Part shown: positions 1-40,112 of the stretch, one piece after another
Layout: each line of letters opens with the position of its first letter
Numbering within the stretch: the stretch's first letter is position 1
From: Clostridia bacterium
GTDB lineage: Bacteria > Bacillota > Clostridia > Oscillospirales > CAG-272
Direction of reading: 5' to 3'
Assembly: GCA_017453205.1 (NCBI GenBank)
Contig: JAFTKO010000005.1
Location: 1 to 40,112 of the forward strand
DNA: 40,112 bases
Notes under the pieces: generated by a model
Told to the model about the DNA's origin: nothing
Database searches by the model: none
Seen by the model: the letters and a program-made list of their open reading frames with translations, nothing else
Program-made: the position numbers and the translations under genes

Positions 1-1
1 A

Positions 2-130
2 GGCTATGATTTTCACTCTTTGGATAATGAATCTTTGCAAAATATTGTTTTATCTATTAATTTGAGACCTAAAAAATGCTTGGGCTGGCTTTCTCCCTTT
101 GAAGTGTTTTTTGGTGTTGCACTTGCTTGA
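2..130 (+). CDS. IS30-family transposase, C-terminal end (partial)
   Basis: The window opens inside this gene. The frame starting at base 2 reads 42 codons to a TGA at 128-130. It carries the C-terminal signature of IS30-family DDE transposases: an INLRPKKCLGW stretch followed by SPFEVFFGV. In that family this lies just after the catalytic core. The 5' part and the left end of the element are outside the window. Directly after the stop, a short sequence (131-139) leads into the truncated intergenic repeat at 140, so the right end of the insertion probably lies there. Whether the full-length copy is intact cannot be seen. Family assignment rests on the conserved tail only. Confidence 0.8.
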   Translation, partial: GYDFHSLDNESLQNIVLSINLRPKKCLGWLSPFEVFFGVALA

Positions 131-139
131 CATTCTGCC

Positions 140-285
140 GTACCAAAATGGGCGCGGGAGCTGTTGAAAGGATAAATCGCACAGATTTTAACATTTAATT
201 CTTAAAAATACGTTGAAAGTTTTTGAAAGGGGTGTGGGGAAAACTTTTTTCAAAAAGTTTTCCCCACAAAAAAATCTTCCCCACA
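140..285 (+). repeat. Modular hairpin repeat, copy 1 (left arm missing, next to IS30 end)
   Basis: The sequence starts at GTACCAAAATGG, which is the end of the loop plus the right arm of the B hairpin seen intact elsewhere (for example 31442-31470). It continues with GCGGGAGCTGTTGAAAGG and ends in the A hairpin: arms 234-249 and 252-267 (16 bp, perfect) around a TC loop, followed by an A-run. The left arm and the rest of the loop are absent and would lie on the far side of the IS30 copy. The element ends just downstream of the aspartate kinase stop codon on the minus strand. Confidence 0.75.
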
Positions 286-292
286 AAAAATC

Positions 293-1609
293 TTATTTCA
301 CAAACTCTTTATAAATCGCGTTAAGCGCTTTTTCGAGATCATGTTCCTCGACGCCGACGATGATGTTGAGCTCGCTGGAGCCCTGATCGATCATACGGAT
401 GTTGATATCCGCATCGGAGATGGCGTCAAAGACGCGTGCGGCGGTACCCTTGGATTTGACCATACCTCTGCCGACCACAGCCAACAGCGCGAGACCGTCC
501 TCGATGACAATGCTGTCGGGGCGAACGCGCTTGTTGATGGAAGCGACGATGCGGTCACGGCGAGACTCCAAATAGGAGGTCGCCACAATCACGCTCATGG
601 TGTCCACGCCCGAGGGCAGATGCTCAAACGGCATGTCGTTGTCCTCAAGGACGTCCAAAATCTTTCTGCCAAAACCGATCTCGGAGTTCATCATATCCTT
701 TTCGACGGTGATGACCGAGAAGCCTTTTTTGCCCGCGATACCCGTGATGACGCGCTCGGTGTCGTACTCGTTGGTGCTCGAGACGATCATGGTGCCGGGT
801 GCGGAGGGGACGTTGGTGTTGCGGATGTTGATCGGGATCCCCGCGTAGCGAACCGGGAAGATGGCGTCCTCATGAAGCACCGAGGCGCCCATGTAGGAGA
901 GCTCGCGCAGCTCACGGTAGGTGATGGTCTTGATGGGGAGGGGCTCCTCGACAATGCGGGGATCCGCCATCAGACATCCCGAAACGTCGGTCCAGTTCTC
1001 GTACAGCTCGGCGTCTGCGGCGCGTGCCACGATCGAACCCGTGATGTCCGAGCCGCCGCGGCTAAAGGTCTTGATGGTGCCGTTGGGCATGACTCCGTAA
1101 AAGCCGGGGATGACCGCATATTCATGATTTTTCAGCTCTTTTTTCAGCTCTTCGTCGGTCTTTTCGTCGTCGTAAACGCCGTTTTCGCGGAAAAAGACCA
1201 CCGACTCGGCGTCGATAAAGTCAAAGCCGAGCAGCTTTGCAAGGATGAGCGAGTTGAGGTACTCGCCGCGGCTTGCCGCAAAGTCACGTCCCGAGTGATG
1301 CAGGATGGCGTTGCGGATATAGTCGAGCTCGCCCGAAATATCAAAATCCAAACCGAGGTCGCGGATGATACCGTTGTATCTTTGGCTGATCTGCTCGTAA
1401 TACTCGGTAATATCCTCGCGGTTGCGCACCATTTCATAGCAGTGATACAGCATGTCGGTAACCTTTACGTCCCCCGAAAAGCGCTTGCCGGGCGCGGATG
1501 CCACCACGTAACGGCGGTTCGGATCTGCCTTGATGATCGCGGCGACCTTGCGGAATTGCTCCGCGTCTGCCAAAGATGAGCCGCCGAATTTAACTACTTT
1601 CAGTCCCAT
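293..1609 (-). CDS. Aspartate kinase
   Basis: Aspartokinase phosphorylates L-aspartate with ATP, the first step towards lysine, threonine, methionine and diaminopimelate. The 438-aa protein has the N-terminal KFGGSS motif (residues 7-12), the TFSRGGSDIT motif (181-190) of the amino-acid kinase fold, and a C-terminal third that looks like paired ACT domains (from about 285), the usual place for feedback control. The length fits single-chain monofunctional aspartokinases; no homoserine dehydrogenase domain is fused. The start is ATG at 1607-1609. An AAAGGA lies about 16 nt upstream, a little far, but no better in-frame start is visible. It is monocistronic, divergent from the glucanotransferase gene, with its own consensus promoter. 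Which paralogue (lysC, dapG or thrD type) cannot be told. Confidence 0.95.
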   Translation of the reverse strand: MGLKVVKFGGSSLADAEQFRKVAAIIKADPNRRYVVASAPGKRFSGDVKVTDMLYHCYEMVRNREDITEYYEQISQRYNGIIRDLGLDFDISGELDYIRNAILHHSGRDFAASRGEYLNSLILAKLLGFDFIDAESVVFFRENGVYDDEKTDEELKKELKNHEYAVIPGFYGVMPNGTIKTFSRGGSDITGSIVARAADAELYENWTDVSGCLMADPRIVEEPLPIKTITYRELRELSYMGASVLHEDAIFPVRYAGIPINIRNTNVPSAPGTMIVSSTNEYDTERVITGIAGKKGFSVITVEKDMMNSEIGFGRKILDVLEDNDMPFEHLPSGVDTMSVIVATSYLESRRDRIVASINKRVRPDSIVIEDGLALLAVVGRGMVKSKGTAARVFDAISDADINIRMIDQGSSELNIIVGVEEHDLEKALNAIYKEFVK

Positions 1610-1681
1610 AAGTTTGTCAAAAATTTCCTTTCAAATTTTGGTTTTCGCTCGATTTTGATTGAAAAACAGTGAGTTACTATA

Positions 1682-1710
1682 ATTATATGGAATATTTGCC
1701 GATTTGTCAA
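1682..1710 (-). promoter_or_regulatory. Promoter of aspartate kinase
   Basis: Read on the minus strand there is TTGACA (1705-1710), a 17-nt spacer and TATAAT (1682-1687). The predicted transcript has a leader of about 65 nt. No lysine-riboswitch-length leader is possible in that space. Confidence 0.8.
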
Positions 1711-1784
1711 GAGACAAAAATAACGAAAGATTGGATTTTTGTCGCAAAAACGCATACATATTGCAAAAAAATCGCCAAAATCAG

Positions 1785-1813
1785 TTGCAACCAAAGCAAA
1801 AATCTGCTATAAT
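1785..1813 (+). promoter_or_regulatory. Promoter of 4-alpha-glucanotransferase
   Basis: TTGCAA (1785-1790), 17-nt spacer, TATAAT (1808-1813). The start codon is 33 nt downstream of the -10 box. Confidence 0.75.
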
Positions 1814-1845
1814 TATATTAATTCTATCTCTGAAAGGACAACTTT

Positions 1846-3276
1846 ATGAAACGTAGCAGCGGCGTGCTGATGCACGTCTCCTCTTTGTGGGGAAATTATT
1901 CCGAGGGTGCGTTTGGCAAAGAGGCGCGCGAATGGATCGATTTTCTTGCCCGCGGCGGGTTTTCCGTTTGGCAGGTGCTCCCGTTCTGCCTGCCCGATGA
2001 TTGCAATTCGCCCTATAAATCCTTTAGCGCTTTTAGCATCAACCCCAATTTTATCGATCTGCCCACACTGTTCGATCAAAAGCTCCTCAGTGCCGATGAG
2101 CTCCGCGCGGCAGAGCAAAAAACGCCTTACGCCTGTGAGTTTGAGCGACTTTCCGACCGGCGTTTTGCGTTGCTTTCCAAAGCCGCTTCGCGTGTGAAAG
2201 ACCGTGTACCCATCGAGGACTTTCTCGCGGCACATCCGCAAACGGCAAGCTTCTGCCGCTTCATGGCGATCAAGGCGTCCAACGGGGGAAAGGAGTGGAT
2301 CGATTGGGAGACCGACACGCCCGATGAGAGTGTTCTTGCCGCATGGCAGTTCACGCAATATGAGGCATACCGCCAGTGGCGCGAGGTCAAGGCGTATGCC
2401 GATGCGCGCGGGGTTTCGATCGTGGGCGATATCCCGATCTACGTTGCCTACGACAGTGCCGACGTGTGGGCAAACCAAGCGTTCTTCCAACTGGATCAGC
2501 GCAAGCGTCCTACCGCGGTGGCGGGCGTCCCGCCCGATTATTTTTGCGCAGACGGTCAGCTTTGGGGCAACCCGCTGTATGACTGGGAGCGCATGAAAGC
2601 CGACGGCTACGCGTGGTGGTGCGAAAGAATGTCATTTATGCTGGAGCTGTTTGACGGCGTGCGTATCGACCATTTCCGCGGGCTGGAGTCCTATTTCAGC
2701 ATCCCCGCAGGTGAGACAACGGCACGCAACGGCGTTTGGAAGCCCGGACCGGGGATGTCGCTTATCAGTGCTTTGCGCAAGATCGCGGGCGACAAGCTCA
2801 TCATCGCCGAGGATCTCGGTGATATCACGCCCGAGGTACATCAATTGGTCAAGGACAGCGGATTTCCCGGCATGCGCGTGTTGCAGTTTGGTTTTTTGGG
2901 GGAGGGGGACTCGCCGCATCTGCCGCACAACTACGACTTCAACAGCGTGGCGTATACGGGTACACATGACAACAACACGTTGCTCGGCTTTGTTTGGGAG
3001 TTGGACGACACCTCACGTGCGCGTTTGATGGAATATTGCGGTTACACGGGCGACTGGAACCGTTGCTATGACGCGATCCTGCGCACGATGTTTGCAAGCC
3101 ACGCGGGACTTTTGATCCTGCCCGTACAGGACCTGCTCCTGTTTGGACGCGATACCCGCATCAATACGCCCGGGCGCTCGGCGGGTAACTGGAGCTACCG
3201 CTTGACGCGCGAACAGCTCGAAAGCCTTTCCGCCGAAAAGTTCTTGCGCTGGAACAAGCTGTACGCGAGAGATTGA
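1846..3276 (+). CDS. malQ: 4-alpha-glucanotransferase (amylomaltase, GH77)
   Basis: This cytoplasmic enzyme moves alpha-1,4-glucan segments between maltodextrins, for maltodextrin or glycogen use. The 476-aa protein is collinear with GH77 enzymes. The catalytic nucleophile is Asp275 in GVRIDHFRG, the acid/base Glu322 in IAEDLG, and the third carboxylate Asp375 in TGTHDNN; the spacing matches Thermus amylomaltase closely. The N-terminal motif SPYKSFSAFSINPNFIDL is typical of the substrate-binding region. There is no signal peptide and no extra N-terminal domain of the plant DPE2 type. The start is ATG at 1846 with AAAGGA upstream. It is a single-gene unit followed by a repeat-filled gap. No other maltose genes are adjacent. 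Confidence 0.96.
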   Translation: MKRSSGVLMHVSSLWGNYSEGAFGKEAREWIDFLARGGFSVWQVLPFCLPDDCNSPYKSFSAFSINPNFIDLPTLFDQKLLSADELRAAEQKTPYACEFERLSDRRFALLSKAASRVKDRVPIEDFLAAHPQTASFCRFMAIKASNGGKEWIDWETDTPDESVLAAWQFTQYEAYRQWREVKAYADARGVSIVGDIPIYVAYDSADVWANQAFFQLDQRKRPTAVAGVPPDYFCADGQLWGNPLYDWERMKADGYAWWCERMSFMLELFDGVRIDHFRGLESYFSIPAGETTARNGVWKPGPGMSLISALRKIAGDKLIIAEDLGDITPEVHQLVKDSGFPGMRVLQFGFLGEGDSPHLPHNYDFNSVAYTGTHDNNTLLGFVWELDDTSRARLMEYCGYTGDWNRCYDAILRTMFASHAGLLILPVQDLLLFGRDTRINTPGRSAGNWSYRLTREQLESLSAEKFLRWNKLYARD

Positions 3277-3309
3277 TCTGTTAAAACGGCGGTGGAAAGC
3301 CGTTCTGCT

Positions 3310-3478
3310 CAATGGAAAGACTCCTTCCGTCAAAGGCTTACGGCTCCTCCTTGGGGGAGCTGTCGCGAAGCGACTGAGGGAGTCCGCAATGCAAAGTTAC
3401 TTTTTTGAAAGAACTCCTTCCGGCTCGCGGGGCTCGCCACCTCCCTCAAGAGGGAGGCTAAAGTAACTTTCCGTTGGC
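3310..3478 (+). repeat. GAGGGAG-type intergenic repeat, copy 1
   Basis: This fills the gap between malQ and the radical SAM gene (3277-3532). It contains GTCGCGAAGCGAC, a self-complementary core followed by TGAGGGAGTC, then GCAAAGTTACTTTTTTGAAAG, then CTCCCTCAAGAGGGAGGC (a hairpin). The same modules recur at 21530, 26170, 30175 and 35166. No ORF or clear promoter is seen inside it. Confidence 0.7.
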
Positions 3479-3532
3479 AGGATAGCAATACTTGTTACAA
3501 GCTCCCACAAAAATACAAAGAAAGGAGCCGCT

Positions 3533-4921
3533 ATGAGCATCCAAAACAAACTGGCACAGTATCGGGAATGGAAAAGCGGTGTCAAGCACTGCACGTTCAA
3601 TCCCGAGGGACCCGGCGTGGTGCGCATCCATCTCATCCCGCCAAAATTCCGATGGTTTGGCAACGCACCGTACATCGTCATCCTCAACGGCTATTATCTT
3701 TTGCCGTTGGGGTATTCATGGGCGGTCATGCTTTCGTTCTTTATGAGCGAGGTGAACCGTTTTGACGGCTGTCCCATCGGTGACAAGGACGCAGACAGTA
3801 TCGTGGAGAACACCCTCAAACATACGCGTCGCGTCTATCCGTCGACAAGCTGCGAAACGCTTCGCGAGGATTTGGAAACCATGCTCGGCGTCCTGTTTGC
3901 CGTGGCAAAGGGCGAGGATCCCAATGCCGAGATCGAGCGCCTTTCGATCCGCGCCTATGCGCGCAACATGACGGCGCCGCATCGTGTGGATTTGATGGTC
4001 AGCGCCATGACCGACGCGCACGGTACATGGCAGTGCAACCAAAAATGCCTGTTTTGCTACGCGGCAGGGCAGAGCTACGCCAAAACGCGCGAGTTGACCA
4101 CGCGGGAGTGGAAAGAAGCGATCGACCGTTTGCGCGACGCGGGGGTTCCGATGCTGACCTTTACGGGCGGTGAGCCGACCCTGCGCGCCGACCTTGCCGA
4201 ACTAATCGGTTACAGCAAATGGTTCGTCACACGCCTCAATACCAACGGTGTCGCTTTGACGCCCACACTGGTTGAGGAACTGAAGCAAGCCAGCCTTGAC
4301 AGCGTACAGATCACGCTTTACGCGGCGGATGAGACGATCCACAACGAGCTTGTGGGCGGCAATCACTTTGCCGACACGCTCAAAGGCATTCAAAACGCCG
4401 TGCGCGCGGGGCTGGATGTCAGCGTCAACACCCCGCTTTGCAAAAAGAACGCCGATTACCTCGCAACGCTGAAGCTGCTGAACGGGCTTGGCGTGCGCTT
4501 TGTAACCGTCAGCGGCTTGATCTGCACGGGCATGGCGGGGGTCAACCACGCGCAATACGACCTTTGCGAGGACGAGCTGGTTGCGATCTTGCGCAACGCC
4601 AAGCGTTTTTGCGGAGAACACGGCATGGAGATCGACTTTACTTCACCCGGACTTGTCGCCAAGGAAAAGCTGGAGGAGCTTTCCCTCAATGTTCCCTCCT
4701 GCGGGGCGGCGCTTTCCAACATGGCAATCGCGCCCGACGGTACCGTGGTGCCATGCCAAAGCTGGCTGACTGCCGACGCGGGGCTTGGCAACATTCTTAC
4801 CGATCCCTTTGAGAAGATTTGGAAGCACAAAAACTGCGTCACGCTCCGCAAAATGAGCGATGCGGAGGCGCTTTCCTGTCCTTTTCGCAAGGGGCAAAAG
4901 GAGGTACACCATGGCTCGTAA
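3533..4921 (+). CDS. Radical SAM protein with SPASM-like C-terminus, candidate peptide maturase
   Basis: The 462-aa protein has the radical SAM cluster motif CX3CX2C (Cys168, Cys172, Cys175) in a WQCNQKCLFCYAAG context, and the SAM-binding TGGEP motif at 211-215. The C-terminal part carries Cys390, Cys408, Cys435 and Cys449 around a PDGTVVPCQSW motif, as in SPASM/twitch enzymes that hold auxiliary FeS clusters and often modify peptides. The first 160 residues are an unrecognised domain, partly helical, which could serve as a substrate-recognition module; that is inference. The start is ATG at 3533, with AAAGGAG 8 nt upstream. The gene overlaps the next by 11 nt, and the next gene's AGGAGGT lies inside it, so the two are translationally coupled. 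The alternating Cys-Ala tail of the neighbour is the obvious candidate substrate. The exact reaction is unknown. Confidence 0.85.
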   Translation: MSIQNKLAQYREWKSGVKHCTFNPEGPGVVRIHLIPPKFRWFGNAPYIVILNGYYLLPLGYSWAVMLSFFMSEVNRFDGCPIGDKDADSIVENTLKHTRRVYPSTSCETLREDLETMLGVLFAVAKGEDPNAEIERLSIRAYARNMTAPHRVDLMVSAMTDAHGTWQCNQKCLFCYAAGQSYAKTRELTTREWKEAIDRLRDAGVPMLTFTGGEPTLRADLAELIGYSKWFVTRLNTNGVALTPTLVEELKQASLDSVQITLYAADETIHNELVGGNHFADTLKGIQNAVRAGLDVSVNTPLCKKNADYLATLKLLNGLGVRFVTVSGLICTGMAGVNHAQYDLCEDELVAILRNAKRFCGEHGMEIDFTSPGLVAKEKLEELSLNVPSCGAALSNMAIAPDGTVVPCQSWLTADAGLGNILTDPFEKIWKHKNCVTLRKMSDAEALSCPFRKGQKEVHHGS

Positions 4922-5972
4922 AAAAGTTTATGAGGATCCTTATTCTGAGGCGACGATCAAAAAGAAGCGCCGTTTTCCCGTGCTTAATTCGATGCTTTTG
5001 GGGCTGTTGGTCATTTTGCAGATCTGCTTGATCCTGCTTGCCGTTTTTGGCGAGGAGTCCGAGCCGCAGGACGTGATCAAGGAATATGAGATCACGGTCG
5101 AGCCGTGCGAGAACGGCACACTGGATATTACGTATTCGTTTGTGTGGCAAGCCTTGGACACGTCGGAGGACTTGACGTGGGTCGAGATCGGCATGGCGAA
5201 TGAGCATTTTGTTGCAAAAACGGTCTCGAATACGATCAGCGCGGTCGAAAAATACACGGACGGCGACTATGTGTCTTTGCAGATCGACTTCAAACGCGCT
5301 TACCAAGGCGGCGAAACATTGGAGTTTTCCTTTACGGTCAACCAAAGTGCCATGCTTTGCAAGGATGGGGACGGTTATTTTTATGAGTTTGTCCCGGGAT
5401 GGTTCAATGCCACACCTGTGGAGCACTATACTTTTCGTTGGAAGGATGCCGACGGCTTGATCACCTCCAACGCCCAAAGGGAAAAAGGCGGCTATCTGAT
5501 TTGGGAGGGTGTGATGGATTGCGGTACGTATGTGCTGATGAATGTCGGCTACAATGCTGCGGCATTTGACGGTGCCGCCACCGTGTCGTATACCCCCTTT
5601 GATGGCAGCGGCGTGACCGACGTGCTTGCCGATGAGCGTATGGCGGGTGGAGTATTTTGCGTTATCCTCGCGCTTGTGCTCGTCATTCCCGAGGTCTACA
5701 TCGTGGACAGCTTTGTTTCCTATGACCGCGGCAGAGGCTTTCTCCGCGGCTACGGCTACCACATCCACACCTACGGACATGTCAATCCGCATTATCGCAA
5801 AGAACAGCAAAAACGCTCCGGAGGCGCGGGGCGCGGAGGCTTTTCGGGCGGCGGGTGCGCCTGTGCGTGTGCTTGTGCCTGTGCCGGCGGCGGTCGCGCG
5901 GGGTGCAGTCAAAAGGATACCTATCAAAAAAGCTCCGTGCAGAAAAGTACAGAGCCCGAGAGAGAACCGTAA
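4911..5972 (+). CDS. Two-span membrane protein with Cys-Ala repeat tail, candidate radical SAM substrate
   Basis: The start chosen is ATG at 4911, with AGGAGGT 6 nt upstream; it gives 353 aa. A basic N-terminus precedes membrane segment 1 (about residues 24-46). A beta-rich, probably extracellular domain follows (about 50-243), then membrane segment 2 (about 245-268). A cytoplasmic tail rich in Gly, Arg and aromatic residues ends in CACACACACA (316-325), GGGRAG, Cys332 and SQKD. The Cys and Ala codons vary synonymously (TGC/TGT; GCC/GCG/GCT), so the repeat is not a simple DNA slippage product. The external domain loosely resembles DUF2207-like proteins, from memory and unverified. Coupling to the upstream radical SAM gene suggests the tail is modified, for example by thioether or other Cys crosslinks; this is inference. 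Metal binding by the unmodified cysteines is the main alternative. Confidence 0.85.
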   Translation: MARKKVYEDPYSEATIKKKRRFPVLNSMLLGLLVILQICLILLAVFGEESEPQDVIKEYEITVEPCENGTLDITYSFVWQALDTSEDLTWVEIGMANEHFVAKTVSNTISAVEKYTDGDYVSLQIDFKRAYQGGETLEFSFTVNQSAMLCKDGDGYFYEFVPGWFNATPVEHYTFRWKDADGLITSNAQREKGGYLIWEGVMDCGTYVLMNVGYNAAAFDGAATVSYTPFDGSGVTDVLADERMAGGVFCVILALVLVIPEVYIVDSFVSYDRGRGFLRGYGYHIHTYGHVNPHYRKEQQKRSGGAGRGGFSGGGCACACACACAGGGRAGCSQKDTYQKSSVQKSTEPEREP

Positions 5973-5974
5973 AT

Positions 5975-6018
5975 ATGATGATTGGGAAGCTTCTTTTCGG
6001 AAGCTTCCCAATCATCAT
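5975..6018. terminator. Bidirectional terminator between convergent genes
   Basis: A perfect 19-bp inverted repeat (arms 5975-5993 and 6000-6018) surrounds the loop TTTTCG. It lies between the stop codons of the Cys-Ala tail protein (+) and the phosphate cotransporter (-), 2 and 4 nt away. There is no long T-run on either side, so efficiency is uncertain. Confidence 0.7.
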
Positions 6019-6022
6019 ATGA

Positions 6023-7789
6023 TCAAACACGGTATTTGCTTTCAAACTCCCCAAACACACGGGTAAATTCGGGGTCGCCGGACTTGACATCGTTGAGGTA
6101 GCGGTGCGTGTCAAAGCTGTCCTGCACGACCTCGATCAACGCCACGGCGATGTTGGAGCAGTGGTCGGAGATACGCTCGTAGTTGTTCAGCAGATCGGCA
6201 AGCACAAAGCCGAGCTCGATGGTGCAGTTGCCGTTTTGCAAGCGCTTGATGTGGTTGTCCTTGATCTTGGTGATCAGTCCATCAATCACCTGTTCCAACG
6301 GCTCCACACGGGTTGCGAGAGCGGGACTGTTTTCGCGGAAGGCGTTGGTCGTCAGCGTTAAAATTTCCATCGTCGCACGTGTCAGCACCTCCAGTTCACG
6401 CATTGCCTCCTCGGAGAAGGTAATGCCCTTGGTGTGCATTTCCTCGGAGACCTTGAGCAGGTTGACCGCATGGTCGCCCAAGCGCTCAAAATCACCAATG
6501 CAGTGGAGCATACGCGATACGGCGTGGCTGTCGGAGACCGAGATCTCTTGAGAAGAAATCTTGACCAAATACGTGCCGAGGCGGTCCTCCATCAAGTCGA
6601 GACGGTTCTCATTGGCAAGGATGCGTTCGGCGGTCTTGGGATCGTATTGATAGAGCATGGATACGGTCTCGATCAGCGTTTCATAAGCCAGCGACGACAT
6701 TTGCACCGTCAGATTGCTGCACTCGGCAATCGCAATCGAGGGAGAGAGCAGCAAACGGTCATCCAACATACAAAAAGTGTCAGTCTCGGCGGCTTTGCCG
6801 GGCTTTTTCTTTTCGCGCACCAGAGTTTCGATCAGCTTGACGATCTGCTTGGTGAACGGCATCAAGAGCACCGTCAGTACGATATTAAACAGCGTGTGCA
6901 GGACGGCGATCGACATGGGCGTGACCGCTTGGTTGACGATCTCCCAGTCAAAAATGGCGTTTCCGATCAAGAACAGCGGCAGACAAATGAGCGTGTTGAT
7001 GACATTCATCACCAAATGCGAGACCGCCACGCGCTTGGCGTTGATATTGGTCCCGATGGCGGAGATGACGGCCGTGACGCAGGTGCCGATGTTGATACCC
7101 ATGACCATGGGGACGACCATTTCAAAGGTGAAGCCGCCCGTGAGCGAGAGCGCCTGCAAAATACCTGTTGCCGCGGACGAGGATTGGATGACTGCGGTAA
7201 ACAGCATGGCAACGAGAAGTGCGAGGATGGGATTGGTAAAGCTACCAAGGATCGAGGTAAACTCGGGCATTTCCGCCAAGGGCTCCACGGCGTCGGACAT
7301 CATGGTCATGCCGTACATTAGTACCGCAAAGCCGACCAGCACCGTGCCGATACTGCGGCGGCTGTCCTTTTTGGAGAGCATAAGTAGGAAAATACCGATC
7401 AGCGCCAAAATGGGGGAGAAGTTGATGGGCTTGAGCATCTGTACGAGAAAGCCCTCGCTTTCAATGCCCATGAGGCTGAAGATCCACGCAGTGATGGTGG
7501 TGCCGATGTTTGCACCGAAGCAAACATAAATGGCTTGCGCAAAGGCAAGGATGCCCGAGTTGACCAAGCCCACCAGCATGACCGTGGTCGCGGATGAGGA
7601 TTGGATGACGGCGGTGATCGCCGCACCGAGCAGCATGCTGACAAACGGGTTGGAGGTCATTTTTTTGAGCAATACCTCGAGCTTACCGCCCGCCATTTTC
7701 TCCAAGCTGGAGGACATCACGTTCATGCCGTAAAGGAAGAACGCCAATCCGCCGATTAGGGAAAGAACCGAAAAGAAATCGAATGTCAT
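6023..7789 (-). CDS. Na+/phosphate cotransporter family protein with PhoU-like domain
   Basis: The 588-aa membrane protein belongs to the NptA/PNaS family. Its N-terminal half has two inverted repeats, each with the signature QSSSATT (first) or QSSSAAT (second), which line the Na+ and phosphate path. The C-terminal 220 or so residues are a helical PhoU-like domain, thought to regulate transport or bind metal or phosphate. ATG at 7787-7789 is preceded by AAAGAGGTAA. It is monocistronic with its own promoter and converges on the Cys-Ala tail gene. Import of phosphate is the likely job, but some bacterial members of the family may export phosphate instead. Confidence 0.92.
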   Translation of the reverse strand: MTFDFFSVLSLIGGLAFFLYGMNVMSSSLEKMAGGKLEVLLKKMTSNPFVSMLLGAAITAVIQSSSATTVMLVGLVNSGILAFAQAIYVCFGANIGTTITAWIFSLMGIESEGFLVQMLKPINFSPILALIGIFLLMLSKKDSRRSIGTVLVGFAVLMYGMTMMSDAVEPLAEMPEFTSILGSFTNPILALLVAMLFTAVIQSSSAATGILQALSLTGGFTFEMVVPMVMGINIGTCVTAVISAIGTNINAKRVAVSHLVMNVINTLICLPLFLIGNAIFDWEIVNQAVTPMSIAVLHTLFNIVLTVLLMPFTKQIVKLIETLVREKKKPGKAAETDTFCMLDDRLLLSPSIAIAECSNLTVQMSSLAYETLIETVSMLYQYDPKTAERILANENRLDLMEDRLGTYLVKISSQEISVSDSHAVSRMLHCIGDFERLGDHAVNLLKVSEEMHTKGITFSEEAMRELEVLTRATMEILTLTTNAFRENSPALATRVEPLEQVIDGLITKIKDNHIKRLQNGNCTIELGFVLADLLNNYERISDHCSNIAVALIEVVQDSFDTHRYLNDVKSGDPEFTRVFGEFESKYRV

Positions 7790-7864
7790 ACTGGGGTTAC
7801 CTCTTTGGATTTTTTATTTTTACACAACAAAAGTGTTGATCGGCAAAAAAGCCCAAAATCAACA

Positions 7865-7893
7865 ATTATATTCTAACATATCCCAAAAAGCAA
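7865..7893 (-). promoter_or_regulatory. Promoter of phosphate cotransporter
   Basis: On the minus strand there is TTGCTT (7888-7893), a 17-nt spacer and TATAAT (7865-7870). The gap 7790-8069 is AT-rich and also holds a small dyad, AACAAT-A-ATTGTT (7953-7965), between the divergent promoters; no regulator can be assigned to it. Confidence 0.65.
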
Positions 7894-8004
7894 GAACAGT
7901 GATTATTTGTTAATAAAATTTAAATAATTAGTACATGATTTGTCAAAGAAATAACAATAATTGTTGTATTGTTGATTTTAAAAATACTTTTTTTGATTAT
8001 TTTA

Positions 8005-8033
8005 TTGACATTTTACAATTTTTGTGATATAAT
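8005..8033 (+). promoter_or_regulatory. Promoter of the Fur-family operon
   Basis: TTGACA (8005-8010), 17-nt spacer, TATAAT (8028-8033): a fully consensus promoter that would be strong unless repressed. Confidence 0.85.
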
Positions 8034-8050
8034 TTGAGAACCATTCTCAA
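8034..8050. promoter_or_regulatory. Fur-box-like operator
   Basis: TTGAGAA-CCA-TTCTCAA is a perfect 7-3-7 dyad abutting the -10 box and covering the probable transcription start. It resembles Fur-superfamily boxes (TGAGAATnATTCTCA type). It suggests metal- or peroxide-dependent autoregulation by the adjacent gene. Confidence 0.7.
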
Positions 8051-8069
8051 TTTACAAAAAGGACGTTTT

Positions 8070-8510
8070 ATGAAGAAGAAAAATTACAGGAGCGACGGGA
8101 GAGCGGCTTTGGTTGAGTTCCTTTCCCAAAATCCCGACTGCCAATTCACCACCGAGGAGCTTTGTTTGGCGGTCAACGGGAGCGAGACCGAGGGGCGGAG
8201 CAGTGTCTACCGCCATTTGACACAGCTTTGCGAGGACGAGACCGTGCGAAAGTTCCGCAATGAGGCACGCAAATGCGCGGTCTATCAATATATCGGAAAA
8301 AATTGTGACTGCGGCAACCACTTTCACGAAAAGTGTACGCGATGCGGGCGCCTGCGTCACCTTGATTGCAGTGACTCGGCGGCGTTTGCCGAGCATTTGC
8401 TGTTGGTGCACGGCTTTGCGGTTGATCGCGGACAGTCGATCCTGTACGGGCTTTGCGCCGATTGCCGCGCCGCCGAGAAGGGAGGTGCGCGTGATGGAGC
8501 ACTTTCTTGA
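8070..8510 (+). CDS. Fur-family transcriptional regulator
   Basis: The 146-aa protein has an N-terminal winged helix (about residues 10-75; SSVYRHLTQLCED is the recognition-helix region). A metal-binding half follows, with HFHEKCTRCGRL and a second Cys pair, CADC, near the end, giving the two structural zinc CXXC knuckles. Fur, Zur, PerR and Mur cannot be separated by eye. ATG at 8070 is chosen over an in-frame TTG at 8034, because that one lies inside the operator. The gene overlaps the next by 17 nt. Regulation of the downstream permease and of itself through the dyad at 8034 is the likely role; export of the sensed metal would make physiological sense. Confidence 0.9.
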   Translation: MKKKNYRSDGRAALVEFLSQNPDCQFTTEELCLAVNGSETEGRSSVYRHLTQLCEDETVRKFRNEARKCAVYQYIGKNCDCGNHFHEKCTRCGRLRHLDCSDSAAFAEHLLLVHGFAVDRGQSILYGLCADCRAAEKGGARDGALS

Positions 8511-9357
8511 GATCCTTTCCCACACACTGCTCGATACGTTCAAGCTGGTACCGTTTCTGTTTTTGACCTATCTGCTGATGGAATTTCTCGAGCACAAATC
8601 GGGTAACGCCGCCGAGAATTTGTTGCGGCGTTCGGGCAAGGTCGGTCCGCTTTTGGGCGGCTTGCTGGGTGTGGTTCCGCAGTGCGGCTTTTCCGCTGCC
8701 GCGTCGGGGCTTTACAGCGGACGCGTCATCACCGCAGGGACGCTGTTGGCGGTCTTTCTCTCCACCTCGGATGAGATGCTCCCCATCATGATCTCCCACG
8801 GCGCCCCCGCAGGCGAGGTGTTCAAGATCCTTGGTATCAAGCTGGCGGTTGCCGTGGCGGTCGGATTTTTGGTGGACGCTGTCGCGCGGCTTTATCACCG
8901 AAAGTGGGTTGCAGAGGCGCAGGAGCCGCAGATCGAAGCTTTTTGCGAGCGTGAGCATTGCGACTGTCACGACCATTTTGCGCTGTCGGCGCTCAAGCAT
9001 ACGCTGTCGGTCACGTTGTTCATCCTCATCGTCACTTTTGCGCTCAATTTGATAATCCACGGGGTAGGGGAGGACAAGCTTGCGGAATTTGTTCTCGACC
9101 GTCCCGTGATCGGCAACGTGTTGGCTGCGCTTGTGGGACTGATCCCCAACTGCGCCTCGTCGGTGGTGCTGACCGAGCTTTATCTCGGCGGCATTCTTTC
9201 TCTCGGCTGTGTGCTATCGGGATTGTTGGTCAACGCGGGCATCGGTATTGCCATTCTGTTTCGTAACAATCGCCCCGTGCGCGATTCATTCCGCATCGTC
9301 GGCATTTTGTGGCTTGTCGGTGCCTTGACGGGTATTTTGATCGATTTGATATTTTAG
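8494..9357 (+). CDS. Putative heavy-metal or arsenic exporter, ArsP_2-like permease
   Basis: The 287-aa integral membrane protein has two related halves, each with a proline- and cysteine-bearing motif in a membrane segment: GVVPQCGFSAAASGLY and GLIPNCASSVVLTELY. This matches the family annotated as putative 10-TM heavy-metal exporter or putative manganese transporter (PF11449). The loop between the halves is rich in metal ligands (CEREHCDCHDHF). ATG at 8494 is preceded by GGAGGT; the gene starts 17 nt before the regulator gene ends, so translation is probably coupled. The substrate is unknown. The Fur-family partner points to a divalent metal rather than arsenite. Confidence 0.8.
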   Translation: MEHFLEILSHTLLDTFKLVPFLFLTYLLMEFLEHKSGNAAENLLRRSGKVGPLLGGLLGVVPQCGFSAAASGLYSGRVITAGTLLAVFLSTSDEMLPIMISHGAPAGEVFKILGIKLAVAVAVGFLVDAVARLYHRKWVAEAQEPQIEAFCEREHCDCHDHFALSALKHTLSVTLFILIVTFALNLIIHGVGEDKLAEFVLDRPVIGNVLAALVGLIPNCASSVVLTELYLGGILSLGCVLSGLLVNAGIGIAILFRNNRPVRDSFRIVGILWLVGALTGILIDLIF

Positions 9358-9403
9358 GATGTAATACTAATCTCTGATTAAAATATAGAACTTTTTTCGG
9401 GAG

Positions 9404-9655
9404 CCCATTTTGGGTTAGTGGTAACCGCCTTCTCCTGCGGAGAAGGTGTAATGGTTTGCGGGAGATATTGCTTGGAATAGCGAACAAACATTCCCATACC
9501 GTCAGAAAACTACCGAAAGAGGTACAAACATTAACATCATACCAAAATATAACATGCGTTAAAAGTTTTGAAAGGTGTCGGAAACGAAGCGGCTTTGCCG
9601 CTTACAACGTGGCTTGCCACATTTACTTTCATCAAAAGTTTTCTCACAAAAAACA
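9404..9655 (+). repeat. Modular hairpin repeat, copy 2 (long form)
   Basis: It opens with CCATTTTGG (9405-9413), then GTTAGTGGTA, then an inserted hairpin CCTTCTCC-TGC-GGAGAAGG (9428-9446), and closes with AATGG (9450-9454). The middle module (GGAATAGCGAACAAACATTC) follows. The A hairpin at the end is enlarged: between AAAGTTTTGAAAGGTGT and CAAAAGTTTTCTCAC lie two extra small hairpins (around GCGGC-TTT-GCCGC and GTGGC-TT-GCCAC). Together with the terminator at 9713 it fills the gap 9358-9769; no gene is seen there. Confidence 0.7.
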
Positions 9656-9712
9656 ATATTTTATTTTGAGATTAGTATAAAATGTCCCCCGCAAAAATAA
9701 AAATTGCACCAA

Positions 9713-9751
9713 AAACCCCGTTTCAAATGTCTGTCATTTGAAACGGGGTTT
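9713..9751 (-). terminator. Terminator of the two-gene membrane-protein operon
   Basis: A 17-bp perfect stem (9713-9729 and 9735-9751) has the 5-nt loop TCTGT. Read on the minus strand the stem is followed by a T-rich run, as expected for an intrinsic terminator 18 nt beyond the stop codon at 9770. Confidence 0.85.
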
Positions 9752-9769
9752 GTTATTGATTTGTTTCAA

Positions 9770-10300
9770 TCAACCGAGCCAACGGTAGAACTCGCGGCGG
9801 CGCTTTGCTTTTTGTCCGCTTTGAGCGGCGGCGGCAACAGCGGCGGTCACGATGCAAGCGGCAACGGCGGGAAGAACGATCTTGCCAACCTTTTGCACTT
9901 TTTCGTCCTTGGCAACAGCAACGACTTTGTCTTTCCACTCTTTGACAGTGTCGGAGGGCTTCTTTTTGGGAGTTGCGGGAGCCACATCGACCTCGCAGGT
10001 GTCCTCTTCTTCAAAGCAGTAGTCATCCTCGCCGTACATGATGTCGGTCTCGCGCTTTGCTTGGTGGCTTGCAACACCGTAGCAGATCCAAGCAATGCCG
10101 AGGAAGATCAGCGTCAGTCCCGCGCCGATGAGAACATACTCAAGCAGGATCTCAAAGGGCATTTCAAAAATCAGTTCAAAGGGCATCCACGCATATTTGG
10201 TGCAGTGAACAAAGCCGGCTGCAAGGGTAACGATTGCCAAGATGATACCGATCCAAAGGAGCACGGTCCCGGCTCTATGTGTTTTTTCCGATTTCAACAT
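9770..10300 (-). CDS. Uncharacterised membrane protein with RREFxxWL-type tail
   Basis: The 176-aa protein has two N-terminal membrane segments (about residues 12-32 and 50-75), an acidic then basic linker (about 85-130), and an Ala-rich hydrophobic segment (about 140-160). It ends in a basic motif, RRREFYRWLG. The gene starts 15 nt after its upstream partner, with GGGAGG overlapping the intergenic space, so the two form an operon. The upstream protein ends in a very similar Ala-rich segment plus LRREFFNWLT. I do not recognise either family. The shared tail suggests a common anchor or partner-binding signal. Confidence 0.75.
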   Translation of the reverse strand: MLKSEKTHRAGTVLLWIGIILAIVTLAAGFVHCTKYAWMPFELIFEMPFEILLEYVLIGAGLTLIFLGIAWICYGVASHQAKRETDIMYGEDDYCFEEEDTCEVDVAPATPKKKPSDTVKEWKDKVVAVAKDEKVQKVGKIVLPAVAACIVTAAVAAAAQSGQKAKRRREFYRWLG

Positions 10301-10315
10301 GTGAAGTACCTCCCA

Positions 10316-11350
10316 TTAAGTCAACCAATTGAAAAATTCTCTGCGAAGGGCAGCGGTCTTTCTGTTCGCCGCCGATTTCTTTCCTGCGGAGACCATAGCC
10401 ACTGCAGCAACAGCGGCACAAGCCGCGGCAACGGGAGCAACCTTATGTAAGTTCTTTTTCAGCTCCTCGGGCTTGGAAAGATCGGGAATGAGGCTCTGCA
10501 AAGCCTTCTTTCTGGCTCTCTTTGCGTCTCCTGCCTTTTCGATCTTGTATGCCTCGATCACGGCGTCCATGTTCTCGTTTCTCCAAGCAGCCTTCTTTTC
10601 GGCTTCAAGACGTGCGCGCTCGGCAAGCTCGGCTTCATACTCGGCTTGCTTTTCGGCAATCTCGGCGGCAATCTCCTCGGCAAGGCGCTTTTGTTTGTTG
10701 GAAGCACCGCCGACGAACAGACCGACAATGATCATCACCACCGCGATACCGCCGAAGATGGCGAGATCGATCCAACGGAACTTAAAGAACGCAAACTCGA
10801 CCATGATCATGTAGACCAGTGCACCGATGAGCCCCGTGAAGATGCCCACAAATGCGAATGCCTTGGAAATAACGGAAAGACGCTTGGATTTTGCCATGTG
10901 ATCGTACACAGGCTCAAAGGAGGGCGGCTCGGGGAGCGCTTCCTCTTCCAGCTTGAGTACATCGTGCTCGATATGCTCGGTCAGTGTGTCCAGCTCCTCG
11001 CTGAACTCTGCGGCAAAGCGCTTTGCCTCCGCCTCGCGGATGCGCGCCTCCACCACCTTGAGCTCTGCCTGCTTTTTCTGCTTTTCGGCAACCAGCTTTT
11101 GCAGGAGCTCTCTGCATCGGTCGACCTGCGGGCTGAGTCCCTTGGATTTTGCCAAGGAAAGCTTTTCGGTTACGACCTTTTCTTTTTCTTCGTAAAGACG
11201 AATGTCCGCGCGAAGATTTTCCGCAAGGGTGTTGTCATCAACCGTTGCTTCGGTATCTTCCGCCGCTTCGGTTGCTTCGTCGATTTCGGCGGTTACGGCT
11301 TCTTCTGCCGCAAGCGCTTCTTCGACCAGTCTCTTTTTCTTCTTGCCCAT
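10316..11350 (-). CDS. Uncharacterised coiled-coil membrane protein with RREFxxWL-type tail
   Basis: The start chosen is ATG at 11350 (GGAGG 6 nt upstream), giving 344 aa; a start 30 nt further upstream has no ribosome binding site. The N-terminus is very acidic after a short Lys run. A Lys/Glu-rich coiled coil follows (about 45-135), then two membrane segments (about 165-215), a second Ala/Glu coiled coil (about 220-275), an Ala-rich hydrophobic segment, and the terminal LRREFFNWLT. It heads the operon with the 176-aa protein. No enzymatic motif is visible. A structural or membrane-organising role is possible but is a guess. Confidence 0.75.
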   Translation of the reverse strand: MGKKKKRLVEEALAAEEAVTAEIDEATEAAEDTEATVDDNTLAENLRADIRLYEEKEKVVTEKLSLAKSKGLSPQVDRCRELLQKLVAEKQKKQAELKVVEARIREAEAKRFAAEFSEELDTLTEHIEHDVLKLEEEALPEPPSFEPVYDHMAKSKRLSVISKAFAFVGIFTGLIGALVYMIMVEFAFFKFRWIDLAIFGGIAVVMIIVGLFVGGASNKQKRLAEEIAAEIAEKQAEYEAELAERARLEAEKKAAWRNENMDAVIEAYKIEKAGDAKRARKKALQSLIPDLSKPEELKKNLHKVAPVAAACAAVAAVAMVSAGKKSAANRKTAALRREFFNWLT

Positions 11351-11375
11351 TTTATTTCCTCCACCTCGGTTTTTC

Positions 11376-11430
11376 ACCAATGAATTTGGTAGTCTACATA
11401 TATAATACCATGAAATTGGTTCAATGTCAA
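11376..11430 (-). promoter_or_regulatory. Promoter and twin dyads upstream of the coiled-coil protein operon
   Basis: On the minus strand the promoter is TTGACA (11425-11430), 17-nt spacer, TATTAT (11402-11407). Two similar imperfect dyads, ACCAATGAATTTGGT (11376-11390) and ACCATGAAATTGGT (11407-11420), lie in the spacer and just after the -10 box, 31 bp apart start to start, about three helical turns. This looks like a tandem operator for a dimeric repressor. Confidence 0.6.
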
Positions 11431-11497
11431 CAGAACATCAAATTTTTTCTCGAAAAATTTTAAATTTTTTTTCAAAAAAGCGTTTTGGAAGGGGGTT

Positions 11498-12199
11498 TTA
11501 TGTGATTTGCAAGGCAAAAATCACATGGTCGAGCTGATCGAGCTTGGCGATTTTCGCCTCTACTGTTACCTTGGGGGGGATGCGGATCAGCGCCTCGATG
11601 CCGACATGCTCGGCGTTGCCGCTACGCGCGGGTGTGACTTGAATCTCGACCGCGGCGTATTCCTTGGAGAGCGTCTCGATCATCTTTCGCACCGAACCCA
11701 CGCTGTCGATCTCGAGATAGAAGAACATTCTTTGGCGCTTGCGGTTCATACGGAACTCGACGCGCGACATCAGCGTAAAGGCGAACACCACGACGAATAC
11801 CGTGACAAACGCCGGTTCATACAGTCCGTAGCCGATCGACAGACCGATGGCGGCTGTCGCCCAAAGTCCTGCGGCGGTGGTCAGACCCGTGATCTGTGAG
11901 TTGCCCTTTTTGAGCAGAATGGTTCCCGCGCCCAAAAAACCGACGCCGCTCATGACCTGCGCACCGGTACGCTGTGCGTCGGTGCCTCCGACCTCGGCGG
12001 CAAGATAGCAACCGATCAAAGCCGAGAGCGCCGCACCGAGGCAGACCAGCATATGGGTACGCAGTCCCGCGGCTCTGCCGTGAAATCCGCGCTCGATGCC
12101 GACCAGTCCCCCTGCCAGTGCCGCAAGACCGATGCGCACCAGCATCGAGACGAGGTTCAGATCTCGGAGATAGTCCAAAATTTCCAATACAGTTTCCAT
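11498..12199 (-). CDS. MgtC/SapB family membrane protein
   Basis: The 233-aa protein has about four N-terminal membrane segments containing the family motifs GLVGIERGFHGRAAGLRT and GVGFLGAGTIL. It has an ACT-like soluble C-terminal domain (about 150-233), as in full-length MgtC. Family members act in growth at low magnesium or acid and in some pathogens inhibit the F-type ATPase; they are not proven transporters. ATG at 12197-12199 follows AAGGAGG. It is monocistronic, with a consensus promoter. No M-box riboswitch fits in the short leader. Confidence 0.92.
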   Translation of the reverse strand: METVLEILDYLRDLNLVSMLVRIGLAALAGGLVGIERGFHGRAAGLRTHMLVCLGAALSALIGCYLAAEVGGTDAQRTGAQVMSGVGFLGAGTILLKKGNSQITGLTTAAGLWATAAIGLSIGYGLYEPAFVTVFVVVFAFTLMSRVEFRMNRKRQRMFFYLEIDSVGSVRKMIETLSKEYAAVEIQVTPARSGNAEHVGIEALIRIPPKVTVEAKIAKLDQLDHVIFALQIT

Positions 12200-12241
12200 G
12201 ATGTATTTTCCTCCTTAATTATAAATATAAAAATATTTGAT

Positions 12242-12270
12242 ATTATATCACTTTTTAACAAAAATGTCAA
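12242..12270 (-). promoter_or_regulatory. Promoter of mgtC-like gene
   Basis: TTGACA (12265-12270), 17-nt spacer, TATAAT (12242-12247) on the minus strand. The -10 box sits inside a short dyad, GATAT-A-ATATC. Confidence 0.8.
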
Positions 12271-12324
12271 TCTCCTTTTTTTACATATTTTATATAATTT
12301 TTTTGGGCATTTCGCCCATTGGCA

Positions 12325-12353
12325 TTGACTTTGAATGAAAAATGTGGTATACT
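12325..12353 (+). promoter_or_regulatory. Promoter of MIF-family gene
   Basis: TTGACT (12325-12330), 17-nt spacer, TATACT (12348-12353). The start codon lies 39 nt beyond the -10 box. Confidence 0.75.
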
Positions 12354-12392
12354 GAACACAAAATCATTTTATTTACCGAAAGGAGTTTTTCT

Positions 12393-12737
12393 ATGCCGTT
12401 TATCGATACCAAATTGAATATCCGTTTGAGCGAGGAAAAGGAGGCGGTGCTCAAAGCCAAGCTGGGAGAGGCGATCTCGGTATTTGCGGGCAAGAGCGAG
12501 TATTGGCTGATGCTCAACTTTACCGATAACTGCCGGATGTGGTTCCGCGGCTATCAAAATTTCCCGATCGCGATGGTGGAGGTCAAGCTGTTCGGCGCCG
12601 CCGACGAGGCGACCTGCTCCCGCATGACCGCGACCATTTGCAAGCTCTTTGAAGCCGAGCTTGGCATCTCTGCCGACCATGTTTACGTCAAGTACGAGTT
12701 CACCGACCGTTGGGGCTGGAACGGGGAGAACTTTTAA
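12393..12737 (+). CDS. MIF / phenylpyruvate tautomerase family protein
   Basis: The 114-aa protein begins Met-Pro; Pro2 becomes the N-terminal catalytic base of the tautomerase superfamily once Met is removed. The length, the PFIDTKLNIRL opening, the KSEYWLMLNF central strand and the VYVKYEF motif near the C-terminus fit MIF-type trimers rather than the 60-residue 4-OT type. ATG at 12393 has AAAGGAG upstream. It is monocistronic. The substrate is unknown; bacterial MIF homologues often have weak phenylpyruvate or dopachrome tautomerase activity. Confidence 0.88.
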   Translation: MPFIDTKLNIRLSEEKEAVLKAKLGEAISVFAGKSEYWLMLNFTDNCRMWFRGYQNFPIAMVEVKLFGAADEATCSRMTATICKLFEAELGISADHVYVKYEFTDRWGWNGENF

Positions 12738-12944
12738 CCACCTTGCCACCTGCGCCACCTGCGGTGGAGCTACCGATCGGGGGATGATTGTACGTACATC
12801 TACCACGATGGTCATCTGCAGTAGGCTGTTCGTGCGAACATTCCTTGATGCGTCTATCACATAAGTACAAAAGTTGCCGCGTTATGCTTCAGCGACGCGG
12901 CACGGAAAGACCGACAAATTTGTACAAACCCAAAATTTGTACCA
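12738..12944. other. Intergenic stretch without a recognised feature
   Basis: This follows the MIF stop codon. It holds small inverted repeats (CCACC-TGC-GGTGG at 12752-12764, and GTTCG-TG-CGAAC further on), but no credible ORF with a ribosome binding site and no recognised RNA. Confidence 0.4.
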
Positions 12945-13085
12945 TATCAACGACTTTCACCACCTGCAAACAAAAAAGGAACCGTAATGTTTGTGGTTCC
13001 TTTGGAGGGTAATCAAAGCCCAAATCGGTGAAAGTTCTTGAGGGGGCGTGGGGGAACTTCTTTCAAGAAGTTCCCCCACAAAAAA
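12945..13085 (+). repeat. Modular hairpin repeat, copy 3 (C module plus A hairpin)
   Basis: The C module has the stem AAAGGAACC (12975-12983) pairing with GGTTCCTTT (12995-13003), then GGAGG and CCCAAATCGGTGAAAGTTCTTGA. It leads into the A hairpin, with arms 13048-13062 and 13065-13079 (15 bp, perfect) around TC. Compared with copy 1 the arms differ at several positions yet remain fully paired. The end lies 16 nt beyond the stop codon of the ParB-like gene on the minus strand. Confidence 0.7.
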
Positions 13086-13100
13086 TATTTCTATCCCTAT

Positions 13101-13688
13101 TTACTTTGTCTCATCGGGCTCGGAGAGATTTTCGACCAAGAGGTAATCGTCCTCGGCGTCAAACTCGCTGTCGGCGGGACGCCAAGCTTGACCGAAATTC
13201 GTCTCGCGGAAGAGCGCGGCAAGACCTGTGATCTGCTTCAGACGCAGGATCTCGTCTTTGTCCATGCCGAGGTGTTTGGAGATCCAAGCGTCACTGCGGC
13301 CGATGTCGTGCAGATCGCGGATGATGTTGCTCATCAGATCAACGTCATGCGAGCCGCGGGCACGGTTGTGACGGATGGTGCTTGCCATACGCCCCGAGAG
13401 CGGCTTGTCGATCACCGAGACGGGGAGCATCCCGCCCTCGCGCTCATAGATGTCGGGATAATCGCGCATGACGCGGTAGCGGTGAAAGCCGTCTACGATG
13501 ATGTAGCGGTCGGCATCCTTGTCGTGGTAGCAAACGATGGGCATGGTGTAGCCGTCCTCGCGGATGCTGTCATACAGCAGCTTGATTTCGGGCGGTGCCA
13601 TGACGTTCGGGTTGTAGTCGTTGGGCACGATCTTTTCAATCGGTACGGCAATGACGCTGTAAACGGGACTTTTGATTTTATTCTTCAT
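13101..13688 (-). CDS. ParB-like N-terminal domain protein (IbrB-like)
   Basis: The 195-aa protein has a ParB/sulfiredoxin-type domain: PIEKIVPNDYNPN at the start, the VDGFHRYRV motif near residues 68-76 and RHNRARGSH near residues 108-116. A helix-turn-helix-like stretch (about 128-155) follows. This is the architecture of IbrB, which is encoded with IbrA in enterobacteria and needed there for expression of immunoglobulin-binding proteins; the biochemical role is unknown. ATG at 13686-13688 has GGAG upstream. It overlaps the preceding PAPS-reductase-like gene by 11 nt, so the two are co-translated. It is not a chromosome-partition ParB: there is no ParA neighbour and the protein is short. 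Confidence 0.85.
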   Translation of the reverse strand: MKNKIKSPVYSVIAVPIEKIVPNDYNPNVMAPPEIKLLYDSIREDGYTMPIVCYHDKDADRYIIVDGFHRYRVMRDYPDIYEREGGMLPVSVIDKPLSGRMASTIRHNRARGSHDVDLMSNIIRDLHDIGRSDAWISKHLGMDKDEILRLKQITGLAALFRETNFGQAWRPADSEFDAEDDYLLVENLSEPDETK

Positions 13689-14997
13689 AGATCATTTCTC
13701 CGTATTGTTCTTTGATCAAATTGATGCGGCGCTGTTCCTCGCGCGTCAGCCCAAAGCCCATAAAGCGGCAGAGGTGGTCGTTTTTGAGGATGCAGTAGCA
13801 CATACGCTTCCAGCTGGGAATGTCCTTTGTGGAGCGGATGTCATCGGTGTGGTCGGGGACCTTGTCAAGGAAGATGACGCGCGGCTTTTTGCTCAGTGTG
13901 TAGTTGGAGACGCCGTTGAGGGCAATGCGGTAGCCTCTTTCGCGCAGCTCCGCAATGGTCTCCTCGGAGAGCCCGCCGCCGATCTTGTGCCAAAACTCGA
14001 TGGATGTGTTAAATTTTTTGATGTAATTGTTACGCAGACGATGGGGGAGGGTGTCAAGCAGAAACCGCGTGTAGCTTTCCCACGTATGTCCCTCGGGCAG
14101 AGTGATGTTGCGGTAGCCCATGGCTTTGGTTCTGCCGTAGATCGCCGCAAAGTTAACGCCGCGCACGCGCCCGACCAGCTTGGTCCAGATCTGCGGGTCG
14201 ATGACACGGTACAGGTTCAAGCTGTCCTTGGAGTACTCGTTAAAGGGCGATGCCACGCGCATTTGGTCGACCGAAAGACCGGCTTTGTAGTAGAGGTCGT
14301 AGAGCTTGTTGTAATCGTAACCGAATTTGTAGTTTGCTACCCAAACGTCGTACACGCTCCAGTCGTACATGGGGGAGGCGCACCAAACATCCTTGAATTG
14401 CTTGGTGATCCAGCACTCGCCGTTGTAGCCGTAGCGTTTGTTCAAAAAGCCGCTGTAACGTTGGAGCGACTCATCGGCGCGCATGCCGAGCAGACACACG
14501 GTCTTTTTGTCTCCGTGTATCTCCTTGTAATGCCGCGCAAACTGCTTTGCCAAGTCCTCTTGGTGCATGCGGTAGTGATAGTGGTTGAAAGGATTTTTGA
14601 GATTGATGACGTAAGGGAAGTCGGGCATGGGGCGCACCCAAGCGTCCTCCTTGGTGTCGTCCCAAGGATACCAGAACATTTCGTAGTTGCTCAGCGCCGT
14701 GCGTGTTGCCATGGGGAGACAGACCCAATAGGGCTCGACCTCGTCCTTGAGTCGCTCGAATGTGCGTGTGACATACTCGGTGGTTACGGAGTACTGGGCT
14801 TCAAAGTCTTGATGGAACAAACCGATGACGCGGTGGGGGTAGTGTTCCTTTCGGTAGTCGAGCAACATATTGAGCAAAAGCCCGCTGTCCTTGCCGCCGC
14901 TGAAAGAAACATAAATGTTGTCAAATTCGCGAAACAGATATTCAAATCTCTGCTGTGTCGCTTCATAAACGTCGTAGGGTAGTAATTCTTTATTCAA
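13678..14997 (-). CDS. PAPS-reductase-like PP-loop protein with DUF3440 (IbrA-like)
   Basis: The 439-aa protein has the PP-loop ATP-pyrophosphatase motif SFSGGKDSG near residues 31-39, as in PAPS reductase, DndC and IbrA. A long C-terminal part follows, resembling DUF3440. The cysteine of the usual PAPS-reductase ECG-type tail is not seen, so classical sulfate reduction is unlikely. The start is TTG at 14995-14997; GAGGAAAGGA lies 13 nt upstream and the next Met is only at residue 44. It is the first gene of a two-gene operon with the ParB-like gene. Such pairs are scattered among bacteria and phages. A nucleotide or nucleic-acid modification role is inference from the PP-loop family. Confidence 0.88.
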   Translation of the reverse strand: MNKELLPYDVYEATQQRFEYLFREFDNIYVSFSGGKDSGLLLNMLLDYRKEHYPHRVIGLFHQDFEAQYSVTTEYVTRTFERLKDEVEPYWVCLPMATRTALSNYEMFWYPWDDTKEDAWVRPMPDFPYVINLKNPFNHYHYRMHQEDLAKQFARHYKEIHGDKKTVCLLGMRADESLQRYSGFLNKRYGYNGECWITKQFKDVWCASPMYDWSVYDVWVANYKFGYDYNKLYDLYYKAGLSVDQMRVASPFNEYSKDSLNLYRVIDPQIWTKLVGRVRGVNFAAIYGRTKAMGYRNITLPEGHTWESYTRFLLDTLPHRLRNNYIKKFNTSIEFWHKIGGGLSEETIAELRERGYRIALNGVSNYTLSKKPRVIFLDKVPDHTDDIRSTKDIPSWKRMCYCILKNDHLCRFMGFGLTREEQRRINLIKEQYGEMIYEE

Positions 14998-15119
14998 TCC
15001 GCCAAGCTCGTCCTTTCCTCATTTTGTCGTTTTTTCTTTTATTATAACACAAAAATGTGAATAAGTACAGCATAAAATGGATTTTTTTACGGCAACAGCA
15101 TTTATTTTTTTAGTAATGA

Positions 15120-15352
15120 GATTGGGATCCAATGTAACCATATGGACCATTTTGGGTGGTGGTAACCGCTTTCTCCCACGGAGAAAGTGTAATGGTTTGC
15201 GGGAGCTATTGTTTAGAATAGCGAATAAACTTTCCTATACTTTCAGAAAGCTACCGAATGAGGCACAAACATTCCCTTGATACCAAAATAGAATGCGTTG
15301 AAAGTTTTGAGGGGTGTGGGGAACTTTTTTAAAAGTTCTCCACAAAAAAATT
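15120..15352 (+). repeat. Modular hairpin repeat, copy 4 (long form)
   Basis: Prefix AATGTAACCATATGGA, then CCATTTTGG (15147-15155), loop GTGGTGGTA, and the inserted hairpin CTTTCTCC-CAC-GGAGAAAG (15169-15187), closed by AATGG (15191-15195). The middle module GGAATAGCGAATAAAC follows. It ends in the A hairpin (15316-15343; one wobble pair, TT loop). Compared with copy 2 the inserted stem changes C-G to T-A at one pair with pairing kept. The rest of the gap 14998-15570 holds AT-rich DNA and the araC promoter. Confidence 0.75.
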
Positions 15353-15404
15353 CCAAAAGTAGAAACAATGTCACTTTTTTTATAAAAACCGTCACTCTTT
15401 TCTC

Positions 15405-15433
15405 TTGCAATATCCGCGGAATATTGTTATAAT
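15405..15433 (+). promoter_or_regulatory. Promoter of araC-fucI operon with internal dyad
   Basis: TTGCAA (15405-15410), 17-nt spacer, TATAAT (15428-15433). The spacer holds the dyad CAATAT-CCGCGGA-ATATTG (15408-15426), overlapping the -35 box, a possible operator. A leader of about 130 nt precedes the araC start. Confidence 0.65.
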
Positions 15434-15570
15434 AATTATAAGTAATCGACTTTTCCGAGAAAAAATTTGTGCCGATAGGACAGAAACCGCACGGGGAGCC
15501 TCTTTGGCAGCGACTTTTCAAAAGGCGAAAAAATTCAAGTCCGCACCGCACAGAGAACAGGAGGTGTACC

Positions 15571-16347
15571 ATGCGCTGTAAGGTCGTTTTACTGATGGCG
15601 GGCATTTGCGACGGCACCATGCAAATGTGGCGGGAGTCACTGCACCGTTGCAACCGCATCCACATGCCCTTGGAGGGCAGGGCGTTTTACGACGACACCG
15701 GCGGAGCCAAACTGCTGGATACGGGGGAAGCCTATCTCCTCGTCAACAGCTTTGCACGCAACTTTACCCTCCTGCCCGACAGCCGCTATTACCATTTGTT
15801 CCTCGACTTTCAAACCGTCCCGCCGCTTGCGGGCAGTGAGGTACGGGCGCTGGACGTGGAACGCGACGGGGTTGCGCGCGCATTGCTTGCCGCGGTCGAC
15901 GCCATCATCCGTGAGAACGATCCCGAGCGTTGCCGTATTTTGCCCGAGCATACCGAGGCGTTTGCGCAGATCGGCGGGATCCTCGAGGTGCTGATGCGGC
16001 ACTTGCAGGTGCGGCATTCGATCCGCATGGTCGAAAATCAAAAGATCGAGTACGCCATCAAGTACATCGAGGCACATTACGCCGAGCCCTTGCGCAACGA
16101 GGACATCGCCGCACAACTGCACATCGACACCAAGTATCTCATTCGGCTCTTCCGCCGTTACATGGATATGCCGCCGTATCAGTACCTGTCGCAGTGCCGC
16201 ATCGAGCATGCGCTGACCGAGCTGCGGAGTGGAAAATCGGTTGCCGACACCGCCTATTCCTGCGGTTATCAAAGCGAAAACGCGTTTCGTATCGCGTTTA
16301 AGCGCATTATGGGCTGTGCCCCCATTACCATGATCAAAAAATATTAA
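15571..16347 (+). CDS. AraC-family transcriptional regulator
   Basis: The 258-aa protein has an N-terminal cupin-like ligand domain (residues about 1-140) and the C-terminal AraC double helix-turn-helix (about 160-258), with EDIAAQLHIDTKYLIRLFRR and the VADTAYSCGYQSENAFRIAF signature. ATG at 15571 is preceded by AGGAGGT. It ends 24 nt before the L-fucose isomerase gene and is almost certainly co-transcribed with it, so fucose or a related sugar (or a breakdown product) is the likely ligand; this is inference from context. The promoter dyad at 15408 may be its site. Confidence 0.9.
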   Translation: MRCKVVLLMAGICDGTMQMWRESLHRCNRIHMPLEGRAFYDDTGGAKLLDTGEAYLLVNSFARNFTLLPDSRYYHLFLDFQTVPPLAGSEVRALDVERDGVARALLAAVDAIIRENDPERCRILPEHTEAFAQIGGILEVLMRHLQVRHSIRMVENQKIEYAIKYIEAHYAEPLRNEDIAAQLHIDTKYLIRLFRRYMDMPPYQYLSQCRIEHALTELRSGKSVADTAYSCGYQSENAFRIAFKRIMGCAPITMIKKY

Positions 16348-16371
16348 TTTGATAAAAGGAGAACGAAAAAA

Positions 16372-18174
16372 ATGAGAAAGAACCATTTGATCGGCGAGTA
16401 TCCCGTCATCGGTATTCGCCCCGTTATCGACGGCAGACGCGGAAAGCTGGGCGTTCGCGAGTCCCTGGAGGATCAGACCATGGGCATGGCAAAGCGCGCC
16501 GCAAAGCTCTTTGAGGAAAATCTCAAATATTCCGACGGCACGCCCGTCAAGGTCGTCATCGCCGACACCACCATCGGACGTGTGGGCGAAACTGCCGCTT
16601 GCGCCGAGAAATTCAAGCGCGAGGGTGTTTCCATCACGTTGTCGGTCACTCCCTGCTGGTGTTACGGCTCGGAGACCATGGACATGGATCCCCACACCAT
16701 CAAGGGCGTTTGGGGCTTTAACGGAACCGAGCGCCCCGGTGCCGTCTACCTTGCCGCCGTGCTTGCCGCACACGCACAAAAGGGTCTGCCCGCGTTCGGC
16801 ATTTACGGCAAGGACGTGCAGGACTTGGATGACACCACCATCCCCGCAGATGTACAGGAAAAGCTGCTCCGTTTCGGCCGCGCCGCCATCGCCGCCGCCA
16901 CCATGAGAGGCAAGTCCTATCTCCAGATCGGTTCGACCTGCATGGGTATCGCGGGCTCGCAGATCAACGTCGACTTTATGGAGGACTACCTCGGTATGCG
17001 CGTCGAGTCGGTGGACGAGGTGGAAGTCATCCGCCGTATGACCGAGCAGATCTACGACAAGGACGAATATGAGAGAGCCATCGCGTGGGCGAAAGAGAAC
17101 TGCAAGATCGGCTTTGACAAGAACCCCGAGTTCATCCGCAAGACCGATGAGCAAAAGGAAAAGGATTTTGCATTTAGCGTACAGCTCGCTATGATCGTTG
17201 AGGACTTGATGAACGGCAACCAAAATCTGCCCAAGGGCTGTGAGGAGGAGATGGTCGGTCACAACGCCATCGCCGCAGGCTTCCAAGGTCAGAGACAGTG
17301 GACCGACTTCTATCCCAACGCCGACTTTGCCGAGTCGATCCTCAACTCGTCGTTCGACTGGAACGGCACGCGTGAGCCGTACATCCTCGCAACCGAGAAC
17401 GACACGCTCAACGGCATTGGTATGCTCTTTATGAAGCTGCTGACCAACCGTCCGCAGATATTCGCCGACGTGCGTACCTACTGGTCGGAGGATGCCGTCA
17501 AGCGCGTGACCAACTACGACATCAAGGGTAAATCAAAGGATGCGGGTGGATTCATCCACCTAATCAACTCGGGCGCGGCTTGCGTGGACGCAAACTGCCG
17601 TGCGACTGATGAGAATGGAAATTCCACCATGAAGGAATGGTATAACGTCACCGAGGCAGATAAAAAGGCGATCATGGACAACGTCGAGTGGTGTGCCGCA
17701 GACAACGGCTACTTCCGTGGCGGCGGATTCTCGTCGCGCTTTGTCACCAAAGCAGAGGTGCCTTGCACGATGATCCGTTTGAATATGGTCAAGGGTCTGG
17801 GACCGGTGCTCCAGATCGCCGAGGGTTGGACGGTCGATCTTCCCGACGAAGTCACCGATACCCTGTGGAAGAGAACCGACTACACATGGCCTTGCACATG
17901 GTTTGCTCCGCGCTGTGACGGCAAGGAAGGCTCGCCCTTTGAGAACGCCTACGAGGTGATGAACCACTGGGGCGCCAACCACGGTGCCATCAGCTACGGA
18001 CACATCGGTGCAGACCTCATCACCCTCTGCTCGATGCTCCGCATCCCCGTTTGTATGCACAACGTGCCCGAAAAGGACATCTTCCGTCCCGCTTGCTGGA
18101 ACGCGTTCGGCTCTGACAAGGAGGGGCAGGACTACCGCGCTTGCGCCGCTTACGGACCGCTGTTTAAAAAGTAA
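16372..18174 (+). CDS. fucI: L-fucose isomerase
   Basis: The enzyme converts L-fucose to L-fuculose (also D-arabinose to D-ribulose) with Mn2+. The 600-aa protein is full length and collinear with FucI: an N-terminal [18 protein letters not shown] start, a [12 protein letters not shown] segment, the ATENDTLNG region containing one of the carboxylate metal ligands, and [11 protein letters not shown] carrying the conserved histidine. ATG at 16372 follows AAAAGGAG. No fuculokinase, aldolase or permease gene is adjacent, so the rest of the pathway must lie elsewhere. In a gut bacterium the source would be mucin or milk glycans; that is inference. No terminator is evident before the next gene. Confidence 0.96.
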
Positions 18175-18266
18175 GATCGAGAATTTTGCGGTTTGAACAA
18201 AACAAATTTTTCGTTTTTGCACCTTTTTCCTAAGTCATAAAAACGCATTGAAAGGAGATGTTATTC

Positions 18267-19310
18267 TTGAAAAAGCGCAGTTTATCTGTTTGCATATGTC
18301 TTATTATGTTTCTTGCTTTGATTTTCCAATCTTGCGCGCCTGTCGATTATATACCCGAAGATCCTCAAAATACATCCAAAGTGACGGATACATCCGAAGT
18401 GACAAGTAGGGAGGAAGAGGAAATGAACAAAGTTGAAAATTTGTCTTATTCAACCGCAACGGTTCGGTTTGTTATAAACAAACCGGGTGGAGAGGGAGAA
18501 TTGAGCTATGTTTATCCCGTGGGAAAAACCATTCAACCCGAAGATATTCCGACTCCCAATCATTTCGGAAACTATGTCTTTCACTGTTGGACCGCTGATG
18601 AACGCGGGCTTGACCCGTGTAATCCGGAGGGCTTTTTGGTTAAAGGAGATGTTACGTTTTACGGAAACTGGTATGACCAATCGCTTGCATATGCCTCTGC
18701 CGCAACGACAATCGAATCGCGCGACGGCGGAATTTATAATCTGCCGAAAGGAAAAGTGATTTTTTACGGGGCGTCGAACTTTACACGTTGGACAACACTT
18801 GAAAAGGATATGTCGCCCGAACTTGACGCGCTAAATCACGGCATTGGCGGCGCAACGGATGCGGACTTGCTTGAGCATCTTGACAGGTTGGTACTTCGTT
18901 ATGAGCCGAAAGCCGTTGTAATTCAGTGCAGTAATAACGATGTTGCAAAGTATTCTGATGCGCAATGCAAGCTTACAAAACAGCAGCTTTATAACCGCAT
19001 ACACGAGGCTCTGCCCGATACCACAGTCATATTCGTGTCGCATATGCCGCTGCCTTCGCGGACCGCATATTGGAAAACCTCAAGCAGATTGCAAAATCTG
19101 AATACTTGGGTAAAAAATTTCTGTGAGCAGAATGAAAATTGTGAATATCTCGATGTTTATGATGATATTCTCGAAATTGCAAATGTATATCTTTCCGGAA
19201 ATACAAGCGCATATTTCAATGATGGTTCCCATTTTAATGCCGCAGGACAGGCAAAGTTCTGTGCCGCACTAAAGCCTGCAATTGTGGAGATCATCAATAG
19301 AGAAAACTGA
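18267..19310 (+). CDS. SGNH/GDSL-hydrolase lipoprotein
   Basis: The start chosen is TTG at 18267, because AAAGGAG sits 9 nt before it but directly against the alternative ATG at 18258. The result is 347 aa. A lipoprotein signal peptide ends at FQSC (Cys around residue 23), followed by a Thr/Ser linker. A beta domain (about 65-140) resembles Listeria-Bacteroides (InlB B-type) repeats. An SGNH hydrolase domain (about 150-347) has a FYGASNF block I, where the usual nucleophile Ser is in an ASN context, block III QCSNNDV, and the catalytic DGSHFNAAG block V. It probably deacylates extracellular glycans. The gene is visibly more AT-rich than fucI and its other neighbours, suggesting acquisition. 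Confidence 0.75.
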   Translation: MKKRSLSVCICLIMFLALIFQSCAPVDYIPEDPQNTSKVTDTSEVTSREEEEMNKVENLSYSTATVRFVINKPGGEGELSYVYPVGKTIQPEDIPTPNHFGNYVFHCWTADERGLDPCNPEGFLVKGDVTFYGNWYDQSLAYASAATTIESRDGGIYNLPKGKVIFYGASNFTRWTTLEKDMSPELDALNHGIGGATDADLLEHLDRLVLRYEPKAVVIQCSNNDVAKYSDAQCKLTKQQLYNRIHEALPDTTVIFVSHMPLPSRTAYWKTSSRLQNLNTWVKNFCEQNENCEYLDVYDDILEIANVYLSGNTSAYFNDGSHFNAAGQAKFCAALKPAIVEIINREN

Positions 19311-19356
19311 TTTTCAATTTGTTTGCAGTTGGATGACATGGCAAAGTGAAAAAAAC

Positions 19357-19391
19357 AAAGCCCCGCAATTCGATCCGAATTGCGGGGCTTT
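19357..19391. terminator. Bidirectional terminator between lipoprotein gene and recX
   Basis: A perfect 16-bp stem (19357-19372 and 19376-19391) has the loop ATC. On the minus strand it is followed by a T-run (TTTGTTTTTTTC), so it is a good terminator for recA-recX; on the plus strand the T-run is short. Confidence 0.85.
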
Positions 19392-19501
19392 CAGCGTGTA
19401 GACAAAAAATGTTAAATCGCACAAAACCTCTCGTCGCTTTTTCTTTGACCGTATAGGCGCAAATGAAAAAAGGCTACGCAAGCAATTATTTTTCTAATAT
19501 A

Positions 19502-20170
19502 TCACTTTTCAATCTTGCCAAACGCTTCACGGATTTCGGCCAGCGAATAGCCGTACCGTCCGAGAGAGGCGATGAGGCGGCGGCGCTCGTCGTGCTCGGT
19601 GGGAATGACGGCGTAGTGCTTGCACACAAGCTTGGCGCAGTTTTCGGCAAAGTCGACCTCCTCCAACAAAGCGGGGAGCTCCGAAAGTGCCTCATTGCCA
19701 AAGCCGCGGTTCCAAAGATGGGCGTAGATACGCTTGGAGCCCCACAGCTTGCCAAGACATATTTCAAACTCACGGCGGAGGTCGCTTTCCTCGTCGATCA
19801 ATCCCATTTCCCGGAGCCTTTGTGCCGCTTGTGCAGCGGTCTCGCGCAAAAATCCGCGTTGGATCAGCTTTTGCGTCAGCATTTGCACCGAGTTGGCGCC
19901 ATAGGAGAGCAGATTTTCACCGCAACGGATGGCTTGGCAGAGCTTTGAGGCGTCCTCCAAGCGTTCATAGGTTTCCTCATCGATCACACCGCGCACGGGC
20001 TTGAGCTCGTAATATTGCTCTACGGTGAGCAATAGGCGCTGTTCCTCCCGATGTTCCCCCGATTCGAGAAGAACACGCAGAGCCACCTCGGCGCCGTCGT
20101 TTTGCGCGTGGAGCGAGCGAATGGTGATGGTCATGGGCGCATTATGAAAATTTCGGTTGGTGTTCGTCAT
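19502..20170 (-). CDS. recX: Regulatory protein RecX
   Basis: RecX binds RecA filaments and limits their activity. The 222-aa protein has the tandem three-helix repeats of the family ([51 protein letters not shown]). An N-terminal beta extension of about 60 residues is present, as in longer Firmicute RecX proteins. The ATG at 20168-20170 overlaps the recA stop codon in an ATGA arrangement, so translation is coupled to recA. The strong terminator at 19357 closes the operon. Confidence 0.9.
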
Positions 20171-21282
20171 TCATCGGCACCGTCCTCGGATAGGCGCAGG
20201 TCAAAATCGTCGTCCTCGTCCACTTCAAATTCTTCGGATGCCGAGAGCTTGACGTCTTGGCTCATGGCACGTACCTTTTCCTCAATCTCCTGCATCAAGG
20301 CGGGGTTGCTTTCAATCATCTTGCGCACATTCTCCTTGCCTTGACCGATGCGCTCGCCGTTGTAAGAGAACCAAGAGCCGCTCTTTTTGATGATCTCGAG
20401 CGTAATGGCGTAGTCCAAAATTTCGCCCGAAGCCGAAATGCCCTTGCCGTACAGGATATCAAATTCCGCCACGCGGAAAGGAGGTGCAACCTTGTTTTTG
20501 ACGATTTTGCACTTGACGTGGTTGCCGTAAACATCGTTGCCGTCCTTGAGCTGCTCGGTCTTGCGGACATCGATGCGCACCGACGCAAAGAATTTGAGCG
20601 CGCGACCGCCGGAGGTGGTTTCGGGGTTGCCGTAAATGACGCCGACCTTTTCACGGATCTGGTTGATAAAGACGAGCACGCAGTTGCTCTTGGAGATGAC
20701 GCCCGAGAGCTTGCGCATTGCCTGAGACATCATTCTTGCTTGGACACCGACCATCGACTGTCCCATGTCGCCCTCGATCTCTTGACGGGGAACCAGCGCG
20801 GCGACCGAGTCGACCACGATGGCGTCCACGGCACCCGAGCGTGCCAGCGCTTCACAAATTTCCAAAGCGTCCTCGCCGCAGTCGGGCTGAGAGACCAGCA
20901 GGTCGTTGATGTTGACGCCGAGGGCTTTTGCGTAAATGGGATCGAGCGCGTGCTCGGCATCGATGAACGCCGCAGTGCCGCCGCCCTTTTGCACCTCCGC
21001 CAAAATGTGCAGAGCCACGGTGGTCTTACCCGAGGACTCGGGACCAAAGATCTCGACGATACGTCCGCGCGGGACGCCGCCGATGCCGAGGGCAAGGTCC
21101 AAAGAGAGCGAACCCGTATGGATTGCCTGTACTTCCATGCGGGTGTTCTCGCCCAATTTCATGATGGAGCCCGCGCCGAAGTTGCGCTCGATCTGCGACA
21201 TGGCGGTGGCAAGCGCTTGCTTCTTGCCCTCCGCGTCGAGGTTGACCGGAACTGCCGGCTTGGTCTTTTTTGATGATGCCAT
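20167..21282 (-). CDS. recA: Recombinase RecA
   Basis: The central recombinase for homologous repair and the SOS co-protease. The start chosen is ATG at 21280-21282 ([10 protein letters not shown]), with AAAGGA 12 nt upstream, giving 371 aa; further upstream codons would run into the leader. Walker A is GPESSGKTT (residues 80-88). The DNA-binding loop region [10 protein letters not shown]...ETTSGG is intact, and the acidic C-terminal tail (DEDDDFD) is typical. It is the first gene of recA-recX. The promoter is consensus. I could not find a clostridial/Bacillus LexA box (CGAAC-N4-GTTCG) near it. Confidence 0.98.
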
Positions 21283-21340
21283 AATCGATTTTGTCCTTTC
21301 CGTGGGCGCACCTCGCCCGTCTTTGGTGTTGATTGCCCTT

Positions 21341-21369
21341 ATTATACTCCTTTTTTTGCCGTTTGTCAA
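21341..21369 (-). promoter_or_regulatory. Promoter of recA-recX
   Basis: TTGACA (21364-21369), 17-nt spacer, TATAAT (21341-21346) on the minus strand: a fully consensus promoter. No SOS-type operator was recognised within 60 bp on either side. Confidence 0.85.
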
Positions 21370-21529
21370 GGGGTTTTACAAATAAATTTTTCCGTTTTTG
21401 GAATTTTAAAAATGACTTTTGCTTTTTTTATCGGTTTTTGTTGGTTCCGAATTCCGAAAATGAATGATTTGGGACGGTGACCATATATGAATACCGACGC
21501 GGGATTTTGTAAGGCGTTTTGTCATGAGA

Positions 21530-21650
21530 GTAAAGCTGTTTTTTGAAAGGACTCCTTCCACCGCAAGCGCCACAGTCGTCAAGACGACTTCACGCTGTTG
21601 TGAAGCGACTGAGGGAGTTGACCATGGGCAAATTTATTTTTTTGTGAAAG
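21530..21650 (+). repeat. GAGGGAG-type intergenic repeat, copy 2 (degenerate)
   Basis: It contains TTTTTTGAAAGGACTCCTTCC, then GCGCCACAGTCGTCAAGACGAC (a small hairpin, GTCGTC-AA-GACGAC), then GAAGCGACTGAGGGAGT. It is related to the copies at 26170 and 35166 but rearranged. Confidence 0.55.
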
Positions 21651-21784
21651 GACAAAAAATGTATCGGTTTGGTTTTGTCCGTCTATCACTCTCAAAACAT
21701 TGTTTGAATTGTTCGGCGGAGCGTGTGGGACACCTCAGAGAGCGCGGAGCGGGGAGCCCGTTTTTGTCCCTAATTATGCTCCGC

Positions 21785-22020
21785 TTCCATTTCCATTCAC
21801 ATTGTCATTATCATTGTTATTTTCATTATCATTCCCATTATCATTTCCATTATCATTATAGGCTTTTTCGGCTTTTTTATCAAAGCGTTCGGTTTTTTAA
21901 AAAAGCATTCCCCCTATCAGTCCCTGTCTCTGTAACAGTATCTGTATCAATATCAGTATCAGTATCACTCTCATTTGCAGGCACTTGCTTACATTTGCTT
22001 GCATTTGTTTGCAATTGTCG
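21785..22020. repeat. Three blocks of degenerate hexamer repeats upstream of ftsK
   Basis: Block 1 (about 21788-21858) repeats CATTNT-like hexamers (CATTATCATTTCCATT style). Block 2 (about 21915-21975) repeats TATCAG or TATCTG-like hexamers. Block 3 (about 21976-22015) repeats TTTGCTTGCA-like units. The period is a multiple of three, so any frame reads as alternating residues. This is low-complexity DNA and I do not call a protein from it. It lies between the recA promoter and the ftsK promoter in a gap of about 760 bp with no gene. Confidence 0.7.
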
Positions 22021-22065
22021 GCTTTTGTTTTTTGAAAAAAACTTAAAAAGAAAATCAAAATCCCC

Positions 22066-22094
22066 TTGAAATCGGCGGTTGAAAATGGTATACT
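22066..22094 (+). promoter_or_regulatory. Promoter of ftsK/spoIIIE
   Basis: TTGAAA (22066-22071), 17-nt spacer, TATACT (22089-22094), with the ATG 39 nt downstream. Confidence 0.7.
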
Positions 22095-22133
22095 ATATGA
22101 TGGTATATTTTCCGCAGAAAGGAATTTTGATAA

Positions 22134-25100
22134 ATGACAGATCAAGAAAATCGAAACCCGTCCGCCGAGCCGACCTCACAAAAACAGATCGGGAACACCG
22201 AAAATCTGCTGAGTGATTTTGGCGCGGGGCAGAGAAAGCCCGCGGCTCCGTCCTCGGAACCCGCACAGGGGACGGGCGGCGCGTCGGCATCCTCTGAGAC
22301 ATCGGCAGGGGAGAGCGAAGCCCCCAAAAAGGCCGCGCCGAACCATACAAATAAAACAACGTCCACGCAAAAGAAGAGCACGACCGCCCAAAAGAGCACG
22401 GCGGGGAAGAGCGCTTCTTCTTCCTCCGCAGGCGCGAAAGCAAAGACCAAAAACGAGAGCGCCAAGGAGAAAAAACAGCCCGAAAATGTCAAGGCGTCCA
22501 CCGCGAGCGGAAATGCGCCCAAAAAGGAAAAAGCCAAGGCCTCACAGATCGATCTTGACAATCAGCCGCGCTCGGCAAGACCGGCACATCAAGTCATTCC
22601 CTATGCGCTCATCGTACTGGCGGTGTTTGTTCTCGTGTCACTGGTGCTCAATCTTTTTTGCAACCGCGGCAACGTCCTGGAGGACAACCCCGAGGCGCAC
22701 TGGATGGGCATGTTCGGCTACTACATTTGCTACGGTCTGTTCGGCTTGTTCGGCCCTGCGGTGTTCGTTCTTCCGTTCTTATTGCTCAATTTGGCGTTCT
22801 TTTGGAAGAAATACATCGATTGCCGTGTGACGATCTCCAAGATCGTGGTGTCGTTTTTGTTCATGCTGCTGCTCGGCGCCGCCATTCATGTGGTGTGCTT
22901 GACGCAGTTTGATGTGTCGATTCGCAATTTTTCCGCCGAGGATCTGATCTACTACGGCGCCAAGATGACGGGCGGCGGTCTGCTCGGCGGTAAGCTGGGC
23001 TACTTTATGATGGTCTACCTCAATGTCGCGGGCTCGCTGATCGTTTCGATCTGTCTGCTTGCCGCGGCGCTCTTCTACTTCCTCGGCATGACGCCCCAGC
23101 ACCTGTGGAACAGCTACCGTATGCGCCGTTCTCTGCGTGCCGAGCGCAATCCGAGCATGAGTGAACAGGACGCCGAGGCCGCACGCAACAAGGCGGCGAT
23201 GGACGAAAAAATCCGCCGTGTGACGGCAAAGCAGATGACCATTGACGACGAGCAAGAGACGGGCGCGCCTGCGGGAGCCGTACAGGTGACCGAGACCGCG
23301 CCGCCGAAAAAGTCCCCCGAGGACAAGCTTGCCCCCATGCCTCTGCCCAAGCTTGATCCCAATGACGGCTCGAGTCTGTTTGTCCCGCGCGACGTCAATC
23401 AAAAAATGAAGGAGGAAAAAGCGGCAAAGATCGCCGAGGCGGCGAAAGCTTCCACGCCCCCTGCGGCGCCGACGGCACAACAGCCCGCAAAGCCTGCGCC
23501 CGCCGCTGATCCCGCGCAAAACCGCGATGCCGCCGTGGACCCGATCTTCCCCAAGACCGCCGAGTCCAAGCAGGTGCGCAAGGTCCCCAAGGAGGATCGT
23601 AATTTTGATCTGCGCAACGTCTTTATCGAGTTGGATGACACCGACAAGCCCGCAAAGCAACCGCCCCGCGGTCACGCGCCCGTACCTCCCGAGGTCCCGC
23701 TGACCACAGGCAAGCGCCCTGCGACAGCGACCGCAACGGGTACGGCAAACGCCGCACGTCCCGCACAGCCGCAGAGACCTGCCGCACCGAACGGAACCGT
23801 AAGCGGAGTCGCAAGCGGTGCGCCCGCGCGTCCCGTGATGCCAAAGGCACCTACTGCGGCACAGCCCGCACGTCCTACGGCGGGAGCTCAACCCACGTGT
23901 CCTGCCGCGCCCACGGCACAGCCCGCACAAGGCAAGGCGCCGTCTCTTTCGGCAGTCAAGCCCGCCGCTCCCACGGCGACTGCGAAGGCACCCGCCAAGG
24001 GAGATGCCGCAAAGCCGATCTTCCGTGCCGCCGACAACAGCGGAAAGAAGGATTTCGGTCTTTCCAACGAGGAGTTTGAAAAGCTGGAAGCCAACCGCGT
24101 GGTGTTGCCCTCCAAAAACGGAGCCAAGGCGCCCGCCAAAGCCTCTGCCGCCCCCGACAAGGAGCCTGCGGCAAAGGATGCGGCAAAAAAGCCCGATGCC
24201 AAAAAAGAGGCAACGCTGCCTCCCGCAAAACCGGTGTCTCCCAAAAAGTATGTATTCCCGCCCATCTCCTATCTGCAGCCCGGGGAGCCCATGACGGCGG
24301 AGAACCGTGCCGAGATTCAAGCCAGTATGACACAGCTTGCCGAGACGCTTGCAAGCTTTCATGTCCGCGTACAGGAGATCAACTACTCCTGCGGACCTAC
24401 CGTTACCCGTTACGAGGTCATTCTCGCACCCGGTGTGCGTGTGCGTACCATCACCAACCTTGCCGACGATATCGCGCTGGCATTGCGCTCCTCGGGCGGT
24501 GTGCGTATCGAGGCGCCCATCCCCGGCACCAATGCCGTGGGTATCGAGGTCCCCAACAAGACGCGCACGACGATCTATCTGCGTGACTTGATCGAGTCCA
24601 AGGAGTTCGCCAAGTCGACCAGCAAGCTCAGTGCCTGCCTCGGCGCCGACATTGCGGGAGACCCCATCATCTTTGATATTGCCAAGATGCCCCACCTTTT
24701 AGTTGCGGGTACCACGGGTAGCGGTAAGTCGGTCTGCATCAACTGTATCATCATGAGCCTCCTTTACAAGGTGCGTCCCGACGAAGTCAAGCTCGTGCTC
24801 ATCGACCCCAAAAAGGTGGAGTTCAGCATTTACAAGAACATCCCCCATCTGATGGCTCCCGTGGTCACCACGCCCAAGGACGCGGCGGGCGCTCTGCAAG
24901 CCGCCGTGGAGGAAATGGAACGCCGCTTTGAGGTCTTTGAAACGGTAGGCGTGCGCGACATCAAGGGCTATAACTCGGTCACTGCGGACGATCCCGACAT
25001 GCCGTATATCCCGCACATGGTCATCATCATCGACGAGCTTGCCGACCTCATGATGACGGCAAAGAACGAGGTCGAGACCGCCATCTGCCGTATCGCGCAA

Positions 25101-25733
25101 AAGGCGCGTGCTGCGGGTATGCACCTCATCATCGGTACCCAGCGTCCGTCTGCCGACGTTGTCACGGGCTTGATCAAAGCCAACGTGCCCTCCAGCATCG
25201 CGTTTGCCGTCAAGTCGCAGGTCGACTCGCGTGTCATCCTTGACCACGGCGGTGCCGAGGCTTTGACGGGACGCGGAGACATGCTGTTCGTTCCGATCGG
25301 TGCGATGCGCGACACCCGTGTGCAAGGTGCGTTCGTTGATGACAAAGAGGTCGAAAAGATTTGTGAGTTCATCCGCGCCACCAACGGCACGGCGCAATAT
25401 GACGAAAAGTTTATCGCCAAGCTCAAGGAGCTCGCCGCGCAATGCGGAAACAAGGGCAAGAGCAATGACGATCTCCCGCCCGCCGCTGATGGGGAAAAGG
25501 GTGACGATCCCAAGTACGCCGATGCTGTCCGCGTTGCCATTGAGGAAAAGCGCATCTCGACCTCGCTCCTGCAACGCAAGCTGGAAGTCGGCTACTCCCG
25601 TGCCGCCAAACTCATCGACCGCATGCAGTCCGAGGGCATCGTCTCGCCCCCCGACGGCTCCAAGCCCCGCACCATCCTCATTACCCCCGAAGAGTACCTC
25701 GAACGCTTTTTCGATAACTCCGAAGAGCAATGA
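22134..25733 (+). CDS. DNA translocase FtsK/SpoIIIE
   Basis: A membrane-anchored, hexameric ATPase that pumps chromosomal DNA through the division or sporulation septum. At 1199 aa it is much longer than Bacillus SpoIIIE. Residues 1-155 are a Lys/Ala/Ser-rich cytoplasmic leader. Four membrane segments lie at about 160-330. A very long Pro/Ala/Lys-rich linker runs to about 700. The motor has Walker A GTTGSGKS (about 859-866) and Walker B VIIIDELADL (about 964-973). A winged-helix gamma domain (about 1125-1190; VGYSRAAKLIDRMQSEGIV) recognises polar DNA motifs. ATG at 22134 has AAAGGA upstream. It is monocistronic. The length comes from low-complexity sequence rather than an added domain. Confidence 0.95.
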   Translation: MTDQENRNPSAEPTSQKQIGNTENLLSDFGAGQRKPAAPSSEPAQGTGGASASSETSAGESEAPKKAAPNHTNKTTSTQKKSTTAQKSTAGKSASSSSAGAKAKTKNESAKEKKQPENVKASTASGNAPKKEKAKASQIDLDNQPRSARPAHQVIPYALIVLAVFVLVSLVLNLFCNRGNVLEDNPEAHWMGMFGYYICYGLFGLFGPAVFVLPFLLLNLAFFWKKYIDCRVTISKIVVSFLFMLLLGAAIHVVCLTQFDVSIRNFSAEDLIYYGAKMTGGGLLGGKLGYFMMVYLNVAGSLIVSICLLAAALFYFLGMTPQHLWNSYRMRRSLRAERNPSMSEQDAEAARNKAAMDEKIRRVTAKQMTIDDEQETGAPAGAVQVTETAPPKKSPEDKLAPMPLPKLDPNDGSSLFVPRDVNQKMKEEKAAKIAEAAKASTPPAAPTAQQPAKPAPAADPAQNRDAAVDPIFPKTAESKQVRKVPKEDRNFDLRNVFIELDDTDKPAKQPPRGHAPVPPEVPLTTGKRPATATATGTANAARPAQPQRPAAPNGTVSGVASGAPARPVMPKAPTAAQPARPTAGAQPTCPAAPTAQPAQGKAPSLSAVKPAAPTATAKAPAKGDAAKPIFRAADNSGKKDFGLSNEEFEKLEANRVVLPSKNGAKAPAKASAAPDKEPAAKDAAKKPDAKKEATLPPAKPVSPKKYVFPPISYLQPGEPMTAENRAEIQASMTQLAETLASFHVRVQEINYSCGPTVTRYEVILAPGVRVRTITNLADDIALALRSSGGVRIEAPIPGTNAVGIEVPNKTRTTIYLRDLIESKEFAKSTSKLSACLGADIAGDPIIFDIAKMPHLLVAGTTGSGKSVCINCIIMSLLYKVRPDEVKLVLIDPKKVEFSIYKNIPHLMAPVVTTPKDAAGALQAAVEEMERRFEVFETVGVRDIKGYNSVTADDPDMPYIPHMVIIIDELADLMMTAKNEVETAICRIAQKARAAGMHLIIGTQRPSADVVTGLIKANVPSSIAFAVKSQVDSRVILDHGGAEALTGRGDMLFVPIGAMRDTRVQGAFVDDKEVEKICEFIRATNGTAQYDEKFIAKLKELAAQCGNKGKSNDDLPPAADGEKGDDPKYADAVRVAIEEKRISTSLLQRKLEVGYSRAAKLIDRMQSEGIVSPPDGSKPRTILITPEEYLERFFDNSEEQ

Positions 25734-25769
25734 GAGGGTTCGAGAAAGTTGAATGTAAGCTTTTTAACG

Positions 25770-25995
25770 TGATTTTTTTCGTGGGGAACTTTTTGAAAAA
25801 AGTTCCCCACACCCCTCAAAAACTTTCAACGCATTTTCTGTTTTGGTATCATGGGGATGTCAGTGCCTCTGTCGGCAGCTTTCTGACGGTATGGGAATGT
25901 TTGTTTGCTATTCCGAACAAAGGCTCCCGCAAACCATTACACCTTCTCCGCGGGAGAAGGCGGTTACCACCACCCAAAATGGTCCACGAGGTAAC
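25770..25995 (-). repeat. Modular hairpin repeat, copy 5 (long form, reversed)
   Basis: On the plus strand it begins 36 nt after the ftsK stop with a T-run and the A hairpin: arms 25781-25794 and 25797-25810 (14 bp, perfect) with loop GA, that is TC on the element strand. The middle module follows, then the inserted stem GGAGAAGG/CCTTCTCC and CCACCACCCAAAATGG. The element strand is minus. Confidence 0.75.
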
Positions 25996-26059
25996 TTTTA
26001 ATTGAAAAGCGGCAATATTTTTACATTGTTTTACGTTTAAGAAGCTTATTTTTCTCGAA

Positions 26060-26140
26060 TTTTTTTCTTCAAAACCTTTATCGATTGGGGGACGGAGAAC
26101 CTCCAAAGGCATTGCGAACATCGCAGTGCCTTTTTTGCGC
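26060..26140 (-). repeat. C module, reversed copy
   Basis: The stem AAAGGCATTGCG / CGCAGTGCCTTT (about 26112-26144 on the plus strand) is followed on the minus strand by GGAGG and CCCAATCGATAAAGGTTTTGAAG, matching the C module at 12975 and 26450. The stem sequence differs from the other copies but is paired, apart from one mismatch. Confidence 0.5.
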
Positions 26141-26164
26141 TCTGTATGCTGAAAGCTGTTGTAA

Positions 26165-26410
26165 GGCCCCTTGCCCCGAAAGCAAAGTTGCTTTTTTGAA
26201 AAGACTCCCTCCGTCTCGCGTTGCTCGCAACCGTAAAGTCGCCTTGGCGACTGTGGCGCTTGCGCCTTTCCTCTAAGTAGGGAGGCAAAAAGTGACTTTC
26301 CCATAATAGGCATACTTTTTTTGGAACGCATGTAACCTTAGGCGCCCTCTCGAGGGAGCTGTCGCGAAGCGACTGAGGGAGTCCTCAATGCAAAGTTACT
26401 TTAAAAAACG
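26165..26410 (+). repeat. GAGGGAG-type intergenic repeat, copy 3 (full length)
   Basis: A unit of about 240 bp, similar over its whole length to 35160-35400. Order of modules: GCAAAGTTGCTTTTTTGAAA, ACTCCCTCCGTCTCGCG, AAGTCGCC-TT-GGCGACT hairpin, GGCGC-TT-GCGCC hairpin, GGGAGG, a variable stretch, then CCCTC-TCGA-GGGAG, GTCGCGAAGCGAC and TGAGGGAGTC. No ORF is seen. It is part of the gene-free stretch 25734-26797. Confidence 0.7.
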
Positions 26411-26424
26411 CCTTATACAGCCAT

Positions 26425-26515
26425 CACCCACGTAAACAAAAACAGACACCGCAATGATACGGTGCCTAAAAAGGGGAGTGTTCCCAAATCGGTGAAAGTT
26501 TTTGAAAGAGCTCGA
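26425..26515 (+). repeat. C module, forward copy
   Basis: The stem AGGCACCG/CGGTGCCT type (around 26440-26470) is followed by GGGGAGTGTTCCCAAATCGG and TGAAAGTTTTTGAAAG. Copy 12975 has AGGAACC/GGTTCCT in the same place, so the paired bases have changed together. Confidence 0.6.
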
Positions 26516-26574
26516 GAAACCTTTTTTTAGATAAGTTTCCTTGACGTAAAAAATACGATATTACCTGCTTATCA

Positions 26575-26780
26575 CGGATTGTTACTGCCTCGGCAGTCCG
26601 GTTTGGGTGGTGGTACCAAACCGGATGCGGGAGCTGTTGAAAGGGTAAATCGCACCGATTTTAAAATTATATTCTTAAAAACTGCGTTGAAAGTTTTTGA
26701 AAGGGGTGTGGGGAAAACTTTTTTCAAAAAGTTTTCTCCACGAAAAAATATCTTACGTTAAAAAGTTTTCCCCACGAAAA
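26575..26780 (+). repeat. Modular hairpin repeat, copy 6 (short form, variant stem)
   Basis: The B hairpin is TCCGGTTTGG (26597-26606), loop GTGGTGGTA (26607-26615), CCAAACCGGA (26616-26625), 10 bp perfect. It is followed by TGCGGGAGCTGTTGAAAGGG and the A hairpin, with arms 26708-26723 and 26726-26741 around TC. A second partial TTTTCCCCACGAAAAAA follows. The end lies about 18 nt beyond the pantothenate kinase stop codon on the minus strand. Confidence 0.8.
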
Positions 26781-26797
26781 AACCGTCCGAATACATC

Positions 26798-27646
26798 CTA
26801 TTCATGATCATTCAACGCGGCGCCGATGACGGTGCCGAATTGGGAGTTTTGGGGGATGAGAAAACGGACGCCGAAGCCTTGGGCGTGATTTTCAAAGACG
26901 TTGCGGATGGGGGAGATATTGGTGAGGTTGCCGATCAGTACGATATCTTTGAGGCGGTAGCTGCGCGCGGCAAAGACGGCGAGCATCATGATGGTTTCGG
27001 CGACCATGTTGGTGATGCCGAGGGCAAGATCGGAGCCCGTTGCCAGATCGGAGACTTTACCGAAGTTTGCGGCGGTGAGGTTCTCGTTAATGCCTTGGTA
27101 CCGACTGTGGGAAATGTCTTTGATGCGCAGGTCGATGTTGTCAAGGTCACCGTCGGCGCAGAGCTGTTCGATGTGCTCTACGGTGTCCACGCCAAGCATT
27201 TTACGGCAGAGCCCGATCAGCGTACCGCCGCCCATGCCCGTACCGCCAAGGTACTCCACGGTGTGCTTTCCGTCCTCTTTTTTGGCATGGATGAGCGCCG
27301 TGCCCGTACCCATGCTGACCACGATCGCTTCGTCAAGCCCCGAAAGATAGAGCCCGCCGATGCCGATACTGGAAAACTCGGGAACAGGCGTACAGGTCAG
27401 ATTGTAGATGGGCTTGGTGATGACCGAGGAGCCCGCGCCCGTCATCAGAATGCGGTCGATGTCGGTGAGCTCCAAGCCGTTTTCGGCGGTGAATTTTCCA
27501 AAGGCACCGTAAATGGAGGTCAAGGGATCGGTGGCGCGTACAAATTGGGGGGCGATGAGCTCTTTTGCTCCGTCCGCTCCCTTGCGAAATCCCACGATCT
27601 TTGTCGTTGTTCCGCCTACGTCAATGCCGATTACGGTTTTGTTCAT
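26798..27646 (-). CDS. coaW: Type II pantothenate kinase
   Basis: It phosphorylates pantothenate, the first step of coenzyme A synthesis. The start chosen is ATG at 27644-27646, with AAAGGA 9 nt upstream, giving 282 aa, the usual bacterial type II size. It has an ASKHA fold: phosphate-1 motif GIDVGGTTTK at residues 6-15, MSMGTGTALIHA-like phosphate-2 region, and LGGTGMGGGTLIGL. This separates it from type I (CoaA) and type III (CoaX) enzymes. It is monocistronic with its own promoter. Some related BadF-type ATPases have other substrates, but the fit to CoaW is good. Confidence 0.9.
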   Translation of the reverse strand: MNKTVIGIDVGGTTTKIVGFRKGADGAKELIAPQFVRATDPLTSIYGAFGKFTAENGLELTDIDRILMTGAGSSVITKPIYNLTCTPVPEFSSIGIGGLYLSGLDEAIVVSMGTGTALIHAKKEDGKHTVEYLGGTGMGGGTLIGLCRKMLGVDTVEHIEQLCADGDLDNIDLRIKDISHSRYQGINENLTAANFGKVSDLATGSDLALGITNMVAETIMMLAVFAARSYRLKDIVLIGNLTNISPIRNVFENHAQGFGVRFLIPQNSQFGTVIGAALNDHE

Positions 27647-27683
27647 GATAAAAAATCCTTTCGGGAAAATGTTTTTCAAGAAT

Positions 27684-27712
27684 ATTATACCATTTACTTG
27701 TAAAAATTGCAA
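27684..27712 (-). promoter_or_regulatory. Promoter of pantothenate kinase
   Basis: TTGCAA (27707-27712), 17-nt spacer, TATAAT (27684-27689) on the minus strand. Confidence 0.7.
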
Positions 27713-27865
27713 CCTTATGTTATAATATTTTATATTATTTTTAAAATAGGATCGTCCCTACAAGGTTACCGATGAAAGTAACTTTTCTTTTGAAGGGGCG
27801 TGGGGTAACTTCTTTCATCTAACTTTTTTGGCGCAAATTTAAGCAAAACATCAACCGTTTTCAAG

Positions 27866-28075
27866 TAAAAGTAACCTTGTGGAGCATTTTGGGTGGTGGT
27901 ACCAAAATGCTCGCGGGAGCTATTGAAACAGAAAACGCACAGATTTTAAAATTTCATTTTTAAAATGCGTGAAAAGTTTTGAGGGGTGTGGGGGACGAAG
28001 CGGCTTTGCCGCTTACAACATGGCTTGCCATGTTTACTTTTCTCAAAAGTCCCCCACGAAAAAAAGCATTTTATG
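27866..28075 (+). repeat. Modular hairpin repeat, copy 7 (short form, enlarged end hairpin)
   Basis: The B hairpin is GAGCATTTTGG (27882-27892), loop GTGGTGGTA (27893-27901), CCAAAATGCTC (27902-27912), 11 bp perfect. The middle module GCGGGAGCTATTGAAACAG follows. It ends in the enlarged A hairpin, with GCGGC-TTT-GCCGC and CATGGC-TT-GCCATG subhairpins, like copy 2. It occupies most of the gap between pantothenate kinase and rqcH. Confidence 0.75.
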
Positions 28076-28153
28076 TTAACAAAGCTTATCTCCAAGAAGT
28101 TCCCCCGCCAAAAAAAAGAACAATCTCCATCCATAAGAAAGCGAGGAAAAAAC

Positions 28154-29923
28154 ATGGCATTTGACGCGGGCATGCTGGCGTGTGTGGTCGATGAGATACG
28201 CAAAACGGCATTGGGAGCGAGAATTGAAAAGGTGTTTATGCCGGAGCGAGACGAGATCGTATTGCAGATGCGGAGCTTTGAGGGCGGCAAACGGCTGCTT
28301 ATCAACGCGGGCTCCAACACACCGCGCATCGGGTTTACGTCGGCGCAAAAGGAGAATCCCGCAACGCCGCCCATGCTGTGTATGCTTTTGCGGAAGCATC
28401 TGCAAGGGGCAAAGCTCTCGGACGTCCGTCAAGCGGGCTTTGAGCGCGTGGCTGTCCTCGAGTTCGAGACGCGCGACGAGATGGGCTTTGCCTGTACACG
28501 ACGCCTTTACGCCGAGATCATGGGAAAGTACAGCAATCTCATCTTTGCAAGCGGCGAGGATAAGGTCGTTTCGGCACTCCGCACGGTGGATTTTTCCACG
28601 TCGAGCCTGCGGCAGGTCTTGCCGGGCATGACCTATGAGCTCCCCCCCAAGCAGGACAAGGAGGACCCGATCACGGTCACGCGGGAGGGGTTCTCGGCAC
28701 TGTTGGAAACGGGCAACGCCGATCGATCGATGGACAAATGGATCACAGCGACGTTCCTCGGTATCTCGGCGGCGGTGGCAAGGGAGATCGCATACCGTGC
28801 CGCGGGACGGACCGACGCGCTCCTTGGCAACGTGGACAGGACGCGTGCCGCAGACGCCTTTTTTGAGATCACCGACATGATCCGCAACGCCTCTTTTTCG
28901 CCTTGCATGATCCTCAAGGACGGCAAGCCCGTGGAGTACGCGTTTTGTGAGCTGCACCAATATGGGAGCGGCTTTGAGATGCGCCCGTATGAAAGTGCGG
29001 GGGCACTGTTGGACGACTTTTTCCACACCCGAGACCGCGAACAGCACATCAAACAGCGCGCCGCAGACGTGTTGCGCATTCTGACCAACGCCGACACACG
29101 CATCCGCAAAAAGCTTGATCTGCAACGCGCCGAGTTGGAGGACTGCAAAAAGGGCGAGGAATATAAAAAGTATGCCGACCTCATTACGGCAAACCTGTAC
29201 CGGCTTCAAAGGGGCATGACGCGCGTGGAGCTGACCGACTACGAGGACTACCGCGAGGACGGGAGCTTTGGAACGGCGGTCATTACGCTTGACAGCCGAC
29301 TTTCCCCTGCGGCAAACGCGCAGGTCTACTACAAAAAATATAACAAGAGCAAGACCGCAAAGGTCGAGCTGGCACGGCAAATTGAGCTGGGGGAGACCGA
29401 GTTGCGTTATATCGATACGGTCTTTGATGCACTGACGCATGCCGAGACCGCCGCAGACCTGACCGAGATTCGCGACGAGCTGTACCGTTCGGGGTACGCG
29501 TCCCGCATGAAGAACTACGCGCTGTCCAAAAAGAGCGCAACGCCCACGGTGGCGCACTTCCGCACAAGCGGAGGGTTCCGCGTGCTGTGCGGAAAGAACA
29601 ATCTGCAAAACGAATACATTACGCACAAGCTGGCGGGGAAGAATGACTATTGGTTCCACGTCAAAAATCTGCCCGGCTCGCACACGGTGATGCTGTGCGA
29701 GGGGGAGGAGCCGTCGGTCAAGGATTTTACCGAGGCGGCGGAGATCGCGGCGTATTTCTCGAAGGGCGCGGACGGACAGAACGTGGAGGTCGACTACACG
29801 CTCGTGCGCAACGTCAAAAAGCCCGCAGGAGCCAAGCCCGGGTTTGTCATCTATCACACCAATTGGTCCTGTATCGTTACCCCCAATGAGGAAAAAGTGA
29901 AAGCGATGAGAGAGGGAAAGTGA
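28154..29923 (+). CDS. rqcH: Rqc2 homologue RqcH (NFACT family)
   Basis: RqcH binds 50S subunits blocked by peptidyl-tRNA and adds C-terminal alanine tails that mark nascent chains for degradation. The start chosen is ATG at 28154 (GAGG 9 nt upstream), giving 589 aa. NFACT-N spans about 1-250 (MAFDAGMLACVVDEI start, then NTPRIGFT). A helical and coiled-coil middle runs to about 450. The NFACT-R domain is near 460-560, with GKNNLQNEYITHKLAGKNDYWFHVKNLPGSH. The older label is fibronectin-binding protein A (FbpA). It is preceded and followed by hairpin repeats; no operon partner is seen. Confidence 0.92.
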   Translation: MAFDAGMLACVVDEIRKTALGARIEKVFMPERDEIVLQMRSFEGGKRLLINAGSNTPRIGFTSAQKENPATPPMLCMLLRKHLQGAKLSDVRQAGFERVAVLEFETRDEMGFACTRRLYAEIMGKYSNLIFASGEDKVVSALRTVDFSTSSLRQVLPGMTYELPPKQDKEDPITVTREGFSALLETGNADRSMDKWITATFLGISAAVAREIAYRAAGRTDALLGNVDRTRAADAFFEITDMIRNASFSPCMILKDGKPVEYAFCELHQYGSGFEMRPYESAGALLDDFFHTRDREQHIKQRAADVLRILTNADTRIRKKLDLQRAELEDCKKGEEYKKYADLITANLYRLQRGMTRVELTDYEDYREDGSFGTAVITLDSRLSPAANAQVYYKKYNKSKTAKVELARQIELGETELRYIDTVFDALTHAETAADLTEIRDELYRSGYASRMKNYALSKKSATPTVAHFRTSGGFRVLCGKNNLQNEYITHKLAGKNDYWFHVKNLPGSHTVMLCEGEEPSVKDFTEAAEIAAYFSKGADGQNVEVDYTLVRNVKKPAGAKPGFVIYHTNWSCIVTPNEEKVKAMREGK

Positions 29924-29924
29924 G

Positions 29925-30130
29925 TTTTTTTGTGGGGACGGTCTTGAAGAGCGTTTTTAACGTAAAACCTTTTTTCTTCTGTGGGGGACTTTTGAATAAA
30001 AGAAAACACGTCGTATACGCCGTGTTAGAAGCGGCAAAGCCGCTTCCCCCACACCCCTCAAAACTTTCAACGCATTTTTTGTTTTTGTTTGATGGGGATG
30101 CTGTGCCTCGTTCGTTAGCTTTCTGACGAT
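29925..30130 (-). repeat. Modular hairpin repeat, copy 8 (reversed, variant loop)
   Basis: It begins right after the rqcH stop. On the plus strand there is a T-run, a partial hairpin end, then GTGGGGGACTTTTGAATAAA, then AACACGTCGTATACGCCGTG (a hairpin around CGTATACG), then GAAGCGGC-AAA-GCCGCTTC, then CCCCCACACCCCTCAAAACTT. The B end is truncated. It is nearly identical to 34878-34978 for about 60 nt. Confidence 0.65.
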
Positions 30131-30174
30131 ACGGGGTGTTGTGTAACAGTGATGCTATTACAGTGGAAATGTAA

Positions 30175-30245
30175 CCTCAGGCTCCCTCTTGAGGGAGCTC
30201 CCGCGTCAGCGGGTGAGGGAGTATACGCATGTAAATGTCAGAGAC
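30175..30245 (+). repeat. GAGGGAG-type intergenic repeat, copy 4 (short)
   Basis: GGCTCCCTC-TT-GAGGGAGC hairpin, then CCGC-GTCA-GCGG and TGAGGGAGT. It lies upstream of trxB; the trxB promoter was not clearly identified. Confidence 0.6.
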
Positions 30246-30305
30246 TTTCCCCCAAGAGGGCAAGACTTATTTCTTTATAAAAAATATTAGAAAGAGGGAT
30301 CAATC

Positions 30306-31229
30306 ATGCAATCCAATCAATACGACATCATCATCGTCGGTGCGGGACCGGCTGGCATGACCGCGGCGCTTTACACATTGCGCGCGGGCAAATCGACGCT
30401 TCTTTTGGAGGGGCAGACCTACGGCGGGCAGATCGTGCAGTCCCGCAAGGTCGAAAATTACCCGGGTGCGCCCGAGATCGGCGGCGCGGAGTTGGCAGAG
30501 CAAATGATGGCACAGCTGCGCGCACTTGACGCAAAGGTCGTTTCGGCACACGCCACGGGGCTTCGCAAGACCGTCGACGGCTACGAGGTCTTGACCGACG
30601 GGGACGTCTATTCGGCAAGCGCGGTCATTCTTGCTACGGGCGTGGGGCACCGTAAGCTGGGGGTTCCCGGGGAAGCGCAATTCATCGGCAGAGGTGTCTC
30701 CTTTTGCGCCACCTGTGACGGGATGTTCTTTCGTCGCCGCGAGGTCGCCGTGGTGGGCGGCGGCAATACCGCCGTGCAGGATGCGTTGGTGCTTTCCGAA
30801 ATTTGCGCCAAGGTCTATCTGATCCACCGCCGTGACGGCTTTCGCGCCGAAAAGCACCTTTTGGATCGTCTTGCCAAGGTCGAAAATATCGAGCTTATCA
30901 CCGATACCGTTGTGACCGAAATGAAAGGCGAGTTCACGCTCCAATCCGTGACGCTCCGCAACGTCAAGACCGATGAGGTGCGTGAGCTTGCCGTCTCGGG
31001 TGTCTTTGAAGCTGTCGGCGTCCTCCCGCAAAACGCCGCCTTTGCCGATGTTGTTGCGCTTTCCTCGGACGGCTATCTCCTTGCGGGCGACGATTGCCAA
31101 GCCTCTGCTCCCGGTATCTTTGCCGCGGGTGATTGCCGACAAAAACGTGTCCGTCAGCTCACCACCGCCACCGCCGACGGTACCGTCGCCGCCCTGTCCG
31201 CGTGTGAGTATATAGATAATAAAAAATAA
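30306..31229 (+). CDS. trxB: Thioredoxin-disulfide reductase
   Basis: A cytoplasmic flavoprotein that reduces thioredoxin with NADPH. The 307-aa protein has the FAD-binding GAGPAGMTAALY (about residues 12-23), the redox-active CATCDG near 136-141, the NAD(P)H-binding GGGNTAVQDAL, and the C-terminal FAD motif GIFAAGDCR. These are all in the order of low-molecular-weight TrxB. HRRDGFRAEK carries the basic residues usual for NADPH preference. ATG at 30306 follows AAAGAGGG. No thioredoxin gene is adjacent. Confidence 0.96.
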   Translation: MQSNQYDIIIVGAGPAGMTAALYTLRAGKSTLLLEGQTYGGQIVQSRKVENYPGAPEIGGAELAEQMMAQLRALDAKVVSAHATGLRKTVDGYEVLTDGDVYSASAVILATGVGHRKLGVPGEAQFIGRGVSFCATCDGMFFRRREVAVVGGGNTAVQDALVLSEICAKVYLIHRRDGFRAEKHLLDRLAKVENIELITDTVVTEMKGEFTLQSVTLRNVKTDEVRELAVSGVFEAVGVLPQNAAFADVVALSSDGYLLAGDDCQASAPGIFAAGDCRQKRVRQLTTATADGTVAALSACEYIDNKK

Positions 31230-31244
31230 AAGAAAAGAATAAAA

Positions 31245-31330
31245 GTTTTTTCGCGGGGGAACCCCTTTTGGGCAAAAGGGGCTCCCCCGCACCCTCTCAC
31301 CAAAACCTTTTACCGATTGGAGGCATTTGT
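31245..31330 (-). repeat. Modular hairpin repeat, copy 9 (A hairpin plus C remnant, reversed)
   Basis: 15 nt after the trxB stop there is a T-run, then CGGGGGAACCCCTTTTG pairing with CAAAAGGGGCTCCCCCG around GG (one mismatch), then CACCCTCTCACCAAAACC and CCGATTGGAGG, the end of a C module. The arm sequence is strongly changed from the other copies while still paired. Confidence 0.65.
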
Positions 31331-31414
31331 CTTTGTACAGTATGCTTTGACCGAAACGATGTTAAAATTTTGAACTTTTTCGGTGCTTCAAAAAATGATC
31401 ACGGCATAAGTACA

Positions 31415-31635
31415 GGAATGTAATCAAATGTAACCATGTGGACCATTTTGGGTGGTGGTACCAAAATGGTGGCGGGAGCTATTGTTTGGAACAACGTACT
31501 AACATTCCTATGCCGTCAGAAAACTATCGAACGAGGCACAGACATTCCCATGATGCCAAAACAGAAAATGGGTTGAAAGTTTTGAAAGGGTGTGGGGAAA
31601 CTTTTTCAAAAGTTTCCCCACAAAAAAACAAAAAG
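31415..31635 (+). repeat. Modular hairpin repeat, copy 10 (short form)
   Basis: Prefix AATGTAACCATGTGG; B hairpin ACCATTTTGG (31442-31451), loop GTGGTGGTA (31452-31460), CCAAAATGGT (31461-31470). The long middle module follows (GGAACAACGTACTAACATTC to GATGCCAAAACAG). The A hairpin has arms 31592-31605 and 31608-31621 around TC. Confidence 0.8.
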
Positions 31636-31662
31636 CTGCCGAGAAAAAATGATAAAAAAGGC

Positions 31663-31691
31663 TTGACAAACATATCATATTATGATATCAT
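31663..31691 (+). promoter_or_regulatory. Promoter of ABC-transporter operon
   Basis: TTGACA (31663-31668), 17-nt spacer, TATCAT (31686-31691). The start codon lies 36 nt downstream of the -10 box. Confidence 0.8.
31672..31688. promoter_or_regulatory. Palindromic operator inside the ABC-operon promoter
   Basis: ATATCATA-T-TATGATAT is a perfect 8-1-8 dyad filling the spacer and entering the -10 box, where a bound dimer would block RNA polymerase. Its geometry would suit a MarR- or GntR-type (YtrA-like) repressor, but no regulator gene is adjacent. Confidence 0.65.
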
Positions 31692-31727
31692 GTATTCCAA
31701 TGAAAATCCAAAAAAGGAGGGGATATT

Positions 31728-32453
31728 TTGAAAAAACGTTGGAAAAAGATCAACCGCGGATTACTTCTCGGTGCTGTCCTTTTGGTGGGGCTTGTGGGCT
31801 TCATTGTCTTTAAAGAGGTGCAGTTTCGTCAGGAGCTCCCGAAGATCCGAGAGAGCGCCGAGGCATATGTGCAGGATCTGTTGGCGCTCAACGTCTCTTT
31901 GGAGGGCGAGGAGCTTGGAAAGGACTTGACCGATGAGCAACGCGCACAGAAAAAGGCGGCGCTTGACAAGCTGATTGCCGACCGTATGGCAACGGGCGAC
32001 GGTGAGGAGGGGAACTATTATGTCCTCACGGCTTCGGAGCTCCGCGCGAACTACGAGGAGATGCTGGAGGGTGCACCCGCAACGCTTTACCGCAATTTGG
32101 AATTTGATATTCCCGAGAACCGTATCAACGTGACCTCGGAGGGCAGCGACTATGCGTATGTTTCGATCTATCTGCAAAACATCTCGGTGGAGGCGTGTGG
32201 TATGATCGACCAAATGTTTGGCGGCGAGTCCACCAAATATTACTATGACACGGAGATCTACGACAAGGAGTTCGCCGAGGGCGAGGAGTTTGAAAACTAC
32301 ATCGACAAGACGTGGTACACCTGCACCTTTGGCGGTAACGCGACCCTGCAAATGCAGCGTGTGGACGGCGAGTGGAAGGTCACGGGCGTTTATTGCTACA
32401 CGTGGTCGCAATCGGTACGCGAGATCAATGAAAAGGAGGCGGTCAAGGAATGA
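31728..32453 (+). CDS. Uncharacterised membrane-anchored protein of ABC operon
   Basis: The start is TTG at 31728, with AAGGAGGGG upstream; the protein has 241 aa. A basic N-terminus and one membrane segment (about residues 10-30) are followed by an extracytoplasmic domain. This is acidic and helical at first (EEL, DEQRAQKKAALDKL), then beta-rich with many Tyr and Asp residues. There is no lipobox and no recognised domain. The stop overlaps the start of the ATPase gene (ATGA), so the three genes form one coupled operon. It may act as an accessory or sensor of the transporter; that is inference from position only. Confidence 0.75.
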   Translation: MKKRWKKINRGLLLGAVLLVGLVGFIVFKEVQFRQELPKIRESAEAYVQDLLALNVSLEGEELGKDLTDEQRAQKKAALDKLIADRMATGDGEEGNYYVLTASELRANYEEMLEGAPATLYRNLEFDIPENRINVTSEGSDYAYVSIYLQNISVEACGMIDQMFGGESTKYYYDTEIYDKEFAEGEEFENYIDKTWYTCTFGGNATLQMQRVDGEWKVTGVYCYTWSQSVREINEKEAVKE

Positions 32454-33400
32454 AAGACGTCATTTTACATATCGAGCATCTTTCCAAAACGCTCGGCAGA
32501 CGTGAGATCTTGCACGACATTTCCTTTGATACCTACGCGGGCGAGGTCTTTGGTTTTCTCGGACCGAACGGCGCGGGCAAGACCACGACCATCAAGATCG
32601 CCGCGGGGCTTTTGACCTTGGACGAGGGCGAGATCAGCATTGCGGGACATGATATGCGCACGCAATTTGAAGCGGCGATGGCACAGGTAGGCGGCATTGT
32701 GGAGAACCCCGAGTTTTACAAGTACCTTTCGGGACTGGAAAATCTGCGCCTGTATGCGGCGATGCGTGACGGCGTGACCGAGGAGCGCATCCGCGAGGTG
32801 GTGCACCTGGTAGGGCTGGACAATCGCATCCGCGACAAGGTGGGAAAATATTCGCTGGGTATGCGTCAGCGTCTCGGCGTGGCACAGGCGATTTTGCACC
32901 GTCCGCGCCTCTTGATCCTTGACGAGCCGACCAACGGTTTGGATCCTGCGGGCATCAAGGAGCTGCGCGACATCCTCAAGAGCTTGGCGCACAACGAGGG
33001 CATCGGTGTGATGGTATCGAGCCACTTGATGAGCGAGATGGAGCTGATGTGTGACCGTGTGGGCGTGATCGTGCGCGGACAGCTCCAAAGCGTGCATCCC
33101 ATCGACGAGCTGATCGCCGCCACGACACCCGATCGCGCCGAGTTTTTATTGCGCGTCAACGATCCTGCCCGTGCCACGGGGCTGCTTTCGTTCCTGCCCG
33201 AGGGCGCGCTCAAAATGGGCGAGGACGGAACACTGGATCTGGTTCTCCCCATGGCGGGGTGCGACGCGGCGTTGGCAAAGGTCAACCGCGCGCTTATTAT
33301 GGGCGGCGTGTCGCTTTACACGGTATCCAAAAAAGAAAACCGCAAGCTCGAGGATGTGTTCATCGAGCTGACGGGCGAGGGAGGTGGACAGATTGCATAA
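32450..33400 (+). CDS. ABC transporter ATP-binding protein
   Basis: The 316-aa ATPase has Walker A GPNGAGKTTT (about residues 40-49), the signature YSLGMRQRLG (about 135-144), Walker B LLILDEPTNGLDPAG, and the switch histidine in SSHLMSEME. A C-terminal extension of about 90 residues is typical of the CcmA / bacitracin-type exporter subfamily (BcrA-like), which pairs with multi-span permeases. Both ends overlap its neighbours, by 4 nt upstream and 8 nt downstream. The likely role is export of, or resistance to, a peptide or lipid-targeting compound; the substrate is unknown. Confidence 0.92.
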   Translation: MKDVILHIEHLSKTLGRREILHDISFDTYAGEVFGFLGPNGAGKTTTIKIAAGLLTLDEGEISIAGHDMRTQFEAAMAQVGGIVENPEFYKYLSGLENLRLYAAMRDGVTEERIREVVHLVGLDNRIRDKVGKYSLGMRQRLGVAQAILHRPRLLILDEPTNGLDPAGIKELRDILKSLAHNEGIGVMVSSHLMSEMELMCDRVGVIVRGQLQSVHPIDELIAATTPDRAEFLLRVNDPARATGLLSFLPEGALKMGEDGTLDLVLPMAGCDAALAKVNRALIMGGVSLYTVSKKENRKLEDVFIELTGEGGGQIA

Positions 33401-34805
33401 GTTTTGCAGATTGATCGGAAACGAATGGAAAAAGCAGTTCCGCAAAAAGGCGTGTTGGGTGATGTTGATCCTGTTGGCGGTGCTGGCGGTCGGATATTCG
33501 TTGCTCATTGCCTTGGAGAGTACGTTTTCCGTCGATTACTGGTATGCCTACTCCGAGGAGGAATACCGCTGGCAGATCGAGGAAAACGAGCGCTTTGTTG
33601 ACGAGGTGGATGAGAACGGAGACCCCACCGAGTTCGCGCTTGCATGCCGCCTCAACATCGAGTATTATCAGTATTTGCTGGACCATGAGATGTTTTTCAA
33701 CGATTGGCGTACCGATTTGGTTTACGAGATGTTTTACTCCGCAAAGGCGAACGGTGACACCGCACGCTTTGAGCAACTCAAGGCCATTGTTGAAAATGAG
33801 GATATCACCGCTTACTTCAACGATATGAAAGCGGGCTATGAAAGAGACTATGCGAACGATCCCGAGGCGCTTGCCATTTTGATTTGGAAGCCCGAGTATT
33901 GCATTGCCAACGGCGTGTATCCTTCCTCCGACAAGGATTGGAGATACGAAAAGGTCAACACGGTAGCCAATGACCGTTATGTGGTGCTGATGAAGGAGCG
34001 CCAAAAGGCGGCGGGAGAGAAATACGACGAGGAAGCCCTGGAGGCTGCCCGCAACCGCGCGGCGATTGCTATGTATCAGCTGGAAAACGACATTGCGGTC
34101 AACCCCGCGGACAGCTTGCAGACCAGCATTCTGACGGGAGAAGCGGGAGACAGCGGCTTTTGGAATGCGTTCGCGTGCTCCAAGGATCTGATCTCTGTCA
34201 TCGGTCTTTTCGTCATTGTGATTGCGGGCAGCATCGTGTCCAACGAGTTCTCGCAGGGAACCATCAAGTTCCTCTTGATTAACCCCGTCAAGCGTTGGAA
34301 GATCTTGATGTCCAAGTACGCCACGGTCATGATCATCGGTGTTTTGATGCTTGCCATTCTGTTTGTATTCTCTTTTGTAAGCGCGCTGATTTTCGGCGGC
34401 GCTTCGGAAGCCCTTTTGCCCGCCATCGAGGCGGAGGGCGGTGTGGTCCATACCTATTCGCCCTATCTCTCGGTGCTCGGCGGCTATCTTTTGTCGGCAG
34501 TGGAGGTCGTGGTCATGGCAACCTTGGCGTTTGCCATCTCGGCTTTGGTGCGCAGCTCGGCGCCTGCCATCGGTATCAGCCTGTTTGCCTATCTCGGCGG
34601 CACGCTGCTCGTCACCATGCTCCAAGCGTTCGGCTTTGACTGGGCAAGATATCTGCTGTTTGCCAACCTTGATTTTTCCGCTATCGTAAACGGAAGCTCG
34701 ATGTTTGCGCACCAGTCGATCGTCGCCGCGGTCGTGATCGTGGTGTTGCACATGGTCGTGTTCCTGCTTTCCGCGTGGGACGCCTTTGTCCGACGCGAGG
34801 TGTGA
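33393..34805 (+). CDS. ABC-2 type permease
   Basis: The start chosen is TTG at 33393, because GGAGGT (33380-33385) is 7 nt upstream; a GTG at 33384 overlaps that site and is less likely. The 470-aa protein has one N-terminal membrane segment (about 18-38), a large outer domain (about 40-265, rich in Tyr, Glu and Asp), and then five membrane segments in the last 200 residues. SNEFSQGTIKFLLINPVKRW is the typical ABC-2 coupling-helix motif. It works with the ATPase encoded upstream. The operon ends at the terminator at 34823. Confidence 0.9.
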   Translation: MHKFCRLIGNEWKKQFRKKACWVMLILLAVLAVGYSLLIALESTFSVDYWYAYSEEEYRWQIEENERFVDEVDENGDPTEFALACRLNIEYYQYLLDHEMFFNDWRTDLVYEMFYSAKANGDTARFEQLKAIVENEDITAYFNDMKAGYERDYANDPEALAILIWKPEYCIANGVYPSSDKDWRYEKVNTVANDRYVVLMKERQKAAGEKYDEEALEAARNRAAIAMYQLENDIAVNPADSLQTSILTGEAGDSGFWNAFACSKDLISVIGLFVIVIAGSIVSNEFSQGTIKFLLINPVKRWKILMSKYATVMIIGVLMLAILFVFSFVSALIFGGASEALLPAIEAEGGVVHTYSPYLSVLGGYLLSAVEVVVMATLAFAISALVRSSAPAIGISLFAYLGGTLLVTMLQAFGFDWARYLLFANLDFSAIVNGSSMFAHQSIVAAVVIVVLHMVVFLLSAWDAFVRREV

Positions 34806-34822
34806 TATTCTCATTGCACCAA

Positions 34823-34862
34823 CCCCAACCGATGTCATATCGCACATCGGTTGGGGCTTTGT
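34823..34862 (+). terminator. Terminator of ABC operon
   Basis: Stem CCCCAACCGATGT (34823-34835) with ACATCGGTTGGGG (34844-34856), loop of 8 nt, followed by CTTTGTTT. Confidence 0.85.
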
Positions 34863-34869
34863 TTGCATA

Positions 34870-35120
34870 GACAATTTTAGGGGAACTTTTTGAATAAAAG
34901 AAAACACGTCGTATACGCCGTGTTAGAAGCGGCAAAGCCGCTTCCCCTACACCCCTCAAAAACTTTTAACGCATTTTCTATCTTGGCATCACGGGAGTGT
35001 CTGTGCCTCTGTCGTCAGTTCTCTGACGGTATGGGAAAGTTTCTTCGCTATTCCAAGCAATAGCTCCTGCCGACCTTTTGGTACCACCACCCAAAAGGCT
35101 CCACAAGGTTACTCTTGATA
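34870..35120 (-). repeat. Modular hairpin repeat, copy 11 (reversed, short form)
   Basis: Read on the minus strand it has the prefix AGTAACCTTGTGGA, the B hairpin CCTTTTGG / CCAAAAGG (35091-35098 and 35074-35081) around GTGGTGGTA, then GGAGCTATTGCTTGGAATAG and the long middle module. It ends in the variant A hairpin whose interior (34893-34950) is nearly identical to copy 8. The gap 34806-35563 holds this element, a GAGGGAG-type repeat and a promoter, and no gene. Confidence 0.75.
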
Positions 35121-35159
35121 TCAACAACTCATACTTAAAAAAGTAAATGCTGTTGCCGT

Positions 35160-35400
35160 GGTTTTGCTCCGAGAGCAAAGTTACTTTTTTAAAAGGACTC
35201 CCTCCGTCTCGCGTTACTCGCCACCGTAAAGTCGCCTTGGCGACTGTGGCGCTTGCGCCTTTCCTCTAAGAGAGAGACAAAACGTGATTTGACCAAAACA
35301 AGCATACATTTTTGAATGTATGTAACTTTAGGCTCCCTCAAGAGGGAGCTGTCGCGAAGTGACTGAGGGAGTTCCCAATGAAAAAGTTACTTTTTTGAAA
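35160..35400 (+). repeat. GAGGGAG-type intergenic repeat, copy 5 (full length)
   Basis: It matches 26165-26410 module by module: GCAAAGTTACTTTTTT, ACTCCCTCCGTCTCGCG, AAGTCGCC-TT-GGCGACT, GGCGC-TT-GCGCC, a variable part, CTCCCTC-AA-GAGGGAG, GTCGCGAAGTGAC and TGAGGGAGT. The C-to-T change in the last palindrome leaves a G-T pair. Confidence 0.7.
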
Positions 35401-35482
35401 GCACAAGAAAGGACAAAAAATCGTCTCTTTGCGGCGAAGGCAAAAAATATTCCATTTTTTAAATAAAAAATTTGACAGATTG

Positions 35483-35511
35483 TTGACAATCGGATTTTGA
35501 TGTGTTATAAT
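35483..35511 (+). promoter_or_regulatory. Promoter of leucine-rich-repeat protein
   Basis: TTGACA (35483-35488), 17-nt spacer, TATAAT (35506-35511). Confidence 0.85.
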
Positions 35512-35563
35512 AAAAGGGAATATAGGGAATTTCTCGGAATTTCAGTAATTGTCGGAGGTCGTC

Positions 35564-36343
35564 ATGAAAAGTTCCAAAGTATCCAGACAGGCTCGTTATG
35601 AATATGAAAAAAGCATGCATGATCTGAAAAAAATCTCCAGAGCGGGAATTTGCATTTACAACCCGAGTGACTTTGTGGTCTACGCGGGCGTTTTGAAGCG
35701 CTATGAGGGTGCTTCTGTCATCGCGCATATCCCGCATGGCGTGGTCGAGATCGCGGACGGGGCTTTTACAGGCTACGATAAGCTGGTGGAGGTCGTTATT
35801 CCCGATACCGTTACCACCATTGGGGAAAAGGCGTTTTGCGGCTGTACCTCAATCGAGCGTATCAATATCCCCGCAAATGTGACTTCCATTAAATATAAGG
35901 CATTCTACGGCTGTACCGCGCTCCGCAAGATCGGCTTTGAAAAGAGCAACAAGAGCCTGTACATCGAGGACTCCGCTTTCCAACTCTGCTCCGCGCTCGA
36001 AACTCTGGATACCAAGCGCGACATCGAGTATATCGGCAAGCAGGCGTTTGCCGAGTGCTTCTCGCTCAAAAATCTGTTCCTGCGCAACAAGGATCAGATC
36101 TTTATCGACGAGGGCGCGTTCCGCAACTGCAACGCATTGGTGCACACCGAGATCTATTCCATCGTCAGCGCCAAGTATCCCTTCCTCGATCACTGCAGGA
36201 CCTCGTCTTACAGCAGATTGCGCCGCGTGACCTTCAACAAGAGGTCTTACCTCAAAAACTCGGTGTGCTGCGGAGCTCCGCTCTCCAAAATGACCAAAAA
36301 GTGCCGCAACTGCGGACTCAAGCACATCAAACGTACCTTTTAA
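35564..36343 (+). CDS. BspA-type leucine-rich repeat protein with C-terminal zinc ribbon
   Basis: The start chosen is ATG at 35564, with CGGAGGT 5 nt upstream, giving 259 aa. After a basic helical start (about 1-30), four or five LRR_5 repeats follow (about 50-200), with units such as IPDTVTTIGEKAFCGCTSIE and INIPANVTSIKYKAFYGCTA. A basic C-terminus ends in CCGAPLSKMTKKCRNCG, a likely zinc ribbon. There is no signal peptide, cell-wall anchor or membrane segment, unlike most surface BspA proteins, so a cytoplasmic place is likely. It is monocistronic, just upstream of the str operon. Its function is unknown. Confidence 0.82.
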   Translation: MKSSKVSRQARYEYEKSMHDLKKISRAGICIYNPSDFVVYAGVLKRYEGASVIAHIPHGVVEIADGAFTGYDKLVEVVIPDTVTTIGEKAFCGCTSIERINIPANVTSIKYKAFYGCTALRKIGFEKSNKSLYIEDSAFQLCSALETLDTKRDIEYIGKQAFAECFSLKNLFLRNKDQIFIDEGAFRNCNALVHTEIYSIVSAKYPFLDHCRTSSYSRLRRVTFNKRSYLKNSVCCGAPLSKMTKKCRNCGLKHIKRTF

Positions 36344-36367
36344 TTGATAAAGAGATACATCCCAACA

Positions 36368-36399
36368 GGGGGAAGTTCCGCAAAACTTCCTCCTTTTTT
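36368..36399 (+). terminator. Terminator of leucine-rich-repeat gene
   Basis: GGGGGAAGTT (36368-36377) pairs with AACTTCCTCC (36384-36393; one G-T pair), followed by six T. It separates this gene from the str operon. Confidence 0.85.
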
Positions 36400-36501
36400 A
36401 TGAAAAAAGAGAATAAACTCTGTAAAATGGGGCAAATAATCAAATCAATTCTTTTTGAATTTGTGCAAAAGGGAGAAAATTTGAGAACCCGATCTTGTTA
36501 C

Positions 36502-36530
36502 TTGACAAAATCGGGGGAAAATGATATAAT
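36502..36530 (+). promoter_or_regulatory. Promoter of the str operon
   Basis: TTGACA (36502-36507), 17-nt spacer, TATAAT (36525-36530). The leader to the rpsL start is about 140 nt and GC-rich in part, long enough for a regulatory structure, though I recognise none with certainty. Confidence 0.85.
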
Positions 36531-36678
36531 AAACTGTAATTGAGAGCGGCATGCCCGTACTATGCTTATCGCACTCGGACAGCCCCTTTTGATCCCAACG
36601 GCAGTATCACACGGCTTTTTACGGTCGGGTGTCTGTATATAAACATTAAATTTTCGGAAGAAGGAGGAAAATCGAAGA

Positions 36679-37095
36679 ATGCCAACTTTTAACCAATTGG
36701 TCAGACAGGGCCGCGGCGAAAAGGTGTACAAATCCAAAGCACCCGTGCTGCAGAAGGGCTTTAACTCTCTGAAGAACAGCGCCATCGATCAGTCTGCACC
36801 GCAAAAGAGAGGCGTTTGCACCAAGGTGTCTACCACCAGCCCGAAAAAGCCGAACTCCGCAATGAGAAAAATTGCCAGAGTAAGACTGACCAACGGACTT
36901 GAGGCAACCGTCTACATTCCGGGTATCGGACACAACCTGCAGGAACACTCCGTCGTTCTTATCAGAGGCGGACGTGTAAGAGACCTTCCCGGTGTGCGTT
37001 ACCACATCATTCGCGGTTCTCTCGACGCGCAGGGCGTTGCCAACCGTAACCAGAGCCGTTCCAAGTACGGCGCAAAGAGAGCAAAGAAGAAGTAA
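36679..37095 (+). CDS. rpsL: Ribosomal protein S12
   Basis: A 30S decoding-centre protein. At 138 aa it carries the 13-or-so-residue insertion of clostridial S12 before PQKRGVC. The SPKKPNS loop keeps both lysines (Escherichia coli K43 and K44). In the second conserved loop the motif reads GGRVRDLPG: Arg101 stands where E. coli and most bacteria have Lys88. The codon is AGA in unambiguous context. K88R is a known streptomycin-resistance change in other species. Start ATG at 36679 with AAGGAGG 11 nt upstream. First gene of rpsL-rpsG-fusA-tuf. Confidence 0.98.
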
Positions 37096-37257
37096 TTTTT
37101 TTGCTTTGCCCGAGGGGAATGCTCCCCACAATCACGAAAAAGCAGTTACGCTCGTCCGTTTCGTAAATTTAATGTTTATGTTCACTCGACGCGCGCTTAC
37201 AGAAGAATGCTTTTGAGTACCAATGATTTCATAAATTTGATGAAGGAGGGAAGTACA
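37096..37257 (+). other. rpsL-rpsG spacer, possible S7 control region
   Basis: 162 nt without a gene, unusually long inside this operon. It contains GGGGA-ATGC-TCCCC and AT-rich DNA. In E. coli the S12-S7 spacer is the binding site for autogenous repression by S7. No homologous fold can be asserted here. Confidence 0.35.
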
Positions 37258-37728
37258 GTGCCGAGAAGAGGTCGTATTACCAAAAGAGATGTATTGCCGG
37301 ATCCGTTGTACGGTTCCAAGCTGGTAACCAAGTTGATCAACAACGTGATGTATGACGGCAAAAAAGGCGTTGCCCAAACGATCGTTTACGATGCGTTCAA
37401 GATCGTAGAAGAGAAGCAGGGACAAAACGCGCTGGAAGTATTCCAGGAAGCACTTGAGAACATCATGCCTGTTCTGGAGGTTAAGGCTCGCCGTGTAGGC
37501 GGTTCTACCTACCAGGTACCGATGGAGGTCAGAGCCGAGCGTCGTCAGACTTTGGGTCTGCGTTGGCTCATCCTCTTTGCAAGAAAGCGTGGAGAAAAGA
37601 CCATGGCTGAAAGACTTGCAGGCGAGATCGTAGACGCGAAGAACAGCGCGGGCGGCGCTTTCAAGAAGAAAGAAGAAACGCACCGTATGGCAGAAGCAAA
37701 CAAGGCGTTTGCTCACTACAGATATTGA
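37258..37728 (+). CDS. rpsG: Ribosomal protein S7
   Basis: A primary 16S rRNA-binding protein that starts assembly of the 30S head. The start is GTG at 37258, with GAAGGAGGG 7 nt upstream, giving the usual 156 aa and the family N-terminus [15 protein letters not shown]. It contains [17 protein letters not shown] and the C-terminal [11 protein letters not shown]. The in-frame codons upstream lack a ribosome binding site. Second gene of the str operon. Confidence 0.98.
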
Positions 37729-37761
37729 TCTGCCGGATGAGTTGATCAAGGAGAAAAACCA

Positions 37762-39843
37762 ATGGCAAGAGAATATTCACTTGAAAATACCAGAAACATC
37801 GGTATCATGGCGCATATCGACGCGGGTAAGACCACCACAACCGAGCGTATCCTGTTCTACACGGGTAAAACGCACAAGCTTGGTGAGACCCACGACGGCG
37901 GCGCGACCATGGACTGGATGGTACAGGAGCAGGAGAGAGGTATTACCATCACCTCCGCAGCTACCACCTGTTTTTGGAAAGGAAAACGTATCAATATTAT
38001 TGATACCCCCGGCCACGTGGACTTTACCGTTGAGGTAGAGCGTTCCCTTCGTGTGCTTGACGGTGCAGTGACCGTTATGTGCGCAAAGGGAGGCGTTGAG
38101 CCCCAGTCTGAAACCGTTTGGAGACAGGCTGACAAATACAAGGTACCGCGTATGATCTACGTCAATAAGATGGATATCACCGGCGCGGATTTCTACCATG
38201 TACTCGAAATGATCCATCAGAGACTGCGCGCAAACGCGGTTCCGATCCAGCTCCCCATCGGTAAGGACATGACTTTCCGCGGCATCATCGACTTGATGAC
38301 CATGGAAGCCGATGTGTACTATGATGAGCTCGGTAAGGATATGCGCGTTGAGGCCATTCCCGCAGATATGCAGGATATGGCAAACGAATACCGCGAAAAG
38401 ATGGTTGAGGCAATTGCTTCCACCGACGATGATCTGATGGAGAAATATTTGGAGGGCGAGGAGATCTCGATTGACGAGCTCAAGGCCGCACTCCGTAAGG
38501 CAACCATTGCCAACGAGATCGTTCCCGTTGTTTGCGGTACCTCTTACCGTAACAAGGGTGTCCAAAAGCTTTTGGACGCGATCATCGACTTTATGCCCGC
38601 TCCCGTCGACATTCCTCCGATCCGCGGTGTCAACCCCAAGACCGAAGAGGAAGAGGAGAGAAAATCTTCGGACTCCGAGCCTTTCTCGGCTTTGGCGTTC
38701 AAGATCATGACCGACCCGTTTGTCGGAAAGCTTTGCTACTTCCGCGTATACTCGGGCGCAGTCAAGGCTGGTGACGTTGTTTACAACTCCACCAAGGGCA
38801 AAAACGAGCGTTTGGGACGTATCCTGCAGATGCACTCCAACGAAAGAAAGGATATCGATTGCTGCTATTCCGGCGATATCGCCGCAGCCATCGGTATTAA
38901 AAATACCACCACGGGTGACACTTTCTGTGATGAAAAGCACCCTGTCATTCTCGAGTCTATGGAGTTCCCGGAACCTGTTATCAGCGTTGCGATCGAGCCC
39001 AAGACACGTGCAGGTCAGGAAAAGATGGGACTTGCTCTTGCAAAGCTTGCTGAGGAGGACCCGACCTTCCGCACCTACACCGACGATGAGACCGGACAAA
39101 CCATCATCGCAGGTATGGGTGAGTTGCACCTGGACATCATTGTAGACAGACTTTTGCGTGAGTTTAAGGTGGAAGCAAACATCGGTAAGCCTCAAGTTGC
39201 ATACAAGGAGACCATCCGCAAGAAGGTCGACCACGAATGCAAGTACAAGAAGCAGTCCGGTGGTTCCGGTCAGTACGGTCACGTTAAGATCACGGTTGAG
39301 CCCAACGAGCCCGGCAAGGGCTACGAATTCATCAATGCCGTTACCGGCGGCGCGATCCCGAAGGAATATATCCCCGCAGTTGATGCAGGTATTCAGGGCG
39401 CAATGCAGTGCGGTGTTGTTGCAGGCTACAACGTCGTTGACGTCAAGGTCACTTTGTACGACGGTTCTTACCACGAGGTCGACTCCTCGGAAATGGCGTT
39501 CAAGATTGCCGGCTCCATGGCTTTCAAGGAAGCAATGAGAAAGGCAGACCCCGTCCTCACCGAGCCGATCACCAAGGTGGTTACCATTGTACCCGAGGAC
39601 TACATGGGAGATGTCATCGGTGACTTCAACAGCCGTCGCGGACAGATCCTCTCCATGGAAGCTACCGTACCCGGTGTGCAGGAGATCACTGCATACGTTC
39701 CGCTTTCCAACATGTTCGGTTACGCAACCGACCTGCGCTCCAAAACGCAGGGACGCGGACAGTATTCGATGGAGCCCAGCCACTTCTCTGAGGTTCCGAA
39801 GTCCATTCAGGAAGCGATCATCAAAGAGCGCGCAAAGAACTGA
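37762..39843 (+). CDS. fusA: Elongation factor G
   Basis: The translocation GTPase. The 693-aa protein has G1 AHIDAGKTT (about 17-25), G3 [10 protein letters not shown]4 NKMD, and domains II-V in the normal order up to the C-terminal [12 protein letters not shown]. The length is that of canonical EF-G rather than EF-G2 or TetM-type protection proteins. The start is ATG at 37762 with AAGGAGA upstream, 33 nt after rpsG. Strong codon bias, as expected for a highly expressed gene. Confidence 0.98.
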
Positions 39844-39909
39844 TCGGACACCCACAATCAATCAAAAATTAAAAAATAATACTAATTTAATTTACGGAGG
39901 AAATTCAAA

Positions 39910-40112
39910 ATGTCAAAGGCTACATTTGAACGTACAAAACCCCACGTTAACATTGGTACCGTCGGTCACGTTGACCACGGTAAGACCACTCTGACCGCGG
40001 CTATTACCAAGACCCTTTCTCTGAAGAGCGGTTCTGTTGAGTTCTTGGCATACGACCAGATCGACAATGCTCCCGAGGAAAGAGCAAGAGGTATCACAAT
40101 CAACACCAGACA
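39910..40112 (+). CDS. tuf: Elongation factor Tu (5' part)
   Basis: The first 67 codons are present; the window ends inside the gene. The product starts [20 protein letters not shown] and contains the P-loop GHVDHGKTT and the switch I region [13 protein letters not shown]. The start is ATG at 39910 with CGGAGG 9 nt upstream, 66 nt after fusA. This completes the canonical str gene order. Confidence 0.98.

Follow-up and report, generated by a model that had tools for sequence, protein, structure and literature searches.

The radical SAM/SPASM enzyme QhpD places thioether bonds in a resident protein, a subunit of quinohemoprotein amine dehydrogenase, and the ACGX system pairs a SPASM enzyme with a target peptide that is a short Cys/Ala/Gly repeat. 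For ruminococcin C, S-Calpha bonds to Ala have been described (PMC8188230), and according to the account of enteropeptin in PMC12395415, a thioether of neighbouring residues, in which the acceptor precedes Cys, forms a six-membered thiomorpholine ring. The closest published idea that we found concerns membrane proteins of the TIGR04222 type, whose low-complexity Gly/Ser/Cys C-termini are proposed substrates of RiPP-type MNIO enzymes (PMC12452194).

Here we describe a gene pair of a Clostridia bacterium (Oscillospirales; contig JAFTKO010000005.1), located in a stretch of 40,112 nt that was analysed as a whole and is referred to as the window. The pair encodes a radical SAM enzyme and a membrane protein with a Cys-Ala tail (hereafter tail protein). 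Like the sactisynthases SkfB, AlbA and those of ruminococcin C, the window enzyme combines a radical SAM barrel and an auxiliary-cluster end with a putative RRE-like N-terminal domain, whereas the substrates of these systems are short peptides and the substrate proposed here is a membrane protein. The target of QhpD also differs, as it is a small enzyme subunit and not the tail of a membrane protein. ACGX resembles the pair in its combination of a SPASM enzyme with a Cys/Ala/Gly repeat, a likeness drawn without comparison of the target peptides, and a homologous enzyme (L064) scores 58.7 bits against the ACGX model TIGR04340 (cut-off 400). Enteropeptin, which is set beside the tail without a comparison of the enzymes, is a small peptide with one ring; the Ala-Cys neighbours of the tail would permit a series of such rings. 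The TIGR04222/MNIO proposal, as outlined in its source, involves another enzyme superfamily and another protein family, tails predicted to be periplasmic and a looser association, and none of 14 tail proteins contains a TIGR04222 domain at E-values up to 0.1. A search of the open literature, with subscription papers and preprints outside its scope, retrieved no prior description of the enzyme-tail pair, nor of DUF2207, a Cys-Ala repeat or ACGX together with radical SAM.

The gene pair and its co-occurrence across genomes

As originally predicted, the genes for the enzyme and the tail protein overlap by 11 nt (Table 1), and the motif AGGAGG is found at 4899-4904, six bases ahead of the tail-protein ATG. 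According to Pfam annotation of the neighbours, the pair is flanked by a 4-alpha-glucanotransferase gene and a convergent Na/Pi cotransporter gene. The inverted repeat behind the tail-protein gene is possibly a two-way terminator, and a simple terminator scan contained no entry for it. The interval 3305-3490, just 5' of the enzyme gene, is a member of a dispersed repeat family with 61 matching stretches, including itself, in the window's own genome; further copies within the window lie near 21594-21644, 26179-26414 and 35175-35404. A scan of positions 1-40112 gave no Rfam match at or above the gathering score of its family. Approximately 2 kb downstream of the pair (8067-9354), the gene of a FUR-family regulator overlaps that of an ArsP_2-type putative heavy-metal exporter.

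Table 1. Features of the enzyme-tail locus, in window coordinates.
Feature	Position	Strand	Remarks
Radical SAM enzyme gene, 462 aa	3533..4921	+	Stop codon at 4919-4921
RRE-like N-terminal domain (putative), residues 18-155	3584..3997	+	AlphaFold2 model
Membrane-protein (tail-protein) gene, 353 aa	4911..5972	+	ATG at 4911
Parts of the tail protein: basic N-terminal segment; helix 24-46 (TM); beta domain 54-215; helix 238-273 (TM); disordered tail			AlphaFold2 model, 14-member alignment
(Cys-Ala)5-GGGRAG-Cys segment, residues 316-332, proposed modified region	5856..5906	+	
Perfect inverted repeat, 21 nt, 6-nt loop	5973..6020	.	Directly after the tail-gene stop, before the convergent Na/Pi cotransporter gene

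An enzyme scan of genome contigs yielded L010-L013, namely three loci of colon origin (goat, sheep and yak) and a fourth from a Gemmiger genome; in each of them the tail protein adjoins the enzyme. Among 295 genomes of the order, a search with the tail protein identified five, four of which were also found with the N-terminal profile of the enzyme; G290, the remaining genome, has a contig that breaks off within the tail-protein gene. Furthermore, among 398 genomes of the phylum, a DNA pattern for CACACAGG was matched in 10, and its reversed version, used as a control, in none. All 10 matches are located near the C-terminal end of an ORF that, judged by eye, has the same layout and that continues past the tail in three cases. 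The enzyme profile matched 11 of the same 398 genomes, nine of which are shared with the pattern set. In the one genome found by its tail only (G306), the gene directly downstream is a radical SAM gene that has diverged further, and in the two genomes found by the enzyme only (G523 and G635) a tail-protein gene adjoins, interrupted by the contig end.

Over all sources, the tail-protein gene lies next to the enzyme gene in 21 of 21 enzyme loci (G000, G116, G234, G277, G343, G381, G447, G473, G523, G547, G615, G635, G656, G674, G687, G688, L010-L013 and MT837216.1). Of these loci, 18 have a readable tail and G523 a partly readable one, whereas those of G635 and G687 cannot be read. Most of the genomes are drafts, and contig ends or N runs interrupt G290 (tail) and G523, G635 and G687 (enzyme). 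Enzyme and tail-protein distances are correlated (r 0.94, Mantel p 1e-4, 14 pairs), a value driven in large part by two deep clades, and five genomes of the second clade's class that contain no tail protein (G498, G416, G570, G295 and G594) all lack the enzyme. The original prediction had named as one refutation that, in most genomes, homologues with this tail would have no radical SAM gene linked to them. This comparison was run, and a radical SAM gene is adjacent to 19 of 20 tail proteins (those of the 18 readable loci and of G306), the twentieth being that of G290, which is cut by the contig end. The comparison thus did not refute the earlier interpretation, which strict co-occurrence supports in outline.

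The MT837216.1 locus (L139, 1-7415) belongs to a GenBank record from human faeces labelled "Bacteriophage sp."; it was located via the tail protein and its enzyme was recognised by eye. Its gene content, also viewed by eye, is that of a bacterial contig, and a phage assignment was rejected.

Domain structure of the radical SAM enzyme

The window enzyme matches the Pfam families Radical_SAM (89 bits) and SPASM (36.3 bits, cut-off 21.5). The CX3CX2C motif noted in the original prediction is present as C168-NQK-C172-LF-C175, with all three Cys invariant in an alignment of 16 homologous enzymes; another comparison comprised 13 of the enzymes. Four C-terminal Cys had also been reported, and all are present (C390, C408, C434 and C449), but invariance is limited to C390, C408 and C449 in the 16 homologues, whose C-terminal ends conserve a CX12GX4C-type pair and one later Cys. 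With three conserved Cys and the full SPASM motif not present, the end first read as SPASM-like is truncated and Twitch-like in the window clade. Most enzymes of the second clade additionally contain CX2CX5CX3C.

The AlphaFold2 model of the enzyme contains an RRE-like domain, the radical SAM barrel and the Twitch/SPASM end, the first of which went unmentioned in the earlier description of the enzyme. In the model, the N-terminal domain consists of strands 18-22, 30-35, 47-51 and 55-59, helices 61-77, 84-101, 107-125 and 139-143, and strand 151-155. The order of these elements is nearly that described for SkfB in PMC6231123, but four strands instead of three precede the helices. Confidence in the model is moderate (mean pLDDT 77.6 with five sequences; below 50 for residues 160-184 around the radical SAM motif), and structural alignments to it begin at model residue 30 (SkfB) and 20 (SuiB). 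Together, model and aligned ranges suggest that the domain is RRE-like. No RRE-type family of Pfam matched any of 13 enzyme members, and the N-terminal profile of the enzyme gave no match to solved chains up to an E-value of 10.

By sequence, the nearest solved relative of the enzyme is the sactisynthase SkfB, and the non-RiPP enzymes BlsE and MoaA match as well. By fold, SkfB ranks first within the tie margin and is tied with SuiB. Scores against the curated models are far under their cut-offs, with 64.2 bits for rSAM_skfB (cut-off 300) and 60.2 bits for StsB (cut-off 625) in the window enzyme and up to 70.5 bits for AlbA (cut-off 850) in homologous enzymes. In NCBIfam searches with four enzymes, no model exceeded its cut-off among the best 25 of 72, 53, 51 and 48 families. 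A defence system was rejected, as only viperin-type matches over the radical SAM barrel were obtained.

The membrane protein and its Cys-Ala tail

The partner of the enzyme had been described as a membrane protein, an assignment that stands and that can be refined, as it appears by sequence to be a divergent DUF2207-type protein. At the DUF2207 gathering score (PF09972, 24.4 bits), the L064 tail protein passes (26.5) and that of L065 comes near (19.0); the window protein (12.4) and those of L062, L010 and L012 fall below. NCBIfam gave only chance-level matches for the tail proteins. Homologues measured in ORF lists of 13 loci range from 308 to 691 aa, the longest being fused to the next gene, and the alignment and the AlphaFold2 model indicate that the body retains its residues as a folded membrane domain. 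The C-terminus of DUF2207 is Gly/Ser-rich and is described as intracellular in PMC10457818, and the tail is predicted to lie on the cytosolic side of the membrane.

In L058, L059 and L060, an in-frame hydrophobic segment and a TPM-like domain (TPM by eye) are located behind the tail, as if fused with the operon's next gene. The TPM-like gene of the second clade, also named by eye, has no Pfam match at 0.1. One second-clade operon (L055) contains a LemA gene, and similar genes were seen by eye in L054, L057, L059 and L061.

At its end, the window protein contains the predicted sequence CACACACACA-GGGRAG-C, in the wider context GGFSGGG-(CA)5-GGGRAG-C-SQKDTY... The run at 5856-5885 is encoded by TGC GCC TGT GCG TGT GCT TGT GCC TGT GCC, and these mixed Cys and Ala codons show that it is not a simple DNA repeat. 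Synonymous codon variation had been taken as a sign of selection on the protein sequence, and in 19 tails the ten codons of CACACACAGG differ pairwise at 1027 synonymous and 0 nonsynonymous instances. As 11 of the 19 tails had been chosen by motif or were given, the fair set comprises the eight found via enzyme or body (L010-L013, G277, G116, G234 and G290), which are identical across CACACACAGG.

Mean column identity in 14 aligned tail proteins is 46% for the body and 90% for the tail, which is by this measure the best-conserved part of the protein. Residues C316, C318-A325, G326, G327, G331 and C332 are invariant in this alignment. Invariance is greatest for the Cys and Ala of the run, and Arg is replaced by Gly or shifted in other clades; GGGRAGC is complete in the tails of the window clade. 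Longer tails contain extra blocks on the N-terminal side (CACVS, CASSS, CHCVS and similar), single residues between Cys are Ala in 66 of 68 cases (14 tails), and the number of Cys per tail ranges from 6 to 10 (14 of 20 tails). The stretch behind the last Cys varies in length.

The reversed-pattern control (0 versus 10) and the codon variation rule out a chance or DNA-repeat origin of the run. A second pattern match in G473 (L130, C10:63067), a Cys-Ala run opposite a Gln/Ala-rich ORF, was rejected as chance. Viral contigs contained 30 pattern stretches, all of them without a radical SAM-like ORF. The motif falls within an ORF of at least 30 aa in 28 cases, and the majority of the stretches look like low-complexity or unrelated reading frames; a virus origin was discarded. 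One look-alike, which runs counter to the tie between tail and enzyme and is not among the 20 tails, is a partial 98-aa ORF (L036 5856-6152, minus strand; L144 1-294) that ends in GGGGGGGCACACAGGGR without the last Cys and sits on a different protein at the end of a viral-collection contig. It has no radical SAM-like ORF in the 10,294 bases on one side (L144), the other side being cut by the contig end. Plasmids gave no match to the tail protein.

Ordinary DUF2207 genes occupy 42 places in the phylum, distributed over 38 of 199 genomes. In a control of 30 of these places, mainly the better-scoring ones, every protein terminates in a Gly-rich tail, for example GGGFSGGGGGGGGG, whose final 60 residues contain no more than a single Cys, and radical SAM-like ORFs were absent from flanks of ~1.5 kb. 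In contrast to these Cys-poor poly-Gly tails, the tail proteins carry the Cys-Ala run, which thus occupies the poly-Gly position in proteins that have their own enzyme. Three genomes (G343, G381 and G473) encode both the tail system and an ordinary DUF2207 gene.

Proposed modification and rival explanations

Given the strict joint occurrence of both genes, the tail very probably undergoes chemical rewiring once it has been synthesised, and it is very likely the substrate of the adjoining enzyme. We hypothesize that the RRE-like domain would dock the enzyme on the partner membrane protein in the cytosol, near its tail, where the radical SAM centre would abstract a hydrogen atom from tail residues and Cys sulfur would then bond to carbon. 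Cross-links are probably formed in the tail. Their most likely type would be a thioether between Cys sulfur and the alpha-carbon of Ala (sactionine-type) with a loss of 2 Da per bond, an assignment to which we give an even chance, and the Ala-Cys-Ala-Cys run would admit neighbouring or longer links. The product would be a protein that remains in the membrane and whose cytosolic cap, stiffened by cross-links and poor in thiols, replaces the poly-Gly tail of ordinary DUF2207 proteins. As a whole, the pair quite likely represents a dedicated modification system that cross-links the tail of a resident membrane protein, which may function in envelope stress, metal or redox sensing. Several findings speak against this reading: the moderate confidence of the model behind the RRE-like domain, which no Pfam RRE-type match accompanies; the fold tie of SkfB and the sequence matches to BlsE and MoaA; the three conserved C-terminal Cys of the window clade; and the look-alike tail with no radical SAM-like ORF on its one readable side.

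Diverse reactions occur within the same superfamily, and the enzyme might modify the tail not by thioether cross-links but, for example, by epimerisation, C-C bonds or formation of an oxidised Cys, Gly or Arg product, leaving most thiols free. SuiB, an amino acid cross-linker that is no sactisynthase according to PMC6231123, ties with SkfB by fold, and GGGRAGC is fully retained in the window clade, both of which would agree with such a reaction. However, the Cys and Ala of the run are more invariant than Arg, which is Gly or has moved in other clades, and the nearest relative by sequence is a sactisynthase, so that we regard this explanation as unlikely.

A second explanation takes the tail as a metal or Fe-S site, for example of a metallothionein-like sensor, on which the enzyme acts only indirectly, for example by tuning or loading. 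It could draw on the 6 to 10 Cys per tail, on the FUR-family and ArsP_2 genes downstream of the pair in the window and on bufferins, modified Cys peptides described as chelating copper (PMC12452194). Nevertheless, invariant Ala between the Cys would exceed what metal binding alone needs, and it would not be explained why a radical SAM enzyme is so strictly paired with the tail. We regard this explanation as improbable.

The C-terminal position of the tail, like that of RiPP cores, and the variable length behind its last Cys might point to an oversized RiPP precursor whose modified C-terminal peptide is cleaved and exported, yet the body is conserved as a folded membrane domain, one second-clade operon contains a LemA gene (with similar genes by eye in four other loci) and none of nine neighbouring window proteins (two without any Pfam match) matches a protease or peptide-exporter family. 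This reading is highly improbable. Unlike a classic RiPP precursor, which is short and composed of leader and core, the partner comprises 353 aa and at least 308 aa in homologues measured, and no leader sequence could be named in it.

Within the preferred reading of a cross-linked resident tail, a more far-reaching and rather doubtful version would be a stapled cytosolic rod, in which each Cys of (Cys-Ala)n is joined to a neighbouring Ala in a ladder of enteropeptin-like thioether rings. Such a rod, in Clostridia and other members of the phylum, would belong permanently to an envelope DUF2207/LemA assembly, with a structural or sensory function, and would not be a secreted product.

Small peptides are the best-known substrates of radical SAM maturases. 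Strict pairing of such a maturase, across distant clades, with a resident membrane protein's tail would show that RiPP-type chemistry also builds permanent protein parts. Furthermore, the simple repeat as substrate would help the study of how radical SAM enzymes choose acceptor residues, and the pair would offer a handle on the role of DUF2207/LemA proteins.

What the first reader, a model, noticed from the sequence alone, without database searches (positions are those of the whole stretch)
3533..5972. Radical SAM enzyme coupled to a membrane protein with a (Cys-Ala)5 tail
Seen directly: the two genes overlap by 11 nt. The enzyme has CX3CX2C plus four C-terminal cysteines in a SPASM-like context. 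The partner's cytoplasmic tail reads CACACACACA-GGGRAG-C, with synonymous codon variation that argues for selection on the protein. Known: SPASM enzymes install thioether and carbon-carbon crosslinks in Cys-rich peptides (sactipeptides, ranthipeptides). Inference: the tail is the substrate, giving a post-translationally crosslinked or metal-binding cap on a membrane protein rather than a secreted peptide. There is no protease or exporter gene nearby, so it would be a modified resident protein, not a classic RiPP.
Basis: partly seen in the sequence, partly recalled or inferred. Interest (0 to 1): 0.85.

Follow-up and report, generated by a model that had tools for sequence, protein, structure and literature searches.

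The report
Enzyme paired with Cys-repeat membrane tail
In many anaerobic bacteria a radical-chemistry enzyme, resembling those that stitch cysteine-rich peptides, sits next to a membrane protein that ends in a cysteine repeat, so the cell probably modifies the tail of a protein that stays in its own membrane.

Summary
The genes (3533-4921, 4911-5972) overlap by 11 nt and the tail CACACACACA-GGGRAG-C is real. Searching with the enzyme alone gave 27 other genomes: 23 have a Cys-repeat tail gene adjacent, 3 are cut by contig ends, 1 (the weakest match) has none. With the tail cut off, the membrane-protein profile hits 11 of 398 genomes, all among the 15 with the enzyme (Fisher p 1.6e-18). The enzyme models as RRE-like domain + radical SAM + Twitch/SPASM, nearest SkfB and SuiB. 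Distant enzyme clades pair with their own tail versions, including (CHSA)n, on other membrane proteins. The tail is predicted cytosolic; no third gene recurs. Best reading: the enzyme modifies the cysteine tail of a resident membrane protein, probably by thioether crosslinks. The substrate relation is a strong inference; the chemistry and the role are untested. Ten searches of open-access papers found no description. Closest printed idea: TIGR04222 membrane proteins with MNIO enzymes.

The parts
3533..4921 (+). Radical SAM enzyme, 462 aa (P0001): RRE-like N-terminal domain, radical SAM barrel, Twitch/SPASM-like C-terminus
3584..3907 (+). RRE-like domain (aa 18-125): strands then three helices; aligns within SkfB and SuiB
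   Evidence: secondary structure; aligned ranges; domain not folded alone
4034..4057 (+). CX3CX2C, C168-C175, ligands of the SAM-binding cluster
   Evidence: invariant
4700..4879 (+). Twitch/SPASM-like region C390-C449; C390, C408, C449 invariant across the forms aligned
   Evidence: PF13186
4911..4921 (+). 11-nt overlap of enzyme stop and partner start
4911..5972 (+). Membrane protein with Cys-repeat tail, 353 aa (P0002)
   Evidence: homologues
4992..5048 (+). First membrane segment (aa 28-46), basic residues before it
   Evidence: hydropathy; helix 24-46
5055..5624 (+). Extracytoplasmic beta domain (aa 49-238)
5649..5705 (+). Second membrane segment (aa 247-265)
5856..5906 (+). Tail core CACACACACAGGGRAGC, presumed site of modification
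   Evidence: conserved in enzyme-first loci
5907..5924 (+). Follower SQKDTY (SxKDFY in many relatives), possible recognition piece; absent in form C
   Evidence: role inferred

Best explanation
A two-gene protein-modification module. The enzyme (RRE-like domain, radical SAM barrel, Twitch-type auxiliary cluster site) acts on the cytosolic C-terminal Cys repeat of the membrane protein encoded next to it. The RRE-like domain would hold the tail or its follower; the 5'-deoxyadenosyl radical would take a hydrogen from a tail residue (Ala, Gly or Cys); a cysteine sulfur, perhaps bound to an auxiliary cluster with an open site, would close onto it and give thioether crosslinks. The product stays in the membrane as a stapled cysteine-rich cap on the inner face, neither cut off nor exported. 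Shown here: the genes, near-complete linkage in both directions, match of enzyme clade with tail form, domain make-up by model, predicted topology. Inferred: that the tail is the substrate (about 0.85), that the change is thioether crosslinking (about 0.45), that it serves redox or metal sensing or binding (about 0.3).
Against: No modification has been measured; linkage does not prove substrate. The module is patchy (2 of 197 genomes of the own order, none of the 12 listed from the own family besides the own) and can decay: the tail gene of G885 is split by an insert, and two class hits have one stop inside the enzyme. The number of Cys-Ala units varies, even between near-identical proteins. 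CteB, a known thioether maturase, aligns only from residues 141-147 of the model, without the N-terminal domain. The weakest enzyme match, G173, has no such tail. Most form A tails were chosen by the tail pattern, and the homologue search draws words from the tail too.
Confidence: 0.62

Rival explanations
1. The enzyme epimerises alternate residues of the repeat, giving an alternating L/D stretch, instead of making crosslinks.
Against: C303 is not kept in forms B and C (T) or D (V); form E repeats have period 4; matches to SkfB and SuiB are better. That such epimerases need a hydrogen-donor cysteine is recalled.
Confidence: 0.14
2. The tail is an unmodified metal- or Fe-S-binding (or redox) scaffold, and the enzyme uses it for cluster or electron supply or acts on something else.
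For: Dense cysteines on one face of a strand; Cys count matters more than exact sequence (forms A-E); a Fur-type regulator and an ArsP_2 permease lie 2 kb downstream.
Against: Those neighbours do not recur in other loci; the enzyme has the architecture of peptide-modifying enzymes; scaffolds need no dedicated radical SAM enzyme in nearly every genome.
Confidence: 0.12
3. A classic RiPP: the tail is cut off and exported as a peptide.
For: Maturase similarity.
Against: The carrier is a two-segment membrane protein whose tail is predicted inside; no protease or transporter recurs beside 131 loci; the ectodomain is itself conserved.
Confidence: 0.04

Closest known systems
SkfB, sporulation killing factor sactisynthase (PDB 6efn)
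   Different: About 20% identity; SkfB acts on a secreted killing-factor peptide, this enzyme sits beside a membrane protein
SuiB, Lys-Trp crosslinking enzyme (PDB 5v1q, 5v1s, 5v1t)
   Different: Full SPASM domain per PMC6231123; substrate a short peptide
TIGR04222 membrane proteins with MNIO enzymes
   Same: Membrane protein with a C-terminal Cys-rich low-complexity tail next to a peptide-modifying enzyme, proposed as substrate (PMC12452194, passages)
   Different: Different enzyme (multinuclear iron, not radical SAM); tail predicted periplasmic; linkage looser (490 of 1372 genomes lack MNIO); mostly Actinomycetota. P0002 has no NCBIfam match
DUF2207 membrane proteins (PF09972)
   Same: Weak N-terminal similarity (0.19 window, 0.023 L108, best 0.0051 among 43 members); form B lies beside a LemA gene
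   Different: Below the gathering score; Cys repeat and enzyme. A DUF2207 mutant of S. mutans is acid- and oxidant-sensitive (abstract of PMC10457818), a hint only

Membership tests
Radical SAM superfamily | PF04055 over cut-off and CX3CX2C | tested here: met
   5e-25, 89 bits against 29.5; C168/C172/C175 invariant
SPASM/Twitch radical SAM proteins | PF13186 over its cut-off | tested here: met
   36.3 bits against 21.5
SPASM/Twitch radical SAM proteins | Full SPASM cysteine set for two auxiliary clusters | tested here: not met
   Window and form A lack most of the second-cluster cysteines; forms B, C and E have CxxCx5CGGxC-like ends (P0264). So Twitch-like rather than full SPASM
RRE-containing RiPP maturases | N-terminal RRE (winged-helix) domain | tested here: met
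   Strands and three helices at 18-125; SuiB aligned over 364-369 residues from 18-20 onward, SkfB over 342 from 30, against 281-288 from 147-149 for anSME. By model only; domain not tested alone
Sactipeptide/ranthipeptide systems | Enzyme reaches the cut-off of a named maturase family | tested here: not met
   None of the best 25 of 72 NCBIfam matches reaches its cut-off, e.g. SkfB 64.2 of 300 bits, PapB 50.6 of 340
Sactipeptide/ranthipeptide systems | Short precursor peptide with export/protease genes | tested here: not met
   Partner is a 353-aa membrane protein; no third gene recurs
Sactipeptide/ranthipeptide systems | Thioether bonds in the product | not testable with these tools
   Needs mass spectrometry
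TIGR04222 proteins | Match to NCBIfam TIGR04222 | tested here: not met
   0 NCBIfam families at E<=1 for P0002; also 0 for form B, C and L108 partners at E<=0.5
DUF2207 | PF09972 over the gathering score | tested here: not met
   12.4 bits against 24.4; 2 of 43 relatives match at E<=0.01, best 0.0051
Prokaryotic viperins | Viperin identity rather than a generic radical SAM core | tested here: inconclusive
   PADLOC pVip 1.7e-15 over residues 163-307 only; NCBIfam viperin model 46.5 of 180 bits for relative L108

The most novel reading that the evidence does not exclude
A widespread, undescribed class of modified resident membrane proteins: several membrane bodies with no detected similarity to one another at the thresholds used carry cytosolic Cys-repeat tails, (CA)n or (CHSA)n, each matched to its own clade of RRE-radical SAM enzyme, which staples or otherwise rebuilds the repeat into a permanent membrane-anchored cap with a redox or metal function. 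In effect a RiPP-type product that never leaves its protein.
Probability: 0.55. Interest if true: 0.87.

Novelty: new variant of a known kind. Interest (0 to 1): 0.74.

Why it matters
If the tail is modified, RiPP-type radical chemistry serves as a post-translational modification of a membrane protein that stays in the cell, instead of making an exported peptide. The partner has 2981 relatives at E<=1e-3 (how many of these carry the tail was seen only for the best 120). The record titles listed are mostly gut and rumen Clostridia, with some Bacilli, Acholeplasmatales and Anaeroplasma (the last two wall-less; recalled). The partner has no Pfam or NCBIfam family and the enzyme no named one. Two genes suffice for a direct test.

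Tried and rejected
Chance or a DNA-repeat artefact: rejected. A conserved third partner: after the pair (111 and 98 of 131 loci) the next gene cluster occurs in 14. Defence system: only a generic core match to viperins. C303 as a universal catalytic cysteine: rejected. A named family for either protein: none reaches its cut-off among the rows shown. Literature: ten searches showed no description of this pair in their listings; the tail strings gave 0 papers; the library holds open-access PMC papers only. The viral fold search and the PDB sequence search with the partner added nothing useful. P0262 as query also hit G388, where the contig ends inside the gene, so neither tail nor enzyme can be read there. 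The tree was rooted at its midpoint.

Full report
What is there. The window holds a 462-aa radical SAM enzyme (3533-4921) and a 353-aa membrane protein (4911-5972) that overlap by 11 nt; ribosome sites precede both starts (read). The enzyme matches PF04055 and PF13186 over cut-off, but none of the NCBIfam families shown reaches its cut-off. The partner matches no family over cut-off; DUF2207 is a sub-threshold echo. Its C-terminus reads CACACACACAGGGRAGC at 5856-5906. A hundred shuffles of the window never gave the five-unit pattern, and the own genome has a four-unit pattern only here.

Linkage, tail first. They hold 121 tail ORFs. Twenty-two are cut inside the tail gene at the locus edge and tell nothing. 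Of the other 99, 97 have a relative of the window enzyme in the locus: 84 on the same strand upstream, 5 on the same strand downstream, 2 on the other strand, and 6 upstream but cut at the locus edge. The two without have 43 bases (L043) and 438 bases (L119, which also ends at the tail) before the ORF.

Linkage, enzyme first. This avoids choosing by the tail. The 42-row enzyme alignment at E<=1e-60 hit 15 of 398 phylum genomes, 2 of 197 order genomes and 10 of 391 class genomes, the own genome included each time; that is 24 other genomes. A Cys-repeat tail gene is adjacent in 21: 13, 1 and 7. In 3 the contig ends first: G345, G769 (405 bases left) and G806. The distant enzyme P0264 at E<=1e-40 hit 11 of 204 genomes: 8 already counted; 2 new ones (G009, G096) with a (CHSA)n tail gene adjacent; and 1, the weakest (G173, 5.7e-42), with no run of six closely spaced cysteines in the 12 kb read. 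So of 27: 23 present, 3 unreadable, 1 absent.

Linkage, body first. A profile of the membrane protein with the tail cut off hits 11 of the same 398 genomes at E<=1e-8, all among the 15 with the enzyme and at neighbouring coordinates. The other 4 enzyme genomes have the tail on another body. Fisher p = 1.6e-18. The CACACA tail was visible in 8 of the 10 non-own body loci; the other 2 run into a contig end. Enzyme and body distances correlate (r 0.89 over 70 single pairs; largest of 500 permutations 0.25), which shared descent alone would also give. The module is patchy: 12 listed genomes of the own family have none.

Several tail forms, one per enzyme clade (the letters are mine). A: (CA)4-7-GGGRAGC-SxKD (window; by record titles Lachnospiraceae, Oscillospiraceae, some Bacilli). 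B: CxCVSCACACVSCACACACAGG[GR]GAGC. C: CACACACACA-SSGGCT or -GGGGCT at the very end of a different, about 474-aa membrane protein encoded before its enzyme; of 21 homologues found, 19 (the query's own cluster included) end CACACACACASSGGCT and two larger ones end in related repeats. D...GGRVGCSERGYQV (L167, L170). E: CHSA repeats ending ACVSGGAR on a 560-aa protein that overlaps its enzyme by 4 nt, and in two more genomes. In a tree of 25 enzymes forms A, B, C and E are each one clade (11, 6, 4, 3 members; support 0.83, 0.97, 0.99, 1.0); D has one member there.

Mechanism and limits. The pair stands alone: no third gene recurs. I commit to modification of the tail by the enzyme, most likely crosslinks, with the product kept in the membrane. 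Epimerisation and a metal scaffold are live rivals. Nothing here measures a modification.

Compared with what is known. It works like a RiPP maturase with its precursor, but the precursor is a resident membrane protein and the named maturase families are not reached, so I do not file it as a sactipeptide or ranthipeptide. The nearest idea in print is TIGR04222 proteins with MNIO enzymes (PMC12452194, passages): a different enzyme, a periplasmic tail, looser linkage. Ten paper searches showed no account of this pair; subscription papers and preprints are not held.

Noticed in passing
window 3330-3485: Intergenic stretch before the enzyme gene is a dispersed repeat: 57 matches (itself included) in the own genome, some in this window.
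   Followed up: partly
P0002 against P0003: P0003 agrees with the window protein at 295 of 297 aligned residues but has 4 Cys-Ala units instead of 5: unit number changes between close relatives.
   Followed up: no
L170 4660-7568: In the one-contig genome G885 the tail gene lies in two pieces with transposase-looking ORFs between them (judged by eye); the enzyme gene beside it is open.
   Followed up: partly
L166, L167: One search reports one stop inside the enzyme match (TAA and TAG); decay, sequencing error or recoding was not examined.
   Followed up: no
L006, L052, L075, L171: Two tail genes share one enzyme gene; in L171 one copy reads CACACAYACACAGGGRAGC.
   Followed up: no
L153, L154, L155: Form B pairs are followed by a gene without Pfam match and a LemA-type gene (PF04011 tested in L153).
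   Followed up: partly
window 8034-9357: Fur-family regulator followed by an ArsP_2 heavy-metal permease; not a recurring neighbour of the pair.
   Followed up: no
window 9770-11350: Two adjacent membrane-protein ORFs without Pfam match end alike (RRREFYRWLG and RREFFNWLT).
   Followed up: no
window 13101-14868: ParB_N-like gene overlapping a DUF3440 gene; resembles an IbrB-IbrA pair (names recalled).
   Followed up: no

Follow-up and report, generated by a model that had tools for sequence, protein, structure and literature searches.

A radical SAM/SPASM enzyme and a neighboring membrane protein with a Cys-Ala repeat: a likely membrane-resident relative of sactipeptide systems

INTRODUCTION

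Radical SAM/SPASM maturases are known mainly for their action on short secreted or cofactor peptides. SuiB, the streptide maturase, forms a carbon-carbon bond between Lys and Trp in a short peptide, and PMC5491770 describes such a lysine-tryptophan bond made by a SPASM enzyme. The nearest published idea that we found to the system described below concerns a different enzyme superfamily: in PMC12452194, TIGR04222 membrane proteins, whose C-terminal tails are rich in Gly/Ser and Cys, are proposed to be modified on these tails, in place, by MNIO enzymes. The same paper assigns these systems mostly to Actinomycetota, places the tail in the periplasm, and reports that 490 of 1372 TIGR04222-bearing genomes are without MNIO genes.

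The gene pair analyzed here is located in a stretch of 40,112 nucleotides (the window; positions 1 to 40,112 of contig JAFTKO010000005.1, assembly GCA_017453205.1) from a Clostridia bacterium. It encodes a radical SAM/SPASM enzyme and a predicted membrane protein with a Cys-Ala tail. The likeness to the MNIO/TIGR04222 systems is that a membrane protein with a Cys-rich tail is the proposed in-place substrate in both cases; the differences are the enzyme superfamily, the location of the tail, which is predicted to be cytoplasmic here, and the linkage of the two genes, which is looser in the TIGR04222 case. Compared with SkfB and other sactisynthases, the candidate substrate is a predicted membrane protein of 308 to 691 residues (range of the complete partners) with a terminal or internal Cys stretch, a protease or exporter is not a constant companion, and the window enzyme scores far under the NCBIfam cut-off. 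In contrast to the SuiB substrate, the window tail is without Trp. No description of the enzyme/tail pair was found in the open-access literature searched.

Our main reading, to which we assign a probability of roughly 0.6, is that of a conserved two-gene system in which a SPASM enzyme with a predicted N-terminal peptide-recognition domain crosslinks the Cys residues of its neighbor's Cys-Ala repeat, the repeat being predicted to be cytoplasmic and to be kept in place.

RESULTS

The gene pair in the window

The features of the pair, in window coordinates, are the following.

3533..4921, + strand: radical SAM/SPASM enzyme, 462 aa, proposed tail modifier (reading frame).
3578..3907, + strand: N-terminal enzyme domain with RRE-like element order (model secondary structure, SuiB alignment, RRE definition).
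4034..4057, + strand: CX3CX2C radical SAM motif (C168, C172, C175), invariant in 23 of 23 aligned homologues.
4700..4879, + strand: reduced SPASM-type cysteine region (C390, C408, C435, C449); Pfam SPASM at residues 390-447.
4911..5972, + strand: predicted membrane protein with Cys-Ala tail, 353 aa, proposed substrate (reading frame, alignments, model with pLDDT 76).
4980..5048, + strand: predicted membrane helix 1, residues 24-46 (model; hydropathy 3.02; net charge +4 before and −5 after).
5061..5579, + strand: predicted extracytoplasmic beta domain, residues about 51-223.
5622..5708, + strand: predicted membrane helix 2, residues 238-266 (model; hydropathy 2.65; net charge −2 before and +1 after).
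5709..5855, + strand: juxtamembrane segment and Gly-rich linker, residues 267-315, with near-invariant Y271.
5856..5909, + strand: tail CACACACACAGGGRAGCS, residues 316-333, proposed modification site (invariance, codon differences, model).

Both open reading frames were recovered where the original prediction had put them, together with the 11-nt overlap that it had noted. The membrane protein starts at the ATG at 4911, which lies 11 nt inside the enzyme gene and is preceded by AAAAGGAGG; a longer ORF from 4860 is merely due to an upstream in-frame start. The pair is flanked by a 4-alpha-glucanotransferase gene upstream and a convergent Na/Pi cotransporter gene downstream. No notable promoter was predicted upstream of the enzyme gene, where the two promoter-like sites are both on the opposite strand (1.0 expected). 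A long inverted repeat at 5975-6020, between the convergent tail and Na/Pi cotransporter genes, is probably a two-way terminator; it was spotted by eye and is absent from the list of the terminator scan. Elsewhere in the window, a FUR-family regulator gene overlaps an ORF matching the ArsP_2 heavy-metal exporter (8034-9357), and a protein with a PAPS reductase domain and DUF3440 is encoded at 13678-14997.

The enzyme

The enzyme had been described as a radical SAM protein with C-terminal cysteines in a SPASM-like context. The assignment stands as far as the CX3CX2C motif and the Pfam families are concerned, with 89 bits for Radical_SAM (cut-off 29.5) and 36.3 bits for SPASM (cut-off 21.5), but in the clade of the window enzyme the CX2CX5CX3C motif is largely absent. 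All 12 aligned rows of the clade lack three of the motif's four Cys residues, so that the full SPASM cysteine set (CX2CX5CX3C, two auxiliary clusters) is not present there. The 11 divergent rows have these three residues, save one Cys in one row. All 23 aligned homologues keep C390, C408, and C449; C435 varies.

In fold, the enzyme model comes closest to SuiB and SkfB, and the SuiB alignment spans model residues 20-458. SkfB, a sactisynthase, is the best solved relative by sequence as well (profile E = 1.1e-21). The N-terminal elements of the model are ordered as in an RRE, plus one extra strand. The RRE order is defined as bbb-aaa in PMC12710340; the element order fits this definition, and the N-terminal domain is a putative peptide-recognition domain. 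No NCBIfam cut-off is reached among the best 25 of 72 models, including those of SkfB (64.2 bits, cut-off 300), StsB (60.2, cut-off 625), and PapB (50.6, cut-off 340). TIGR04133 (rSAM_w_lipo), another radical SAM/SPASM family and one named for its association with a lipoprotein, gives 84.1 bits against a cut-off of 425.

The membrane protein and its tail

Nothing above cut-off was found for the window membrane protein in Pfam or NCBIfam, and its DUF2207 (PF09972) score is 12.4 bits against a cut-off of 24.4. At E 0.1, the six tail proteins scanned match five families, of which TIGR04222 is not one, and DUF2207 is matched by one tail protein in six (E = 8.8e-6). As a control, ordinary DUF2207 proteins were found in 2 of 98 relatives, both without a Cys-Ala tail: the one in G027, beside a LemA gene, carries a Gly-rich tail at the same place with no Cys, and the one in G023 ends after its last helix, with neither a Gly-rich nor a Cys-Ala tail.

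The repeat is predicted to lie on the cytoplasmic side of the membrane. The window tail itself, which reads more fully CACACACACAGGGRAGCSQK, is predicted to be disordered (pLDDT <50). In some members the repeat itself scores as hydrophobic by hydropathy, so it may associate with the membrane. In the linker preceding it, Y271 is kept at a level of at least 90% of 14 aligned partner rows, and residues 267-315 could possibly act as a leader-like recognition stretch. The proposal of a resident membrane protein holds as far as the partner looks like one. In one genus (L030, L031, L056, L057), a zinc-ribbon-like stretch with two CxxC pairs lies after membrane helix 2 and before the repeat.

The motif CACACACAGGGRAGCSxK does not vary among the first six partners, whose identity to the window protein is otherwise 33% to 51%, and it is near-invariant across 14 partners of 25% to 51% identity; conservation of the partner protein in these alignments is highest in the tail. 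Selection on its protein sequence, claimed from synonymous codon variation in the window, is borne out across 13 tails by 648 synonymous vs 24 non-synonymous differences in 1092 codon pairs. These pairs are not independent, and 13 of the 14 tails are counted, the one with Tyr for Cys having dropped out. In one natural tail (L028), Tyr replaces one Cys. Tandem Repeats Finder reports the tail DNA as a weak 6-nt array (85% matches, score 40). The tail takes the form GC[AHY]CVSCACACVSCACACACAGG[GR]GAGC in one divergent group and CACACACACASSGGCT, at the extreme C-terminus, in another.

The original prediction of a C-terminal cap does not survive as the general form. In 3 of 13 divergent loci (L074 1364-3439, L075 873-2687, L078 1443-3284), the same gene continues beyond the repeat into a TPM domain, so the repeat is not always the C-terminal end. 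An additional hydrophobic stretch was found between the repeat and the TPM domain of L078, the one locus tested.

Linkage across genomes

A gene of the tail-protein family adjoins the enzyme gene at 32 of the 32 distinct enzyme loci found in the samples searched. The repeat could be read at 28 of them, and a contig end precedes it in the other four (G336, G373, G743, G853). The 32 loci comprise the window's own, 10 others from the class sample, G116, 4 from named genomes, 13 from the phylum sample, and 3 from the genus sample; the samples overlap in part, many of the genomes are incomplete, and the highest identity between any two enzymes in this recount is 86.4%. G116 and G492 were found via the partner and the other 30 loci via the enzyme.

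In the class sample of 391 genomes, the enzyme profile matches 10 at 1e-60 and the partner profile matches 11 at 1e-8. The eleventh is G492, where the contig starts within a partial enzyme gene just upstream of the tail gene, and both families are present in the identical 11 genomes (Fisher p = 1.4e-21 by genome, 7e-15 by genus). Among 147 genomes of the order, the partner was found in the window's own genome and in G116, where the enzyme is adjacent as well. The enzyme profile matches the window's own genome and 13 divergent ones among 398 genomes of the phylum. A partner-family gene adjoins the enzyme in 13/13 of this divergent set, with weak matches to the partner profile (E = 4e-9 to 4e-7) for the three members of the f114 lineage. 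Four of 27 genomes of the genus have the enzyme, including the window's own, and the tail is present in the other three. A scan of 84,980 named genomes, using patterns from a single enzyme sequence, returned four relatives, namely three Clostridia bacteria (goat, sheep, and yak colon) and Candidatus Gemmiger faecavium, all with the tail protein directly downstream. There was no relative among 63 pattern matches in viral contigs and no match at 1e-40 in plasmids.

Two of the genomes with a truncated locus contain further tail sequences: a matching tail, SCACACACAGGGRVGCSERGY, opens a loose contig of G373, and another contig of G336 bears a second partner gene that has the tail. Two loci look decayed. 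The enzyme gene of G373 is interrupted by a stop codon, and the tail-protein gene of G452 (L033 3307-5329) is split by about 2 kb holding only short ORFs on its strand.

The enzyme gene precedes the tail gene in most loci, and the order is reversed in L028, which has one enzyme and two tail genes, and in L084 to L086. Adjacency that outlasts such changes of order points to a functional link rather than a frozen operon. The pairwise identities of the enzymes correlate with those of the partners (0.92 over 23 pairs, which are not independent). The recurrent pairing is not due to chance.

The search was also made from the side of the repeat. A pattern of four Cys-Ala codon pairs occurs in 14 of the 391 class genomes, 11 of which are accounted for by the tail-protein family. 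The three remaining occurrences were discarded: in G160 the pattern is in no ORF of at least 30 aa, in G229 it lies in an open frame shortly before the first start codon of a 491-aa ORF, and in G202 it is in a 73-aa ORF at a contig end, taken as spurious. By this pattern, no clear Cys-Ala tail without the enzyme was found in the 391 genomes. In the order sample, the pattern is present in 3 of 147 genomes, the window's own, G116, and G017; in the last, the Cys-rich protein encoded (L008 559-1956) is unrelated and contains CGNWNG-type repeats as well as a CACACACA stretch, and there is no tail-protein match in that genome. The co-occurrence of the Cys-Ala run with an adjacent radical SAM gene, put forward originally as a check, is confirmed, with linkage in both directions in these samples. 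The opposite outcome, the same tail mostly without a linked radical SAM gene, was looked for and not encountered.

Wider neighborhood

Neighboring genes were compared over the 32 loci, whose flanks are unequal in length, and a minority of the neighbors outside the window were also searched against families. Besides the pair, each gene family common to at least 3 of 32 loci is confined to one divergent lineage: one such lineage shares a LemA gene as well as a long divergent gene, and another shares three genes. One further group corresponds to the tail gene read in antisense. Protease or exporter families common to at least three loci were not found. Since no other family is common to at least three loci across lineages, a protease or exporter does not appear to be a constant partner. 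The two ABC transporter genes that follow the pair in L013 are not common to three or more loci.

In one divergent lineage, the pair is followed by TPM and LemA genes (L076 6165-7619, L077 6568-7865, L079 6167-7470, L080 6780-7936), with TPM confirmed by Pfam in L076, L079, and L080, not L077, and LemA in L076, L077, and L079. This addition to the operon is a point of likeness to DUF2207/LemA/TPM envelope proteins; DUF2207-LemA pairs are mentioned in PMC12631010. LemA is present in 4 of 9 genomes tested, was not found in the window's own (73% complete), and adjoins the pair only in the f155/f217 lineage. In a third lineage (L084 4695-6462, L085 4835-6623, L086 1913-3626), the pair is followed by two more genes of about 260 to 300 aa, whose products look secreted by eye; for those of L084, Pfam gives sub-cut-off matches for one and none for the other.

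DISCUSSION

Taken together, we propose, by analogy, that the pair works like a sactipeptide maturase and its substrate; it is likely a membrane-resident relative of sactipeptide systems, with the Cys-Ala repeat thioether-crosslinked in place. Given the gene overlap seen in the window, the two proteins would probably be made together. The membrane protein is predicted to insert so that the beta domain faces outward and the tail lies inside, where the N-terminal domain of the enzyme may hold either the linker after membrane helix 2 or the conserved GGGRAGCS end. With SAM, the enzyme would then abstract hydrogens from the tail, probably at the Ala alpha carbons, and these carbons would be joined to Cys sulfurs as sactionine-like thioethers, with a loss of 2 Da each. 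We favor this chemistry because of the SkfB-like relatives and because Ala is conserved as well as Cys; Ala is kept as strictly as Cys though it is not needed in a plain metal site, which suggests placing the acceptor at Ala. Crosslinks between adjacent Cys and Ala residues would form rings that are tight or many-way, whereas those of known sactipeptides are long-range. As the product, a resident envelope protein would carry a compact crosslinked tail, whose role may be structural, redox, or metal-linked. That the tail stays on the protein is suggested by the internal repeats together with the want of a constant protease or exporter. We hold it an even question whether the full proposal is right, namely that a previously undescribed, patchily spread pair builds a crosslinked Cys-Ala polymer with several thioethers in a row on the cytoplasmic side, as permanent architecture and not a secreted peptide.

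Several observations count against the main reading: the NCBIfam maturase cut-offs are missed, the SPASM Cys set is reduced, the L028 tail has Tyr for Cys, two loci look decayed, transporter genes follow the pair in L013, the expected rings differ from those of known sactipeptides, the repeat scores as hydrophobic in some members, the f114 partners match their profile weakly, and many of the genomes are incomplete. Other explanations were weighed with these in mind. The enzyme might instead alter the alanines, for example by epimerization, which would turn the tail into alternating L-Cys and D-Ala with a helix of alternating chirality; we regard this as unlikely. Another reading leaves the tail as an unmodified thiol cluster that binds a metal or an iron-sulfur cluster, the enzyme either using it, for example by passing electrons, or acting elsewhere. 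Soft metals can bind CXC runs, and the zinc-ribbon-like stretch before the tail in one genus would suit such a role. However, metal sites seldom require a fixed GGGRAGCS end or Ala at every spacer, the lineages share no other candidate substrate gene, and the modeled enzyme domain has the element order of a substrate-recognition domain, all of which make the thiol cluster improbable.

The presence of a SPASM enzyme with an RRE-like domain beside a Cys-rich segment, and the two ABC transporter genes of L013, would be expected if the tail were a classic RiPP core, to be cleaved from the protein and exported. This we consider very improbable, as no protease or exporter family recurs in three or more loci, the repeat is predicted to be cytoplasmic, and it lies internally before the TPM domain in L074, L075, and L078; the short precursor peptide typical of a RiPP is also not what is found, given the size of the complete partners. 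Finally, the tail is a two-residue repeat and 3 of the 14 class genomes with the repeat pattern have it outside the tail-protein family, as might be seen if a slipped low-complexity repeat had come to lie beside the enzyme gene by chance. Chance pairing and DNA slippage are rejected, their probability being close to nil, on the basis of the 32/32 linkage, the flipped gene orders, and the excess of synonymous codon differences.

If the crosslinking reading is true, SPASM chemistry would also be used for building permanent parts of envelope proteins. The pair would provide a first functional handle on the obscure DUF2207/TPM/LemA envelope proteins, and its tail would be a minimal repetitive substrate for studying how SPASM enzymes choose their sites.
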